A DNA stretch of 53,303 bases from Lachnospiraceae bacterium (lineage in GTDB: Bacteria > Bacillota > Clostridia > Lachnospirales > Lachnospiraceae): assembly GCA_017473905.1 (NCBI GenBank), contig JAFUJA010000009.1, forward strand, positions 1 through 53,303, read 5' to 3'. The position numbers and the translations under genes are program-made. Position 1 is the stretch's first letter. Each line of letters starts with the position of its first letter. Positions 1-53,303 of the stretch are shown one piece after another. The notes under the pieces were generated by a model, which was not told where the DNA came from, ran no database searches, and saw only the letters and a list, made by a program, of their open reading frames with translations.

Positions 1-9
1 ACCCACGAG

Positions 10-132
10 ACCCGTTTACGGGTAGCAAATAACCCTGCGCGTGACTGGCAGGTCAATAAGAGAGCACATTTGTGCTAGCTAGTAGTATTAGGGCTATGCC
101 CGAAAAGGAAAAACCACTCGCTATGCGGGTGG
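10..132 (+). mobile_element. Hairpin-rich end of a probable IS200/IS605-type element (partial)
   Basis: Five short hairpins lie in a row with little spacing. They are ACCCG/CGGGT at 10-23, CCTGC/GCAGG at 34-52, AGCACA/TGTGCT at 63-76, GGGC/GCCC at 91-101, and CCACTCGC/GCGGGTGG at 114-132 (8 bp, one T.G wobble, TAT loop). No reading frame spans them. Sub-terminal imperfect hairpins of this kind are typical of the ends of IS200/IS605 single-strand transposons, and the rest of the element would lie left of position 1. No transposase is visible, so the call is by structure only; a structured RNA such as a riboswitch tail is an alternative. Confidence 0.35.
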
Positions 133-189
133 ATGATTATTAATGTTTTTATGTATGAAGTATGTGCAAAACCCGTTCCGGTTCAGATA

Positions 190-1485
190 TCAGAGTGACC
201 GTACATGACGATAATGTACCACAACCCAGTCATAGGCTGCATAATCCATTTCGTTTCCGCAGTACTTACATTTACCACCTTCTACAAGGGAAATGGAGGA
301 ACCACAGGTGCTGCAACGGTATAAAGCTACATCGTTTTTCAGTTTATGTGAGAGCTTTTTGGCGAGAACTACTTTTACGATGCCACGTCCGGCTTTTATA
401 TTGTTACCGCAATCATTTAAAACCCTTATTTCACGGTGAAGTTCTATGTACTGGTAGTCATCTTTGATGCTGAATTTTTTGTAACAAATCTGTCCGGTCT
501 CACAATCTATAATATTCTGATAGTTCTTGAGGCAGGGAGTAATATCGCACTTTACAAAAGCTCCCAGTTCTTGCGGGTCGGATGCGTAATGGATGGCTTT
601 CAGCTTGGAGTCCAGCGAGCCGATGAATTCCTCCGTGGAGAAGCCGGGATTATGTTCCCGCATACGAAAAACCGGTTCAAAGGTATTCTTGTAGTTATTC
701 ACAATAATTCGGTAAACAAAATAAAGTGCAACACCGCCGGCAGCAGCAATAATGAGAGACAACCCCAAGGTAACAGGTACCAGCAAGGAACCGAATAAAA
801 TGGCCGGTAATCCAATCAGTGTCAGGATAACAGCCTGTATTATTGCCGCAGTCTGATTGGAGGTTGTTTCCCTGGATTTAAAAATATTATCAATTTCCGA
901 AACGGATATTACCTTGGCATCATAAGCGGAAACGTCGAATTTGGCATTGCAGTAATCACAGCCGTCCAGCAACTGGTCCAGTGTTTGTTCCGCACCGCAG
1001 CCGGGGCAGATGTATAATCCCTCTTTGCTTCGGGAATGAAGGATATAATAATCCATTTCGCAGGTCTTTCCCGTTTGACCGATAACCGCATGATTCCGGA
1101 TATATTTTTTTTGGAATAAAGTGGTTTGTCTTGCTGAAGTAAGAGCATACTTGCCATCGGGTCTGTTGTTAAAAAGTGTGACGGGTTTCTCCCCGGGTCT
1201 GTTGGATACATGCTTATATTGGTCGTAATGCACCTGTATCCGGTGAGCTTCCAGACGTTTTTTCTCAAGGTATAAGCTGTACCAATGCTCCTGGCTCGCT
1301 CTTTTCATCGGATTTTCACTCGCGGAGTCCTTCTGCGTAAGGTATTGGAGCATTTCCTGCTTGTATTCTTCCAAAACTTTGGCTGTTTCCGTATTGTCCA
1401 TCCATTTAAAAGCGCCTGCCACGCCGGCGGCAATGTCATTTAAGGCGCGCATTTCGTCTTTTTTATTTTGTTCCGTTGTATTCAT
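190..1485 (-). CDS. Membrane protein with two zinc ribbons, function unknown
   Basis: This 431-residue protein starts at an ATG preceded by GGGAGAG. A first treble-clef-like zinc ribbon has its cysteines at about C160/C163 and C176/C179 (CPGC...CDYC). It is followed by a hydrophobic stretch of about 50 residues (roughly 213-262) that forms two membrane helices. A second ribbon of the same CxxC...CxxC spacing lies close to the C-terminus (CSTC...CKYC). The N-terminal 150 residues are charged and probably helical. I do not recognise a named family. Paired zinc ribbons around a membrane hairpin suggest a membrane-anchored binding or scaffold protein. It is transcribed alone, away from the flagellar genes, and its 3' end lies about 60 bp from the hairpin array at the window start. 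Confidence 0.75.
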   Translation of the reverse strand: MNTTEQNKKDEMRALNDIAAGVAGAFKWMDNTETAKVLEEYKQEMLQYLTQKDSASENPMKRASQEHWYSLYLEKKRLEAHRIQVHYDQYKHVSNRPGEKPVTLFNNRPDGKYALTSARQTTLFQKKYIRNHAVIGQTGKTCEMDYYILHSRSKEGLYICPGCGAEQTLDQLLDGCDYCNAKFDVSAYDAKVISVSEIDNIFKSRETTSNQTAAIIQAVILTLIGLPAILFGSLLVPVTLGLSLIIAAAGGVALYFVYRIIVNNYKNTFEPVFRMREHNPGFSTEEFIGSLDSKLKAIHYASDPQELGAFVKCDITPCLKNYQNIIDCETGQICYKKFSIKDDYQYIELHREIRVLNDCGNNIKAGRGIVKVVLAKKLSHKLKNDVALYRCSTCGSSISLVEGGKCKYCGNEMDYAAYDWVVVHYRHVRSL

Positions 1486-1598
1486 TTTCTCTCCCTCTTC
1501 CCTTCAAGGTTTCCCTGGTTGATTAGATTATACATACTTTTTATATGCAAAACAATTCCGAAAGGGCAGAATTCGACAGTATTTTATAAAAAGATACC

Positions 1599-1757
1599 AT
1601 GAAGGGATTTTTGACGCATAGGGAGCCTTATTTGCCTTTCCGTACAGAGTTTGCATCCCGTCTTGAGAAAGATTTCCGTGTGACGGAAGACATGACGGCA
1701 GCAGAGCAGGAGACCTTCTTCCGCATGATTGACCGGCTGTGTGACAGTGTGAAATAA
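1599..1757 (+). pseudogene. Possible C-terminal remnant of a MarR-type regulator
   Basis: This is a 52-codon open frame with no recognisable ribosome site. Its last 25 residues (DMTAAEQETFFRMIDRL) resemble the final dimerisation helix of MarR-family regulators, where a 'L(T/S)xEExxxxxxLLxKL' pattern is usual. The helix-turn-helix part is absent. The rest of the 355-bp gap (1486-1840) holds only the sigma-D-like promoter near 1778-1805. The call is tentative because the fragment is short and the match is to a loose pattern. Confidence 0.3.
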
Positions 1758-1777
1758 TGGGTTTAAGAGGATTGAGG

Positions 1778-1805
1778 TTAATTAATTTAAAAAACGAGCC
1801 GAAAT
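1778..1805 (+). promoter_or_regulatory. Sigma-D (sigma-28)-like flagellar promoter
   Basis: TTAA at 1778-1781 and GCCGAAAT at 1798-1805 are separated by 16 bp. The Gram-positive sigma-D consensus is TAAA, 14-16 bp, GCCGATAT, so the -10 matches at 7 of 8 positions. It lies 35 bp upstream of the first gene of a flagellin-containing group, which is where such a promoter is expected. Confidence 0.55.
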
Positions 1806-1840
1806 AAATAATGACACTTTAAAACGACACGAGGTGCATT

Positions 1841-4800
1841 ATGATTCAGCTTTATACCAATTCTCTTACAGATGATACACAAGTGAATAAAGGAACCCTG
1901 AAGACTGCCGGTCCTTCTTTGTCTCGTATCGTGAAGGCATCGGATATGGCTGCAGGGCTTGACAGCGCTGCCTCGGATTATTCTGCATACGAAGGGCAGC
2001 GTTTTTCTCGTGAAGACATCATGAGTCTTGCCGGTACCATGGATGTAGAAACAAGTCGTAAATATATGACAGTAATGTCCAATACCATGTCGGATGAAGA
2101 TTATGCCAGACTGATGGAAGATGGCTACAATCCCCGGGACGCGGTGCCGGAAGAAACGGTTACCGTTTTAGATGAAATCAAGGCGAAGCTTGCCCAGAGC
2201 GGTGTGGTGATTGAGGGATACAATGATGATTTGAGCAAAGAAGTGCTTATGGAAGTAACCGGCAGTGAAAGTACTGCCATTGCAATAGAAAAGGCTTTCC
2301 GGGAAGCGGACATTCCCTTAACGGAAGAAAATGCCGCCGCTACGGCCAAAACCATGGCAGAAGCGGGAGAACTTCAGGAAATTACGGAAGGAATGCAGGA
2401 CTATCTGCTTCGAAACGGACTTGATTTTACCGTGGAAAACCTTTACAGAGTCAGATATTCCGGTGCGGAAAGCTATCCTACCGGAGGCGGTTATTATACG
2501 CAGGATGTGGGCGGATATATGGCAAAGCAACCCGGCGAGGTAAACGGGGAAGCCTTACAGAAGCAGCTTGATGAAGTGATTCGTGAGGCGGGACTTCCTG
2601 TCGACGAAACCTCAAGAGAAGAAGCCCTCTGGCTTGTAAAAAGAGGCATTTATTTAAATCCGGACAATATGTCAAGGCTTCATAAGTTGCGTAGCATAAA
2701 ACTTCCTTTGACCGACGAGGCCTTAGGCAATGCGGTGGCCAATGCGGTGGCAAGGGGAGCCAGCCCCAAGGATGCATATTTAAGTGAAACGGAGAATCTT
2801 TTACAGAAGGCTGCGGACCTTGCTGCGGAAGTGCAGAAAATAGATGACAGGGCCGTAACCACCGTCGTCAAAGCATCCCTTACCTTAAACATCAGAGAAC
2901 TTCGGGTGGCTATGGGAAGCATCCAATACAGCGAAGCAAGCATTACCATAGAGGCGGAATCCGTTGAAAGCATTAGTGCCATGCGACTGATGGAGGAAAC
3001 GAGACTCCGCATGACCACTTCCAATACATATATGCTGATGAAGCAGGGACTTCCTGTGGAAACTATGGAATTGTCCAAGCTTGTAGAGGCCTTAAAACAG
3101 GCGGAAGAAGCCAGATATGCGGCACTTTTCGGCAAACCGGAGCCGGGAGCGGGATACACGGAAGCTGCGGAGAAGGCAAGCCTTTGGCAGGCAACCAATG
3201 ACAGACTGGTTACACTGGCTTTGGCACCTGCTTCCACCGTTGGCAAATGCGTGCAGGCGCATGAAGAGATTTCCCTTTCTTATGTATGTGAAACCGGGGC
3301 GCTTTTACGTGCCGAATATGAGAAAGCAGGACAGGCATACGAAACGCTTGGCACACAAATTCGAAGAGATTTGGGTGACAGCATTCAGAAAGCCTTCGCT
3401 TCTGCCGATACTATTTTAGAAGATTTATCATTGGAGATAAATGAAACCAATCGCCGTGCGGTACGTATTTTAGGATACAGCAGCATGGAAATCACAGCGG
3501 AAAACATTGATGCGGTGCGGGAGCAGGATGCTTTATTACAGCGTATCATGAATAAAATGAATCCGGCGGCAACCCTGCGCATGATAAGAGAGGGGATAAA
3601 TCCTCTGGAAACCAATCTGACAACTCTGGAAAACACACTGGATTCCTATTATCAGGAGCCGGAAGCAGCGAGTCAGGCATACAGCGATTTCCTGTATCGT
3701 CTGGATAAAAACGGGGAGATTACCGCAGACGAGAGAGATTCTTATATCGGTATTTACCGGCTTTTACATCAGATAGAGAAATCTGACGGTGCGGCGTTGG
3801 GAAGTGTTCTAAAGAGTCAGGCCGAAGTAAGTTTCAAAAATCTCCTGACAGCGGTAAGAACCGGCAAACGAACAGGCTTTGATTATACCGTTGATGAGTC
3901 GGTGGGCATGCTTGCCAAAGAAGCGGGATTAGGTTTTGATATTACGGAACAGATTCTAAAAGGCTTTGAAAGCGCAGCCCTTGGCGGGGAAGAGGTAAAC
4001 GAAGCATTGCGGAATGAGTCTCTTCGGGAGCTTAGGGAACAGACCAGACAGGTAAGCAGCGAAACCCTGGAAGCACTTCTTTCCTATGGAACGGAAGTTT
4101 CCCCTTCTATGGTAACTGCCATGGAAAACATGATGGCCCGTATGACGGGAGAAGGGGAAGAAAACAGTCCCTGGAATCTTTTCCGGAAGAATAAAAATAA
4201 ATCCGAGTCCGATAAAGAAGAGATAAAAGATGCGGCAGAAACACAGGATGCCTGGACGGAAGAAATGCTTTCCTTTGCGGAGCATTTTACGGGAAAAGAA
4301 GAAGCGTCGGAAAGTCTGGAGCGGCTTACCGACCTTGCGGGTGAGATGCTGACCAATCTGTACATGGCAGAGGAAACGCAGCGTCTTGACATCAAGGCGA
4401 TGAATACCGCTTTTAAGCAGCTTACCATTATGGGTAATATGGCAAAGGAAGAGGCTTACGAGATTCCCGTTCAGGTCGGAGACGGCTATGTGGGAATCCG
4501 TGTAAAAATCATTCACGACGGGGAAGCCGCCGGCAGAGTGAGTGCATCCTTCCATACGGAGGAATACGGTACCGTGGTTGCCGGATTTTATATGAGTCAG
4601 GGCGAAGTAAACGGGTACATCGCAAGCGACAGTCCTGCGGGACAGGAAAAGCTTGCAAGCGAGAAGAAATTTGAGAAGGCACTGGAGAATTCAAACAGAC
4701 AAATCGGAGATTTGCGCTATCTTTACAGTGAAAGCCTGGATGCGACCTTCTTTTATAAAAGACATGATACTATGGTTACGGACGAAGTTTCCGGCAAGGA

Positions 4801-4846
4801 GCTTTATGAGCTTGCCAAGCTTTTTGTAACCGGCTTACAGGAATAA
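1841..4846 (+). CDS. Long helical flagellar protein with FliK-like C-terminal domain (DUF6240-like)
   Basis: This 1001-residue, acidic, mostly helical protein begins at ATG 1841 after GAGGTG. Its central part repeats a pattern of 'G-hydrophobic-x3-x-N-hydrophobic-x-x-hydrophobic' segments, for example NGLDFTVENLYRV, RGIYLNPDNMSRL and EGINPLETNLTTL. The last 150 residues look like the C-terminal domain of the hook-length protein FliK: a beta-rich stretch (EIPVQVGDGYVGIRVKIIHD) followed by a helix. Similar long proteins are annotated as DUF6240 in Lachnospiraceae; I make that link from memory and it needs checking. The gene directly precedes flagellin (18 bp gap) behind a sigma-D-like promoter. 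A late flagellar structural or length-control role fits, but it is inferred. Confidence 0.7.
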   Translation: MIQLYTNSLTDDTQVNKGTLKTAGPSLSRIVKASDMAAGLDSAASDYSAYEGQRFSREDIMSLAGTMDVETSRKYMTVMSNTMSDEDYARLMEDGYNPRDAVPEETVTVLDEIKAKLAQSGVVIEGYNDDLSKEVLMEVTGSESTAIAIEKAFREADIPLTEENAAATAKTMAEAGELQEITEGMQDYLLRNGLDFTVENLYRVRYSGAESYPTGGGYYTQDVGGYMAKQPGEVNGEALQKQLDEVIREAGLPVDETSREEALWLVKRGIYLNPDNMSRLHKLRSIKLPLTDEALGNAVANAVARGASPKDAYLSETENLLQKAADLAAEVQKIDDRAVTTVVKASLTLNIRELRVAMGSIQYSEASITIEAESVESISAMRLMEETRLRMTTSNTYMLMKQGLPVETMELSKLVEALKQAEEARYAALFGKPEPGAGYTEAAEKASLWQATNDRLVTLALAPASTVGKCVQAHEEISLSYVCETGALLRAEYEKAGQAYETLGTQIRRDLGDSIQKAFASADTILEDLSLEINETNRRAVRILGYSSMEITAENIDAVREQDALLQRIMNKMNPAATLRMIREGINPLETNLTTLENTLDSYYQEPEAASQAYSDFLYRLDKNGEITADERDSYIGIYRLLHQIEKSDGAALGSVLKSQAEVSFKNLLTAVRTGKRTGFDYTVDESVGMLAKEAGLGFDITEQILKGFESAALGGEEVNEALRNESLRELREQTRQVSSETLEALLSYGTEVSPSMVTAMENMMARMTGEGEENSPWNLFRKNKNKSESDKEEIKDAAETQDAWTEEMLSFAEHFTGKEEASESLERLTDLAGEMLTNLYMAEETQRLDIKAMNTAFKQLTIMGNMAKEEAYEIPVQVGDGYVGIRVKIIHDGEAAGRVSASFHTEEYGTVVAGFYMSQGEVNGYIASDSPAGQEKLASEKKFEKALENSNRQIGDLRYLYSESLDATFFYKRHDTMVTDEVSGKELYELAKLFVTGLQE

Positions 4847-4864
4847 GAAAGGCAGGTGCGCAAT

Positions 4865-5971
4865 ATGAGAGTAGGTTATAATATTTCAGCGATTACAGCG
4901 AAAAACACTCTTGCAAAAACAGATGACAGACTGGCGAAGTCTTTAGAGAGACTTTCTTCAGGTTTAAAAATCAATCACGCCAAGGATAATCCCGCAGGTG
5001 TGGCAATCTCCAGAAGAATGAATTCCCAGATTCGCGGACTTTCCGTGGCGGGAGATAATGCCAGCGACGGTATTTCCATTGTGGAAACCGCAGACGGTGC
5101 ATTAAATGAAATTCATGACATGTTAAATCGTATGACGGAGTTAGCGGTTGATGCGGCCAACGGAACCAAAACCGATGAAGACCGCTCCTATCTGGATGAA
5201 GAAATTCAGCAGTTAAAAGAAGAAATTACCCGTATTGCCAAGGATACGGAATTTAACGGACAGCCTCTTTTAGACGGCGGATTCGACTTAAGAGCTTACA
5301 GCAGCAACAGCAATGTAGGCGTTATGTATTACTCTGACGAGGTTCAGGTAAAAGACTATACCATCAGTTCCGTTACCACGGAATTGGACGAGAAGGGAAA
5401 TACCGTTATTAAGGAGGTGGCACTCCTTCAGGACGGAAGTGAGAATTCCTTCCCCCAGGATGCTTATGTCAGCGAGATTGACGGTGATACGGCGACCATC
5501 AAGGCTTCCGGTGGTTTTGAAGTAAAAATTACAGCAACGAAAGATGCAACGGATGTTAACCTTGATATGACCGGCATCGGCGCAATGCGTATGCAGATTG
5601 GTACCATGGAAGGTCAGGTTCTGGAAATCCGCATTCCTACCGTTTCCTTAAAACATATGGGAATGGATGATTTAAGTATTGCAACCCAGGAAGACGCCGC
5701 TCTCGCAACAGGAGCCATTGCCGAAGCCCAGAACTATATTTCTGCTGCACGTTCCAGACTTGGTGCATATCAGAACCGTCTGGAATCCGCTACGGAAAGT
5801 CTTGATATCAATCATGAAAACATGACTTCCGCATATTCCAGAATCGTGGATGTAGACATGGCTGAGGAAATGACGGAATACACCAATCAGCAGGTGCTTT
5901 CCCAGGCAGGAACTTCCATGCTGGTGCAGGCAAACGAAAGACCCCAGCAGGTGTTACAGCTTCTTCAGTAA
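4865..5971 (+). CDS. hag: Flagellin
   Basis: This is the filament subunit, 368 residues from ATG 4865. A GTG at 4856 would add three residues, but AGGCAGG at 4850-4856 is correctly spaced for the ATG. The N-terminal D0/D1 part (about 1-140) carries the classic LAKSLERLSSGLKIN and DNASDGISIVETADGALNE segments. The C-terminal D1/D0 part (about 275-368) contains AISAARSRLGAYQNRLE-like and VDMAEEMTEYTNQQVLSQAG segments and ends in QVLQLLQ. The region between them (about 140-270) is a short variable domain. Residues are unusual in places, such as MRVGYN rather than MRINHN at the start. The protein is exported by the flagellar type III system and is followed by a FliS-like chaperone, as is common. 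Confidence 0.95.
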   Translation: MRVGYNISAITAKNTLAKTDDRLAKSLERLSSGLKINHAKDNPAGVAISRRMNSQIRGLSVAGDNASDGISIVETADGALNEIHDMLNRMTELAVDAANGTKTDEDRSYLDEEIQQLKEEITRIAKDTEFNGQPLLDGGFDLRAYSSNSNVGVMYYSDEVQVKDYTISSVTTELDEKGNTVIKEVALLQDGSENSFPQDAYVSEIDGDTATIKASGGFEVKITATKDATDVNLDMTGIGAMRMQIGTMEGQVLEIRIPTVSLKHMGMDDLSIATQEDAALATGAIAEAQNYISAARSRLGAYQNRLESATESLDINHENMTSAYSRIVDVDMAEEMTEYTNQQVLSQAGTSMLVQANERPQQVLQLLQ

Positions 5972-6063
5972 GCTTGCAGGGACAGATTGATTTGCACGCC
6001 CCGCCTCGTAGTGAGCGGAGAAGAATTGGTACCGGTCTTGGTGACGGTGGAATGGAGTGTAAT

Positions 6064-6540
6064 ATGACAGATGCCAAAAAGCAGGAGTTTACCCTGCGTA
6101 TCAGTCAGGCAAATCCTACGGGACTTGTGGTGATTTTATATGAGATGTTTTTAACCTATACCGATGACGGCAAACAGGCATTGGAAACCGGGGATGATGC
6201 CGCTTTTAAAAGAAATCTGGACATGGCACGGAAGTGTTTAAGTGAGCTTATGGAATCCCTAGATTTCTCCATGGAGCCTTCGGGAAACCTTTTAAGTCTT
6301 TATATGTACGTAAACAGGGAACTGATTCGTGCCCGGATGAAAAAAGACGCTGCCTGCATCATAAACGGGGAGAAAATCATGACCTCTCTGTACGAAACTT
6401 ATAAAAAAGTCAGCGAGGCGGATACTTCTCCCGCAGTCATGTGCAATACCCAGACCGTTGTGGCAGGCATGACCTACGGTCGCAACGATATTCGGGAAAA
6501 CCTGGCAGACCAGGGCGCGTCCCGTGGTTATTTTGTATAA
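6064..6540 (+). CDS. fliS: FliS-like flagellin chaperone
   Basis: FliS binds the C-terminal D0 helix of flagellin in the cytoplasm and prevents premature polymerisation. This product has 158 residues from ATG 6064, which follows GGAGTG; an in-frame ATG at 6052 would add four residues. The family signature is seen in the segment around residues 80-120, where 'GNLLSLYMYVNRELIRARMKKD' corresponds to the FliS pattern 'iaxNLxxLYxYmxxxLxxAnxxxD'. The protein is longer than typical FliS (about 125-135 residues), with a C-terminal tail after residue 125. It lies 92 bp after flagellin on the same strand, supporting the role. Confidence 0.8.
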   Translation: MTDAKKQEFTLRISQANPTGLVVILYEMFLTYTDDGKQALETGDDAAFKRNLDMARKCLSELMESLDFSMEPSGNLLSLYMYVNRELIRARMKKDAACIINGEKIMTSLYETYKKVSEADTSPAVMCNTQTVVAGMTYGRNDIRENLADQGASRGYFV

Positions 6541-6550
6541 TTGAATCAAA

Positions 6551-6850
6551 TCAGACAGCTGCTCCGCCTGCGGGAATGAGATGTTCTTCCCGTGAAGGCG
6601 GAGTTTGTATTTCTTCCGCATCCGCATAAAGCTTTTCAGCCTTCAGAAGCAGATGGCGGTATCTTTTTAAGGCGGAATCGATCCGATAGATGTAGCAGTC
6701 AATCATATCCGGGTCCGTTGAGTAATTAAAGCCGCTGTAGGCACATTCCAGAGCGATAAGCGCCTTCCTCATTTCTTCCCGTATTTCCCGGTCATTTACC
6801 GGTTTATCGGATGTAAAACGATACTTGGTTTCATAGTAACCGATTCTCAT
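6551..6850 (-). CDS. yaaL: YaaL/DUF2508 family protein
   Basis: This small acidic helical protein has 99 residues from the ATG at 6850. AAAGGATGG lies just upstream, so the longer GTG-initiated frame from 6868 is less likely. The family pattern is visible in ALIALECAYSGFNYSTDPDMIDCYIYRIDSALKRYRHLLLKAEK, split here as a helix, the conserved N-[FY]-x-(T/S)-D-P-D-[ML]-I-D core and a second helix with RYxxLL. The function of the family is unknown. In Bacillus its gene lies between recR and bofA. Here it is divergent from the bofA homologue and about 34 kb from recR. Confidence 0.75.
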   Translation of the reverse strand: MRIGYYETKYRFTSDKPVNDREIREEMRKALIALECAYSGFNYSTDPDMIDCYIYRIDSALKRYRHLLLKAEKLYADAEEIQTPPSREEHLIPAGGAAV

Positions 6851-7041
6851 GAACCCATCCTTTCCCACTTCTGCCTTGGGCAGAGGTGTCTGTTATTTCC
6901 CTTTTTATGGTATGTTTACCCATAGTTTGAACCGAAAACAGGAAAATATTCACAAAGGAATAAATTTTTCCCTCCTACATAAAATGGAGTAAAAGGGCCT
7001 GTTTCATTTTTGTACAGGAAGTCTGTTTACGGGAGGATTGT

Positions 7042-7251
7042 ATGAAGGGAGATAAAATTCTGAATTTTATACTGCGGGGAAGCGTGAGTCTGGTGGGTAT
7101 TTATATGTTAAATATGATTCTGGCAGAGCGGGGATATGAAGGGTTTGCAGCCATTAATATCGCGACTTTTCTTCTTTGTGCCTTCTTTGGATTCCCCGGA
7201 TTTCTCCTGATTCTTTTTGTGGTTTTTCTCCGGTTTTCTCTGGGTTTTTAG
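7042..7251 (+). CDS. bofA: BofA-like sigma-K processing inhibitor homologue
   Basis: This 69-residue membrane protein starts at ATG 7042 after GGGAGGA. It has two hydrophobic helices. The second contains AAINIATFLLCAFFGFPGFLLI, which matches the BofA core 'iNxxtxlixxxLGxPGxxlL' at its spacing and GxPG turn. In Bacillus BofA sits in the outer forespore membrane and, with SpoIVFA, holds the SpoIVFB protease inactive until the checkpoint is passed. The protein is slightly shorter than usual (about 85-90). It implies a sporulation programme, although some non-sporulating Clostridia keep bofA. Confidence 0.7.
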   Translation: MKGDKILNFILRGSVSLVGIYMLNMILAERGYEGFAAINIATFLLCAFFGFPGFLLILFVVFLRFSLGF

Positions 7252-7331
7252 GGTTAAAAGTTCAAAAACTTCATGTTTTTATGAAATAGAATTAGAAAAC
7301 TTTCTTTTTTTGCAAAAATATAAAAGAAGAC

Positions 7332-7360
7332 TTGCAAAGTAAAAATTCTTTGGCTATAAT
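7332..7360 (+). promoter_or_regulatory. Sigma-A promoter of the Tad pilus operon
   Basis: TTGCAA at 7332-7337 and a perfect TATAAT at 7355-7360 are separated by exactly 17 bp. The predicted leader of about 110 nt holds two small hairpins, GGAGC/GCTCC near 7375-7390 and TTGCG/CGCAA near 7398-7416, and then the strong ribosome site AGGAGG at 7461-7466. I see no known riboswitch motif in it. Confidence 0.7.
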
Positions 7361-7473
7361 CAAACACACTTATCGGAGCGTTCCGGCTCCAAAAAACTTG
7401 CGGAAACTCTTTCGCAAATTTCCAATTTTTAATTTTTTTAAATATTTACTTCAAATCGGGAGGAGGCATTTCT

Positions 7474-7983
7474 ATCGGTTTTCTTTTGTTGATTCTCTTA
7501 TTTTCTGCGGTTACGGATGTGCTGCGGAGTAAAATTCCCAATTTTTTTATTGTCATCGGGCTGCTGTGCGGCGCGGTTTACAGAGTTATGGAGTGGAAGG
7601 AAGGGGCTTTTTGGGGAGCCGTTCTCGGAATGGTACTTCTGCCGGGGCTATTGTTCCCGCTTTTTATGATAAAAGCCATGGGAGCGGGAGATTTAAAGCT
7701 TCTTATGGTGACAGGACTCTATCTTGGACCGGGGGATAATTTTAAGCTTTTTGCCGTAGCGGTGGCTGTCGGAGCCTGCATAGGTGTCTGGAATCTTCTC
7801 CTAAAAGGGGGTATCAAAGAGAGGCTGCTTCGTCCGGTGGGTTATTTCAGGACGCTGTGGCTGAGTCTTTCTGCAGGGGGAGGCATTCCGGAGTATGACC
7901 AAAGCGGAGAGCCCTGGCAGAAGGTACATTTTGCCCTGCCGATTTTAATCGGAGGCATATTGGTTATGGGAGGTGTGGTATGA
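7474..7983 (+). CDS. tadV: A24 prepilin peptidase (TadV/CpaA type), probable AUC start
   Basis: This membrane aspartyl protease removes the leader of class III prepilins. The two catalytic aspartates are visible: the first in AVTDVLRSKIPN (D15) and the second in the GxGD motif MGAGDLKLL (D73). Five or six hydrophobic helices follow, as in the family. The start is unusual. AGGAGG at 7461-7466 is 7 nt before an ATC codon (7474), which gives 169 residues and a normal first helix. The nearest accepted codon in frame is TTG 7486, 19 nt from the ribosome site and leaving only ten residues before the first aspartate. No ATG, GTG or TTG is well placed. It is the first gene of the Tad operon and overlaps the next by ATGA. 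Confidence 0.8.
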   Translation: MGFLLLILLFSAVTDVLRSKIPNFFIVIGLLCGAVYRVMEWKEGAFWGAVLGMVLLPGLLFPLFMIKAMGAGDLKLLMVTGLYLGPGDNFKLFAVAVAVGACIGVWNLLLKGGIKERLLRPVGYFRTLWLSLSAGGGIPEYDQSGEPWQKVHFALPILIGGILVMGGVV

Positions 7984-8984
7984 AACGGTTCAAGGTAGCT
8001 GTTTGCGACGAAAATGAAAGTTATTTACAGCATTTGGAGGTGTATTTAAGGGAGCAGGAAAATCTGCCTTTTCAACCGGAGGTTTTTACGGAATATAAAA
8101 GTTTTACAGCCTGTCGGGAACGGGAACATTTTGACCTTGTGATTGCCTCGGAGGGTTTTTTACCGGAAGGGGAGCAAAAGGCAGAAGGTGTCATTCTTCT
8201 TACGGAAGAGCCCGCGGATGGGGGTTTTTACCGATATCGCAGCGCAGATGCGTTTGTGCGGGATGTAACAGAATCTCTGGGAAGAATAAAAAGTTCTTCC
8301 GGTGAAACATTTGTACCTTATGGGGAAAAGATGAAACTTGTGGGATTTTATGCGCCGGAAGGGGGCCGGGGGCAGACCCTTGCCGCCCTTGGATTGGGGG
8401 AGCTTCTTGCGGAAAGTCACAGGGTTTTATACCTGAACTTACGGCCTCATGCAGGCTTCGAGGAACTGCTGGGAAGGAGATACAGAGAGGATCTGGCGGA
8501 GCTTTTATACTACGGAGCGAATCTGCCGGCGGAATTTTTTGCACACCTTCTGGAGGTAAAAGAAGAGCTGCATGGTCTGGAATATCTTCCTCCGGTTTTT
8601 TGCCATCAGGACTTGCTTCGTATGGAGGGAAAAGATTGGGAAAATTTATTCCGTCTGATAGAAGAAGGGGGAATTTATGAATATATCATTCTGGATTTAT
8701 CCGATTCCCTGCAAGGTCTGTTTGAGATAATGGAAAGCTGCACGAAAGTATACACCCTTTTAGGGAAATCCAAGGTGTCAGAAGCGGCATTTGCCCATTA
8801 TAAAAGGGTTTTAACAGAATTCGGTTATCAGGATATTGAGAATAAAACCTGCCGTTGCTTTTTGCCTGAGGGAATGCCGGAAGAGCCGGAGGAATTGCTT
8901 ACCAGAGGGCGGTTTGGGGAATGGCTTAAGCATATTTCCAAGGATTTATGGAAGGAGGAAGCATGGAAAAACAGGAAATTTTAA
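7980..8984 (+). CDS. tadZ: TadZ/CpaE-like protein with degenerate P-loop
   Basis: TadZ proteins localise the Tad pilus machine at the cell membrane. They combine an N-terminal receiver-like domain with a ParA/MinD-like ATPase domain. This 334-residue product shows both: residues 1-100 have the receiver fold pattern (FKVAVCDENESYLQHLEVYL, then FDLVIAS), and residues 118-330 follow the ParA pattern, with YIILDLSDSL for the Walker B strand. The Walker A site that should read KGGxGKT is PEGGRGQT at about 126-133. Both lysines are replaced, by E and Q, so nucleotide hydrolysis is unlikely. The receiver domain also lacks a clear phosphoacceptor at its third strand. It overlaps the peptidase gene by 4 nt and the CpaF gene by 22 nt. 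Confidence 0.75.
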   Translation: MKRFKVAVCDENESYLQHLEVYLREQENLPFQPEVFTEYKSFTACREREHFDLVIASEGFLPEGEQKAEGVILLTEEPADGGFYRYRSADAFVRDVTESLGRIKSSSGETFVPYGEKMKLVGFYAPEGGRGQTLAALGLGELLAESHRVLYLNLRPHAGFEELLGRRYREDLAELLYYGANLPAEFFAHLLEVKEELHGLEYLPPVFCHQDLLRMEGKDWENLFRLIEEGGIYEYIILDLSDSLQGLFEIMESCTKVYTLLGKSKVSEAAFAHYKRVLTEFGYQDIENKTCRCFLPEGMPEEPEELLTRGRFGEWLKHISKDLWKEEAWKNRKF

Positions 8985-10177
8985 AAGAAGAAATCATCAA
9001 AAACGTGGGGAAGCGGATTCGGGAAAGCTTGGATTTATCCCGGGAAATCAGGGATGAAGAATTGCATATTGCCATACATAAAATGCTTCTGGAAGAAACC
9101 AGAGGGGGGTTTTACTCACTGAAGGAAAGAGAAGGTATGGCGCGACGGATTTTTAACTCTATCAGAAAGCTGGATGTCTTACAGGAACTGGTGGAGGATG
9201 AGGAAATCTCGGAAATTATGATAAACGGGCCGGAGAATATATTTGTAGAGAAAAAGGGGCGGATTTCCAAACTGGACAAGCGTTTTGAGTCCGGAGAACG
9301 TCTGGAGGATATTATCCAGCAGATTGTTGCGGGGGTAAACAGGGTTGTAAACGAAAGCTCTCCCATTGTGGATGCCAGACTGGAAAACGGTTCCCGTGTG
9401 AATGCGGTGCTTTCGCCGCCTGCCATAAACGGTCCCATTATTACCATACGACGGTTTCCCGATTGTGCCATTACCATGGAGGAACTTCTTAAGCTAGGGA
9501 GTATTACCACGGAAGCGGCCTCTTTTCTGCAAAAGGCCGTGGAACGGGGGTGCAATATTTTTATATCCGGGGGAACCGGCAGCGGAAAGACAACCTTTCT
9601 GAATGTGTTATCCGGTTATATCCCTGCGGATAGTCGCGTTATCACCATAGAAGACAGTGCCGAACTTCAGATAAAAGGGGTTCCCAATCTGGTGCGGCTG
9701 GAAACCAGAAATGCCACGGGAGAAGGATGCAGGGAAATCACCATGCGGGACCTTCTGAAAAGTGCCCTGCGTATGCGGCCGGACCGGATTGTGGTAGGGG
9801 AAGTAAGAGGGAGTGAAGCAATTGATATGCTGCAGGCGTTTAACACGGGGCATGACGGCAGCCTGTCTACGGGACATGCCAATTCCGCACGGGATATGCT
9901 GGCAAGGTTGGAGACCATGGTTTTAATGGGTGTGGAGCTTCCGCTGGCCGCAGTGCGAAGACAGATTGCTTCGGGAATTGATTTGCTGGTACATCTTGCC
10001 CGTATGGAAGATAAAAGCAGAAAAGTTGTGGAAATTCATGAGGTTCTGAATGTGGAAGGGGAGGAAATCCGTCTGAATCCTCTTTTTCTGAGGGGAGAGA
10101 GAAAAGAAGGGAGAAGTGCTTCGGAACTTGTGCGGATAAATCCCGTTCAGGCACTTTATAAAATGAAAGGGGAATAG
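8963..10177 (+). CDS. cpaF: CpaF/TadA pilus assembly ATPase
   Basis: This is the hexameric secretion ATPase that powers Tad pilus extension and possibly retraction at the inner face of the membrane. It has 404 residues from ATG 8963, which follows GGAGG at 8954-8958; an upstream in-frame ATG at 8948 lacks a ribosome site. The N-terminal helical domain (1-75) is followed by the conserved [16 protein letters not shown] segment. Walker A is GGTGSGKTT (203-211), Asp-box residues lie in [10 protein letters not shown], Walker B is RIVVGEVRG (275-283), and the His box is LSTGHANS. All catalytic motifs are intact, in contrast to the neighbouring TadZ. Confidence 0.95.
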
Positions 10178-10179
10178 GG

Positions 10180-10914
10180 ATGGATTATACAAAATACAGA
10201 TTGTCTCCTGTCGAATGGCTTCGTGTAGGAGGAGAATGGCTGGCAATATCCGGCGTTTTTGCTTATTTCTTTTATCGCTCGATCTGGGCATTTCTTTTAC
10301 TGGGGCTTCTGCTTCCTTTTTATGCCAAATACCGTAAAAAGGCCTTTCTGGATAAGCGTCGCTGGAAAATGACGCTGGAATTCAAAGATGCACTTATGAT
10401 GGTTTCGGGAAATTTACAGGCGGGAAATTCCGTTGAAAATGCTTTTCGGAGAAGCTGTGGTGAATTGAGGGAATTGTATGGGACAAAAAGCGAAATTGCC
10501 GGGGAATTCGGCGTGATTGCCAGAGGAATTGATAACAATCTGACGTTGGAGCATCTGCTGCTTGATTTGGCAAAGCGGACGGAGATTGAGGAAATCGAAG
10601 ACTTTGCGGAAATTTTTGCGGTTGCAAAGCGTACCGGTGGGAATTTACGGGAGATTATAGGAGATACCGCAGATACGATACGGGAAAAGATAGAAATCAG
10701 GAGGGAACTGCGTCTGGTGATTGCATCTAAGGAATTTGAACATAAAATTATGTGCCTGGTTCCCTTTTTTATACTGGCTTATATCGGAATGACCAATCGG
10801 GGATATTTTGATGTTCTGTATCACAATATAAGCGGCGTGTTGATTATGACGGTTTGTCTGATGGTTTACCTGGGGGCTCTTTATTGGGGGAATAAAATTA
10901 CTGCCATCGGATGA
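10180..10914 (+). CDS. tadB: TadB, type II secretion F-domain platform protein
   Basis: TadB and TadC form the inner membrane platform that the CpaF ATPase acts on. This 244-residue protein has two N-terminal hydrophobic segments (about 17-50). A cytoplasmic F domain follows (about 65-175), with the typical MTLEFKDALMMVSGNLQAGNSVENAF start and AKRTGGNLREIIGDTADTIREK, the conserved 'GGNLxExLxxxAxxIRER' motif. Two C-terminal helices end the protein. It starts 3 nt after cpaF and its TGA overlaps an ATG of the next frame. Confidence 0.9.
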   Translation: MDYTKYRLSPVEWLRVGGEWLAISGVFAYFFYRSIWAFLLLGLLLPFYAKYRKKAFLDKRRWKMTLEFKDALMMVSGNLQAGNSVENAFRRSCGELRELYGTKSEIAGEFGVIARGIDNNLTLEHLLLDLAKRTEIEEIEDFAEIFAVAKRTGGNLREIIGDTADTIREKIEIRRELRLVIASKEFEHKIMCLVPFFILAYIGMTNRGYFDVLYHNISGVLIMTVCLMVYLGALYWGNKITAIG

Positions 10915-10925
10915 GGAGGAGGTAT

Positions 10926-12119
10926 ATGAAAAAGGATATCAAAAAAGCAGGACTTGTATTTATTCTTGGGATGGGAATTACCCTGATTGCGGCTATTTTT
11001 CCGGGAAAAGGAATTTTAAATGCAAATAAAATCTCCAGAAATTCTTACGGGGAGGGAGATATTCCCCTTGTATTACAGGTGACGGACGGAGTGCATACTT
11101 CCAAGGTTGCGTATGAAGTAAAGGAAAGGATTTTTTCGGAAGAAGAACTGGAAAGCTTATGGATACAAATGCAGCCCGAGCTGGAACAGGCAATTTTAAA
11201 CGAAAACAAGTCTTTGGACGAGGTGACGGATGACTTAAATTATCCGGAAGAACTGGAAGGGTATCCCTTTTTACTGGAATATAAAACAGATGCTCCCACA
11301 TACATCGGCAGTACAGGTTCCCTTCGGGAAGAAATCACTTCTTCATGTGTTTGTATTGTTCAGGTGAACGGATTTTATGAGGACTGGCAGGGGGAATACA
11401 GCTTCCCCATCCGGCTTGTTCCACGTGTAAAAGATGAAGAGACGCAATGGATTGAGGCGCTTTCTGACAAGATGGAAGAACAGCAAAAGGAGACGGAGGC
11501 AGAGGATTTTTATCTGTTGCCGGAGGACTTGCATGGGCGAAAGCTTACCTGGTCGGAAGAAAAAGGGAAACTGCCCTTGGTTCTGGGCGGAATAACGGTT
11601 GTCATCAGCGCATTGGTTTTTATGTCAGGTGCCTCCAAAGAGAAGGAGCTTATTAAAATCCGAGACAGGGAAATGAGGGAAGCGTATCCGGCGTTTGTGT
11701 TGAAGTTTTCTATGTTAATTTCCGCAGGAATGACGTTGCGTCAGGCCTTGGAAACCATAGGAAGAAGTTACGTGCAGAATGGTAAAAAGAATGTTTTATA
11801 CGAGGAAATCCTGATAGGAATCCGTGAAATGGAAAGCGGTGTGCCTGAGAGCCACGCTTACGGAAATCTGGGTGTTCGCTGCCGCATCATGGAAATGCGG
11901 AAGTTTACCAATCTCTTATCCTCCAATCTGCGTAAGGGGCAGGCGGGTTTAAGCTGCCTGCTCCGGGAGGAGGCCATGAAGGCTTTGGCAGACCGACGGG
12001 AAGAGATACGTAAAAAGGGGGAAGTAGCGGGAACAAAGCTTTTATTTCCAATGCTTTTGTTATTGCTGATTGTTATGGTCATGATTATGATACCCGCATT
12101 TTCTTCTTTTACGCTCTAA
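10926..12119 (+). CDS. tadC: TadC-like F-domain protein with a large outer domain
   Basis: The C-terminal 170 residues are a type II secretion F domain (YPAFVLKFSMLISAGMTLRQALE, then a final membrane helix rich in L, V and M). This is the second platform protein of the pilus. The N-terminal part is unusual. A first membrane helix (about 8-25) is followed by some 180 polar, acidic residues with beta-strand character, and then by a second helix (about 205-225). That segment should lie outside the membrane. Ordinary TadC has only short loops there. The protein has 397 residues from ATG 10926, which follows GGAGGAGG; ATG 10911 overlaps the tadB stop but is less well placed. Confidence 0.8.
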   Translation: MKKDIKKAGLVFILGMGITLIAAIFPGKGILNANKISRNSYGEGDIPLVLQVTDGVHTSKVAYEVKERIFSEEELESLWIQMQPELEQAILNENKSLDEVTDDLNYPEELEGYPFLLEYKTDAPTYIGSTGSLREEITSSCVCIVQVNGFYEDWQGEYSFPIRLVPRVKDEETQWIEALSDKMEEQQKETEAEDFYLLPEDLHGRKLTWSEEKGKLPLVLGGITVVISALVFMSGASKEKELIKIRDREMREAYPAFVLKFSMLISAGMTLRQALETIGRSYVQNGKKNVLYEEILIGIREMESGVPESHAYGNLGVRCRIMEMRKFTNLLSSNLRKGQAGLSCLLREEAMKALADRREEIRKKGEVAGTKLLFPMLLLLLIVMVMIMIPAFSSFTL

Positions 12120-12146
12120 ATATATTCTGGGAAAGGAGGAGGTTAT

Positions 12147-12317
12147 ATGGAAATGATCAGACGTTTTATACGGGAAGAAGACGGTTTGAGTACCGTGGAA
12201 ATCATTCTTATTCTTGTTGTTCTTGTAGGTCTTGTTCTCATCTTTAAGGACCAGATGATTCAAATCGTCGAGTCCGTCTTTGACAGTATTACCAAAAACA
12301 TTAAGAAAGTGAGCTAG
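12147..12317 (+). CDS. flp: Flp-type major pilin
   Basis: This 56-residue class III prepilin is short, and it starts at ATG 12147 after AGGAGG. A charged leader (MEMIRRFIREEDG) ends in glycine. The mature protein would begin LSTVE, with the glutamate at +5, and run straight into a hydrophobic helix of about 20 residues. This is the cleavage and assembly signal used by A24 peptidases. The tail is FKDQMIQIVESVFDSITKNIKK, amphipathic. Position after tadC and before TadE/TadG-like genes matches other Tad clusters. It is expected to be the main fibre subunit. Confidence 0.85.
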   Translation: MEMIRRFIREEDGLSTVEIILILVVLVGLVLIFKDQMIQIVESVFDSITKNIKKVS

Positions 12318-12343
12318 GCTCACAGGAAAGGAAGGTAGGAAAT

Positions 12344-13795
12344 ATGAGTGAAATAAAACAAGGGAAACCGATTGGGAAGAACAGATATGAGGGCCAGATC
12401 ACAATTGCAATGTCTTTGGTATTTACGCTTATATTGTCCGTCTTTCTTTCCATGGTGGCGGCGGCACGTTCTGCGGCACTGGAAGTGAAGCTGGAATGTG
12501 CTGCGCAAACCGCCGTATATTCATTGTTTTCCCAGTACCACAAAGGGCTTGCACAACGATACGGACTTCTTTTTGTGGACAGTTCATTTGGAACGGACAG
12601 TCCGAGTTATGCCAATTTGGAAGACAGGCTTTTGTTGTATTTCGAGAAAAATATGCATCCGGAAGGGGAACAGTCTTTGCTGTTTGCGGATGACTGGTTT
12701 GGTGTGACTGACACTGCTGTTACGGTATCGGGAGTGCGTACTTTTACGGATATGTGGTGCGGTGCTTTTTATAATCAGGCGGTGTCTTATATGAAGGATC
12801 TTGTCTCGGCTGATTTGTACGAAGAGGTACAGGGATGGATAAAAGTGCAGGAAGAATATGAAATAGACGGCGAGACGGTAAAAGAGCAGAATGCAGAATT
12901 GCTGAAAGAGGCTTCGGAAGCTGTGGGAGACGAAGACTGGAGTGTTACGAAGGTGTATCCGCAACTGGATATTATGTATTTTACCAGACCGGCAACTTAT
13001 CTTCTTGCAGGAGATCTGCAGATGTCCAAGAAGGGGATAAATCCTGCCAATTTACTGACTTTCAGGGATAAGAATAAGGGGAGTGAGGCATTGGAACCGG
13101 AGGATATGGGAAATCCCTGGAATGACTTCTGTTTCTCGGAGTACATTTTATCCAAATTCGGTCATTACGGAGATGTCAGGGAGGATTCCGCTCTAGATTA
13201 TCAGGTGGAATATATCATTGTCGGCCTGCCTACCGACGGTGAAAACATGACATTTGTTTTAAACAGTATTTTTTATATACGTTGTGCTGCTAATATAATT
13301 CCGCTTTTACAAAGCGAAGAGGCTAAGCAGATTGTCAAGCCGATAAGCGAACTTCTGACAATTTTTAAGATTCCGCCTCAGGTGAGCGAGGCGCTGATTT
13401 ATATGCTTTGGTGTGCCCTTGAATCCGTTGCGGATGTGCATGGTCTTATTGACGGAGAGCGGGTGGAACTCATCAAAAAATATGAAGATTTTACGGTTTC
13501 ACTGGAGGGTCTGACATCTCTTGGCGCGGAATTATTACCCGGGGAAGATGAAAAGGAACCGGTGTCGGAAGTCGGTTTGGCCTATGAAGATTATCTGCGG
13601 TTGTTTCTGACGGGGATACCCCGGACCGTGAAAGCAACCCGTTGCGGAGATATGATAGAAGCGGATATCCGGCTGACGGAAGGGAATGAATATTTTCGCC
13701 TAGACGGATGTGTGGATGCGGTAAGTGTTGAATTCGCAGTGCATACCTCCTTTGGTCATTTTTATACGGTAGACCGGAAATACGACTTTTTCTAA
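12344..13795 (+). CDS. DUF5702/TadG-like pilus protein
   Basis: This 483-residue protein begins with a short cytoplasmic segment and one membrane helix (about 18-45, GQITIAMSLVFTLILSVFLSMVAAA). After it comes the sequence AAQTAVYSLFSQYHKGLAQRYGLLFVD, which is the hallmark of DUF5702 proteins found in clostridial Tad clusters. The rest is a large extracytoplasmic domain without cysteine pairs or an obvious enzyme motif. By position and topology it resembles TadG, a minor pilin or anchoring protein. It starts 26 nt after the Flp pilin gene behind GGAAGGTAGG. The gene ends 5 bp before the long inverted repeat, so that element is the first break in an otherwise compact operon. Confidence 0.75.
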   Translation: MSEIKQGKPIGKNRYEGQITIAMSLVFTLILSVFLSMVAAARSAALEVKLECAAQTAVYSLFSQYHKGLAQRYGLLFVDSSFGTDSPSYANLEDRLLLYFEKNMHPEGEQSLLFADDWFGVTDTAVTVSGVRTFTDMWCGAFYNQAVSYMKDLVSADLYEEVQGWIKVQEEYEIDGETVKEQNAELLKEASEAVGDEDWSVTKVYPQLDIMYFTRPATYLLAGDLQMSKKGINPANLLTFRDKNKGSEALEPEDMGNPWNDFCFSEYILSKFGHYGDVREDSALDYQVEYIIVGLPTDGENMTFVLNSIFYIRCAANIIPLLQSEEAKQIVKPISELLTIFKIPPQVSEALIYMLWCALESVADVHGLIDGERVELIKKYEDFTVSLEGLTSLGAELLPGEDEKEPVSEVGLAYEDYLRLFLTGIPRTVKATRCGDMIEADIRLTEGNEYFRLDGCVDAVSVEFAVHTSFGHFYTVDRKYDFF

Positions 13796-13800
13796 AAACA

Positions 13801-13940
13801 TATAAGAGGCGGGGAAGAGCATCCTTTTGTCGGTAGCGTCTGTTACATATATTCTTAAATCATATCTAATGCTCTCTCGACAAATCTGCGTTACATATAT
13901 TCTTTGCACCCCGAAAGGATGCTTTTCCCCGCCTCTTATA
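13801..13940 (+). repeat. 140-nt element bounded by 27-nt inverted repeats inside the Tad operon
   Basis: Positions 13801-13827 pair with 13914-13940 over 27 nt with no mismatch in RNA; the only non-Watson-Crick position is a G.U wobble at 13817. Inside are a second short stem (TGTCG 13828-13832 with CGACA 13878-13882) and a direct repeat of GTTACATATATTCTT at 13842-13856 and 13890-13904. No T-run follows, so it is not a standard terminator. It fills the only large gap in the operon (13796-14020). It may be an RNase III-type processing stem, a stabilising 3' end for the pilin mRNA, or a small non-autonomous insertion. Confidence 0.8.
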
Positions 13941-14020
13941 TAAAGTTCTAATTCAGTTTGATTATTTTTGGGGAGTAAATTTGCAGTTTATAAAGTTGTT
14001 TAAGGGAAAGGTCGGTAAAT

Positions 14021-14914
14021 ATGAGAAAAAAAGGTAGTTTGACGGTGGAAGCGGCGATGGTAATGCCCATGTTTCTTTTTCTTCTGTTAAATCTGATTTC
14101 CGTGTTTGAAATGCTTCAGGTTTATCTTGTAATGGAGGCTGCACTACAGGAAACCGCCCGGGAAATGGCAGGGTACGCATATATTCTGGAGATAAAAGAG
14201 GAAGTGTTTCCGGAGAATGCCGGCGAGGAGATTGCAGATACGAAAAAAACGGAAAATACAGTTGCATCGGAAGCGGCTGTAACGGATGCCGATGAAGAGA
14301 AATTGATGGAAAAGGCAACGAGTATGCTTCTTTCATACGGCTATGCGGGTCCTAAAACGATAAGTGAAGCAAAGGAAGCTTATCCGGTGGATTCCATGAT
14401 TGCAGGCGGTTCTCTGGGAGTCACTCTATGGCGGTCGTCTGTTTTAGAGGAGAATGAGGATATTGATCTGGTGGTAACCTATCGGGTTAAACCCCGGTTC
14501 AACCTCTTTGGTTTAAAAGGAATGAAAATGGTACACCGGTGTTGCATCCGGGCATTTACGGGTTTTGATCCGGCAAGAGAGAAGGAAAAAGAGAAGGTAT
14601 ATTATGTGACAGCGGACAGTGAAATATATCATGTTTTCAGGGATTGCAGTCATCTAAAACTCACCATTCAAAGTGTTCCTTATGGGAAGCTTGACTCTTA
14701 CAGAAGCGAAGACGGGAGCAGATACAGACGATGCGAATACTGTATGGAAGAGGATATGGTGATTGCAGGAAACGTCTATATTGCCCCGGTTGGGGAGTGT
14801 TTTCACCAGAGTCTGAACTGCCCGGGACTTAAGCGGACAGTTTATGTCATTTCACAAGAAGAAACCGGAAGCAGACGGGCTTGTAAACGGTGTTCAAAAT
14901 CGGGAGGAAGCTAA
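14021..14914 (+). CDS. TadE-like pseudopilin with duplicated metal-binding C-terminal motif
   Basis: The first 35 residues form a class III prepilin signal: a basic leader, GS-LTVE with the glutamate at +5 after the glycine, then a hydrophobic helix (AAMVMPMFLFLLLNLISVF). A polar middle part follows. The last 100 residues hold two copies of one motif. Each reads roughly 'vYYv-x-dg-x-hyH-x4-C-x2-L' and ends in CxxC (RRCEYCME and RRACKRCSK). This suggests two small metal sites, probably zinc, on the outer side of the membrane. The 297-residue protein starts at ATG 14021 after AAAGGT and follows the inverted-repeat element. Confidence 0.8.
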   Translation: MRKKGSLTVEAAMVMPMFLFLLLNLISVFEMLQVYLVMEAALQETAREMAGYAYILEIKEEVFPENAGEEIADTKKTENTVASEAAVTDADEEKLMEKATSMLLSYGYAGPKTISEAKEAYPVDSMIAGGSLGVTLWRSSVLEENEDIDLVVTYRVKPRFNLFGLKGMKMVHRCCIRAFTGFDPAREKEKEKVYYVTADSEIYHVFRDCSHLKLTIQSVPYGKLDSYRSEDGSRYRRCEYCMEEDMVIAGNVYIAPVGECFHQSLNCPGLKRTVYVISQEETGSRRACKRCSKSGGS

Positions 14915-14916
14915 GT

Positions 14917-15402
14917 ATGGTTCAATCATTGACGGTAGGTAACATATTGGAGTTGTTGCCCTATGCAGCAGTATGGATTCTTTTACTTTCCGAAGGAATC
15001 AGGGATTTTCGTAAAAGGCAGGTTTCTCTGCCGGTTATTTTGATTTTCACGGGTATGGGGATTTTTATGTGTATCCCGGAATGGAAGATGTATTGGCAGA
15101 GTATGCTTTTGGGAGCCGCCATCGGAGGGATTCTTTTGCTTCTTGCAGGAGTCAGCCGGGAACAAATCGGGTACGGTGACGGATGGATGTTTGTGGCCAC
15201 CGGTGTCCTGCTTGGATTTCGGGTTAATTTATTTCTGTTGTTCTTTTCCTTTCTTTGCTCGGGAGTGGCAGCAGGCATTCTGTTTTTACTCCGTTCTTCC
15301 CGTAAAAGAAGAATTCCCTTTGTTCCTTTTATGATATCAGGATATTTACTGACCTGCATTATGCTTGTGACGGAAGGCGTCGGACAGGAGGGGATTTTAT
15401 GA
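14917..15402 (+). CDS. Second A24 prepilin peptidase-like protein
   Basis: This 161-residue membrane protein starts at ATG 14917, with GGGAGGA at 14902-14908; the longer frame from GTG 14890 overlaps the preceding gene without a ribosome site. Both aspartates of A24 peptidases are present: D30 in GIRDFRKRQVS and D88 in GYGDGWMF, where the family has GxGD. The motif after the first aspartate (RKRQVSLP) lacks the usual IPN. Presence of a second peptidase in the same operon is unusual. It might process the TadE-like proteins on either side while the first handles Flp. It overlaps the following gene by 4 nt. Confidence 0.75.
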   Translation: MVQSLTVGNILELLPYAAVWILLLSEGIRDFRKRQVSLPVILIFTGMGIFMCIPEWKMYWQSMLLGAAIGGILLLLAGVSREQIGYGDGWMFVATGVLLGFRVNLFLLFFSFLCSGVAAGILFLLRSSRKRRIPFVPFMISGYLLTCIMLVTEGVGQEGIL

Positions 15403-15896
15403 GAAGGTATAAATATTTAAAAGGAAGTCAGACCGTGGAAGCAGCAGTTTTAATGCCTTTTATCATTGGGGTTTTCATTCTGTGTTTTTATCTTGCATTG
15501 TCTTTTTATAACCGGTGTGTGATGCAGGCAGAGGTGATTCTGGCGGCAAAACAGAGTTTTTATTTAAGCGGTGAGACCAATGTAACAATTAAGGACAGAA
15601 GTTCCTATGTGGCGAAAACCGGTATAAAAGAATATACCGTGGGAGGGGAAGACCTTACCTGCAGCGTGACGGTTCAAGGCGATAAAACAGGGGTTTCGGC
15701 ATCGGGATGGCAAAAAAACATATCTCTTTTGCCCGGAGTATCGGGAGAGGAAATTTGGAAGTTAAATGTGTTTTGGGAGGAAACCGTCAGTCCGCCGGAG
15801 GAACTGTTCCGAAAGGTACAGGTTATTTTGTTTTATAAAGAACTGATTGAAAAAGAGGGAAAGGAGAATGCGGAAGATGAAGCAGGTGAAATATAA
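15399..15896 (+). CDS. TadE-like minor pilin
   Basis: This 165-residue protein has a basic leader ending in glycine, then SQTVEAAVLMPFIIGVFILCFYLALSFYN. The glutamate at +5 and the hydrophobic helix are the TadE/prepilin signature. The remainder (about 45-150) is a polar outer domain, followed by a highly charged tail rich in E and K. It starts at ATG 15399 behind GGAGGGG and overlaps the upstream peptidase gene (ATGA). TadE-like proteins are processed by prepilin peptidase and help assemble or tether the Flp fibre. The last 20 nt overlap the following gene. Confidence 0.8.
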   Translation: MRRYKYLKGSQTVEAAVLMPFIIGVFILCFYLALSFYNRCVMQAEVILAAKQSFYLSGETNVTIKDRSSYVAKTGIKEYTVGGEDLTCSVTVQGDKTGVSASGWQKNISLLPGVSGEEIWKLNVFWEETVSPPEELFRKVQVILFYKELIEKEGKENAEDEAGEI

Positions 15897-16995
15897 AAGG
15901 GAAGCCGGACATAATTATCTTGTTTTAAACGGTATGGAGAATAGGGATTACAGGCTTCGCATGGTGCTGGAAAACAAAATTCCCGGGTTGTTGCCCCTTA
16001 CCCTGCGCCGGTGGAACGGAGAGGAGGAATATTATTATGATATTACTTCTTTGCAGCCATTGGATGTGTTTTTTGGAAAAAAGCAGATCAACTATGAGGC
16101 GTTGAAACATGTTCTGAATGATTTGTATTGTCTGGAGGGGGAATTAAAACGTTTTCTTTTGGACAGGGAAGATGTTCCGGTAAGACCGGAGTATTGTTTT
16201 TATGATGGGGAAACGCATAAGAGTGCCTGGCTTTTTTATCCCGGGGGAGGTGAAAATTATGAAGGTCTGGGAGAGTTCTTTTTAGAGCATGTGGATTATG
16301 GGGATGCTGCGGCAGTTGACGTGGTCTACCGGTTTTATAAATATGTGCGGGAAGATGATTTTGTCATGGAGCGGATTATGGAATACATGGCAGAAAAATA
16401 TCCTGAGCAGTGGGAAGATAATGCGCCGGTTGTTGAAGAAATTTCGCCGCCGAAAGAGGAATTTTTATGGGAAAATAAAGGAAGTGCCATACCTGATACC
16501 GACGAAAAATCACGGGAAGGGAAAAGCTTTTTAAATTCCCTGGCATCATTTGATTTTAAGGGATTTTTTAAAAAGGGAGAAAGAAGAGAAGAGCTTCGGG
16601 AAGAAAAAACAGCGGTGCCGCGGGAGTCTTTTTATATGCCGTCGCAGGAAATACAACGGGATAAAAACTGGGGTAAAACCATGGTACTTGGTGTGTCTCC
16701 TGAAAAGAAAAACCATCTGCGGAGTGTAAACGGAAAGCAAATAATACCTTTGCCGGAGAAATTACCCTGCGTTTTCGGCAAAATGGAGGATAGTGTGGAT
16801 GTGGTAATTCCTTCACCGAATGTGAGCCGGATTCATGCCAGAATTTATGAAAAAGACGGCAAAATTTACCTGCAGGATATGAACAGCCTAAACGGCACAT
16901 CCAAGAACGGCTTCCCATTAGAGGCCAATGAATCCGTGGAATTGTGTCCGGGAGATGAAATTGCCTTTGCAAATCAGGAATATATTTATGAATAG
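15877..16995 (+). CDS. DUF6382-FHA domain protein closing the Tad operon
   Basis: The N-terminal half (about 1-180) follows the DUF6382 pattern seen in clostridial Tad clusters (NYLVLNGMENRDYRLRMVLENKIPGLLPL). A low-complexity charged linker follows (about 190-265). The last 90 residues are a forkhead-associated domain: it contains VFGKMEDSVDVVIPSPNVSRIHARI and LQDMNSLNGTSKNG, with the GK, SRxH and NxTxxN phosphothreonine-binding residues all present. It should bind a phosphothreonine partner, perhaps linking pilus assembly to a Ser/Thr kinase. I chose ATG 15877 because AAGGAG is 10 nt upstream; ATG 15868 is too close to that site. No kinase gene is visible in the window. Confidence 0.75.
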   Translation: MKQVKYKREAGHNYLVLNGMENRDYRLRMVLENKIPGLLPLTLRRWNGEEEYYYDITSLQPLDVFFGKKQINYEALKHVLNDLYCLEGELKRFLLDREDVPVRPEYCFYDGETHKSAWLFYPGGGENYEGLGEFFLEHVDYGDAAAVDVVYRFYKYVREDDFVMERIMEYMAEKYPEQWEDNAPVVEEISPPKEEFLWENKGSAIPDTDEKSREGKSFLNSLASFDFKGFFKKGERREELREEKTAVPRESFYMPSQEIQRDKNWGKTMVLGVSPEKKNHLRSVNGKQIIPLPEKLPCVFGKMEDSVDVVIPSPNVSRIHARIYEKDGKIYLQDMNSLNGTSKNGFPLEANESVELCPGDEIAFANQEYIYE

Positions 16996-17046
16996 ATTGC
17001 ATTTTTGTCAAAAAAACCTTATATTTATCTTATATGAGGGAAAAAT

Positions 17047-18096
17047 ATGAAGCAATATTTGACAGCGTTTCTGACCTTACATGGATTTACGGCGGTGAAT
17101 TCCAACCTGCCGGTGTTCCGGTTATTTTTGAATCGGGAATTTTCCCATGTGAATGCGATATATCTCCTTGAATTAGACAAGGGAAACGGCTGTAGTCAGG
17201 AACATTATTATAAAATAAAAGAATCCGCGGAGGAGTTTCTCCGCAAACAGCCGGGAATGGAAATGGATATCCACGCCCTGACGCTTATTATGACCGATGA
17301 TGTGGAATATGCCAGAAGTCTGTGCACTGAAGAGCGGAATACATGGATTATGGACAAGCCGAGCCGTACGCTTATCATTGATGAGGGGAAGGTGTCGGAT
17401 TTCTACGGGATGAAGAAGTTATTTGAAACTTTTCTTGCTAAACCGGAAGAGGCCAATGAGCAGATTGAAGCGGTGATGCAGATGTGCCGGGAGATAAAAC
17501 CGGAGAAACCCTTCATTCCCTGGGTTACAATCGGAATTGTGATTGCTAACGTTATTGTGTTTCTGATAAGTGTTATGGTGGGGGATACTATCCACCAATG
17601 GGGAGGACAGGATCTGCGCATTATTACGGATTATCAATGGTATCGTATTTTTACGTTCGCCTTTCTCCATATGGACATTTATCATCTCTCCAACAATATG
17701 CTGATGTTGTATATTGCAGGGGATTTGGTTGAGAAGAAATTCGGACATTTCCGCTATTTGATTTTATATATTGCAGCCATTATCGTCAGTGGTCTGATTT
17801 CACTTCTTGTGAAGTATCTTTTGCAGGATCCCAGCCTGTGTATCGGTGCAAGCGGCGCAGTTTATGCCGTTGTAGGTGCGGTGATTGTTTTGATTGTTAC
17901 AGAGTGGAGAACCTATGGACGGGGCTCCGTTTTTAGGATATTTCTTATGATTCTCTGTATTGCGTTAGGCATTCAGGAAGGATTTCTGACCCCGGGAGTG
18001 GACAATGTGGCTCACTTAAGCGGAATTTGTTACGGTATCATTTTTGCCGTTGTTACGTTGCTTATGTTAAGGCGCGGGAAAGGACAGAAAAAATGA
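17047..18096 (+). CDS. Rhomboid-family intramembrane serine protease
   Basis: This 349-residue protein starts at ATG 17047 after GAGGG. A soluble N-terminal domain of about 155 residues comes first, and a six-to-seven-helix rhomboid core follows. The catalytic pair is intact: S269 in IGASGA and H323 in DNVAHLSG. The HLSNNMLML loop (about 213-221) and YRIFTFAFLHMD are typical of the family. Rhomboids cleave membrane proteins near the outer face of the bilayer. It is separated from the Tad operon by 51 bp and overlaps the following gene by ATGA, so the two are translationally coupled. Whether its substrates include pilus proteins is unknown. Confidence 0.88.
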   Translation: MKQYLTAFLTLHGFTAVNSNLPVFRLFLNREFSHVNAIYLLELDKGNGCSQEHYYKIKESAEEFLRKQPGMEMDIHALTLIMTDDVEYARSLCTEERNTWIMDKPSRTLIIDEGKVSDFYGMKKLFETFLAKPEEANEQIEAVMQMCREIKPEKPFIPWVTIGIVIANVIVFLISVMVGDTIHQWGGQDLRIITDYQWYRIFTFAFLHMDIYHLSNNMLMLYIAGDLVEKKFGHFRYLILYIAAIIVSGLISLLVKYLLQDPSLCIGASGAVYAVVGAVIVLIVTEWRTYGRGSVFRIFLMILCIALGIQEGFLTPGVDNVAHLSGICYGIIFAVVTLLMLRRGKGQKK

Positions 18097-19115
18097 AGGT
18101 AAATATTTATTACGGCGGTAGGGGACTGATTGGTGACCCGACCTTATATGTGATTGGTAAAATGCAGGAAATTCTGGAAGAATTGAATGTAAATGTGGAG
18201 CGATTCGATTTGTCGGAAAGTAAAAACGTGATTACCACTCTTCCCAACACCTTAAAAGATGCGGATGGTATTATTCTGGCAAGTACGGTGGAATGGTACG
18301 GAATCGGCGGTTATATGCAGCAGTTTCTGGATGCATGCTGGCTTTATGGTGACAAGGAGAAAATTTCCCAGATTTACATGTGTCCCGTTGTTATGAGTAC
18401 CACATACGGAGAGCGTGACGGCAAATTGACGCTGTCTACTGCATGGGAGATTCTCGGTGGACTTCCCTGCAGCGGAATCTGCGGCTATATTCCGGAGATT
18501 TCCATGCTGGAATGCAGCGAGGATTATGACCGTATCATTGAGAAAAAAGCGGAGAGTATGTATCGTACCATACAGCAGAAGCTTGCCAGTTTCCCGGCTA
18601 GTAATCAGGCGGTAAAGCAGAAGGTATCCTTTACCCAGAATGTGAATTTTACACCTCAGGAAACGGAGCAGCTCTCCGAATATGCTTCTGACGAAGATTA
18701 TGTACAGCGTCAGAAAGAGGATATTAAGGAATTAACCAGCTTGTTTAAGGACAGAATGGAGAATCGGGAAGTGGAGCCGGAGCCTGCTCTTGTAGATAAA
18801 TTTGAGAAACATTTCCGTCCCCAGGCCGGCGTAAATGCTGTTTACCGTATTCTCGTTAAAAACTATAAAAAACCCCTGATTATCAAGGTGGAAAAGGGCG
18901 CATGTCGTTGCTTTTTCGGCACCAGCGAATTTGCGGATGTGGAAATCCAGCTGGAGGAATCTATGTTGAATACCATTATTTCCGGTAAAAATTCCTTCCA
19001 GAGAGCTTTTATGGGAGGCAGTATGACCATGAAGGGCGATTTTAAAATTTTATGCGCTCTGGATGAACTTTTTGTGTTTGGTTCGGAAGGAAAAGAATTT
19101 AATGCTACCGTATAA
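18093..19115 (+). CDS. Flavodoxin-like/SCP2 sterol-carrier fusion protein
   Basis: This 340-residue protein begins at ATG 18093, overlapping the rhomboid stop. Residues 1-170 follow a flavodoxin/NADPH-dependent FMN reductase pattern: YYGGRGLIGDPTLYVIGKMQ at the phosphate loop, DADGIILASTVEWYG, and VVMSTTYGERDG. A linker comes next (about 170-235). The last 100 residues resemble an SCP2 sterol-carrier domain, with KPLIIKVEKGACRCFFGTSEFADVEI split here by function: strand pairs, then the 'GKxxxxxAFMxGxMxxxGD' pattern (GKNSFQRAFMGGSMTMKGD). SCP2 domains bind hydrophobic ligands. The combination suggests a redox or electron-transfer step on a lipid-like substrate, but this is inference. Confidence 0.7.
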   Translation: MKVNIYYGGRGLIGDPTLYVIGKMQEILEELNVNVERFDLSESKNVITTLPNTLKDADGIILASTVEWYGIGGYMQQFLDACWLYGDKEKISQIYMCPVVMSTTYGERDGKLTLSTAWEILGGLPCSGICGYIPEISMLECSEDYDRIIEKKAESMYRTIQQKLASFPASNQAVKQKVSFTQNVNFTPQETEQLSEYASDEDYVQRQKEDIKELTSLFKDRMENREVEPEPALVDKFEKHFRPQAGVNAVYRILVKNYKKPLIIKVEKGACRCFFGTSEFADVEIQLEESMLNTIISGKNSFQRAFMGGSMTMKGDFKILCALDELFVFGSEGKEFNATV

Positions 19116-19148
19116 GGGTAGGAATAAATAAAACGGAGGAATATAAAA

Positions 19149-19559
19149 GTGAAAAAGGACGATTGTATTTTTTGTAAAATTGCCAACGGGGAAATCCCTA
19201 CAAATTCTATCTATGAGGATGAAAAATTCCGTGTTATTCTGGATATGGGACCTGCCACAAAAGGACATGCATTGATTTTACCCAAAGAGCATTATGCGAA
19301 CCTTTATGAGCTTCCCGAGGACTGGGCAGCAGAAGCTATGGTACTTGCCAAGAGAATGGCCGGAAGCATGACGGAAAAGCTTGGCTGTGACGGTTTTAAT
19401 CTTGTCCAGAACAATAATCCCTGTGCAGGACAGACCGTATTTCATTTTCATTTACACTTAATTCCCAGATATGAAAATGACGGACAGGAAATTCTTTGGA
19501 ATCCCACCAGTCCTTCCGCAGAGGAATTAAAAGAAATTCACCAAATTTTGACAAAATAA
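19149..19559 (+). CDS. hinT: HIT-family nucleotide hydrolase (Hint/HinT type)
   Basis: HIT proteins hydrolyse phosphoramidate or other bonds in nucleoside monophosphate conjugates. This 136-residue product starts at a GTG (19149), preceded by CGGAGG at a good distance. The N-terminus has DCIFCKIANGEIPT, with the zinc cysteines C6 and C9. The active-site triad is FHFHLHLIPR at H99, H101 and H103. Another family motif is NNNPCAGQTVFH. It looks like a full-length housekeeping enzyme. It follows the flavodoxin-SCP2 gene after 33 bp and is probably part of the same transcript. Confidence 0.93.
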   Translation: MKKDDCIFCKIANGEIPTNSIYEDEKFRVILDMGPATKGHALILPKEHYANLYELPEDWAAEAMVLAKRMAGSMTEKLGCDGFNLVQNNNPCAGQTVFHFHLHLIPRYENDGQEILWNPTSPSAEELKEIHQILTK

Positions 19560-19618
19560 GAGTATCGTATAAAGCAATCAAAAATTATATCACCTATTCC
19601 GAAAAGGAGGACACCAAA

Positions 19619-20563
19619 ATGGAACCGAACAAAGAAACTGTAACTGCAACCGTTGAAACACCGGTAGAGAAAACGCCGTTGGAAAAACTCAATGATAAGC
19701 GCAAAGCATATTGCAAAGCGGATTTGATTTATAAAGCTTCCTGCATCGCAAGCGTGCTTTTATGCATTGGTTATATTGTTTTGCTTTTTACCGGATTCTT
19801 AAAAGGAGAGAATGTTCCCAGAATTATTATAGGAGTGGTTCTTCTTGTGATTGTACTTGCATGCCTTTATATTTTACCTCTTATTCTTAAGAGATCTTCC
19901 AAGTACAAAACCTATTCTCTGGAATACAAGACAGCCTTTTTAAAACCTGTATTTGAGGGAGAATTCCCCAATGCCGTTTATAAAGAAGCGGACAAGATTT
20001 CCATCAAAGAAATCAGTGAATGCTCCATGTTGAAGAAATCCCGTTCCGCAACTGCCAATGACTGTATCGAGGGTCGTTACAAAGGTGTTGATTTCCTGCG
20101 TTATGACGTAGAACTTTCTGCAGGAAAGAAGTCATCCAAATCCGACTGTGTAGTAATTACCTGCGGTAATAAAACAATCATCAAAGGAGAACTTCAGATT
20201 GTGGATGATAAATTTACAGTCGGTCGTACCGCATATGAGAAGCCGGAAGATTTATTCCCTTACATAACCGGTGAAGAATCCTTTGATAAGCATTATAAAA
20301 TGTATGTGGAAAGCAGAGAAGAAGCCGACAAGGTTCTTTCCAAAGACTTCCAGAAGAGTTTGCGTAAATTTTCCGCAGGCGGACCCATTGCCATATTCTT
20401 TGACAAACAGCAGGTATATCTTGTAATCCGCAGAAGAAAAGATTCTCTGGAAGCACCTGTTTATAAGGCAGTAAAAGAAAGCACCTGTCGTAAAGAAGCC
20501 GGAAAAGAAGCACAGGTTATCAGAGACTGGCTTGAATTGTTAGACCAGAATGCGTTGAAATAA
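19619..20563 (+). CDS. Two-helix membrane protein, DUF3137-like
   Basis: This 314-residue protein starts at ATG 19619 after AAGGAGG. Two adjacent membrane helices occupy about residues 42-90 (ASVLLCIGYIVLLFTGFL and IIIGVVLLVIVLACLYIL), and a cytoplasmic domain of about 220 residues follows. The segment SMLKKSRSATANDCIEGRYKGVDFLRYDVELSAG resembles DUF3137 proteins, in which a similar core follows two helices. The function is unknown. It is the last gene before a clear terminator at 20608-20653 and the regulatory region of the branched-chain operon. Confidence 0.65.
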   Translation: MEPNKETVTATVETPVEKTPLEKLNDKRKAYCKADLIYKASCIASVLLCIGYIVLLFTGFLKGENVPRIIIGVVLLVIVLACLYILPLILKRSSKYKTYSLEYKTAFLKPVFEGEFPNAVYKEADKISIKEISECSMLKKSRSATANDCIEGRYKGVDFLRYDVELSAGKKSSKSDCVVITCGNKTIIKGELQIVDDKFTVGRTAYEKPEDLFPYITGEESFDKHYKMYVESREEADKVLSKDFQKSLRKFSAGGPIAIFFDKQQVYLVIRRRKDSLEAPVYKAVKESTCRKEAGKEAQVIRDWLELLDQNALK

Positions 20564-20607
20564 AAAGATCTTATAATGCCACGGCGTCATAAAGAAGTAA
20601 TTTATGT

Positions 20608-20653
20608 AAGATACGGTGAAACCAGAAAAACAGGGTTACACCGTATCTTTTTT
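20608..20653 (+). terminator. Intrinsic terminator after the HIT/membrane-protein group
   Basis: The stem AAGATACGGTG (20608-20618) pairs with CACCGTATCTT (20639-20649) and is followed by TTTT. The loop contains a smaller AACC/GGTT pairing. It ends transcription from the upstream genes before the branched-chain control region. Confidence 0.85.
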
Positions 20654-20661
20654 GCATTCAT

Positions 20662-20678
20662 CATCGAAAATATCGATG
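20662..20678 (+). promoter_or_regulatory. Candidate LysR operator upstream of the branched-chain operon
   Basis: CATCGAAAATATCGATG is a perfect 6-5-6 dyad. Its inner 15 bp fit the LysR-type ATC-N9-GAT box and match the dyad in front of the LysR gene (34452-34466) at 14 of 15 positions. It is centred about 87 bp upstream of the predicted start site. A second, weaker dyad, AGATTGCTAATCT, follows at 20698-20710, just before the -35 box, where an activation site would lie. Confidence 0.6.
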
Positions 20679-20721
20679 GTAATCTTTAAAAAAATTCAGA
20701 TTGCTAATCTTAGTAAATTGC

Positions 20722-20750
20722 TTGACTTCTTGTTTTTTGAAGAGTAAAGT
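20722..20750 (+). promoter_or_regulatory. Promoter of the branched-chain amino acid operon
   Basis: TTGACT at 20722-20727 and TAAAGT at 20745-20750 are separated by 17 bp. The -10 box is imperfect, which fits an activated promoter. Transcription would begin near 20757 and read about 530 nt of leader before the first gene. Confidence 0.6.
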
Positions 20751-20787
20751 ATGACACAAGTTAAAAACAAATTAAATATTTTTAAAA

Positions 20788-20960
20788 GCTGTGACGAAGA
20801 ATGGTCAAGGTGATAAAACATTTCAGAGAGCCGATGGCTGGTGTAAATCGGCATGTAAAAGTCTTGTCTTCTCCCTTCTGAGCTGGGAGCTTGAAGCGAA
20901 AGTGTGTAGGGCGACCCGTGTATGCTACGTAAGTGCATAGGAGTTAGTTGACTTCGAAAG
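20788..20960 (+). promoter_or_regulatory. T-box Stem I/Stem II copy 1, specifier CTC (Leu), without antiterminator
   Basis: T-box parts are seen in order. GACGAAGA near 20793 is the kink-turn strand. AGAGAG at 20825-20830 and CTGGTGTAA in the distal loop closed by CCGAT/ATCGG follow. The specifier CTC is at 20871-20873, then CCTTCTGAGC, and then the pseudoknot-type block from 20915. The last block repeats in copy 2 (21099 onward) with 31 identical bases. No UGGNACC element follows before copy 2 begins at about 20965. Register of the specifier comes from aligning the shared TCCCTTCTGAGC of the two copies. Confidence 0.75.
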
Positions 20961-20964
20961 AAAA

Positions 20965-21200
20965 GGCGTTGATGAAGACGGAATCTGCAACGAATTTCAC
21001 AGAGAGTCGGGGATGGTGTGATCCCGGCAAAGGACTGTAGAACTTCCCATCCCTTCTGAGCCGGAAGCCCCAAAGGTTTTAACACCCAGTAGGCGTTTCC
21101 CGTGTATGCTACGTAAGTGCATAGGAGTTGATAGACTTCGAAGAGGTGGCGGAGTGTTTATATCCGCAATTTGAGTGGTACCGCGAGTGATAAATTGTAT
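20965..21200 (+). promoter_or_regulatory. T-box riboswitch copy 2, specifier ATC (Ile), with antiterminator
   Basis: This copy is complete. GATGAAGACGG begins it and AGAGAG is at 21001-21006. A GGTG-bearing distal loop is closed by CGGGGA/TCCCGG. The specifier ATC is at 21049-21051, 48 nt after AGAGAG (46 nt in copy 1). The Stem II/pseudoknot block runs from 21099, Stem III is GCGGA/TCCGC near 21149-21166, and the T-box TGGTACCGCG is at 21176-21185. TTGAG at 21171-21175 can pair with CTCAA at 21211-21215 to form the antiterminator. UGGU fits the ACCA end of tRNAs with A73, which includes tRNA-Ile and tRNA-Leu. Confidence 0.85.
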
Positions 21201-21205
21201 TTACA

Positions 21206-21248
21206 CCCGTCTCAAAGCAATATTTAATGCTTTGAGACGGGTTTTTTT
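21206..21248 (+). terminator. T-box-controlled leader terminator
   Basis: The arms CCCGTCTCAAAGCA (21206-21219) and TGCTTTGAGACGGG (21228-21241) form a 14-bp stem followed by seven T residues. The 5' arm overlaps the sequence needed for the antiterminator, so the two structures exclude each other. Uncharged tRNA binding should favour read-through into ilvA. Confidence 0.93.
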
Positions 21249-21287
21249 ATTGTTTCAAAGCAAAAACGCAAAAGGAAAGGTCAAAAA

Positions 21288-22502
21288 ATGAAAAAAAGAA
21301 AGGTGAAAAAAATGTTATCTCTCGACAAAGTTTTTAATGCACAAACAGTACTAAAAAATATCATTCGTGAAACGAACGTAGTAAGGGCTTACGGTATTGC
21401 TCCGGATTGTGAACTATATTTAAAACCTGAAAATCTACAAATTACAGGTTCTTTTAAGGTAAGAGGGTCAACATATAAAATTGCCATGCTTTCTGAAGAA
21501 GAGAAGAAAAAAGGTGTAATCGCCTGTTCCGCAGGAAATCATGCGCAAGGTGTTGCTCTGGCAGCAACAAAGAACGGAATCAAGTCATTAATCTGTTTGC
21601 CGGATTCAGCGCCTATTTCCAAAATCGAAGCAACCAAAGGTTATGGCGCTGATGTGTGTCTGGTGGAAGGCTGTTATGACGATGCTTATCAAAAAGCTTT
21701 GGAGCTGAAAGATAGCGAAGGTTATACCTTTGTACATCCTTTTGACGATGAGAATGTAATTGCAGGTCAGGGAACCATTGCACTTGAGATACTGAATGAA
21801 CTGGATAACATTGATGCAATCGTAGTTCCCATTGGCGGAGGTGGTCTCATCTCGGGAATTGCTTATACCGCAAAACAAATAAGACCTTCCGTGAAGGTGT
21901 ACGGTGTACAGGTTGCCGGTGCTCCAAGCATGTATAACTCCATAAAAGACGGTGAAATCGAAAGTCTGGAGTTCGTATCTACCATTGCAGATGGCATTGC
22001 AGTAAAAAAACCGGGTGATAACACCTACGCACTTGTAAAAGAATATGTGGATGAAATTGCTCTTGTTACCGATGATGAGGTCGCAAGTGCCATTTTAGCC
22101 CTTATGGAAAAGCAAAAAATGATTGCGGAAGGCGCAGGAGCTACAGCAGTAGCCGCGGTGATGTTTCATAAATTTGATTTAAAAGGCAAACGGGTAGTAG
22201 CAGTTGTATCCGGCGGTAATATTGACGTTACCAGCCTCTCCCGGGTAATCGACAGAGGACTTTTGAATTCAGGCCGTTCCTCCAGCTTATTGATTGAATT
22301 AATTGATAAACCCGGACAGCTGAAAGATATATCACGTATCATTGCCGATTGTGGCGGCAATGTAACAGGTGTTCATTATGAAAAAGGTAACACCGAAAGT
22401 GTCAACGGCTGTTTCCTGCGTATCGAAATGGAAACGAAAGATTATGACCATGTTAATCTGATCACACAGTCTCTGCGTGGTGAAGGATTCAAAATAGTGT
22501 AA
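21288..22502 (+). CDS. ilvA: Threonine ammonia-lyase, medium form with ACT domain
   Basis: This PLP enzyme converts threonine to 2-oxobutanoate and ammonia, the first step towards isoleucine. The 404-residue frame starts at ATG 21288 (AGGAAAGG upstream). ATG 21312, which gives MLSLDKVF, is equally well placed and closer to relatives, so the true start may be there. PLP lysine lies in GSFKVRGS, the phosphate loop is GGGGLISG, and the C-terminal 80 residues (about 322-404) are an ACT domain (LLIELIDKPGQLKDISRII). It is the first gene after a T-box leader that senses Leu and Ile, so a biosynthetic role is favoured over the catabolic one. Confidence 0.92.
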   Translation: MKKRKVKKMLSLDKVFNAQTVLKNIIRETNVVRAYGIAPDCELYLKPENLQITGSFKVRGSTYKIAMLSEEEKKKGVIACSAGNHAQGVALAATKNGIKSLICLPDSAPISKIEATKGYGADVCLVEGCYDDAYQKALELKDSEGYTFVHPFDDENVIAGQGTIALEILNELDNIDAIVVPIGGGGLISGIAYTAKQIRPSVKVYGVQVAGAPSMYNSIKDGEIESLEFVSTIADGIAVKKPGDNTYALVKEYVDEIALVTDDEVASAILALMEKQKMIAEGAGATAVAAVMFHKFDLKGKRVVAVVSGGNIDVTSLSRVIDRGLLNSGRSSSLLIELIDKPGQLKDISRIIADCGGNVTGVHYEKGNTESVNGCFLRIEMETKDYDHVNLITQSLRGEGFKIV

Positions 22503-22520
22503 TGATTGAAAGGAGTTAAA

Positions 22521-22901
22521 ATGATGAGTAGCAAAGTTCAGACCAACAAGGCACCGGCAGCAATCGGACCGTATTCACAAGCAGTAGTGGCAGGAAATCT
22601 TATTTTTACTTCCGGACAAATTCCCCTAAATCCTGAAAACGGACTGTTGGAAGGAAAGAACATTACAGAGCAGACACATAGGGTTTGTAAGAATTTGGAA
22701 GCAGTTTTATCTGCTTCAGGAAGTTCACTGAAAAGTGCCGTAAAAACAGTATGTTTTCTGAGTAATATGGCGGATTTCACAGCTTTTAATGAAGTTTATG
22801 CACAGTATTTTACCCAAAAACCTGCCCGCTCCTGTGTGGCAGTCAAAGAACTTCCCAAAGGAGCTTTGGTCGAGGTGGAAGTCATAGCAGAAAAGGAGTA
22901 A
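22521..22901 (+). CDS. ridA: RidA family enamine/imine deaminase
   Basis: RidA hydrolyses the reactive enamine that IlvA releases from threonine or serine, and so protects PLP enzymes. The product has about 126 residues from ATG 22521 or 22524; AAGGAG at 22510-22515 fits both. Family motifs are IGPYSQAVVAGNLIFTSGQIPL, the segment around KTVCFLSNMADFTAFNEVY, and the conserved arginine in KPARSCVAVKELPKGALVEVE. It lies directly after ilvA, which is the substrate source, and before leuA. Confidence 0.95.
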   Translation: MMSSKVQTNKAPAAIGPYSQAVVAGNLIFTSGQIPLNPENGLLEGKNITEQTHRVCKNLEAVLSASGSSLKSAVKTVCFLSNMADFTAFNEVYAQYFTQKPARSCVAVKELPKGALVEVEVIAEKE

Positions 22902-22909
22902 AAATTATA

Positions 22910-24583
22910 ATGGATTCGAGTAAATATCAAGTGGGATATTTTCCTGTAGATAAAAAATATAAAAAATGGGTGGACAAAGATCATATTGAAAAACCGCCTG
23001 TTTGGTGCAGTGTAGATATGCGAGACGGTAATCAAAGTCTTGTGATTCCTATGAGTCTGGAAGAAAAACTGGAATTTTATAAGGTTCTTCTGGAAGTAGG
23101 ATTTAAAGAAATCGAAGTTGGTTTCCCTGCAGCAAGCGAAACAGAATATGAATTCTTACGGACTTTGATAGATAATAACATGATTCCTGAGGACGTAACC
23201 GTACAGGTATTGACCCAATGCCGTGAGCATATCATTCGTAAAACCTTTGATGCCTGCAAAGGTGCACCCAGTGCAATCATTCACTTTTATAATTCTGTCA
23301 GTGTTGCACAGAGGGAACAGGTTTTCAAAAAATCAAAGGAAGAAATTAAGCAGATTGCTGTGGATGGCGCAAAGCTTGTAAAAAAGCTGGCCGGTGAATA
23401 CGAAGGTAATTTTCGTTTTGAATATTCTCCCGAATCTTTTACGGGAACGGAACCTGAATATGCTTTGGAAGTTTGTAATGCAGTATTGGATGTATTAGAA
23501 CCCAGTGCAGATAATAATGTCATTATAAATCTGCCTGTAACGGTAGAAATGAGTCTACCCCATGTTTACGCTTCACAGGTTGAGTACATGAGTGAAAATC
23601 TCAAATATCGCGAGTTTGTAACACTTTCCCTTCATCCTCATAATGACCGCGGTACCGGTGTTGCAGATACGGAGCTGGCACTTTTGGCAGGTGCCGACCG
23701 TGTAGAAGGTACGTTATTCGGAAATGGTGAAAGAACAGGAAATGTTGATATTATTACACTGGCACTGAATATGTATTCTCATGGTGTAGACCCGAAGCTT
23801 GATTTTTCAAATATGAATTATCTTGTGGAAAAATACGAGCGTTGTACCCGTATGCGTGTTTATGAAAGAGCGCCCTATGCAGGAGCATTGGTATTTGCAG
23901 CTTTTTCCGGTTCCCATCAGGATGCCATTGCAAAGGGTATGAAGTACAGAACAAAAAATAAACTTCATGAATGGAATGTTCCTTATATTCCCATTGACCC
24001 CAAGGACATTGGCCGTACATATGATGCAGATGTAATCCGCGTCAATTCCCAGTCCGGTAAAGGCGGCATAGGTTACCTTTTAGAGCAGAGTTTTGGTTAC
24101 AATCTGCCGCAAAAAATGCGAGAGCATTTTAGTTATCTTTGTAAAAATATTTCCGACCATGAGCATAAGGAACTGAAACCTGACGAAGTATTTGATATTT
24201 TTGTCAACAATTATCTGAATCTGGATAGTGGTATTGAGATAACGGATTTTGATTTTATGCGTGAGAATGAAGCAGTCAAGATTAATATCACTTTTATGAG
24301 AAACGGAGAAGAAACCGAGCTGGAGGCGGAAGGAAACGGTTCACTGAGTGCCATTAATAATGCATTGAGTGAATATACCGGAGAAGATTATACATTACAG
24401 GTATTTACACAACACAGTATGCAGGGACAGGGTTCTCATAGTGTTGCCGCCTCTTACATTGGATTGGAAACCCAAAATGGCACGATGTTCTGGGGTGCCG
24501 GTACGGATACGGATGTTATTACTGCAAGCACAAAAGCACTTTTTAGTGCATTCTACAATATGACCAAAGGAGATGTTGAATAA
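22910..24583 (+). CDS. leuA: 2-isopropylmalate synthase
   Basis: It condenses acetyl-CoA with 2-oxoisovalerate, the committed step to leucine. The protein has 557 residues and belongs to the longer LeuA subgroup. The DRE-TIM catalytic start is [13 protein letters not shown], and the metal-binding HxH is in [21 protein letters not shown] and a GGIGYLLEQ segment follow. The C-terminal part (about 430-557) is the LeuA allosteric domain that binds leucine, so feedback inhibition is expected. It starts 8 nt after ridA and its stop overlaps the leuC start (TAATG). Confidence 0.95.
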
Positions 24584-25842
24584 TGGGAATGACTTTAACA
24601 CAAAAAATTCTCGCTGCTCATGCCGGACTTGAGAAGGTAGTAGCGGGACAACTGATAAATGCCAAGTTAGATATTGTACTTGGTAACGATATTACCACAC
24701 CTGTTGCGGTAAATGAATTTAAAAAAGCAGGTTTTGAATCGGTATTTGATAAAGACAAAGTGGCAATTGTACTTGACCATTTTGTTCCCAATAAGGACAT
24801 CAAAGCAGCCGAACAGTCCAAAACCTGTAGAGAATTTGCATGTTTCCATTGTGTCAGTCATTTTTATGATGTGGGAAAAATGGGGATTGAACATGCGCTT
24901 CTCCCGGAACAGGGTGTTGTGACCGCAGGCGATTGTATTATCGGTGCTGACAGCCACACTTGTACCTATGGAGCACTTGGTGCTTTTTCCACCGGTGTGG
25001 GTTCTACCGATATGGCAGCAGGTATGGCAACCGGTATAGCCTGGTTTAAAGTGCCTTCGGCCATTCAGTTTCATCTGACCGGCCAACTGCCTTCCAATTG
25101 CAGCGGTAAGGATGTGATTCTTACCATTATCGGTATGATTGGCGTGGATGGTGCTCTTTATAAAAGTATGGAATTTGTAGGTGATGGTGCCCACGGACTT
25201 TCAATGGATGACCGTCTTTGCATTTGTAATATGGCAATAGAAGCCGGTGCCAAAAACGGAATTTTCCCTGTGGATGATGTAACGTTGGAGTATTTAAAAG
25301 GCAGAAGTGAAAGAAAGCCCGTTGTATATGAAGCGGATGAGGATGCGGAATATGAAAAGGTTATTCATATTGATCTTTCCAAGATTGTTCCCACTGTTGC
25401 CTGCCCGCACCTTCCGGAAAATACACATCCTGCAACCGAGTTACATGACATTAAAGTAGATCAGGTAGTCATAGGTTCCTGCACAAACGGCAGAATGGAA
25501 GATATGGAAGCAGCCTATCACATTTTAAAAGGTAAAAAGGTTGCGGACGGCATTCGTTGCATTATTATTCCCGGCACAATGCAGATTCTTCGGGAATGTG
25601 TGGAACGTGGCTGGTACACCGCTTTTATTGATGCAGGCGCAGTTGTTTCGACACCTACCTGCGGTCCCTGCCTTGGGGGATATATGGGTATTCTTGCAGC
25701 GGGTGAGCGTTGTATTGCTACTACAAATCGTAACTTTGTCGGTCGTATGGGACATGTAGAAAGTGAAGTATATCTGGCTTCTCCCCATACTGCAGCTGCC
25801 AGTGCTTTGACAGGCTATATTACGGAATATAAGGAGGCTTAA
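24583..25842 (+). CDS. leuC: 3-isopropylmalate dehydratase large subunit
   Basis: LeuC with LeuD isomerises 2- to 3-isopropylmalate through a [4Fe-4S] cluster. The 419-residue subunit has the aconitase-fold substrate motif [23 protein letters not shown]. The cluster cysteines are in [13 protein letters not shown] and in PTCGPCLGG (two cysteines). The length matches the 420-residue homoaconitase-like class. Translation starts at ATG 24583, overlapping the leuA stop, with AGGAG upstream; ATG 24589 is a second in-frame possibility. It is followed by leuD after 3 nt. Confidence 0.95.
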
Positions 25843-25845
25843 AAG

Positions 25846-26343
25846 ATGAATACACAAGGAAAAGTTTTTAAATATCCGGATAATGTGGATACGGATGTTA
25901 TTATTCCCGCGCGTTACCTGAATACTCCCAATGCCAATGAACTCGCGCTTCATTGCATGGAAGATATTGATGCAGATTTTGTCAAAAAAGTTCAGGCAGG
26001 CGATGTTATGGTTGCAGGCTGGAATTTTGGTTGCGGTTCGTCCCGTGAACATGCTCCGCTGGTAATTAAAACCTGTGGTACCGGTTGTGTCATTGCCAAA
26101 AGCTTTGCAAGAATCTTTTACCGCAATGCCATTAATATTGGTCTTCCGATTTTGGAATGTGAGGAAGCAGCAGAAGAAATTAATGCAAATGATGAGGTTA
26201 AGGTGGATTTTGATACCGGTGTGATCACCGATATTACAACCGGTAAAACTTACAAAGCCCAGCCTTTTCCGCCTTTTATCCAGAATATTATTAAAAGCGG
26301 CGGATTGTTAAAATCCCTGAAAGAAGGTGAAAAAAATGGTTAA
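25846..26343 (+). CDS. leuD: 3-isopropylmalate dehydratase small subunit
   Basis: This is the swivelling domain that completes the LeuC active site. The 165-residue subunit shows the family motifs [21 protein letters not shown] and [18 protein letters not shown]. It starts at ATG 25846 behind AAGGAGG, 3 nt after leuC. The last codons overlap the leuB start by 8 nt, which indicates coupled translation. Confidence 0.95.
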
Positions 26344-27403
26344 AAATATCGCAGTAATTCGTGGTGACGGTATTGGTCCCGAAATCGTGGAACAGGCGTT
26401 AAATGTACTTAATAAAGTTGCGGAGCTTTACGGACATACTTTTCAGTATACCGATGTAGATATGGGCGGATGTGCCATTGATAAATATGGAGATCCGTTG
26501 CCGGAAGCAGAATTGCAAAAATGCGTGAATTCTGACAGCGTTCTGCTTGGTGCGGTAGGAGGCGAAAAGTGGAATGATGTGCCGGGACATATGCGTCCTG
26601 AAAAAGGGTTGCTTCGTCTTCGTGCCGGTATGGGTGTTTATTCCAACAATCGACCTGCAAAAATTTGGAAACAATTAAGCGATGCAACGCCGTTAAAAAA
26701 ATCCATTGTGGATCAGGGCAATGATATTATCATTGTTCGAGAATTAATTGGTGGCATCTATTTTGGCGAACACAAAACAGAAGGGGATATTGCCATTGAT
26801 GTTTTAAAGTATAGTGAAAGCGAAATTGAACGCATCGGAAGAATCGGTTTTGAGACTGCAAGAAAGAGAAATAAAAAGCTTTGTTCTGTAGAAAAAAGCA
26901 ATGTTTTAGATAGCAGCCGTCTTTGGAAAAAGGTAATGCACCACCTGGCAGAAGAGTACCCTGATGTGGAGCTTTCCGATATGCTGGTTGATAACTGTGC
27001 CATGCAAATTGTAAAAAATCCTGCACAGTTTGATGTTGTGGTAACCGAGAATATGTTTGGCGATATCCTGTCGGATGAAGCTTCCATGATTACCGGCTCT
27101 ATCGGTATGATTCCTTCTTCCAGTCTGGGTAGTACTACCTGCGGTTTATATGAACCGATTCACGGTTCTGCTCCCGATATTGCAGGCAAAGATGTTGCCA
27201 ATCCGATTGGTACTATTCTTTCAGCGGCAATGATGCTTCGTTTCAGTTTTGATATGTCAAAAGAAGCCGATGCAATTGAAAATGCGGTATCTGCTTATTT
27301 GGATGCAGATTATCGTACTGCTGACATTATGAGTGAAGGAAAGAGACTTGTCGGTTGTAGAAAATGTGGTGAGCTGATTATCAGCAACCTTAGAAAGGAG
27401 TGA
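26336..27403 (+). CDS. leuB: 3-isopropylmalate dehydrogenase
   Basis: It oxidises and decarboxylates 3-isopropylmalate to 2-oxoisocaproate with NAD+ and a divalent metal. The protein has 355 residues from ATG 26336, which follows AAGGTG; GTG 26327 would add three residues. Motifs are [17 protein letters not shown], the [16 protein letters not shown] substrate arginine segment, [16 protein letters not shown] with the metal aspartates, and [23 protein letters not shown]. It is preceded by leuD and followed after 4 nt by ilvB. Confidence 0.95.
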
Positions 27404-27407
27404 TGTT

Positions 27408-29081
27408 ATGCTTCTTTCCGGCGCAGATATCATTGTTAGAACTTTAATTGAACAAGGTTGTGATACAGTTTTTGGTTATCCGGGAGGACAAATTTTAAAT
27501 GTATACGACAGCTTATATAAATATCAGGACGAATTGAATCATATCCTGACAGCACATGAACAGGGCGCCGCTCATGCTGCAGACGGGTATGCAAGAACTA
27601 CAGGAAAAGTTGGTGTTGTAATATCCACATCCGGTCCGGGTGCTACCAATCTGGTAACCGGAATTGCAACCGCTTATCTGGATTCCATCCCTATGGTGGC
27701 TATTTGCGGCAATGTTCCTACAACACAAATTGGTACGGACAGTTTTCAGGAAATTGATATTACCGGTGTTACATTGCCGATTACAAAACATAATTATTTT
27801 GTAAGTGATGTTTCCGAATTGGCAGATACCATCCGTGAAGCTTTTAAGCTTGCAAAGTCAGGCAGGCCCGGACCGGTGTTGATTGATGTTCCGAAGGACG
27901 TTCAAATTGCAAAATGCGAATATGAAACCGGTTTTCCGGCAGAAAAGGAAGAAGGCTATGCAGCCAAGGATGTTCGAATTGAAGAAGCAGCTAACATTAT
28001 TCATTCTGCCAAACGTCCGTTTATTTATTTTGGTGGCGGTGTGATTACGGCAGATGCGGAGGATGAGGTGCTGGCTCTTGCGGAGAAAATAGACGCCCCT
28101 ATCGGTTGCTCCCTTATGGGACTTTCCGGAATTCCTACTGACCATCCGAGATTTCTGGGTATGCAGGGAATGCACGGACATTACGCATCTTCCATGGCTA
28201 TGCATAATGCTGACTTGATTCTCTCTCTGGGTGTCAGATTTAATGATCGTGTTACCGGTAATCGTGCTAAATTTGCTACCGGTGCAAACATTATCCACAT
28301 CGATGTGGACGGATCTGAACTTTGTAAAACGGTAAATGTTGTCTGTGGATTACGTGGTGATGTAAAACTGACACTTCAAAAATTATTATTGCTTCTCAAG
28401 CAGGATAGCAAACCGGACTGGATGGCAAAAGTGAATGCTTTTCGTCAGGAAGAAAATGATTATTTGGATAATCGGGAAGGTTTAACGCCCCGTAAAGCGA
28501 TTATGACGCTCAATAAACACTTAGGTGAAAATACTGCTGTTTGTACCGATGTGGGGCAGCATCAGATGTGGTCGGCACAAAATCTGATTTTTAAAAAACC
28601 TCGCAGATTTGTTTCCAGTGGAGGTCTCGGTACCATGGGATTTGGTTTCGGTGCCGCAATAGGTGCATCATTTGGTACAAAAGAACGAAGTGTTCTGGTT
28701 ACCGGTGACGGAAGCTTTGGAATGAGCTTAAATGAGCTTGCAACTGCTGTTACATATAATGTTCCCGTTGTGGTGCTGATTATGAATAACGGAGTACTTG
28801 GTATGGTACGGCAATGGCAGACGTTGTTTTATGAAAAGCACTATTCCAATACTGTGCTGAACCGAAAAACCGATTTTGTTGCTTTTGCACGTTCCTTTGG
28901 AGCGGAAGGAGAAGCTGTACATACACCGGAAGAACTGGATGGGGCGCTTGAAAAAGCATTCAAGCACAACGGACCATATATTATTGATTGCAAAATCGAT
29001 AAGGATGAATTCGTATTGCCCATGTTACCTCCGGGGGGCAGCATGGATGATATTATCGTGAAGTTGGAGGTGGAATCATGA
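27408..29081 (+). CDS. ilvB: Acetolactate synthase catalytic subunit
   Basis: This TPP enzyme joins two pyruvates, or pyruvate with 2-oxobutanoate, at the shared first step of valine/leucine and isoleucine synthesis. It has 557 residues. The catalytic glutamate lies in LTAHEQGAAHAADGYAR, and the TPP/Mg site is GDGSFGMSLNELATAVTYNVPV with VLIMNNG. The FAD/TPP core segment VGVVISTSGPGATNLVTGIATAY is also present. The ribosome site AAAGGAG precedes ATG 27408, and the stop overlaps the regulatory subunit start by 4 nt. Confidence 0.95.
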   Translation: MLLSGADIIVRTLIEQGCDTVFGYPGGQILNVYDSLYKYQDELNHILTAHEQGAAHAADGYARTTGKVGVVISTSGPGATNLVTGIATAYLDSIPMVAICGNVPTTQIGTDSFQEIDITGVTLPITKHNYFVSDVSELADTIREAFKLAKSGRPGPVLIDVPKDVQIAKCEYETGFPAEKEEGYAAKDVRIEEAANIIHSAKRPFIYFGGGVITADAEDEVLALAEKIDAPIGCSLMGLSGIPTDHPRFLGMQGMHGHYASSMAMHNADLILSLGVRFNDRVTGNRAKFATGANIIHIDVDGSELCKTVNVVCGLRGDVKLTLQKLLLLLKQDSKPDWMAKVNAFRQEENDYLDNREGLTPRKAIMTLNKHLGENTAVCTDVGQHQMWSAQNLIFKKPRRFVSSGGLGTMGFGFGAAIGASFGTKERSVLVTGDGSFGMSLNELATAVTYNVPVVVLIMNNGVLGMVRQWQTLFYEKHYSNTVLNRKTDFVAFARSFGAEGEAVHTPEELDGALEKAFKHNGPYIIDCKIDKDEFVLPMLPPGGSMDDIIVKLEVES

Positions 29082-29584
29082 AACGATATACTGTAGCAGT
29101 ATTGGTGAAAAACCAGTTCGGCGTACTGAATCGTGTAACCAGTATGTTTCGCCGCCGACAGTTTAATATCAGTGCTTTGACTGTAAGTGAGACAGAAACA
29201 AGCGAGTTTTCCCGTATTACCGTTGTATTCAGCGGAGAAGAGACAGCCAAACAACAGCTTGTGAATCAGCTCTATAAATTACCGGATGTCTGTTCTATTA
29301 AGGAATTTTGTGAAGACAACTCGGTAAGTTGTGAATTGCTTTTAATTAAAATGGAGAATGAAGTAAAATCCCGGGATGATATCCGTAACGCTGTAGATGC
29401 TTTCGGTGCCGTTACCGTGGATTACTCCAAAGATTATATGATGTTCCGTCTTGCGGACACTACAAGAAGAATCGATGATTTTATCAATTTAATGAGAGAT
29501 TATAAAATTCTCGAAATCTGCCGGACCGGCAGCGTATCCCTTGAAAAGGGAAGTACAACCATTCGTCAAATAATAAATTTATAA
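29078..29584 (+). CDS. ilvN: Acetolactate synthase regulatory subunit
   Basis: This small subunit binds valine and activates and inhibits the catalytic subunit. The 168-residue protein begins with an ACT domain (YTVAVLVKNQFGVLNRVTSMFRRRQFNISALTVSETE, residues 3-40, continuing to about 75). The C-terminal half corresponds to the IlvH dimer domain (LLIKMENEVKSRDDI and RICRTG-type end). It overlaps ilvB by ATGA, giving balanced expression of the two subunits. Valine itself has no specifier in the leader, so its control may act mainly here. Confidence 0.95.
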   Translation: MKRYTVAVLVKNQFGVLNRVTSMFRRRQFNISALTVSETETSEFSRITVVFSGEETAKQQLVNQLYKLPDVCSIKEFCEDNSVSCELLLIKMENEVKSRDDIRNAVDAFGAVTVDYSKDYMMFRLADTTRRIDDFINLMRDYKILEICRTGSVSLEKGSTTIRQIINL

Positions 29585-29601
29585 AAGAAAAGAGGAAATG
29601 A

Positions 29602-30621
<1,020 letters not shown>

Positions 30622-30635
30622 TGGGAGGTATTTTT

Positions 30636-32291
30636 ATGTTAAAAGAAAATATAGTCAATGGAGTACAAAATGCCCCTCATCGTAGTCTGTTCCATGCGTT
30701 GGGATTGACCGAAGAGGAGCAATCCCGTCCATTGATTGGTATCGTAAGCTCCTATAATGAAATTGTTCCGGGTCATATGAACATTGATAAAATTGTGAAT
30801 GCCGTTAAGTTAGGTGTTGCAATGGCAGGCGGTACGCCCATTGTTTTTCCGGCCATTGCGGTTTGCGATGGTATCGCTATGGGACATACGGGAATGAAGT
30901 ATTCTCTCGTCACCCGTGATCTGATTGCAGATTCTACTGAGGCTATGGCTATGGCTCATGGTTTTGACGGTCTTGTAATGGTGCCAAATTGTGATAAAAA
31001 TGTTCCCGGTCTTCTGATGGCTGCCGCAAGAGTAAATATTCCTACGGTTTTTGTCAGCGGCGGCCCTATGCTTGCAGGTAAGGTAGAAGGCCAAAAAACC
31101 AGTCTTTCCAGTATGTTTGAAGCAGTTGGGGCTTATTCTGCCGGTAAAATATCGGAAGAAAAATTAAAGGAATACGAATGTAAAACATGTCCTACCTGTG
31201 GTTCCTGCTCCGGTATGTACACGGCAAATTCCATGAATTGCTTAACGGAAGCTTTGGGTATGGGTCTTAGAGGAAACGGCACAATTCCTGCAGTATACTC
31301 TGCCCGTATTGAGCTTGCCAAACATGCCGGTATGGCAGTCATGGATATGGTTAAGAAAAATATCCGTCCCCGGGATATTATGACACAAACAGCACTTATG
31401 AATGCACTGACGGTAGATATGGCTCTTGGCTGTTCTACCAACAGCATGCTTCATCTTCCTGCAATTGCCCATGAATGCGGTGTGGAATTGAATTTGGATA
31501 TTGCTAATGAAATCAGTGCAAAAACCCCGAATTTGTGCCATCTTGCTCCTGCAGGAAGGACCTATATGGAAGACTTGGAGGAAGCAGGCGGTGTGTATGC
31601 CGTGATGAACGAGCTGAGCAAAAAAGGTTTGATTAACAGGGATTGCATGACCGTAACCGGCAAAACCATAGGAGAGAATATTTCCGGTTGTGATAATCTC
31701 AATCCGGAAGTTATTCGTTCTATAGATAATCCTTATAGTGAAACCGGTGGTATTGCGGTGTTGAAGGGGAACCTTGCACCGGAAGGAAGCGTAGTGAAGC
31801 GTTCTGCCGTGCTTCCGGAAATGCTTGTTCATGAAGGTCCTGCCCGGGTTTTTGACTGTGAAGAGGATGCACAGGCAGCAATCAATGCAGGTAAAATTGT
31901 AGCAGGAGATGTTGTGGTAATTCGTTATGAAGGTCCCAAGGGAGGCCCAGGCATGCGTGAGATGTTGAATCCTACTTCTGCAATTATGGGAATGGGACTT
32001 GGAAACAGCGTGGCACTTATTACCGATGGACGTTTTAGCGGAGCAACCCGTGGTGCCTGTGTCGGTCATATTACACCGGAAGCGGCATCCGGTGGAGTCA
32101 TTGGCGTGGTAGAAGAAGGCGATATTATAAGTATTAACATACCTGAAAACACAATTCAGTTAAAAGTAGAGGAATCGGTTCTTGCGGAGCGTATGAAAAA
32201 TTTTGTTCCGAAACAAAAAGAACTTTCCGGCTATTTGAAGCGCTATGCGGCACTTGTTTCAGGTGGTGCATCGGGGGCGATTTTGAACTGA
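30636..32291 (+). CDS. ilvD: Dihydroxy-acid dehydratase
   Basis: It dehydrates the dihydroxy acids to 2-oxo acids with an Fe-S cluster. The protein has 551 residues from ATG 30636, preceded by GGGAGG at 30623-30628; ATG 30621 overlaps ilvC and lacks a ribosome site. The cluster cysteines lie in [10 protein letters not shown], in the motif [19 protein letters not shown], and in an earlier [32 protein letters not shown] near the C-terminus is also typical. It is followed, 1 nt later, by a DUF815 ATPase gene. Confidence 0.95.
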
Positions 32292-32292
32292 T

Positions 32293-33456
32293 ATGAATGA
32301 TTTAAAAGAAAAGTTAAAAACGTTGTGTATTTTCAGAGAATTACTGAAAGATAAGGTTCTTTCAGCACTATGCACTTATTTTGAAAACCCTGCAGGCTCG
32401 ACGTATGCCGATTTTGTTGCGCAGCTTTATCAGGCGAACGGTGGAAATCTTGGGGAATATATCAAAGAGCTTTGTTTTAATAGCGAAAATATATACGTAA
32501 AAACAATTGGTCTCGGAAAGAATGTTCCCAAATATATGGTATCGTCTCTTCATTCAGAGCTGGATATTCTGCAAGAGGTATCCGAGCTGAACAAGGAAGC
32601 GCTTTGTAAAGGGCTTCCTTATCGTGGATTTTTGCCGGAGTTCACAACTACGGGATTGAGACTCAAAGATATTTATCTGCACAGAGCAGAAAATATAAGC
32701 AAATACGGTTATGGAATTTATGTGGGAAATCGTATGTTTTATGTAGAGAAAGGGGGCAATATTGTTCCCGTTCTGCACCCCGATAAAATATCCCTTTCCA
32801 ATCTTGTGGATTACGAGCGGGAAAGAAAGATTATCCTTGATAACACCAAGGCTTTGCTCAGAGGAAAACCTGCCGCTAACATTCTGCTTACGGGAGATGC
32901 AGGCACCGGTAAATCCTCTACTGTAAAAGCGGTGGCAAATGCCCTTTGGGATGAGGGGATTCGTGTGATTGAAATACGTAAGGACCAGCTTCACGATATT
33001 TCTAAGATTTTGGATGAGCTGTCCGGCAATCCGCTTAAATTTATATTATTTATTGACGACCTTTCCTTTTTGAAAGACGATGATAATTTTAATGCACTTA
33101 AAGCTGTGCTGGAGGGTTCGGTTACGGTAAAATCCCCGAATGTGGTAATTTATGCAACCAGTAACCGCCGACACATCATCAAAGAAAAATTTTCAGACCG
33201 TGAAGGCGATGATGTACACCGTAATGATACCATGCAGGAACTGATTTCCCTGTCCGAACGTTTTGGAATTCATATTACTTTTTCAAAACCGGATAAGGAG
33301 ACTTTTCTTCATATCGTGCATTGTATGGCAGAGGAAAATCATATCGATATGCCTGTGGATGAACTTGACATGCTGGCTGAGCGTTTTGTTTTAGAGCGTG
33401 GCGGAAGATCCGCCCGTCTTGCCCGGCAGTTTATTGATGGATTACTTTCCAAGTAA
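32293..33456 (+). CDS. DUF815 AAA-type ATPase at the end of the branched-chain operon
   Basis: This 387-residue protein has a helical N-terminal half (1-190) and an AAA ATPase half. Walker A is GDAGTGKSS (about 202-210), Walker B is FILFIDDLSFL, and the sensor segment is VVIYATSNRRHIIKE. The pattern 'NVVIYATSNRRHLI' and the ending 'GGRSARLARQFIDGL' are characteristic of DUF815. The function of the family is unknown. It starts 1 nt after ilvD without its own strong ribosome site, so it is likely coupled to the operon. A terminator follows at once. An enzyme chaperone or maturation factor for the Fe-S dehydratases is possible but only inferred. Confidence 0.85.
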   Translation: MNDLKEKLKTLCIFRELLKDKVLSALCTYFENPAGSTYADFVAQLYQANGGNLGEYIKELCFNSENIYVKTIGLGKNVPKYMVSSLHSELDILQEVSELNKEALCKGLPYRGFLPEFTTTGLRLKDIYLHRAENISKYGYGIYVGNRMFYVEKGGNIVPVLHPDKISLSNLVDYERERKIILDNTKALLRGKPAANILLTGDAGTGKSSTVKAVANALWDEGIRVIEIRKDQLHDISKILDELSGNPLKFILFIDDLSFLKDDDNFNALKAVLEGSVTVKSPNVVIYATSNRRHIIKEKFSDREGDDVHRNDTMQELISLSERFGIHITFSKPDKETFLHIVHCMAEENHIDMPVDELDMLAERFVLERGGRSARLARQFIDGLLSK

Positions 33457-33464
33457 TATAAAAG

Positions 33465-33502
33465 AACAGGAATCGGGTCATTTGCTCCAATTCCTGTTTT
33501 TT
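33465..33502 (+). terminator. Intrinsic terminator of the branched-chain operon
   Basis: AACAGGAAT (33465-33473) pairs with ATTCCTGTT (33490-33498), followed by TTTT. On the other strand the lack of a T-run suggests it works mainly for the operon; the LysR gene converges on it from the right. Confidence 0.85.
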
Positions 33503-33548
33503 ATGCATAAGAATTTCCTACGTAATAAAAAGTTTTACGTTTCCGGAT

Positions 33549-34436
33549 TTAATTAGAAAATTCCTGTTCTTTTACATAGTCTAAAAATGTTTTCATGCTT
33601 TTAGAAATCCACTTATTTCTATGATAAATAAGCTGCTTCCAGATATCAACGTGTATATCGTACACATCAAGATAGCAGAGGACCCCTGAATCAACGAAAT
33701 CTCTGGTGACAAAATCCGGTAAAAAAGATATCATATTGTTTTCGGCAATCATTCTGGTGATGATGTCGGTTCGACCGATTTCAAGAACAGGAGTTACTTC
33801 CAACGACATTTTTGCAAGCTCCCGGTCCATCACTCGTCTGTAGCCCTGACCGTATTCCGTCAGAATAAAAGGTTCATTGATGATGTCTTTAACGCATAGC
33901 TTTTTGATGCCGGCAAACTTTGAAGCCGTACTGGCAACAAAGTGCAAGGAAAGCGGTTGCTCTTTTGCTATGATATAATCCTTATTATATAAGCGGCTAT
34001 CAAGTGTAATAATAAAATCCGCCTCGTTATGATCAAGCATATTAAGCATCAGTGCCGAGTCTCCGGTGGTAAATCGAATGGAGATGGATGGATACTTTTT
34101 ATGAAAGTCAATATAGTGGGAGTTTATCATATCATCGCATATCGAATCCGGGGTAACAATGTGAATAGACCCTGAAAGTTCTTCTTTGGCACAGCTTTCT
34201 TTAAATTCATCCATTAGTGCACGAACCCCGTGAGCATAGGTAATCAGTTCATGTCCGCGCTCGGTGAGTGTGATTGAGTGGTTGATTCTTTCAAACAGAA
34301 GACAGTCGAGTTCTTCCTCCAGTTGTTTTATTTGAAAAGAAACCGTAGATTGTGAATATCCAAGATGTTCAGCAGCTTTTGTAAAACTTCCCAGCTCGGC
34401 AACATGGATAAAAGTAATTAAATTTCGCAGCTCCAT
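33549..34436 (-). CDS. LysR-type regulator, candidate regulator of the branched-chain operon
   Basis: This 295-residue protein starts at the ATG at 34436, which follows GAGAGGAT; an upstream ATG at 34484 would place 16 extra residues across the operator. Residues 1-60 are a winged helix (MELRNLITFIHVAELGSFTKAAEHLGYSQSTVSFQIKQLEEELD, helix-turn-helix centred on SFTKAAEHLGYSQSTVS). Residues about 90-290 form the effector domain (SGSIHIVTPDSI and EADFIITLDS). The gene converges on the branched-chain operon. Its own 5' end carries a dyad almost identical to one upstream of that operon's promoter. The effector is unknown. CysL/CbbR-like relatives use pathway intermediates, so a branched-chain precursor is plausible. 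Confidence 0.85.
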   Translation of the reverse strand: MELRNLITFIHVAELGSFTKAAEHLGYSQSTVSFQIKQLEEELDCLLFERINHSITLTERGHELITYAHGVRALMDEFKESCAKEELSGSIHIVTPDSICDDMINSHYIDFHKKYPSISIRFTTGDSALMLNMLDHNEADFIITLDSRLYNKDYIIAKEQPLSLHFVASTASKFAGIKKLCVKDIINEPFILTEYGQGYRRVMDRELAKMSLEVTPVLEIGRTDIITRMIAENNMISFLPDFVTRDFVDSGVLCYLDVYDIHVDIWKQLIYHRNKWISKSMKTFLDYVKEQEFSN

Positions 34437-34450
34437 TGTAATCCTCTCTG

Positions 34451-34467
34451 TATCGAAAATCTCGATA
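34451..34467. promoter_or_regulatory. Candidate LysR autoregulatory operator
   Basis: TATCGAAAATCTCGATA is a perfect 6-5-6 dyad containing the LysR-type ATC-N9-GAT box, 14 bp upstream of the LysR start. Its location at or just after the predicted transcription start suggests negative autoregulation. The other copy of the motif is at 20662-20678. Confidence 0.6.
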
Positions 34468-34487
34468 GAAAATAATAAAATCATTTG

Positions 34488-34517
34488 TTTAACTAATGCA
34501 TAAAGAAATTATATAAT
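34488..34517 (+). promoter_or_regulatory. Promoter of the lipoprotein gene
   Basis: TTTAAC at 34488-34493 and TATAAT at 34512-34517 are 18 bp apart. The leader to the ATG at 34666 is about 140 nt. The promoter is divergent from the LysR gene, and the operator dyad at 34451-34467 lies 20 bp upstream of the -35 box, so it might also respond to LysR. Confidence 0.45.
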
Positions 34518-34665
34518 ATATGAACTAAAAACACAACCGGTCTTATAAAGTGTAATAAAAACAGACTTGTGGAGCTTGCTATTGAAGCGTATAATCAAAG
34601 AAACGAATTGGTTCTGACTGATGTCACTGAAACCATCGTAAAATGCAAACCTACGGAGGAATAAC

Positions 34666-35526
34666 ATGAAAAAGAACGAAAGAAGAAAGCATATCAACAA
34701 GAGCGTATGGATGGTATTGATGTCCTTACTCATGGCAACCGTATTTGCGGCATGTTCCCTTCCGACGGCTGACGTGTTAGGAGATTTGGCGAAGGATACC
34801 AATGAGAAGGAAGATGTTTCCGAGGACGAGGATGTAAAAGAAACGGATGAGGAGGAAGATACTTCCGAAGAGAAGCCTCTTGAACTTCTGTTTGTTGAAG
34901 GCGACGGAGGTCCGTATTCATTTATTTCACTGGAAGACGGTGAAAGCTATCAGTGGAACGGCTATTTAGAGGAAATATTCTTATGTTATGAGAAAAAAGT
35001 AAAGAGTATCAGCTCTAATATGTTTGTAGACTATGAAGGTGATGCAATACAGGATCATTTCTGTATGTTATCAATTATGGAGGGAAAGCCGGAACTGGAA
35101 GGTCGGCCGGAAGAATTAAGTGTTACGGTTACTTATGAAGACGGAGAAACGGATAATATTACGGTGGATATTGTTTATGAGAGCAGTTTTTTGGAATCAA
35201 CCAATGTTTCCGCCGACACGCAGTTGGCAGATTGCATAAGAACAGCAATTATTACCTGTATCCTTGATCCCGCAATTGTGTCTTCACCGGATTATATGGA
35301 ACCTGTCAGTGCAGATTTGGTGTCCCTGCTGGACTATGCCGGCCCAACTTTTAAAGAAGGTTTTGAGGAATGCATCGGATATACTGCAGAAGAATGTATT
35401 TCGAGGTTACAGTCTCAGGATGCAAGCGGTTTCTACATTTATGTTGAACCTACAAGAGTTAAGGTTGTTGTTACCGGCTCCCATGCAGATGCAAACGGTG
35501 GCGCTGACCCGATTATTGTGGAATAA
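34666..35526 (+). CDS. Acidic lipoprotein, function unknown
   Basis: This 286-residue protein starts at ATG 34666 after ACGGAGGA. A type II signal peptide is clear: basic start (KKNERRKHINK), hydrophobic core (VWMVLMSLLMATVFAA) and lipobox FAAC with the lipid cysteine at about residue 29. A 40-residue, strongly acidic linker follows (rich in E and D). The folded part (about 68-286) has no motif I recognise; it includes an even spread of aromatic and acidic residues. It is probably anchored to the outside of the cytoplasmic membrane. The gene stands alone and is ended by the terminator at 35571-35617. Confidence 0.7.
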   Translation: MKKNERRKHINKSVWMVLMSLLMATVFAACSLPTADVLGDLAKDTNEKEDVSEDEDVKETDEEEDTSEEKPLELLFVEGDGGPYSFISLEDGESYQWNGYLEEIFLCYEKKVKSISSNMFVDYEGDAIQDHFCMLSIMEGKPELEGRPEELSVTVTYEDGETDNITVDIVYESSFLESTNVSADTQLADCIRTAIITCILDPAIVSSPDYMEPVSADLVSLLDYAGPTFKEGFEECIGYTAEECISRLQSQDASGFYIYVEPTRVKVVVTGSHADANGGADPIIVE

Positions 35527-35570
35527 AATCTCTTATATCTTTATGACAAAAAAATGATAAAATAACATCA

Positions 35571-35617
35571 AAAAACCCCGCATCAAGCTGTTTTGAAACA
35601 GTAGGATGCGGGGTTTT
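35571..35617. terminator. Bidirectional terminator
   Basis: The stem AAAACCCCGCATC (about 35572-35584) pairs with GATGCGGGGTTTT (35605-35617). It has A and T tracts on its two sides, so it can stop the lipoprotein transcript from the left and the CofE-like gene from the right. Confidence 0.88.
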
Positions 35618-35632
35618 ATATGTTTGTTTTAA

Positions 35633-36823
35633 TTAATCGGTAAAGTTATCAAAGTAACCCTGAATGTGAATCATAGGTGTACCCTTATCACCGGAACCGC
35701 TGGTTAAGTCACAGAGTGAACCGATAAGGTCGGTTAACTGTCTGGGTGTGGTTCCCTGGGAAGCCATGTTACCAACAAGATTTCCGTCTTTTTCGCGAAT
35801 GCTCTTGGAAATTGCTTCTTTTAATTCAGCACCGTTTAAGTTCTTGAAATCGTTGTCAGCAAGGTATTTTAACTTTAACTCGTTGGGGGTTCCGACTAAG
35901 CCGGAAGTAAAAGCAGGGGATACAACAGGGTCTGCAAGTTCCCAGATTTTACCCTGAGGATCTTTGAATGCACCGTCGCCGTAAACCATAACTTCGATAT
36001 GCTTGCCGGTTTTATTTAAAATCTCTTTCTGGATGTCTTCCACCAGATCCTGACATTCTCTGGGGAAAAGCTTAATTGTATCTTCAGTGGATTTGTTGGA
36101 ACCAAGAAGGCCGTATTTGGTGTTGTAGCCGCTTCCGTTTACGGAGCTTGTAAGAATGTCGTCCATACCGCAAACAACCTTAGCACCGGCTTCTTTTAAG
36201 AGACGTTTGGTTCTTACTCTTGTGTGAATGTCGCAGGTTAATACACAATCAGTATATTCTACAATGGTTTTAGCCTGGTTGGAGAAGATAATCTCTACTT
36301 CGGCACCGGCTTCTTTGATGATGTTTGCATAATAATCAACATAATCAACGCCGGTAAATTCGTGTTTGTTTTCGCCGAAAAGTTCACGATACTTCTCTAA
36401 GGTAAGCACATCATTGTAGGGGTTGATGCCATGCTCGTCCAGCTGATCGAAGGTAAGAAGTGCATTACCAACTTCATCGCTGGGGTAGCTTAACATAAGA
36501 ACAACCTTCTTTGCACCCATAGCGATACCTCTTAAACAGATCGCAAAACGGTTACGGGATAAAATCGGGAAAATAACACCGATAGTTTCTCCGCCTAATT
36601 TTGCTCTTACGTCATCAGCAATGTTCTGTACAGAAGCATAATTACCCTGTGAACGGGCAACGATGGATTCTGTTAAGGCAAGGACATCTCTGTCACGCAG
36701 ACTGAAGCCTTCGCTTTCAGCAGCTTCTAAAATGCTGTTGACAGCCATATCCACCAAATTGTCGCCCTGTCTGATAATCGGACAACGAATACCTCTTGAA
36801 ACGGTTCCCACTTTTCTTTCCAT
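35633..36823 (-). CDS. CofE-like (coenzyme F420-0:L-glutamate ligase family) protein
   Basis: This 396-residue protein starts at the ATG at 36823 after AAGGAGATG. The N-terminal part matches the F420-0 glutamate ligase fold: VGTVSRGIRCPIIRQGDNLVDMAVNSIL, then DVLALTESIVARSQGNYA, the phosphate and metal-binding area. The rest contains HEFTGVDYVDYYANIIKEAG and a C-terminal VYGDGAFKDPQGKIWELADPVV motif. CofE makes the polyglutamate tail of F420. No other F420 genes are in the window, and most Clostridia do not make it, so another amide or peptide ligase role is possible. Similar proteins are widespread in Clostridia. Confidence 0.7.
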   Translation of the reverse strand: MERKVGTVSRGIRCPIIRQGDNLVDMAVNSILEAAESEGFSLRDRDVLALTESIVARSQGNYASVQNIADDVRAKLGGETIGVIFPILSRNRFAICLRGIAMGAKKVVLMLSYPSDEVGNALLTFDQLDEHGINPYNDVLTLEKYRELFGENKHEFTGVDYVDYYANIIKEAGAEVEIIFSNQAKTIVEYTDCVLTCDIHTRVRTKRLLKEAGAKVVCGMDDILTSSVNGSGYNTKYGLLGSNKSTEDTIKLFPRECQDLVEDIQKEILNKTGKHIEVMVYGDGAFKDPQGKIWELADPVVSPAFTSGLVGTPNELKLKYLADNDFKNLNGAELKEAISKSIREKDGNLVGNMASQGTTPRQLTDLIGSLCDLTSGSGDKGTPMIHIQGYFDNFTD

Positions 36824-36954
36824 AATTTTTTCATCTCCTTCTGCCGAGAATCCGGCAACTCTAAAAAAAACACAAAAACATTATACATGGTAGTTTTTTA
36901 TCATGCAAGAAAAACTATCAAAAAATTCGTAAAAATATTTTTGAAAAAATTTAT

Positions 36955-36982
36955 AAAAAAAAGCAGGAAAAAATTTTCCTGC
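36955..36982 (-). terminator. Terminator of the tRNA-Ser transcript
   Basis: On the minus strand GCAGGAAAA pairs with TTTTCCTGC (hairpin at 36963-36982), followed by eight T residues (36955-36962). It lies 9 bp beyond the 3' end of the tRNA. Confidence 0.8.
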
Positions 36983-36991
36983 ATAAAAAAG

Positions 36992-37077
36992 CGGAGCCGG
37001 AGGGATTCGAACCCTCGTGCCCCGGAGGGCTAACGCATTTCGAGTGCGCCCCGTTATGACCACTTCGATACGGCTCC
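36992..37077 (-). tRNA. tRNA-Ser (anticodon CGA)
   Basis: The 86-nt sequence folds as a class II tRNA. The acceptor GGAGCCG pairs with CGGCTCC. The anticodon arm carries CGA (37040-37042 complement), which reads UCG, and a long variable arm follows. The T-loop is GGTTCGAATCC. The discriminator base is G, as in serine tRNAs. CCA is not encoded. Confidence 0.95.
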
Positions 37078-37087
37078 GAATGTGTTT

Positions 37088-37116
37088 ATTCTATCTAAAA
37101 AAACCGGGAATGGCAA
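37088..37116 (-). promoter_or_regulatory. Promoter of the tRNA-Ser gene
   Basis: On the minus strand TTGCCA (37111-37116) and TAGAAT (37088-37093) are 17 bp apart, so transcription starts about 5-8 bp before the tRNA 5' end. Confidence 0.5.
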
Positions 37117-37186
37117 GACCCAAAATGATTGATTTCCAAAGCGGGCAGAGGATACCTTGGAAAGAAAGGGACATCCCTCTTTTTTC

Positions 37187-37215
37187 TTGTGTGTTCCACT
37201 GTTTTAGGATATAAT
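37187..37215 (+). promoter_or_regulatory. Promoter of the pfkA gene
   Basis: TTGTGT at 37187-37192 and a perfect TATAAT at 37210-37215 are 17 bp apart. The leader of about 75 nt contains a GCGGG/CCCGC hairpin (about 37229-37245) before the ribosome site AAGGAGG. Confidence 0.6.
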
Positions 37216-37296
37216 AATAGGGTGGGTGCGGGAAACGTGCCCGCTCCAAATCGTATTATTTCCCATAAAAGACAGAAACAAAAAGGAGGAACAGCC

Positions 37297-38370
37297 ATGA
37301 AGAGAATCGGTATGTTAACAAGCGGTGGTGATTGTCAGGCATTGAATGCAGCCATGCGCGGTGTGGTAAAAACCATGATGAACAGCGATGAAGAGGTGGA
37401 GGTTTACGGTTTCCTGGATGGCTACAGAGGCTTGATTTACGGAAATTACCGTATGCTGCAGAGTCAGGATTTTTCCGGTATCCTGACCAAGGGCGGTACC
37501 ATTCTGGGAAGCTCAAGAACTCCTTTTAAAACGATTACGGACCCGGATGAAAACGGTCTGGATAAAGTGAAGGCAATGAAGCAGAATTACTATAAGTTAA
37601 ATCTTGACTGTCTGGTAATTCTCGGAGGAAACGGCACCCACAAAACAGCCAATCTTCTCCGCAAGGAAGGACTGAACGTGGTAACCCTTCCCAAAACCAT
37701 TGATAATGATTTGTACGGAACCGATATGACCTTCGGTTTCCAGAGTGCGGTGGATATTGCCACCAACTGCATAGACTGTATCCATACCACGGCATCTTCC
37801 CATTCAAGAGTTTTTATTGTGGAGGTAATGGGTCATAAAGTAGGATGGCTTACCTTGAATGCGGGTATGGCAAGCGGTGCGGACATTATCCTCATTCCGG
37901 AAATCCCCTACGATATCAAAAAAATCGCGGATGCCATCAATAAACGTAAAAAGAACGGCAGCCGTTTTACCATTATAGCAGTTGCGGAAGGTGCCATCTC
38001 CAAAGAAGATGCCAAGCTTTCCAAGAAAGAGTATCAGAAGAAATTAAAAGACAGCAAATATCCCAGCATTTCTTATGAAATTGCTGATAAAATCAAGCAG
38101 GTTACCGGTGAGGAAGTGCGTGTGACCGTGCCCGGGCATACCCAGCGCGGCGGTTCTCCTTGTCCCTATGACCGTGTTTTTGCATCCCGTCTCGGTTCCG
38201 AAGCTGCAAAGCTGATATTGGACGGGGAATATGGTTTTATGGTAGGATATAAAAATCGTGAAATCGTAAAAGTACCCCTGGAAGAAGTTGCGGGTAAGTT
38301 AAAATATGTAGATCCGGATTCCAGCATCGTAAAAGAAGCGAAGATGCTGGGTATCAGCTTCGGAGACTAA
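37297..38370 (+). CDS. pfkA: 6-phosphofructokinase
   Basis: It phosphorylates fructose 6-phosphate in glycolysis. The product has 357 residues from ATG 37297 (AAGGAGG upstream). Motifs are LTSGGDCQALNAAMRG, ILGGNGTHKTANLL (110-120), PKTIDNDLYGTD (132-143) and PGHTQRGGSP. The position matching E. coli G104 is glycine, as in ATP enzymes. The position matching G124 is lysine (PKTIDND), as in PPi-using and actinomycete-type group III enzymes. The residue before G104 is N where ATP-PFK of E. coli has the metal aspartate D103. Phosphoryl donor is therefore uncertain; ATP is more likely. It lies upstream of dnaX and is not obviously in the same operon. Confidence 0.88.
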   Translation: MKRIGMLTSGGDCQALNAAMRGVVKTMMNSDEEVEVYGFLDGYRGLIYGNYRMLQSQDFSGILTKGGTILGSSRTPFKTITDPDENGLDKVKAMKQNYYKLNLDCLVILGGNGTHKTANLLRKEGLNVVTLPKTIDNDLYGTDMTFGFQSAVDIATNCIDCIHTTASSHSRVFIVEVMGHKVGWLTLNAGMASGADIILIPEIPYDIKKIADAINKRKKNGSRFTIIAVAEGAISKEDAKLSKKEYQKKLKDSKYPSISYEIADKIKQVTGEEVRVTVPGHTQRGGSPCPYDRVFASRLGSEAAKLILDGEYGFMVGYKNREIVKVPLEEVAGKLKYVDPDSSIVKEAKMLGISFGD

Positions 38371-38447
38371 TTTCTCTGAAGTTCCGGCAAAATTTCGGAA
38401 GGGCACCTTCTTCCGGAATGTAACAGGAAAGAAGGCAGGAAAGAAAC

Positions 38448-40019
38448 ATGTCCTATGTAGCACTTTATCGTAAGTTCCGACCTACTGTTTTTGAAGAAGT
38501 GAAAGGGCAGGAAGGAATTGTTACTACTCTGAAAAACCAAATAAAGTCAAACCGTATCGGCCATGCATATCTTTTTTGCGGTACCCGTGGTACGGGTAAA
38601 ACCACCATTGCCAAGATTTTTGCCAAGGCTGCCAATTGCGAGAATCCTCAGGACGGAAGCCCTTGCGGTGAGTGTGAAATCTGCCGTAAAATCGCTGCCG
38701 GCACGGGAATGAACGTGATTGAAATCGACGCGGCATCCAATAATGGTGTGGATAATATCCGTGAAATCGTGGAAGAGGTAAATTACTCTCCCGCAGAAGG
38801 AAAGTACAAGGTTTATATCATTGACGAGGTGCATATGCTTTCTACCGGTGCTTTTAACGCTTTGTTAAAAACCTTGGAAGAGCCGCCCTCCTATGTGATT
38901 TTTATATTGGCAACAACGGAATCCCACAAGATTCCCATTACCATTTTGTCCCGTTGCCAGCGATATGATTTTAAAAGAATCGGCATGGACACCATTGGTG
39001 ACAGAATCAGGGAACTGGTTGCCGCGGAAAGCGTGGACATTGAAGATGCGGCAATCAATCATATTGCCAAAGTGGCTGACGGTTCCATGCGAGATGCCCT
39101 GAGTCTTTTGGATCAGTGTATTGCGTTCCACTATAATGAGAAGCTTACCTATGAGAAGGTTTTAAATGTACTGGGTTCCGTGGATACGGGAGTTTTTGCG
39201 GATCTTTTGGAATGTGTCATTGATAAAAATATTACCGGCGCCATCGGTATTTTAGATGAAATTGTGGTACAGGGCAGGGATTTGACCCAGTTTGTCACGG
39301 ATTTTACCTGGTATTTGAGAAATCTGATGCTTGCCAAATCTTCTGAGGTGTCTCCGGATACCCTGGAAATTTCCGCAGAGGCCCTTGCCCGTATGAAAAA
39401 AGAAGCGGAGCGGGTGGAATTAAATACCATCTTCCGCTACATCAGGATTTTCTCCGAGCTGGCAGGCAATATGCGCTATGCAAGCCAAAAGCGGATTATG
39501 ATTGAAGTGGCTATCATTAAGCTGTGTAAGCCTCAGATGGAAACCGGCATGGATTCCCTTTTAGAGCGTATCAGGGATATTGAGAATCAGCTTGCGGGCG
39601 GCGTTGTGGCAGTCAGTCCGGCAGCAGTTTCCGGCGGCGGAGAATTTCCGGTGCAACCACAGAGCAAACCGAAGGTTCAGCTTCCCAAAGCTTTGCCGGA
39701 AGATATTCACATCGTTATGAAGAACTGGTCTGCGATTAAGGATATGATGGACCAGCCTTTTAAATCCTATTTGCAGGATGTGTACTTAAGTATTGACGGA
39801 GAGACACTGCTTCTTGTGGCAGAGTCATTTTTGGCGGAGTCCTATTTGAACAATCCGGAGTATTTTGACAAACTCAAGCAGGAAATGGATGATTGCGTGG
39901 GCAAAGAAATTTCCGTTCGGGTGGTAAGTCAGAAGAAAGATGATCCCGGGGAGCTTTTCCCCAATATTGAGAAAAAATTCGGGGAGAAGATTGAAATAGA
40001 CGACGGACCAATCTGGTAA
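38448..40019 (+). CDS. dnaX: DNA polymerase III subunit gamma/tau
   Basis: DnaX is the clamp-loader ATPase of the replisome. The 523-residue protein starts at ATG 38448 behind AGGAAAG. Walker A is CGTRGTGKTT. The zinc module CENPQDGSPCGECEIC and the DEVHML Walker B box are in place, and the SRC motif is ILSRCQRYDFKRI. The clamp-loader collar comes next (about 225-370), followed by a short variable tail to 523. This is close to the length of tau-only Firmicute proteins. Downstream ybaB and recR form the usual replication/recombination group. Confidence 0.96.
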   Translation: MSYVALYRKFRPTVFEEVKGQEGIVTTLKNQIKSNRIGHAYLFCGTRGTGKTTIAKIFAKAANCENPQDGSPCGECEICRKIAAGTGMNVIEIDAASNNGVDNIREIVEEVNYSPAEGKYKVYIIDEVHMLSTGAFNALLKTLEEPPSYVIFILATTESHKIPITILSRCQRYDFKRIGMDTIGDRIRELVAAESVDIEDAAINHIAKVADGSMRDALSLLDQCIAFHYNEKLTYEKVLNVLGSVDTGVFADLLECVIDKNITGAIGILDEIVVQGRDLTQFVTDFTWYLRNLMLAKSSEVSPDTLEISAEALARMKKEAERVELNTIFRYIRIFSELAGNMRYASQKRIMIEVAIIKLCKPQMETGMDSLLERIRDIENQLAGGVVAVSPAAVSGGGEFPVQPQSKPKVQLPKALPEDIHIVMKNWSAIKDMMDQPFKSYLQDVYLSIDGETLLLVAESFLAESYLNNPEYFDKLKQEMDDCVGKEISVRVVSQKKDDPGELFPNIEKKFGEKIEIDDGPIW

Positions 40020-40088
40020 AAGTTCTTCCGGAAGGAAGCTTTTTATAAAAATGTAAAATGAATGTATGAATTATAAGGAGGTAACCCC

Positions 40089-40439
40089 ATGGCAAAGCGT
40101 GGAGGATTCCCGGGCGGCGGAATGCCCGGAAACATGAATAATTTGATGAAGCAGGCGCAGAGAATGCAGCGTCAGATGGAAGAAAGCCAGAAGGAGATGG
40201 AAACCAAGGAATTTGAAGCCAAGGCAGGCGGCGGTGCGGTTAGCGTAACCGTTACCGGCAAGAGAGAAGTAACCAAGGTTGTTCTTGATCCCGATGTAGT
40301 GGATCCCGATGACATCGAAATGCTTCAGGATCTGATTATGGCTGCTACCAACGAAGCACTTCGTATGGTTGAGGATGCCAACAATGAAATGATGAATAAA
40401 ATGACCGGCGGTATGAATTTGGGCGGATTCCCCTTCTAA
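40089..40439 (+). CDS. ybaB: YbaB/EbfC family nucleoid-associated protein
   Basis: This small dimeric DNA-binding protein has 116 residues and starts at ATG 40089 after AAGGAGG. The Gly/Met-rich N-terminus is followed by the family core ([22 protein letters not shown] and [26 protein letters not shown]). The last helix ends in a glycine-rich tail. It sits between dnaX and recR as in most Firmicutes and is believed to help nucleoid organisation or recombinational repair. Confidence 0.93.
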
Positions 40440-40466
40440 TTTCCGGTAAAAAGTGAGGAACTTTCA

Positions 40467-41063
40467 ATGGAGCTTTACAGCGGATATATCGGAAAGTTAA
40501 TAGAAGAACTGGAACGTCTGCCCGGCATTGGTGCCAAATCGGCGCAGCGGATGGCTTTTTATCTGATTAATCTGCCCCCGGAACGTGTAAAACGTCTGGC
40601 GGATACCATGATGGAAGCCAGAGCAAATATCAGACAGTGCAGTGAATGCTGCAACTTAACGGACAAGGAAGTTTGTCCGATATGCAGTAACACATCCAGA
40701 GACAAGTCGGTAATTATGGTAGTGGAAAATACAAGAGATTTGGCCGCTTACGAGAAAACCGGCAAATACAAGGGCGTTTATCATGTACTCCACGGTGCGA
40801 TTTCTCCCATGATTGGAATCGGACCGGGAGACATTAAATTAAAAGAGCTGATTGTCCGTCTGGAAGGAGATGTGCAGGAGGTTATTATCGCTACCAATTC
40901 CAGTCTGGAAGGGGAGACCACTGCAATGTATATCAGCAAATTGGTAAAACCCACGGGAATTAAGGTAACCAGAATTGCCAGCGGCGTTCCCGTAGGCGGA
41001 GATTTGGAATATATCGATGAAGTGACTCTTTTAAGAGCCTTAGAAGGAAGAATCGAGTTGTAA
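40467..41063 (+). CDS. recR: Recombination protein RecR
   Basis: RecR works with RecO and RecF to load RecA on gapped DNA. The 198-residue protein starts at ATG 40467 (GTGAGGAA upstream). The N-terminal helix-hairpin-helix segment is [18 protein letters not shown]. The four-cysteine zinc finger is [16 protein letters not shown]. The Toprim domain follows ([38 protein letters not shown]). In Bacillus it is followed by yaaL and bofA; here galM follows instead and those two lie about 33 kb away. Confidence 0.96.
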
Positions 41064-41154
41064 CATTCCGGCTTGAAAGAAGAGCCTGTCAGGTTATTTT
41101 GCAGTTGGAATTTACAGGATAAACGGGGTAAATTATATTTGGGGAGGTAAGCTT

Positions 41155-42201
41155 ATGTCAGTAACAACAAAACCCTTCGGCAAAACAGCAGCCGGAGAAG
41201 AAGTAATGCTTTATACCATGGAAAACGCAAACGGTATGCGGGCATCCGTAACCAATTTCGGTGCGATTCTCGTAAATCTTTATGTAAAAGGCGCAGATGG
41301 CAAAGAACGTGATGTGGTATTGGGCTATGACAGCGTGGAAAGATATTTAACAGATGGTTCCGGACACGGCGCAACCATCGGACCCATTGCAAACAGAACG
41401 AAGGATGCGAAGTTTGTAATTGACGGTGTTACCTATCAGTTGGAGGTAAACGATAACGAGAATAACCTTCACAGCAGCCACACAAAGGGATTTCAGAAGC
41501 GTGTGTGGAAGGCATCTTTTTACGAGAATTCCGTTACTTTTAAATTGGATAAAAAGGATATGGATATGGGTCATCCCGGCAATATGAAGGTAAAAGTTAC
41601 CTATTCCCTTACGGATGATGATGCCTTAAAAATTCATTACGAAGCAACCAGCGACAAAGATACCATCATTAACATGACCAACCATACATACTTTAACTTA
41701 AACGGTCATGAGTCAGGAACCGCGTATGACGAAATCCTTTGGATAAAGGCAGCAAAGTATACACCGGTAGTGGCAGGTGCCATTCCCATCGGTGAAATTG
41801 CCGCAGTGCGTGCCACACCCCTTGATTTCACTGTACCTAAGGCAGTGGGCAAGGATATCAACGCAGATTTCGAGCAGCTTAAGCTGGTAAACGGTTTTGA
41901 CCATAACTGGGTTGTGGATGACTGGAATGGTGAAATCAAGAAGGTTGCAACTTTAGAGGACCCTGTATCAGGAATCCTTATGGAGACTTATACAGACCTT
42001 CCCGGAGTACAGTTTTATGCCGGAAACTTTATGGCAGATCAAAACGCCAAAGGCGGCGTATCCTATGAGCCCAGACAGGGACTTTGTCTGGAAACCCAGT
42101 ATTATCCCAATTCTGCCAATCAGGAAGGCTTCCCCAGACCTTTGTTCGGACCGGATAAGCCTTACGACACCACAACAATCTATAAATTTATCGTAAAATA
42201 A
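41155..42201 (+). CDS. galM: Galactose mutarotase (aldose 1-epimerase)
   Basis: It interconverts the alpha and beta anomers of hexoses. The 348-residue protein starts at ATG 41155 after GGGGAGGTAAG. The general acid His is in NHTYFNLNGH (H177). The first His comes with the NNLHSSHTKGF segment, and the base Glu is in LCLETQYYPN near residue 313. The beta-sandwich family length is 340-350. It lies after recR without sugar genes around it. Confidence 0.93.
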   Translation: MSVTTKPFGKTAAGEEVMLYTMENANGMRASVTNFGAILVNLYVKGADGKERDVVLGYDSVERYLTDGSGHGATIGPIANRTKDAKFVIDGVTYQLEVNDNENNLHSSHTKGFQKRVWKASFYENSVTFKLDKKDMDMGHPGNMKVKVTYSLTDDDALKIHYEATSDKDTIINMTNHTYFNLNGHESGTAYDEILWIKAAKYTPVVAGAIPIGEIAAVRATPLDFTVPKAVGKDINADFEQLKLVNGFDHNWVVDDWNGEIKKVATLEDPVSGILMETYTDLPGVQFYAGNFMADQNAKGGVSYEPRQGLCLETQYYPNSANQEGFPRPLFGPDKPYDTTTIYKFIVK

Positions 42202-42232
42202 AAGGGCTCGGCCCTGAAACGGGAGATGTACC

Positions 42233-42721
42233 ATGGCAGCAGGATTGACGCCGGATGAAAAGTTCATGAAGGAAGCCGTTAAAGAGGCAAAGAAGGCAGC
42301 TGCCCTGGGGGAAGTTCCCATCGGCTGTGTCATTGTTCACGAAGGCGCTATTATTGCCCGGGGCTATAACCGTCGTAAGACAGATAAAAGCACCCTGTCC
42401 CATGCGGAAATCAATGCAATTGCCAAGGCTAGTAAAAAACTGGGCGACTGGCGTCTGGAGGAGTGTACCCTCTACGTCACGTTAGAGCCTTGCCAGATGT
42501 GTGCGGGAGCCATTGTACAGGCAAGAATCCCCAAGGTAGTTCAGGCTTGCCGTAATGTAAAAGCCGGCTGTGGCGGAACTATTATCAATCTTCTGAATAT
42601 GCCTGCTTTTAATCATCAGGTAGAAATAGAGGAAGGTGTTCTGGAGGAAGAGTGCAGCAAAATGCTGACGGACTTTTTTAGGGCGCTGCGGGTGAAGCTG
42701 AAGGCTGAGAAGCGGGAATGA
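42233..42721 (+). CDS. tadA: tRNA adenosine(34) deaminase
   Basis: It converts wobble adenosine to inosine in tRNA-Arg(ACG). The 162-residue protein starts at ATG 42233 behind GGGAGATG. The zinc and catalytic motifs are HAEINAIAKAS (H57, E59) and LEPCQMCAGAI (C87, C90). The length is slightly above the E. coli enzyme core. Despite the symbol it is unrelated to the Tad pilus ATPase. It is separated from galM by 31 bp and is likely in the same transcript. Confidence 0.95.
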   Translation: MAAGLTPDEKFMKEAVKEAKKAAALGEVPIGCVIVHEGAIIARGYNRRKTDKSTLSHAEINAIAKASKKLGDWRLEECTLYVTLEPCQMCAGAIVQARIPKVVQACRNVKAGCGGTIINLLNMPAFNHQVEIEEGVLEEECSKMLTDFFRALRVKLKAEKRE

Positions 42722-42761
42722 AATATAAGATTATGAAATGATTTTTAAGGAGTGAATAGAT

Positions 42762-43040
42762 ATGATGTATCCATTTATGACTCTTGATGACGGAACGGAA
42801 ATTGTGCATTCAGAAATTTTAAATATTGACGGGAAAGAAAAGGTAAAAGTATATATTGAGAAACCGATTCACTTGGGATTCAAATCAGTGCAGTGTTATT
42901 TGCCCGATTATGAATGGAGTAATAATGATGGATTTAATGAACAGGAAATGGATTATTATAAAGAGTTTATTCAGTCATTAGCCCATATTATTATTGAACT
43001 TGCAAGAGAAGGAGGCTTTGATAATGCCTCAAATTTTTAA
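42762..43040 (+). CDS. Small hypothetical protein paired with a DUF4160 gene
   Basis: This 92-residue protein starts at ATG 42762 after AAGGAG. It is acidic, aromatic-rich and has no membrane helix. Its first half shows a beta-hairpin pattern around EIVHSEILNIDGKEKVKVYIEKP and a helix follows (about 55-85). It resembles the partner proteins found before DUF4160 genes, often in DUF2442-type pairs, but I cannot assign it firmly. The stop overlaps the next gene by 17 nt, which indicates coupled translation. Confidence 0.65.
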   Translation: MMYPFMTLDDGTEIVHSEILNIDGKEKVKVYIEKPIHLGFKSVQCYLPDYEWSNNDGFNEQEMDYYKEFIQSLAHIIIELAREGGFDNASNF

Positions 43041-43302
43041 AATTGGCGGTTATTTGTTATATTTCTGGAGCAATGAAGAAGATCCTTTGGAACCGGTACA
43101 CTTCCATATAACCGATGGTGTCCCAACGAAAGATGCTACAAAAGTATGGATGACAAAATCCGGACATTGCCTATTGTGTCATAATAAATCGAATATTCCT
43201 CAGCATAAGTTGAAGAAAATCATGGATATTGCTGAAGCGAGACATAAATTCATTGTTGATAAGTGGCATGAATATTTTAAGGAGATTAGATTTTATTGCT
43301 AA
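43024..43302 (+). CDS. DUF4160 domain protein
   Basis: The 92-residue protein starts at ATG 43024 (AAGGAGG just upstream, inside the preceding gene). The DUF4160 pattern is seen: MPQIFKIGGYLLYFWSNEEDPLEPVHFHI at the start, then a repeat-like KVWMTKSGHCLLCHNKSNIPQHKL helix and a WHEYF tail. These proteins are widespread next to DUF2442 or similar small partners and have been proposed to be toxin-antitoxin-like. The function here is unproven. A terminator at 43358-43394 follows. Confidence 0.75.
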   Translation: MPQIFKIGGYLLYFWSNEEDPLEPVHFHITDGVPTKDATKVWMTKSGHCLLCHNKSNIPQHKLKKIMDIAEARHKFIVDKWHEYFKEIRFYC

Positions 43303-43357
43303 TTTACGAATGATAGACTCTAAGCGCAAGTCTGGTCAATAACAGTGTAATTTGATT

Positions 43358-43394
43358 AGAGAAATACAGTAGAAATACCGTATTTCTCTTTTCT
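43358..43394 (+). terminator. Intrinsic terminator after the DUF4160 pair
   Basis: AGAGAAATAC (43358-43367) pairs with GTATTTCTCT (43380-43389), followed by TTTTCTT. It is in the short gap before the methyltransferase remnant. Confidence 0.75.
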
Positions 43395-43398
43395 TATT

Positions 43399-43500
43399 GA
43401 ATTACCTCAACCAACGCTTCGTCCTCCGATTAAGCCCTATAGCATTTTAGATATTGGGTGCGGAGAAGGAAAAGACGCGGTGAACAAAAACAATTTGTAA
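43399..43500 (+). pseudogene. Remnant of a SAM-dependent methyltransferase
   Basis: This 33-codon frame has no start codon or ribosome site and ends in a stop. Its middle reads YSILDIGCGEGKDAV, which is motif I (nucleotide loop) of class I methyltransferases such as TehB-like proteins. The rest of the enzyme is missing. It looks like a leftover fragment of a degraded gene. The stop codon overlaps the -35 element of the ECF promoter. Confidence 0.6.
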
Positions 43501-43526
43501 CTTTTTCTCTACCTCATTTGTACTAT
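43496..43526 (+). promoter_or_regulatory. Candidate autoregulated ECF-type promoter
   Basis: TGTAACTTTT at 43496-43505 resembles the (T)GAAC/GTAAC -35 box of ECF sigma factors, and TGTACTAT at 43519-43526 resembles their GTC-containing -10 box. The spacing of about 15-16 bp fits. It precedes the sigma factor gene, as is usual for self-activating ECF systems. Confidence 0.45.
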
Positions 43527-43564
43527 TAGTGAAGGACCTTTAAAAAAAGTAATCAGGAGTACTC

Positions 43565-44047
43565 ATGAAAACAGATTTAAAGAAGTTGATGGAATGTTAT
43601 CAACAGAATTTGTATGCGGTGGCGTATAACGTGTGTAAAAATCCGGAAGATGCCGAAGATGCGGTTCAGGATACGTTCCTTCAATACTACACAGGAAATT
43701 ACAAATTTGAAAGTGAACAGCACATCAGAGCATGGCTGATTCGCGTGACAATTAATAAAGCAAAAAATGCAAACAGGACTTTCTGGCGTCAGAATAAAGT
43801 ATCTCTGGAGGAATATATGGAGACACTTACGTTTGATACACCGGAATCGGAGCATTTATTTGAGACGGTGATGGAAATGCCGCAGAAGTATCGTATTGTA
43901 ATACATCTTTTTTATTACGAAGATTATTCCATTAAGGAAATTGCGGACATTTTACATATATCGGAAAGCAATGTAAAAATACGTTTGTCACGGGGAAGAA
44001 CAATGCTCAAAGAGATTTTGAAGGAGGAATGGGATGATGACAAATAA
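43565..44047 (+). CDS. ECF-type RNA polymerase sigma factor
   Basis: This 160-residue protein starts at ATG 43565 behind TCAGGAG. It has a region 2 with CKNPEDAEDAVQDTFLQYY (core binding and -10 melting) and ends with region 4, where YSIKEIADILHISESNVKIRLSRGRTMLKE is the helix-turn-helix for -35 recognition. The spacing is right for a two-domain ECF factor. It overlaps the following membrane gene by 14 nt, typical for a cognate anti-sigma factor. Confidence 0.9.
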   Translation: MKTDLKKLMECYQQNLYAVAYNVCKNPEDAEDAVQDTFLQYYTGNYKFESEQHIRAWLIRVTINKAKNANRTFWRQNKVSLEEYMETLTFDTPESEHLFETVMEMPQKYRIVIHLFYYEDYSIKEIADILHISESNVKIRLSRGRTMLKEILKEEWDDDK

Positions 44048-44633
44048 AGAAAAATATAAAAATGCGTTTTCGGTTTTACATACCTCCGACGATTTTATAA
44101 TGGAGGTAGAGAAGATGAAAAACAGTTATAAAAAGAGAAAGAGAAATATCGTTGCAGCGGCGGCTGCAGCAGTTGCAATGTGTGTGGTAGTGGGAGGTTC
44201 CACTTCTGCGTATGCCTGCAATGTAGGAAACATTCAGCGTCACGTACAAATCTGGTTAAAAGGGGATCAGACAGATGCAATTATGAATATTTCATCCGAC
44301 GGTTCCGTTGCAGAGTATGAAATTATCTATCAGGACGAAGAAGGTGTGGAACATACCATAAATGGCGGCGGTGTTGCCATGGAAGGTGTATCCGGTGAAG
44401 AAAGACCTCTTACGGAAGAGGAAATTATGACGTATTTAAATGAGCCGGATGTCCGCTATGAAGAGGATGGCAGTGTCTGGATTTATTGCAAAGACAAGAA
44501 GATGGAAATTACGGATAAGTTTGACGAAGAAGGAGTATGCAGGGTACAGGTACAGGGGGAAGACATTACCTATTATATAACCGCTTATTATAAAGAAGGG
44601 TGGAATATGAGTAATGATAAATTCATAGATTAA
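44034..44633 (+). CDS. Putative membrane anti-sigma factor
   Basis: The 199-residue protein starts at ATG 44034 or 44037 (AAGGAGGAATGGG upstream). A cytoplasmic N-terminus of about 35 residues (KEKYKNAFSVLHTSDDFIMEVEKMKNSYKKRKR) could bind the sigma factor. One membrane helix follows (about 38-62, rich in A and V). The acidic outer domain (about 65-199) has no clear catalytic motif. It belongs to the type paired with ECF sigma genes in Clostridia (DUF4179-like), an assignment made mainly from position and topology. The signal it senses is unknown. Confidence 0.7.
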   Translation: MMTNKEKYKNAFSVLHTSDDFIMEVEKMKNSYKKRKRNIVAAAAAAVAMCVVVGGSTSAYACNVGNIQRHVQIWLKGDQTDAIMNISSDGSVAEYEIIYQDEEGVEHTINGGGVAMEGVSGEERPLTEEEIMTYLNEPDVRYEEDGSVWIYCKDKKMEITDKFDEEGVCRVQVQGEDITYYITAYYKEGWNMSNDKFID

Positions 44634-44640
44634 TCAAAAA

Positions 44641-44670
44641 CGAGGAATAGTGAGTGGATACTATTCCTCG
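44641..44670. terminator. Bidirectional terminator overlapping the histidine kinase 3' end
   Basis: CGAGGAATAGT (44641-44651) pairs with ACTATTCCTCG (44660-44670), with A tracts before and T/A tracts after. It serves the anti-sigma gene and the kinase gene from opposite sides. The last codons of the kinase form its right arm. Confidence 0.8.
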
Positions 44671-46085
44671 TTTAAATTTTCGGAAAGCGGCAGGGTGAAA
44701 ATAAACTCACTTCCTTCCCCTTCCGTACTGATTACGTTAATGTTTTCCCCGTGGGCACGAATGATTTCACGGGTGATGGACAGACCTAAGCCGGTGCCCT
44801 TTTTATCCTTGCCTCGGGATAAATCCGTTTTATAGAAACGGTCCCAAATCTGGCGAATGCTTTCTTTGGGGATTCCGATGCCCTGGTCTTTTACGCTGAC
44901 CAGAACTTTGTTGTGTTTCTCCACTGTTTCAATTCGGATAAAAGAATCCTTGTGGCTGAATTTAATAGCATTGTCCAAAAGGTTATAAAGCACCTGCTCA
45001 AGCTTGGTTACGTCACCGTGTACATACAGGTTTTCACCGGTCAGAATGAGCTGCAGGGTGATTTTTTTCTGGACGCAGGAGCCTTCAAAGGTGGCTGCGG
45101 TTTTGCGGATGATTTCATTTAAATCGAAATCCGTTTTTTCTAAAACCATGCCTTCCGTATTTAAGTTATTCAAGGTAAGTAAGCTGTTAGTCAGCTTAAT
45201 CAGACGGTCGGATTCATTCCGGACAATATTCAAATATTTTTCATACAGTTCCGGCGGAATGGTGCCGTCCAGCATAGCTTCCGAGTATCCTTTTATGGAG
45301 GTTAGGGGAGAGCGGAAATCGTGGGATACATTGGCAACCAGTTTTTTCTGGTCATCCTCACCACGGGCCAGCTCACTTGCCATATAGGAAAGTGAAGCGG
45401 CAAGATAGCCGATTTCGTCCTCACTGTCTACCTGAAACTGGTAGTGCAAATTACCGCTCGCGTATTCTTCCGTTGCTTTTGTGATTTTACGCAGCGGTCT
45501 GTAAACGAAGTTGGTAAAAAAGATAATAATGATTGAGGACAGCATAAAAAGTATCAGCAGTATGATGTAGGAAATATTCAGAAGCTGGTTGCTGAATGCC
45601 TCCAGCTCTGCAATTGCCGTATGTATTACCACATAGCCCTGCACTTTAAAATCAATCACAATGGGGGCATAAATGCTTAAGACTTCTTCTTCAAAGGAAT
45701 CATAAAAGGTTCCGACGGAGTAGTAGCTTCCTGAATTTCCGGCGGGATCGAAGCCTTCTACCACCACAGTATTGTTTACATCCATAGTGGTGGAGGAATC
45801 TAAAATGATTGAGCCGGAAGGGCTGATAATCCAAATGGTGGAAGATAAATATACATCCAGCATTTCAATTTCGTTTTGCACCGTATCCAGAGATGTAATG
45901 CTGTTGTAAAGGTCTGTTGCATAGGTGTCGGCAATCAGGGTTGCTTCTTTGTAAAGACTCTCTGCTTTGTTTCGAATCAGCATGTCCTTTGTCATGGAAG
46001 AACCGAAGGTGGCAACCACCAGAAAACCGAAGAAACCAAAGATTAAATATGCAATCAGAAACTTTAAATAAAGTGTTCTTTTCAT
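44661..46085 (-). CDS. Membrane sensor histidine kinase
   Basis: This 474-residue kinase starts at the ATG at 46085 after AAGGGAGAA. Two membrane helices (about 7-28 and 168-192) surround an extracytoplasmic sensing domain of about 140 residues. HAMP follows (about 195-245). The HisKA box is NVSHDFRSPLTSIKG, with the phospho-histidine at H255. The ATPase domain has LLDNAIKFSHKD (N box), VKDQGIGIPKE (G1) and GTGLGLSI (G2). It is 12 bp downstream of the response regulator gene and translated with it. Overall architecture is that of WalK/PhoR-type kinases; the signal is unknown. Confidence 0.92.
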   Translation of the reverse strand: MKRTLYLKFLIAYLIFGFFGFLVVATFGSSMTKDMLIRNKAESLYKEATLIADTYATDLYNSITSLDTVQNEIEMLDVYLSSTIWIISPSGSIILDSSTTMDVNNTVVVEGFDPAGNSGSYYSVGTFYDSFEEEVLSIYAPIVIDFKVQGYVVIHTAIAELEAFSNQLLNISYIILLILFMLSSIIIIFFTNFVYRPLRKITKATEEYASGNLHYQFQVDSEDEIGYLAASLSYMASELARGEDDQKKLVANVSHDFRSPLTSIKGYSEAMLDGTIPPELYEKYLNIVRNESDRLIKLTNSLLTLNNLNTEGMVLEKTDFDLNEIIRKTAATFEGSCVQKKITLQLILTGENLYVHGDVTKLEQVLYNLLDNAIKFSHKDSFIRIETVEKHNKVLVSVKDQGIGIPKESIRQIWDRFYKTDLSRGKDKKGTGLGLSITREIIRAHGENINVISTEGEGSEFIFTLPLSENLNEE

Positions 46086-46097
46086 GGGATTCTCCCT

Positions 46098-46805
46098 TTA
46101 TTTCATCACTTCAAATTTATATCCTACGCCCCATACCGTATCAATGCGCCAGCATTCATGGTCATTGATTTTTTCGCGAAGACGTTTAATGTGTACGTCC
46201 ACGGTACGGGTATCTCCCACGTATTCGTATCCCCAGATTTTATCCAGAAGCTGTTCGCGGGTAAAAACTCTTTTAGGAGAAGACGCGAGAAAATACAGAA
46301 GCTCTAACTCCTTGGGAGGCATATCGATAGGTTCGCCTTTGTAAAGAACGGAGTAGTTGGAAAGACTGACAACAAGGTCGGGATATTCCACTGTCTGCTG
46401 GCTGACTGCCTCTTCCGGAGCCGCTGCGGGTTCCATTTTATAACGACGTAAAACTGCTTTTACACGGGCAACAAGCTCTTTGGAATCAAAGGGCTTCTCC
46501 ATATAATCGTCCGCACCCAGCTCAAGCCCGAGTACTTTGTCAAAGATTTCTCCTTTGGCCGAAAGCATGATAATGGGAATCTGGGATTTGGCCCGTACCT
46601 GACGGCATACCTGATAGCCGTCGATGCCGGGAAGCATAATATCCAGCAAAATTAAATGGGGTGTAAAAGCATCCACGGCAGAAAGTGCGGATTCTCCATC
46701 GTTTACAATCATTGTTTCGAAGCATTCCTTGGTTAAGTACAGGGAAATCAGCTCTGCGATATTGTTATCGTCGTCTACAATGAGAATTTTCTGTTTCGTT
46801 GCCAT
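46098..46805 (-). CDS. OmpR-family response regulator
   Basis: The 235-residue protein starts at the ATG at 46805 after GAGGGAGGAT. The receiver domain (1-120) has the acidic pocket DDDN and the phosphoacceptor D55 in LILLDIMLPG, with conserved T/S and K in the later strands (MLSAKGEIFDK, YMEKPF). The C-terminal winged helix includes LTPREQLLD-like TREQLLDKIWGYEYVGDTRTVDVHIKRLREKI. Its partner kinase follows at once. Targets are unknown. Confidence 0.94.
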   Translation of the reverse strand: MATKQKILIVDDDNNIAELISLYLTKECFETMIVNDGESALSAVDAFTPHLILLDIMLPGIDGYQVCRQVRAKSQIPIIMLSAKGEIFDKVLGLELGADDYMEKPFDSKELVARVKAVLRRYKMEPAAAPEEAVSQQTVEYPDLVVSLSNYSVLYKGEPIDMPPKELELLYFLASSPKRVFTREQLLDKIWGYEYVGDTRTVDVHIKRLREKINDHECWRIDTVWGVGYKFEVMK

Positions 46806-46832
46806 AACGTATCCTCCCTCTTTTACATAAAA

Positions 46833-49193
46833 TTATTTGAATTCTACTATGGTTACACCTGCGTCGCCTTCCCCGAATTCACCCAGACGGAAGGATTTGA
46901 CGTAGTGAAGTTTTTTCACATGTTTGTGTACTGCCTGACGCAGTGCGCCGGTTCCCTTGCCGTGTACCACACGTACGCTGTTTAAGTGGGACAGATATGC
47001 GTCATCCAGATATTTATCCAGCTCCGCAAGGGCTTCGTCCACGGTTCTTCCCAGAAGATTGATTTCGGGAGAAATGGTGGAAGACTTGGAGAAGGCGCCA
47101 CTGTAGGTAAGGCGTTTTTCTTTGCCGGTTGTGGGGGCATCTTCCTGAATTAACTGCAAATCCTTAATGTTTGCCTGGGTTCGCATGATACCGCACTGGA
47201 CAAAAAGGTTTCCTTTTGCGTCCGGCTTGGTGTGTACTGTTCCTTTTAAGCCCATGGAGATGATTTTTACCGTATCTCCGATTAAAAGGTCTTCCGCCTT
47301 TAAAACGGTGTGATGCTCTTTCTTTTTCTCTGTTTTAAGAGCATCACTTTTGGCTGAAATCTTGTTACGCAGCTTCTGGCGGGTTTTTTCCATATCCTGT
47401 ATGGAGCCGCCTTTCTGGTAGGAACGGATTGCCTTGTCGGCGGTGTCTTTTGCTTCCTGCAGAATTTCTCTTGCCTCTTCGTTGGCTTCCCGTAAAATGC
47501 GCTCCTTGCTTTCTTCCAGCTTCCGCTGTTTGGCAGCAATGTCTTCCTGTAAGGAATGCATTTTTTTCTTATAAGCCTCTATTTCAAGACGTTCATTTTC
47601 GATGGTGATTCTGGATTGCTCAAGGTCGGATAAAAGGTCCTCGAAGCTTTCCTTTTCTTCGCTGATTTCTTCCTTTGCCCTGTCGATGATATCCATGGGA
47701 AGGCCAAGCTTCTGGGAAATCGCGAAAGCATTACTTTTACCCGGAATACCTACAAGAATACGGTAGGTGGGAGAAAGTGTTTCCACGTCAAATTCACAGC
47801 TGGCATTCTCCACGAAAGGCGTGGATAGTGCAAAAACCTTTAACTCGCTGTAGTGGGTGGTTGCCATGGTGCGGATTCCCCTGTCATGGAGATACCGTAA
47901 AATGGCGATTGCCAGTGCCGCACCCTCCGTAGGGTCCGTTCCCGCACAAAGCTCATCAAAGAGACAGAGGGAATCTCCGTCTGCATGTTTTAAAATAGAT
48001 ATAATGTTGGTCATGTGGGCAGAGAAGGTACTTAAACTCTGTTCAATGCTCTGCTCGTCACCGATGTCTGCAAAAATCTCGTTAAAAACACACAATTCGC
48101 TCCGGTCCTTTGCAGGGATATGCAGACCGGACTGTCCCATGGCACAAAACAGGCCTACTGTTTTTAAGGAAACAGTTTTACCGCCGGTATTGGGGCCGGT
48201 CACAACAAGAAGGTCGAAGTCGGTACCTAAAGAGATGTCGATGGGTACTACTTTTTTAGAATCGATTAAGGGGTGACGGGCCTTGTTTAATTTCAGGGTT
48301 TTCTCCTGATGATATATGGGTTTGGATGCATTCTGTGCAAGGGCAAGACCGCCTTTGGCAAATATAAAATCAAGCTCTGTCAGCGCATCCTGATTTCCCA
48401 GCAGTTCCGTGGCATTTTCTCCGGCGAGACTGCTTAAATTCCCCAGAATGATTTCGATTTCTTCCGCTTCCTGCATGGATAATTCCTGAAGCTTGTTGTT
48501 TAATTCCACAATGGCAGCAGGCTCGATAAAGAAGGTGGAACCTGCCTTGGACTGGTCATGCACCATACCGTGTACCATGCCCTTGTATTCTGCCTTGACT
48601 GGAATACAGTAACGGTTGTTTCGCTGGGTAATGACCGCATCCTGCAAATAGGTGCGGTAGGTGGAATTCACCATGGTATTTAACTGGCTGTGTATTTTCT
48701 CGCCGGTAAGCATCATACTGCGGCGGATGTGTTTTAAGGCAGGGCTTGCATCATCCGCAACTTCTTCTTCCGAGATGAGACAGCGGCGGATTTCCTTGGA
48801 AAGGTTCACCAGAGGCACAAGTACCTCAAAAAGACCGGTTAAGGTATCATCCGGCTCATCTTCACGTTCTTTTTTACCGTATTGTTTTACACGGGCGGCA
48901 CATTCCGCCAAAGATGCGATGCGTAAAAGCTCCGACGGGGAAAGGGATACCCCCAGGGTTAGGTTCTGTAAAGTGCGGTATAAATCGTAATTTCCCTGAA
49001 AGGAAATCCGTCCTTTCCGTAAAAGTCTTGCGGCCGCATCCGCAGTGTTGGTCTGGGCTTTTTCAATCAGTCCCATGTCCGTTCCCGGTTCCAGTGCCTC
49101 GCATTTTCTTTTCCCCAAAGGGGAAGATGCGTGGTCGCATAAAAGTGTAATTATTTTATCGTATTCCAAAATACGCAATGCTCGTTCGTTCAT
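46833..49193 (-). CDS. mutS2: MutS2 endonuclease/ATPase
   Basis: MutS2 resolves branched DNA and, in Bacillus, rescues collided ribosomes. The 786-residue protein starts at the ATG at 49193 after TCGGAGAG. It lacks the mismatch-recognition domain of MutS. The MutS core is followed by the ATPase domain, with Walker A VVTGPNTGGKTVSLKT and the signature CLFDELCAGTDPTEGAAL (Walker B). A long coiled-coil segment comes next (about 515-620), then KOW and the C-terminal Smr nuclease domain (INLLGRTVDEALAEL and VRVVHGKGTGALRQAVH). The gene is divergent from the HtrA-like gene; the 188-bp gap between them holds a TATACT box at 49310-49315 for the plus strand and no other clear feature. Confidence 0.95.
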   Translation of the reverse strand: MNERALRILEYDKIITLLCDHASSPLGKRKCEALEPGTDMGLIEKAQTNTADAAARLLRKGRISFQGNYDLYRTLQNLTLGVSLSPSELLRIASLAECAARVKQYGKKEREDEPDDTLTGLFEVLVPLVNLSKEIRRCLISEEEVADDASPALKHIRRSMMLTGEKIHSQLNTMVNSTYRTYLQDAVITQRNNRYCIPVKAEYKGMVHGMVHDQSKAGSTFFIEPAAIVELNNKLQELSMQEAEEIEIILGNLSSLAGENATELLGNQDALTELDFIFAKGGLALAQNASKPIYHQEKTLKLNKARHPLIDSKKVVPIDISLGTDFDLLVVTGPNTGGKTVSLKTVGLFCAMGQSGLHIPAKDRSELCVFNEIFADIGDEQSIEQSLSTFSAHMTNIISILKHADGDSLCLFDELCAGTDPTEGAALAIAILRYLHDRGIRTMATTHYSELKVFALSTPFVENASCEFDVETLSPTYRILVGIPGKSNAFAISQKLGLPMDIIDRAKEEISEEKESFEDLLSDLEQSRITIENERLEIEAYKKKMHSLQEDIAAKQRKLEESKERILREANEEAREILQEAKDTADKAIRSYQKGGSIQDMEKTRQKLRNKISAKSDALKTEKKKEHHTVLKAEDLLIGDTVKIISMGLKGTVHTKPDAKGNLFVQCGIMRTQANIKDLQLIQEDAPTTGKEKRLTYSGAFSKSSTISPEINLLGRTVDEALAELDKYLDDAYLSHLNSVRVVHGKGTGALRQAVHKHVKKLHYVKSFRLGEFGEGDAGVTIVEFK

Positions 49194-49381
49194 GTTTCTC
49201 TCCGATTTTACTTCATGGATTCCTTCGTTTCCAAAAGGAATGCAAATACTTTTTTTATAATAACATAGTTTAGAATAAAATGCTATTTTCTATTATCTTC
49301 TTTTTATGGTATACTAACGGAGGAAGTGTGCCCGGATTCGGGTTTGTATAAAAGTGAAATACGAAAAATCGGAGGAAAAGG

Positions 49382-50692
49382 ATGAAAGAGCAGCAGGATA
49401 GCGATTATTCCTTTTTACAGGAGAAAATAAAAGAACGTCCCATTAACCGTAAAAAGCTTTTCAGAAACATGATAACCACTGCGACTTTTGCCGTAGTATT
49501 CGGCTTTGTGGCCTGTTTCGTGTTCATTCTTCTGGAACCGGTTATCAGCAGCTGGATTGACCCTACCCTGAATCAGCCGGAGGAAAATATCGTGGTACTT
49601 CCCACGGAGGAAGAGGAAAAACTTCTGGAAGATATGGTGCAGGATGAAGAAGAACTTCTGGAGAACCAGCAGACCACCACGGGACAGCTTTCCAGTACGG
49701 TTTCTGACCGGGAACTTCAGGTAACGGATTATCAGATGCTTTATGACCGGTTGGGCGAGGTGGCAAGAGAGGCAGAGAAAAGTGTGGTAAAAGTAACCGG
49801 CGTCAGCTCCGGAACCAATTGGTTTCATAACACAACGGAGCGTGAAAACGAAACTTCCGGCCTCATTATTACCGACAATACCACAGAGCTTCTGATACTT
49901 ACTTACTACGATGTCATAAAAGATGCTACGGAAATAGTGGTAACCTTTTGCAATGATGAGCAGGTTGTTGCTACCATTAAGAAGGATGATAAAAATACGG
50001 GTCTTGCGGTAATTGCCATTGATTTAAAAGTGATTTCGGAAGAGACCAAAAAAGAGATTGCCTACGCAACTCTGGGCAGTTCCAATTCCGGAAATCTTGT
50101 GGGTGATTTGGTGATTGCCCTGGGCGGGCCCATGGGATATACGGAGTCTCGTTGTTATGGAATGGTAACTTCCGCTGCAGCCCGTATCAGTCTGGTAGAT
50201 ATGAATTACCGTCTTTTGACCACGGATATTTACGGTAGTAAAAATGCTTTTGGAATTCTTGTAAACACCAGAGGTCAGGTAATCGGTATCATCAGTCAGA
50301 AATACAATACTTCCGATTTGCAGAATCAGGTTTCCGCAATCGGCATTACGGAGCTGAAAAAGGTTGTGGAAAACCTTTCCAATAAGAAAGATACTACCAT
50401 GCTTGGTGTGTATGTGACGGATGTGACGGAGGAAGCCAAAACCCATTTGGGTGTGCCTGACGGCGCATATGTTACGGATGTAAAAATCAACTCTCCCGCC
50501 ATGCTTACCGGCATCAGCCGCGGGGATGTTATTACGGCGGTGGAAGATGCCGTGGTAACAAGCGTATCCGAGTACATTACCGAACTTCGTAAACACCACC
50601 CCGGGCAGGTCGTTACCATCACCCTTATGCGTTCCAGCGTAGACGGCTATAAGGAAATGGATGTAAAAGTTACGTTGGAAGCATTGGAATAA
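49382..50692 (+). CDS. HtrA-like PDZ pseudoprotease
   Basis: This 436-residue membrane protein starts at ATG 49382 (TCGGAGGAAAAGG). One N-terminal helix (about 32-52) and an acidic linker (about 60-115) come first. A trypsin-like domain follows (about 120-330), then a PDZ domain (about 340-430). The fold pattern of HtrA/DegP is clear, but the catalytic residues are not. His is Asp (LTYYDV, D177, where the family has LTNxHV). The second residue is T/G in NTGLAVIAI instead of TDLAV. The active serine is Ala (YGSKNAFGILVN, A289, instead of GNSGGPLVN). It should be a non-proteolytic binding or regulatory protein anchored at the membrane. Confidence 0.85.
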   Translation: MKEQQDSDYSFLQEKIKERPINRKKLFRNMITTATFAVVFGFVACFVFILLEPVISSWIDPTLNQPEENIVVLPTEEEEKLLEDMVQDEEELLENQQTTTGQLSSTVSDRELQVTDYQMLYDRLGEVAREAEKSVVKVTGVSSGTNWFHNTTERENETSGLIITDNTTELLILTYYDVIKDATEIVVTFCNDEQVVATIKKDDKNTGLAVIAIDLKVISEETKKEIAYATLGSSNSGNLVGDLVIALGGPMGYTESRCYGMVTSAAARISLVDMNYRLLTTDIYGSKNAFGILVNTRGQVIGIISQKYNTSDLQNQVSAIGITELKKVVENLSNKKDTTMLGVYVTDVTEEAKTHLGVPDGAYVTDVKINSPAMLTGISRGDVITAVEDAVVTSVSEYITELRKHHPGQVVTITLMRSSVDGYKEMDVKVTLEALE

Positions 50693-50717
50693 AAGAAAAG
50701 AAAGTGAGATTTTTAAC

Positions 50718-51662
50718 ATGAGATATATTCAGGAATTAAAAGAAGGAAGCGCAATTAAGGATGTGTACCTCTGCAAGCAGAAAAATGCTGCAACCACCAA
50801 AAACGGTAAGGAATACTACAATGTTATTTTACAGGATAAAACAGGCACCATTGATGCCAAAGTGTGGGAGCCCAACAGCTTTGGCATTGCTGAATTTTCC
50901 GCCCATGACTATGTGTTTATCAATGGGGACGTAACCTCTTTTAACGGTGCTTTGCAGGTAAACATCAAACAGGCAAGAGTGGCGGACGAAGGAGACTATA
51001 ATGAGGCGGATTATTTCCCCGTCAGTTCTAAAAATATCGATGAAATGTATAATGAACTTCTGGGCATTATTAAGGGCATCGGAAACAAGGATTTGAAGAA
51101 ACTTTTGGAAGCGTTTTTTGTGGAAGACGAGAAGTTTATCGCAGCTTTTAAAAAGTCTTCAGCCGCAAAAACCGTGCATCACGGCTTCATCGGCGGCCTG
51201 CTGGAGCATACCTTAAGCGTTACCAGGCTGTGTGCTTATTACTGTACCACTTATCCTGCATTGAAGAAGGATTTGCTTCTGACTGCGGCAATTTTACATG
51301 ATATCGGTAAGGTAAAAGAGTTTTCTCCTTTCCCGGATAATGACTACACCGATGACGGCAATCTTTTAGGTCATATTGTGATGGGTGTTGAAATGATTAC
51401 GGATAAGGTGAGAGGAATTCCTGAGTTTTCCAAGGTTTTGGAAAGCGAGTTAAAGCATTGTATTGTTTCACACCACGGCAAATTGGAGTTTGGTTCCCCC
51501 AAGGTTCCGGCCCTGATGGAAGCGGTTGCCTTAAACTATGCGGACGATACCGATGCGAAGCTTCAGATGTTTACAGAACTTATCAATAAAACAGATACTT
51601 ATGACTGGTTGGGCTATAACCGCTTGCTTGAAAGCAACGTAAGACTTACCAGAGGAGAATAA
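50718..51662 (+). CDS. yhaM: YhaM-type 3'-5' exoribonuclease
   Basis: It is a metal-dependent exonuclease that degrades RNA and single-stranded DNA from the 3' end. The 314-residue product starts at ATG 50718. An OB-fold nucleic-acid binding domain (1-95) is followed by an HD domain. The HD domain shows VHHGFIGGLLEHTLSV, AAILHDIGKVKEFS (the HD pair), and HCIVSHHGKLEFGSP further on. The length is that of Bacillus YhaM. It follows the HtrA-like gene by 25 bp and is likely in the same transcript. Confidence 0.93.
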   Translation: MRYIQELKEGSAIKDVYLCKQKNAATTKNGKEYYNVILQDKTGTIDAKVWEPNSFGIAEFSAHDYVFINGDVTSFNGALQVNIKQARVADEGDYNEADYFPVSSKNIDEMYNELLGIIKGIGNKDLKKLLEAFFVEDEKFIAAFKKSSAAKTVHHGFIGGLLEHTLSVTRLCAYYCTTYPALKKDLLLTAAILHDIGKVKEFSPFPDNDYTDDGNLLGHIVMGVEMITDKVRGIPEFSKVLESELKHCIVSHHGKLEFGSPKVPALMEAVALNYADDTDAKLQMFTELINKTDTYDWLGYNRLLESNVRLTRGE

Positions 51663-51674
51663 AAACATAAAATC

Positions 51675-51713
51675 GGGCAGACGGATTGTTCCGTAAGGGA
51701 TAAAAGTCTGCCC
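51675..51713 (+). terminator. Weak terminator or attenuator between yhaM and the methyltransferase gene
   Basis: GGGCAGAC (51675-51682) pairs with GTCTGCCC (51706-51713), followed by TTGTTGT. An inner hairpin ACGGA/TCCGT (51681-51694) competes with part of the stem. The interrupted T-run and the inner stem suggest partial rather than full termination. Confidence 0.45.
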
Positions 51714-51734
51714 TTGTTGTATAAAGGATTAAAT

Positions 51735-53204
51735 ATGGACATGTATAAAAAAGGCGATTGCCTGACAATTATAATTGAGGATATTGATACGGAGGGACAG
51801 GGCATCGGCAAGGCCGATGGCTATACTCTCTTTGTAAAAGACGCCCTTGTAGGGGATAAGGCGAAAGTAAAAATCATGAAGGCAAAGAAAAATTATGCCT
51901 TTGCACGGTTGGAGGAGATTATTGAACCTTCTGCCCATCGTATTGAGCCTAAGTGTGAGCATCACCGCCGTTGCGGCGGCTGTCAGCTGCAGTGTCTGTC
52001 CTATGAAGCACAGCTTGCTTTTAAAGAGAAAAAAGTACGGAACAATCTGGTGCGAATCGGAGGTTTTACGGAGGAAGAAATCGATAAGGTAATGCAGCCC
52101 ATTATCGGCATGGAAGTGCCTTTTTATTACCGTAATAAGGCTCAGTACCCTGTCGGCAGAGATAAAAAGACCGGAAAAGCAGTAGCGGGCTTTTATGCCC
52201 AGCGTACCCATGACATTATTCCGAATACGGAGTGTGCCCTGGGGGTGGCTGAAAACAAGGAGATTCTGGAGAGGATTCTTGCATGGATGGAGCAGTGTAA
52301 GGTGTCTGCCTACGACGAGACAACGGGAGCTGGGCTGGTGCGCCATGTGCTGATTCGCAAAGGTTTCGTCAGCGGAGAACTGATGGTTTGCCTTGTGGTA
52401 AACGGTAAGGAGCTGCCCGGAGAAGATGCTCTTATTGACACTTTAAAAGAAGTGCCCGGCATGAAGAGTATTTCCATCAGCATCAATCGGGAAAATACCA
52501 ATGTTATTATGGGGAAAACAATCCGTACCATTTGGGGAAGTGATACCATAGAGGATACGCTCGGAGGCATCAGATTCCGGATTTCACCTTTATCCTTTTA
52601 TCAGGTAAATCCCGTACAGACAGAGAAACTGTACGCAAAGGCTGTGGAGTTTGCAGGTCTTACCGGAAAGGAAAGTGTGTGGGATTTATATTGCGGTATC
52701 GGCACCATTTCCCTTTTTATGGCGAAAAATGCAGGGAAGGTATACGGTGTTGAAATTATTCCGGAGGCCATTGAAGATGCCAAGGGAAATGCAGAACGGA
52801 ACGGCTTTACCAATACGGAATTTTTTGTGGGCAAGGCAGAAGAGGTTTTGCCGGAGTTTTATGAGAAAGCGGGTAAAACGGCAGAATTGGATGCCGGACA
52901 CGTCGAGGCAGAATTCAACGAAGCCGGAAATGCATCACCGGACAGCGAAGCAGACATGCTTCATCCGGATGTGATTGTGGTAGACCCGCCCCGTAAGGGC
53001 TGCGATGTCCAGTGCCTTGATACGATGCTGAAAATGCAACCGGAGCGAATCGTATATGTCAGCTGCGACAGTGCCACCCTGGCGAGGGATTTAAAGATTT
53101 TATGCGAGGGCGGATATGAGTTGAAGAAGGCTGTGTGCGTGGATATGTTTGGGATGACGGTGCATGTGGAGTGCGTAACACTGCTCCAAAGGAAAAATAC
53201 CTGA
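51735..53204 (+). CDS. rlmD: 23S rRNA (uracil-5-)-methyltransferase, RlmD/TrmA family
   Basis: It makes m5U in 23S rRNA, using SAM. The 489-residue protein starts at ATG 51735 (AAAGGA upstream). Order of parts: TRAM domain (about 1-60), a [4Fe-4S] cysteine cluster (CEHHRRCGGCQLQC, then a further cysteine at TECALG), and the methyltransferase domain with WDLYCGIGTISLFMAKNA (motif I). Nucleophile Cys is in VYVSCDSATLARD. VVDPPRKGCD is motif IV. Between motif I and IV, about 30 low-complexity residues (about 385-415, rich in E, A, G and D) appear to be an insertion. Firmicute paralogues include RlmCD; I cannot decide which site it modifies. Confidence 0.9.
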   Translation: MDMYKKGDCLTIIIEDIDTEGQGIGKADGYTLFVKDALVGDKAKVKIMKAKKNYAFARLEEIIEPSAHRIEPKCEHHRRCGGCQLQCLSYEAQLAFKEKKVRNNLVRIGGFTEEEIDKVMQPIIGMEVPFYYRNKAQYPVGRDKKTGKAVAGFYAQRTHDIIPNTECALGVAENKEILERILAWMEQCKVSAYDETTGAGLVRHVLIRKGFVSGELMVCLVVNGKELPGEDALIDTLKEVPGMKSISISINRENTNVIMGKTIRTIWGSDTIEDTLGGIRFRISPLSFYQVNPVQTEKLYAKAVEFAGLTGKESVWDLYCGIGTISLFMAKNAGKVYGVEIIPEAIEDAKGNAERNGFTNTEFFVGKAEEVLPEFYEKAGKTAELDAGHVEAEFNEAGNASPDSEADMLHPDVIVVDPPRKGCDVQCLDTMLKMQPERIVYVSCDSATLARDLKILCEGGYELKKAVCVDMFGMTVHVECVTLLQRKNT

Positions 53205-53221
53205 AACTCCTTGAATTTAGG

Positions 53222-53255
53222 CACTTTGAGCGACATATACTCTTCTCTCAAAGTG
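53222..53255. repeat. Inverted repeat at the end of the window
   Basis: CACTTTGAG (53222-53230) pairs with CTCAAAGTG (53247-53255) after a 16-nt loop. No clear T-run follows. It lies in the last 99 bp of the window, which hold no supported gene, and may be a terminator for the methyltransferase gene. Confidence 0.4.
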
Positions 53256-53303
53256 ACCGAAAAGAGAAGAAAAAGGCAATTTCCAACGGAGTAAACGTCC
53301 AAG

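Follow-up and report, generated by a model that had tools for sequence, protein, structure and literature searches.

The DNA analysed here, referred to throughout as the window, is the 53,303-nt contig JAFUJA010000009.1 of a Lachnospiraceae bacterium (assembly GCA_017473905.1). A T-box leader occupies positions 20782–21242, upstream of an operon which we take, from recognition of the sequences and not from a family search, to be ilvA-ridA-leuA-leuC-leuD-leuB-ilvB-ilvN-ilvC-ilvD (table 1). The leader consists of two Stem I/Stem II/pseudoknot units with the specifiers CTC and ATC, followed by a single Stem III, T-box, and terminator. As stated in the preliminary description, the two specifiers lie 46 and 48 nt downstream of the first letter of their respective AGAGAG motifs, and the Stem II/pseudoknot region of both units contains the same 31-nt block. 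Stem III, the T-box, and the terminator were likewise found only once, after the second unit, the first two by the RF00230 alignment and the terminator by the terminator scan. The specifiers fit the leucine and isoleucine genes downstream, an association that holds across relatives (see below). In the window, the antiterminator carries the UGGN of the T-box and competes with the terminator, whose region (21195–21250) folds at -26.7 kcal/mol (z -8.1 vs. shuffles). No second terminator-like site was found between 20560 and 21300, and we therefore rejected an arrangement of two complete tandem T-boxes in the window. The possible sigma-70 promoter ahead of the leader is weak, two such sites being present in the region where chance alone would give 1.3. 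The specifier loop of T-boxes is usually closed by loop-E letters. In both unit types described here, it looks short, and a GG/CC helix seems to close it one base 5' of the specifier. Beyond ilvD, we observed an AAA-type ATPase-like gene (32293–33456), with 57–60% identity to its counterparts in the same-genus genomes G006 and G028.

Table 1. Features of the leader and of the operon in the window
Feature	Position	Strand	Basis
Possible sigma-70 promoter TTGACT-17-TAAAGT	20722–20750	+	Consensus scan, 9/12; weak
Stem I, unit 1 (Leu)	20787–20884	+	RF00230 alignment; covariation, 29 dual leaders
AGAGAG, unit 1	20825–20830		
Specifier CTC (Leu)	20871–20873	+	CTC or CTG here in all 44 dual leaders
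Stem II, unit 1	20885–20914	+	RF00230 alignment
IIA/B pseudoknot block, unit 1	20915–20945	+	31-nt identity with unit 2; helix kept, 29 leaders
Stem I, unit 2 (Ile)	20965–21062	+	RF00230 on 20940–21260, 72.6 bits; covariation
AGAGAG, unit 2	21001–21006		
Specifier ATC (Ile)	21049–21051	+	ATC in 44/44 dual leaders
Stem II, unit 2	21063–21098	+	RF00230 alignment; helix changed on both sides
IIA/B pseudoknot block, unit 2	21099–21129	+	31-nt identity with unit 1; alignment of Ile units
Stem III, single copy	21149–21167	+	RF00230 alignment
Antiterminator, single copy	21170–21215	+	RF00230 alignment
T-box TGGTACCGCG within antiterminator	21176–21185	+	UGGU bulge at 21176–21179
Intrinsic terminator, single copy	21205–21242	+	Terminator scan; fold of 21195–21250
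ilvA, threonine dehydratase, first operon gene	21288–22502	+	ORF; named by sequence recognition
ridA-like gene	22506–22901	+	ORF; named by sequence recognition
leuA, leuC, leuD, leuB	22910–27403	+	ORFs, named by sequence recognition; gene order shared with G006 and G028
ilvB, ilvN, ilvC, ilvD	27408–32291	+	ORFs, named by sequence recognition; gene order shared with G006 and G028

The full RF00230 covariance model matches the window at 20782–21217 (E 2.9e-17, 78.7 bits). This score is below the gathering score of 93, which is why Rfam at default settings reports only a tRNA for the window. The best alignment combines Stem I of the first unit with the shared antiterminator and treats the second unit as an insert of about 200 nt; the second unit aligns in turn when 20940–21260 is submitted alone (72.6 bits). 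Both Stem I regions are thus recognized together with one antiterminator, albeit in separate inputs, and a model seeing the second unit alone, which would have spoken against the dual arrangement, was not what we obtained. Since the Rfam cut-off misses this leader, pipelines relying on it may undercount leaders of this type.

The dual leader recurs in related genomes. Among 99 genomes, including that of the window, the nearest leader belongs to G006, with 81% identity over 464 bases, both units, CTC and ATC as specifiers, and an operon with its genes in the same order. The close relatives G028 and G001 have the Ile unit only, and the common promoter region runs directly into it, so that the missing first unit looks like a clean deletion. 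G028 retains the leu genes, showing that the Leu unit can be missing while these genes stay, and the G001 contig ends ahead of the leu genes. A search for the pseudoknot block GTGNATGCTACGTNAGTGCATAG in a collection of genomes at species level yielded 104 stretches, mostly from ruminant gut MAGs (Clostridia, Oscillospiraceae, Ruminococcus, and Lachnospiraceae). Both units with both specifiers are in view in 42 of them, identified by a letter-pattern finder (36), by eye (L141 and L159), or by nhmmer (L077, L084, L093, and L096). A single T-box can be seen in each of 40 of these 42 stretches, which therefore share with the window two sensors with unlike specifiers and a single regulatory domain. 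The order is Leu then Ile in 41 stretches, and Ile then Leu in L136 (JAFTZC010000025.1). Together with the window and G701 (L166), the dual leaders number 44. Their Ile specifier is invariably ATC, and their Leu specifier is CTC in 42 and the synonymous CTG in two (L061 and L089).

Genome sets were also searched with two letter patterns. A strict and one-directional dual-specifier pattern, whose counts are lower bounds, matched 6 of 391 genomes of the class and, in a phylum sample, 1 of 249 (the window itself; 241 of the 249 lie outside the class). Four of the six class matches are T-box leaders and come from four families (the window, G541, G631, and G701); L100 and L106 come from the genomes G541 and G631, so that each of these was counted once. 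The two others, in G799 and G324, are not T-box leaders and were rejected. The pattern AGAGAG-AGAGAG-TGGTACCG was found in 9 of 397 genomes of the family, of which, judging by the printed letters, the window's alone looked dual; its gap limit misses units spaced by more than 181 nt, as in G006.

In the 37 dual leaders that we measured (the window and 36 from the pattern finder), the units are spaced by 177–191 nt, and this recurrence led us to reject a chance arrangement. TGGNACC is absent from the inter-unit segment of all 37, and the T-box is GTGGTACCGC in all 35 in which it is in view. In 10 of the 37, that segment contains at least five consecutive T; when the check was extended to the second specifier, 11 leaders were flagged, and the best hairpin just ahead of such a T run reached -6.8 kcal/mol. 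True terminators recognized by the same check reach about -20 to -26 kcal/mol, although it missed the terminator in 5 of the 11 leaders. The weakness of the inter-unit hairpins argues, if only weakly, against a first platform, and the sequences of the relatives do not support two complete tandem T-boxes. Three stretches (L067, L071, and L146) were removed from the dual set, because in them an ATC T-box is followed, only after about 2.6 kb, by a second unit with a separate T-box and a GTA (Val) specifier. We also observed a leader remnant at a contig end ahead of ridA-ilvB-ilvN-ilvC (L015/L045, G017:C174), in which the 5' half of Stem I runs into a terminator-like stretch devoid of a T-box.

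Both units show compensatory changes. We analysed 29 of the 44 dual leaders, a set lacking L136 and the later finds, using structures drawn by hand on the same alignments. In the Leu units, 94.1% of the cells are paired and 9 pairs are changed on both sides; the corresponding values for the Ile units are 98.5% and 12. None of 500 shuffles reached as many compensatory changes for either unit, and slid partners scored far lower. Pairing is weakest in the Leu units above the specifier loop, in a helix with 77.6% of the cells paired and one position unpaired in 15 of the 29 leaders. Run unaided, RNAalifold recovered a T-box-like fold from the Ile set; from the Leu set it returned 20 pairs, with few T-box pairs and several that are not T-box pairs. 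In single-sequence folding, neither Stem I of the window beats shuffles (z 0.07 and 0.57).

The sensor content of the leaders follows the gene content of the operons. We classed 56 of 105 leaders (the 104 stretches and the window) by the recognizable downstream genes, leaving out L070, whose Leu unit runs off the fetched stretch ahead of the specifier, L107, L109, and L115, where contigs end, L166–L168, and leaders with too few recognizable genes. Units were classed by specifier and not by sequence type, and the counts are those of a corrected set, in which an nhmmer check added units missed by the letter patterns. Among the 36 runs with ilvA and leuA, 28 leaders are dual, 7 have a Leu-reading unit only, and 1 an Ile-reading unit only. 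Runs with leuA and without ilvA comprise 2 dual leaders, 9 with the Leu-reading unit only, and none with the Ile-reading unit only; for ilv genes with no leuA in view, these numbers are 1, 0, and 8. One of the nine leaders with a Leu-reading unit only, L140 (JAFUKI010000012.1), stands before a leuA-first operon; its Leu unit is intact, whereas the Ile unit behind it has decayed. Of the 47 runs with leuA, 46 thus have a Leu-reading unit, versus 1 of the 9 others (Fisher p 5.6e-8). Both units precede 28 of the 36 runs that contain ilvA as well as leuA, versus 3 of the remaining 20 (p 1.1e-5), and, among leuA runs, an Ile-reading unit precedes 29 of 36 with ilvA versus 2 of 11 without (p 3.2e-4); the leaders being mutually related, these p values are guides only. 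The counts were sorted by hand after the data had been seen, and a run was taken to be without leuA when its visible part contains none. We noted in addition a few specifier switches: L137 has an Ile-type unit with CTC, and L080 and L147 have Leu-type units with ATC.

According to Stem I identity in the 37 leaders, the Leu and Ile units are, as judged by sequence comparison, distinct types: identity is 69% among Leu units and 76% among Ile units versus 52–53% between the two, and 36 of 37 Leu units, like 36 of 37 Ile units, have their closest neighbour within their own type. The reversed pair of L136 probably arose by a separate duplication and a specifier change, because its two units are so alike (114/137 identical positions versus 82/151 for the units of the window). 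The pseudoknot blocks are slightly more similar within a leader than between leaders (0.918 versus 0.896; 1 of 10,000 permutations), as are, with a smaller effect, the Stem I regions (0.533 versus 0.521; 12 of 10,000). Local homogenization would explain both effects and the 31-nt identity of the window, and shared ancestry of the leaders could add to them. A tree built from 137 units leaves 67 of its 124 inner branches open; holding the 57 Leu-reading units together is not rejected (p-AU 0.125), which is no proof of a clade.

We searched for the tRNAs that the two units would bind. The assembly of the window, about 71% complete, gave 29 tRNA matches, of which the 28 outside the window were read. 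The tRNA-Leu anticodons are AAG, CAG, TAG, and CAA; neither tRNA-Leu(GAG), the partner named in the preliminary description, nor a tRNA with an Ile anticodon was found in this incomplete assembly. The tRNA-Leu(AAG) pattern is present in all seven genus members searched, including G000:C16 (L195), and no GAG was found there. In the window's genus the Leu partner is therefore probably tRNA-Leu with the anticodon AAG, and we infer that CTC is probably read by an inosine-34 tRNA. Elsewhere the originally named partner fares better: pattern matches gave a tRNA-Leu-like sequence with GAG in 11 of 16 distinct dual genomes (17 handles, two of which are one genome), and, in the other five, nothing in four and, in one, a sequence without the appearance of a tRNA. 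The UGGU bulge had been proposed to pair with the A73-bearing ends of both tRNAs. For leucine this fits the window's genome, as A73 could be read off the printed acceptor stems of its Leu tRNAs; for isoleucine it is expected, tRNA-Ile generally having A73.

The 44 dual leaders, the conserved codons, the covariation of both units, the single platform, and the association with operon content lend comparative support to the two-input, one-output reading initially put forward. We consider it likely that the leader is a T-box riboswitch in which two sensors, each with a specificity of its own, share one platform under OR logic. tRNA-Leu would be captured at unit 1 and tRNA-Ile at unit 2, by codon–anticodon pairing. 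The A73-CCA end of whichever bound tRNA is uncharged would then pair with the single UGGU bulge and stabilize the single antiterminator, allowing RNA polymerase to read into ilvA-leu-ilv. As only one tRNA end fits the bulge, the logic should be OR, and a shortage of either leucine or isoleucine would switch on the operon that makes both. For the tRNA held at the distal unit, the proximal unit would form a folded insert, about 170 nt long, that separates the distal pseudoknot from Stem III. Some observations run counter to the two-sensor reading: the Leu unit is absent in G028 and G001, seven leaders of ilvA + leuA runs have the Leu-reading unit only, and dual leaders occur at leuA without ilvA (two) and at ilv genes with no leuA in view (one).

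Alternatively, unit 1 might bind tRNA-Leu and only modulate an Ile switch, by helping its folding, by delaying the polymerase, or by a cooperative, AND-like contact. Unit 1 itself lacks a Stem III and an antiterminator, and unit 2 follows it at about 180 nt, a spacing that varies little in the 37 leaders, and riboswitches with adjacent aptamers are described as cooperative in the accessible part of PMC12452182. Yet a lone Leu-reading unit followed by a similar 3' platform precedes leuA-first operons and so appears able to drive the platform, the reversed order of L136 exists, and a single UGGU bulge cannot pair with two tRNA ends together. We regard a modulatory or cooperative unit 1 as rather improbable. 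Unit 1 could also be the defunct leftover of complete tandem T-boxes whose first platform was deleted. Its apparent clean loss from G028 and G001 would be in line with this, as would the many one-unit leaders among the 104 stretches. A Leu codon is nevertheless kept in 42 of the 104 (in unit 2 in L136), the 29 aligned leaders covary, and the sole decayed unit seen is the Ile unit of L140, before a leuA-first operon, which makes a relic very unlikely.

A different concern is that the contig was misassigned and tells nothing about the genus. The best matches of the operon proteins, some over part of the protein, reach 90–97% identity in the fetched loci of other Clostridia, versus 60–93% in the same-genus genomes G006 and G028. 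The operon and its leader may have been horizontally transferred, or the contig may be misplaced or misbinned; the leader is real either way. The rhomboid-like protein of the contig, with 40–41% identity at best within the genus, settles neither reading. As G006 has the same dual leader and operon order, we give little credence to a misassignment that would make the locus uninformative. A LysR-like gene of the window (33552–34508) also matches other Clostridia better than the fetched genus members. Finally, specifier frames can be ambiguous, the consulted text of PMC7778990 reporting two to three possible frames for several thousand TBDB sequences, but an ordinary Ile T-box with a first unit reading another amino acid, such as serine in another frame, is highly improbable given that the codon varies synonymously between CTC and CTG and that Leu-reading units accompany leuA.

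How does the dual leader compare with known systems? With the canonical T-box (RF00230) it shares a Stem I with specifier, Stem II, the IIA/B pseudoknot, Stem III, the T-box bulge, and the terminator; it differs in having two sensors of unlike specificity before one platform, and the model scores it below the cut-off and reads the second unit as an insert. A two-codon T-box, reportedly described by Saad et al. in 2013, is said to have both codons in one Stem I, one platform, and two tRNAs. The single platform and the two tRNAs are alike, whereas the window has two full Stem I/Stem II units.

Tandem complete T-boxes occur in trp, thrS, and ilv/leu operons of Bacillota, each sensor having its own platform with a logic in which both are needed, as set out in the part of PMC12452182 available to us. 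They resemble the dual leader in having more than one sensor per leader, ilv/leu operons included, and differ from the one platform for two sensors of the window. The glycine riboswitch with adjacent aptamers, described in the same portion of that source, also joins two sensors to one expression platform; it binds the same ligand twice and cooperatively, in contrast to the two different tRNAs that the specifiers of the window point to. The leader of the window probably falls in the class of partially tandem T-boxes, whose modes of action remain unknown according to the accessible text of PMC7583486, which gives no example, Leu/Ile pairing, or mechanism. In what was available of the other sources, tandem models were left for later by TBDB (PMC7778990), T-box duplication and double T-boxes are described (PMC2494555, PMC9413887), and two T-boxes precede one gene in Clostridioides difficile (PMC11477304). 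A pair of Stem I units that differ in specificity and share a platform is not described in the consulted portions of PMC12452182, PMC7583486, PMC7778990, PMC2494555, PMC9413887, and PMC11477304, a set outside which lie the T-box surveys of 2008 (RNA) and 2009 (MMBR).

The dual leaders form a defined and recurring family of partial tandems with a clear OR prediction, which contrasts with the both-needed logic of the complete tandem T-boxes of branched-chain operons in the consulted part of PMC12452182. There is a reasonable case that they constitute a widespread natural OR gate made of RNA only, in which two tRNAs would compete for one antiterminator, the distal one across a folded domain of 170 nt, and whose sensors would have been gained and lost along with the leucine or isoleucine genes of the operon, the arrangement having arisen at least twice. 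They raise a mechanical question as well, namely how a tRNA held by a distant Stem I would reach the antiterminator in a leader of about 460 nt.
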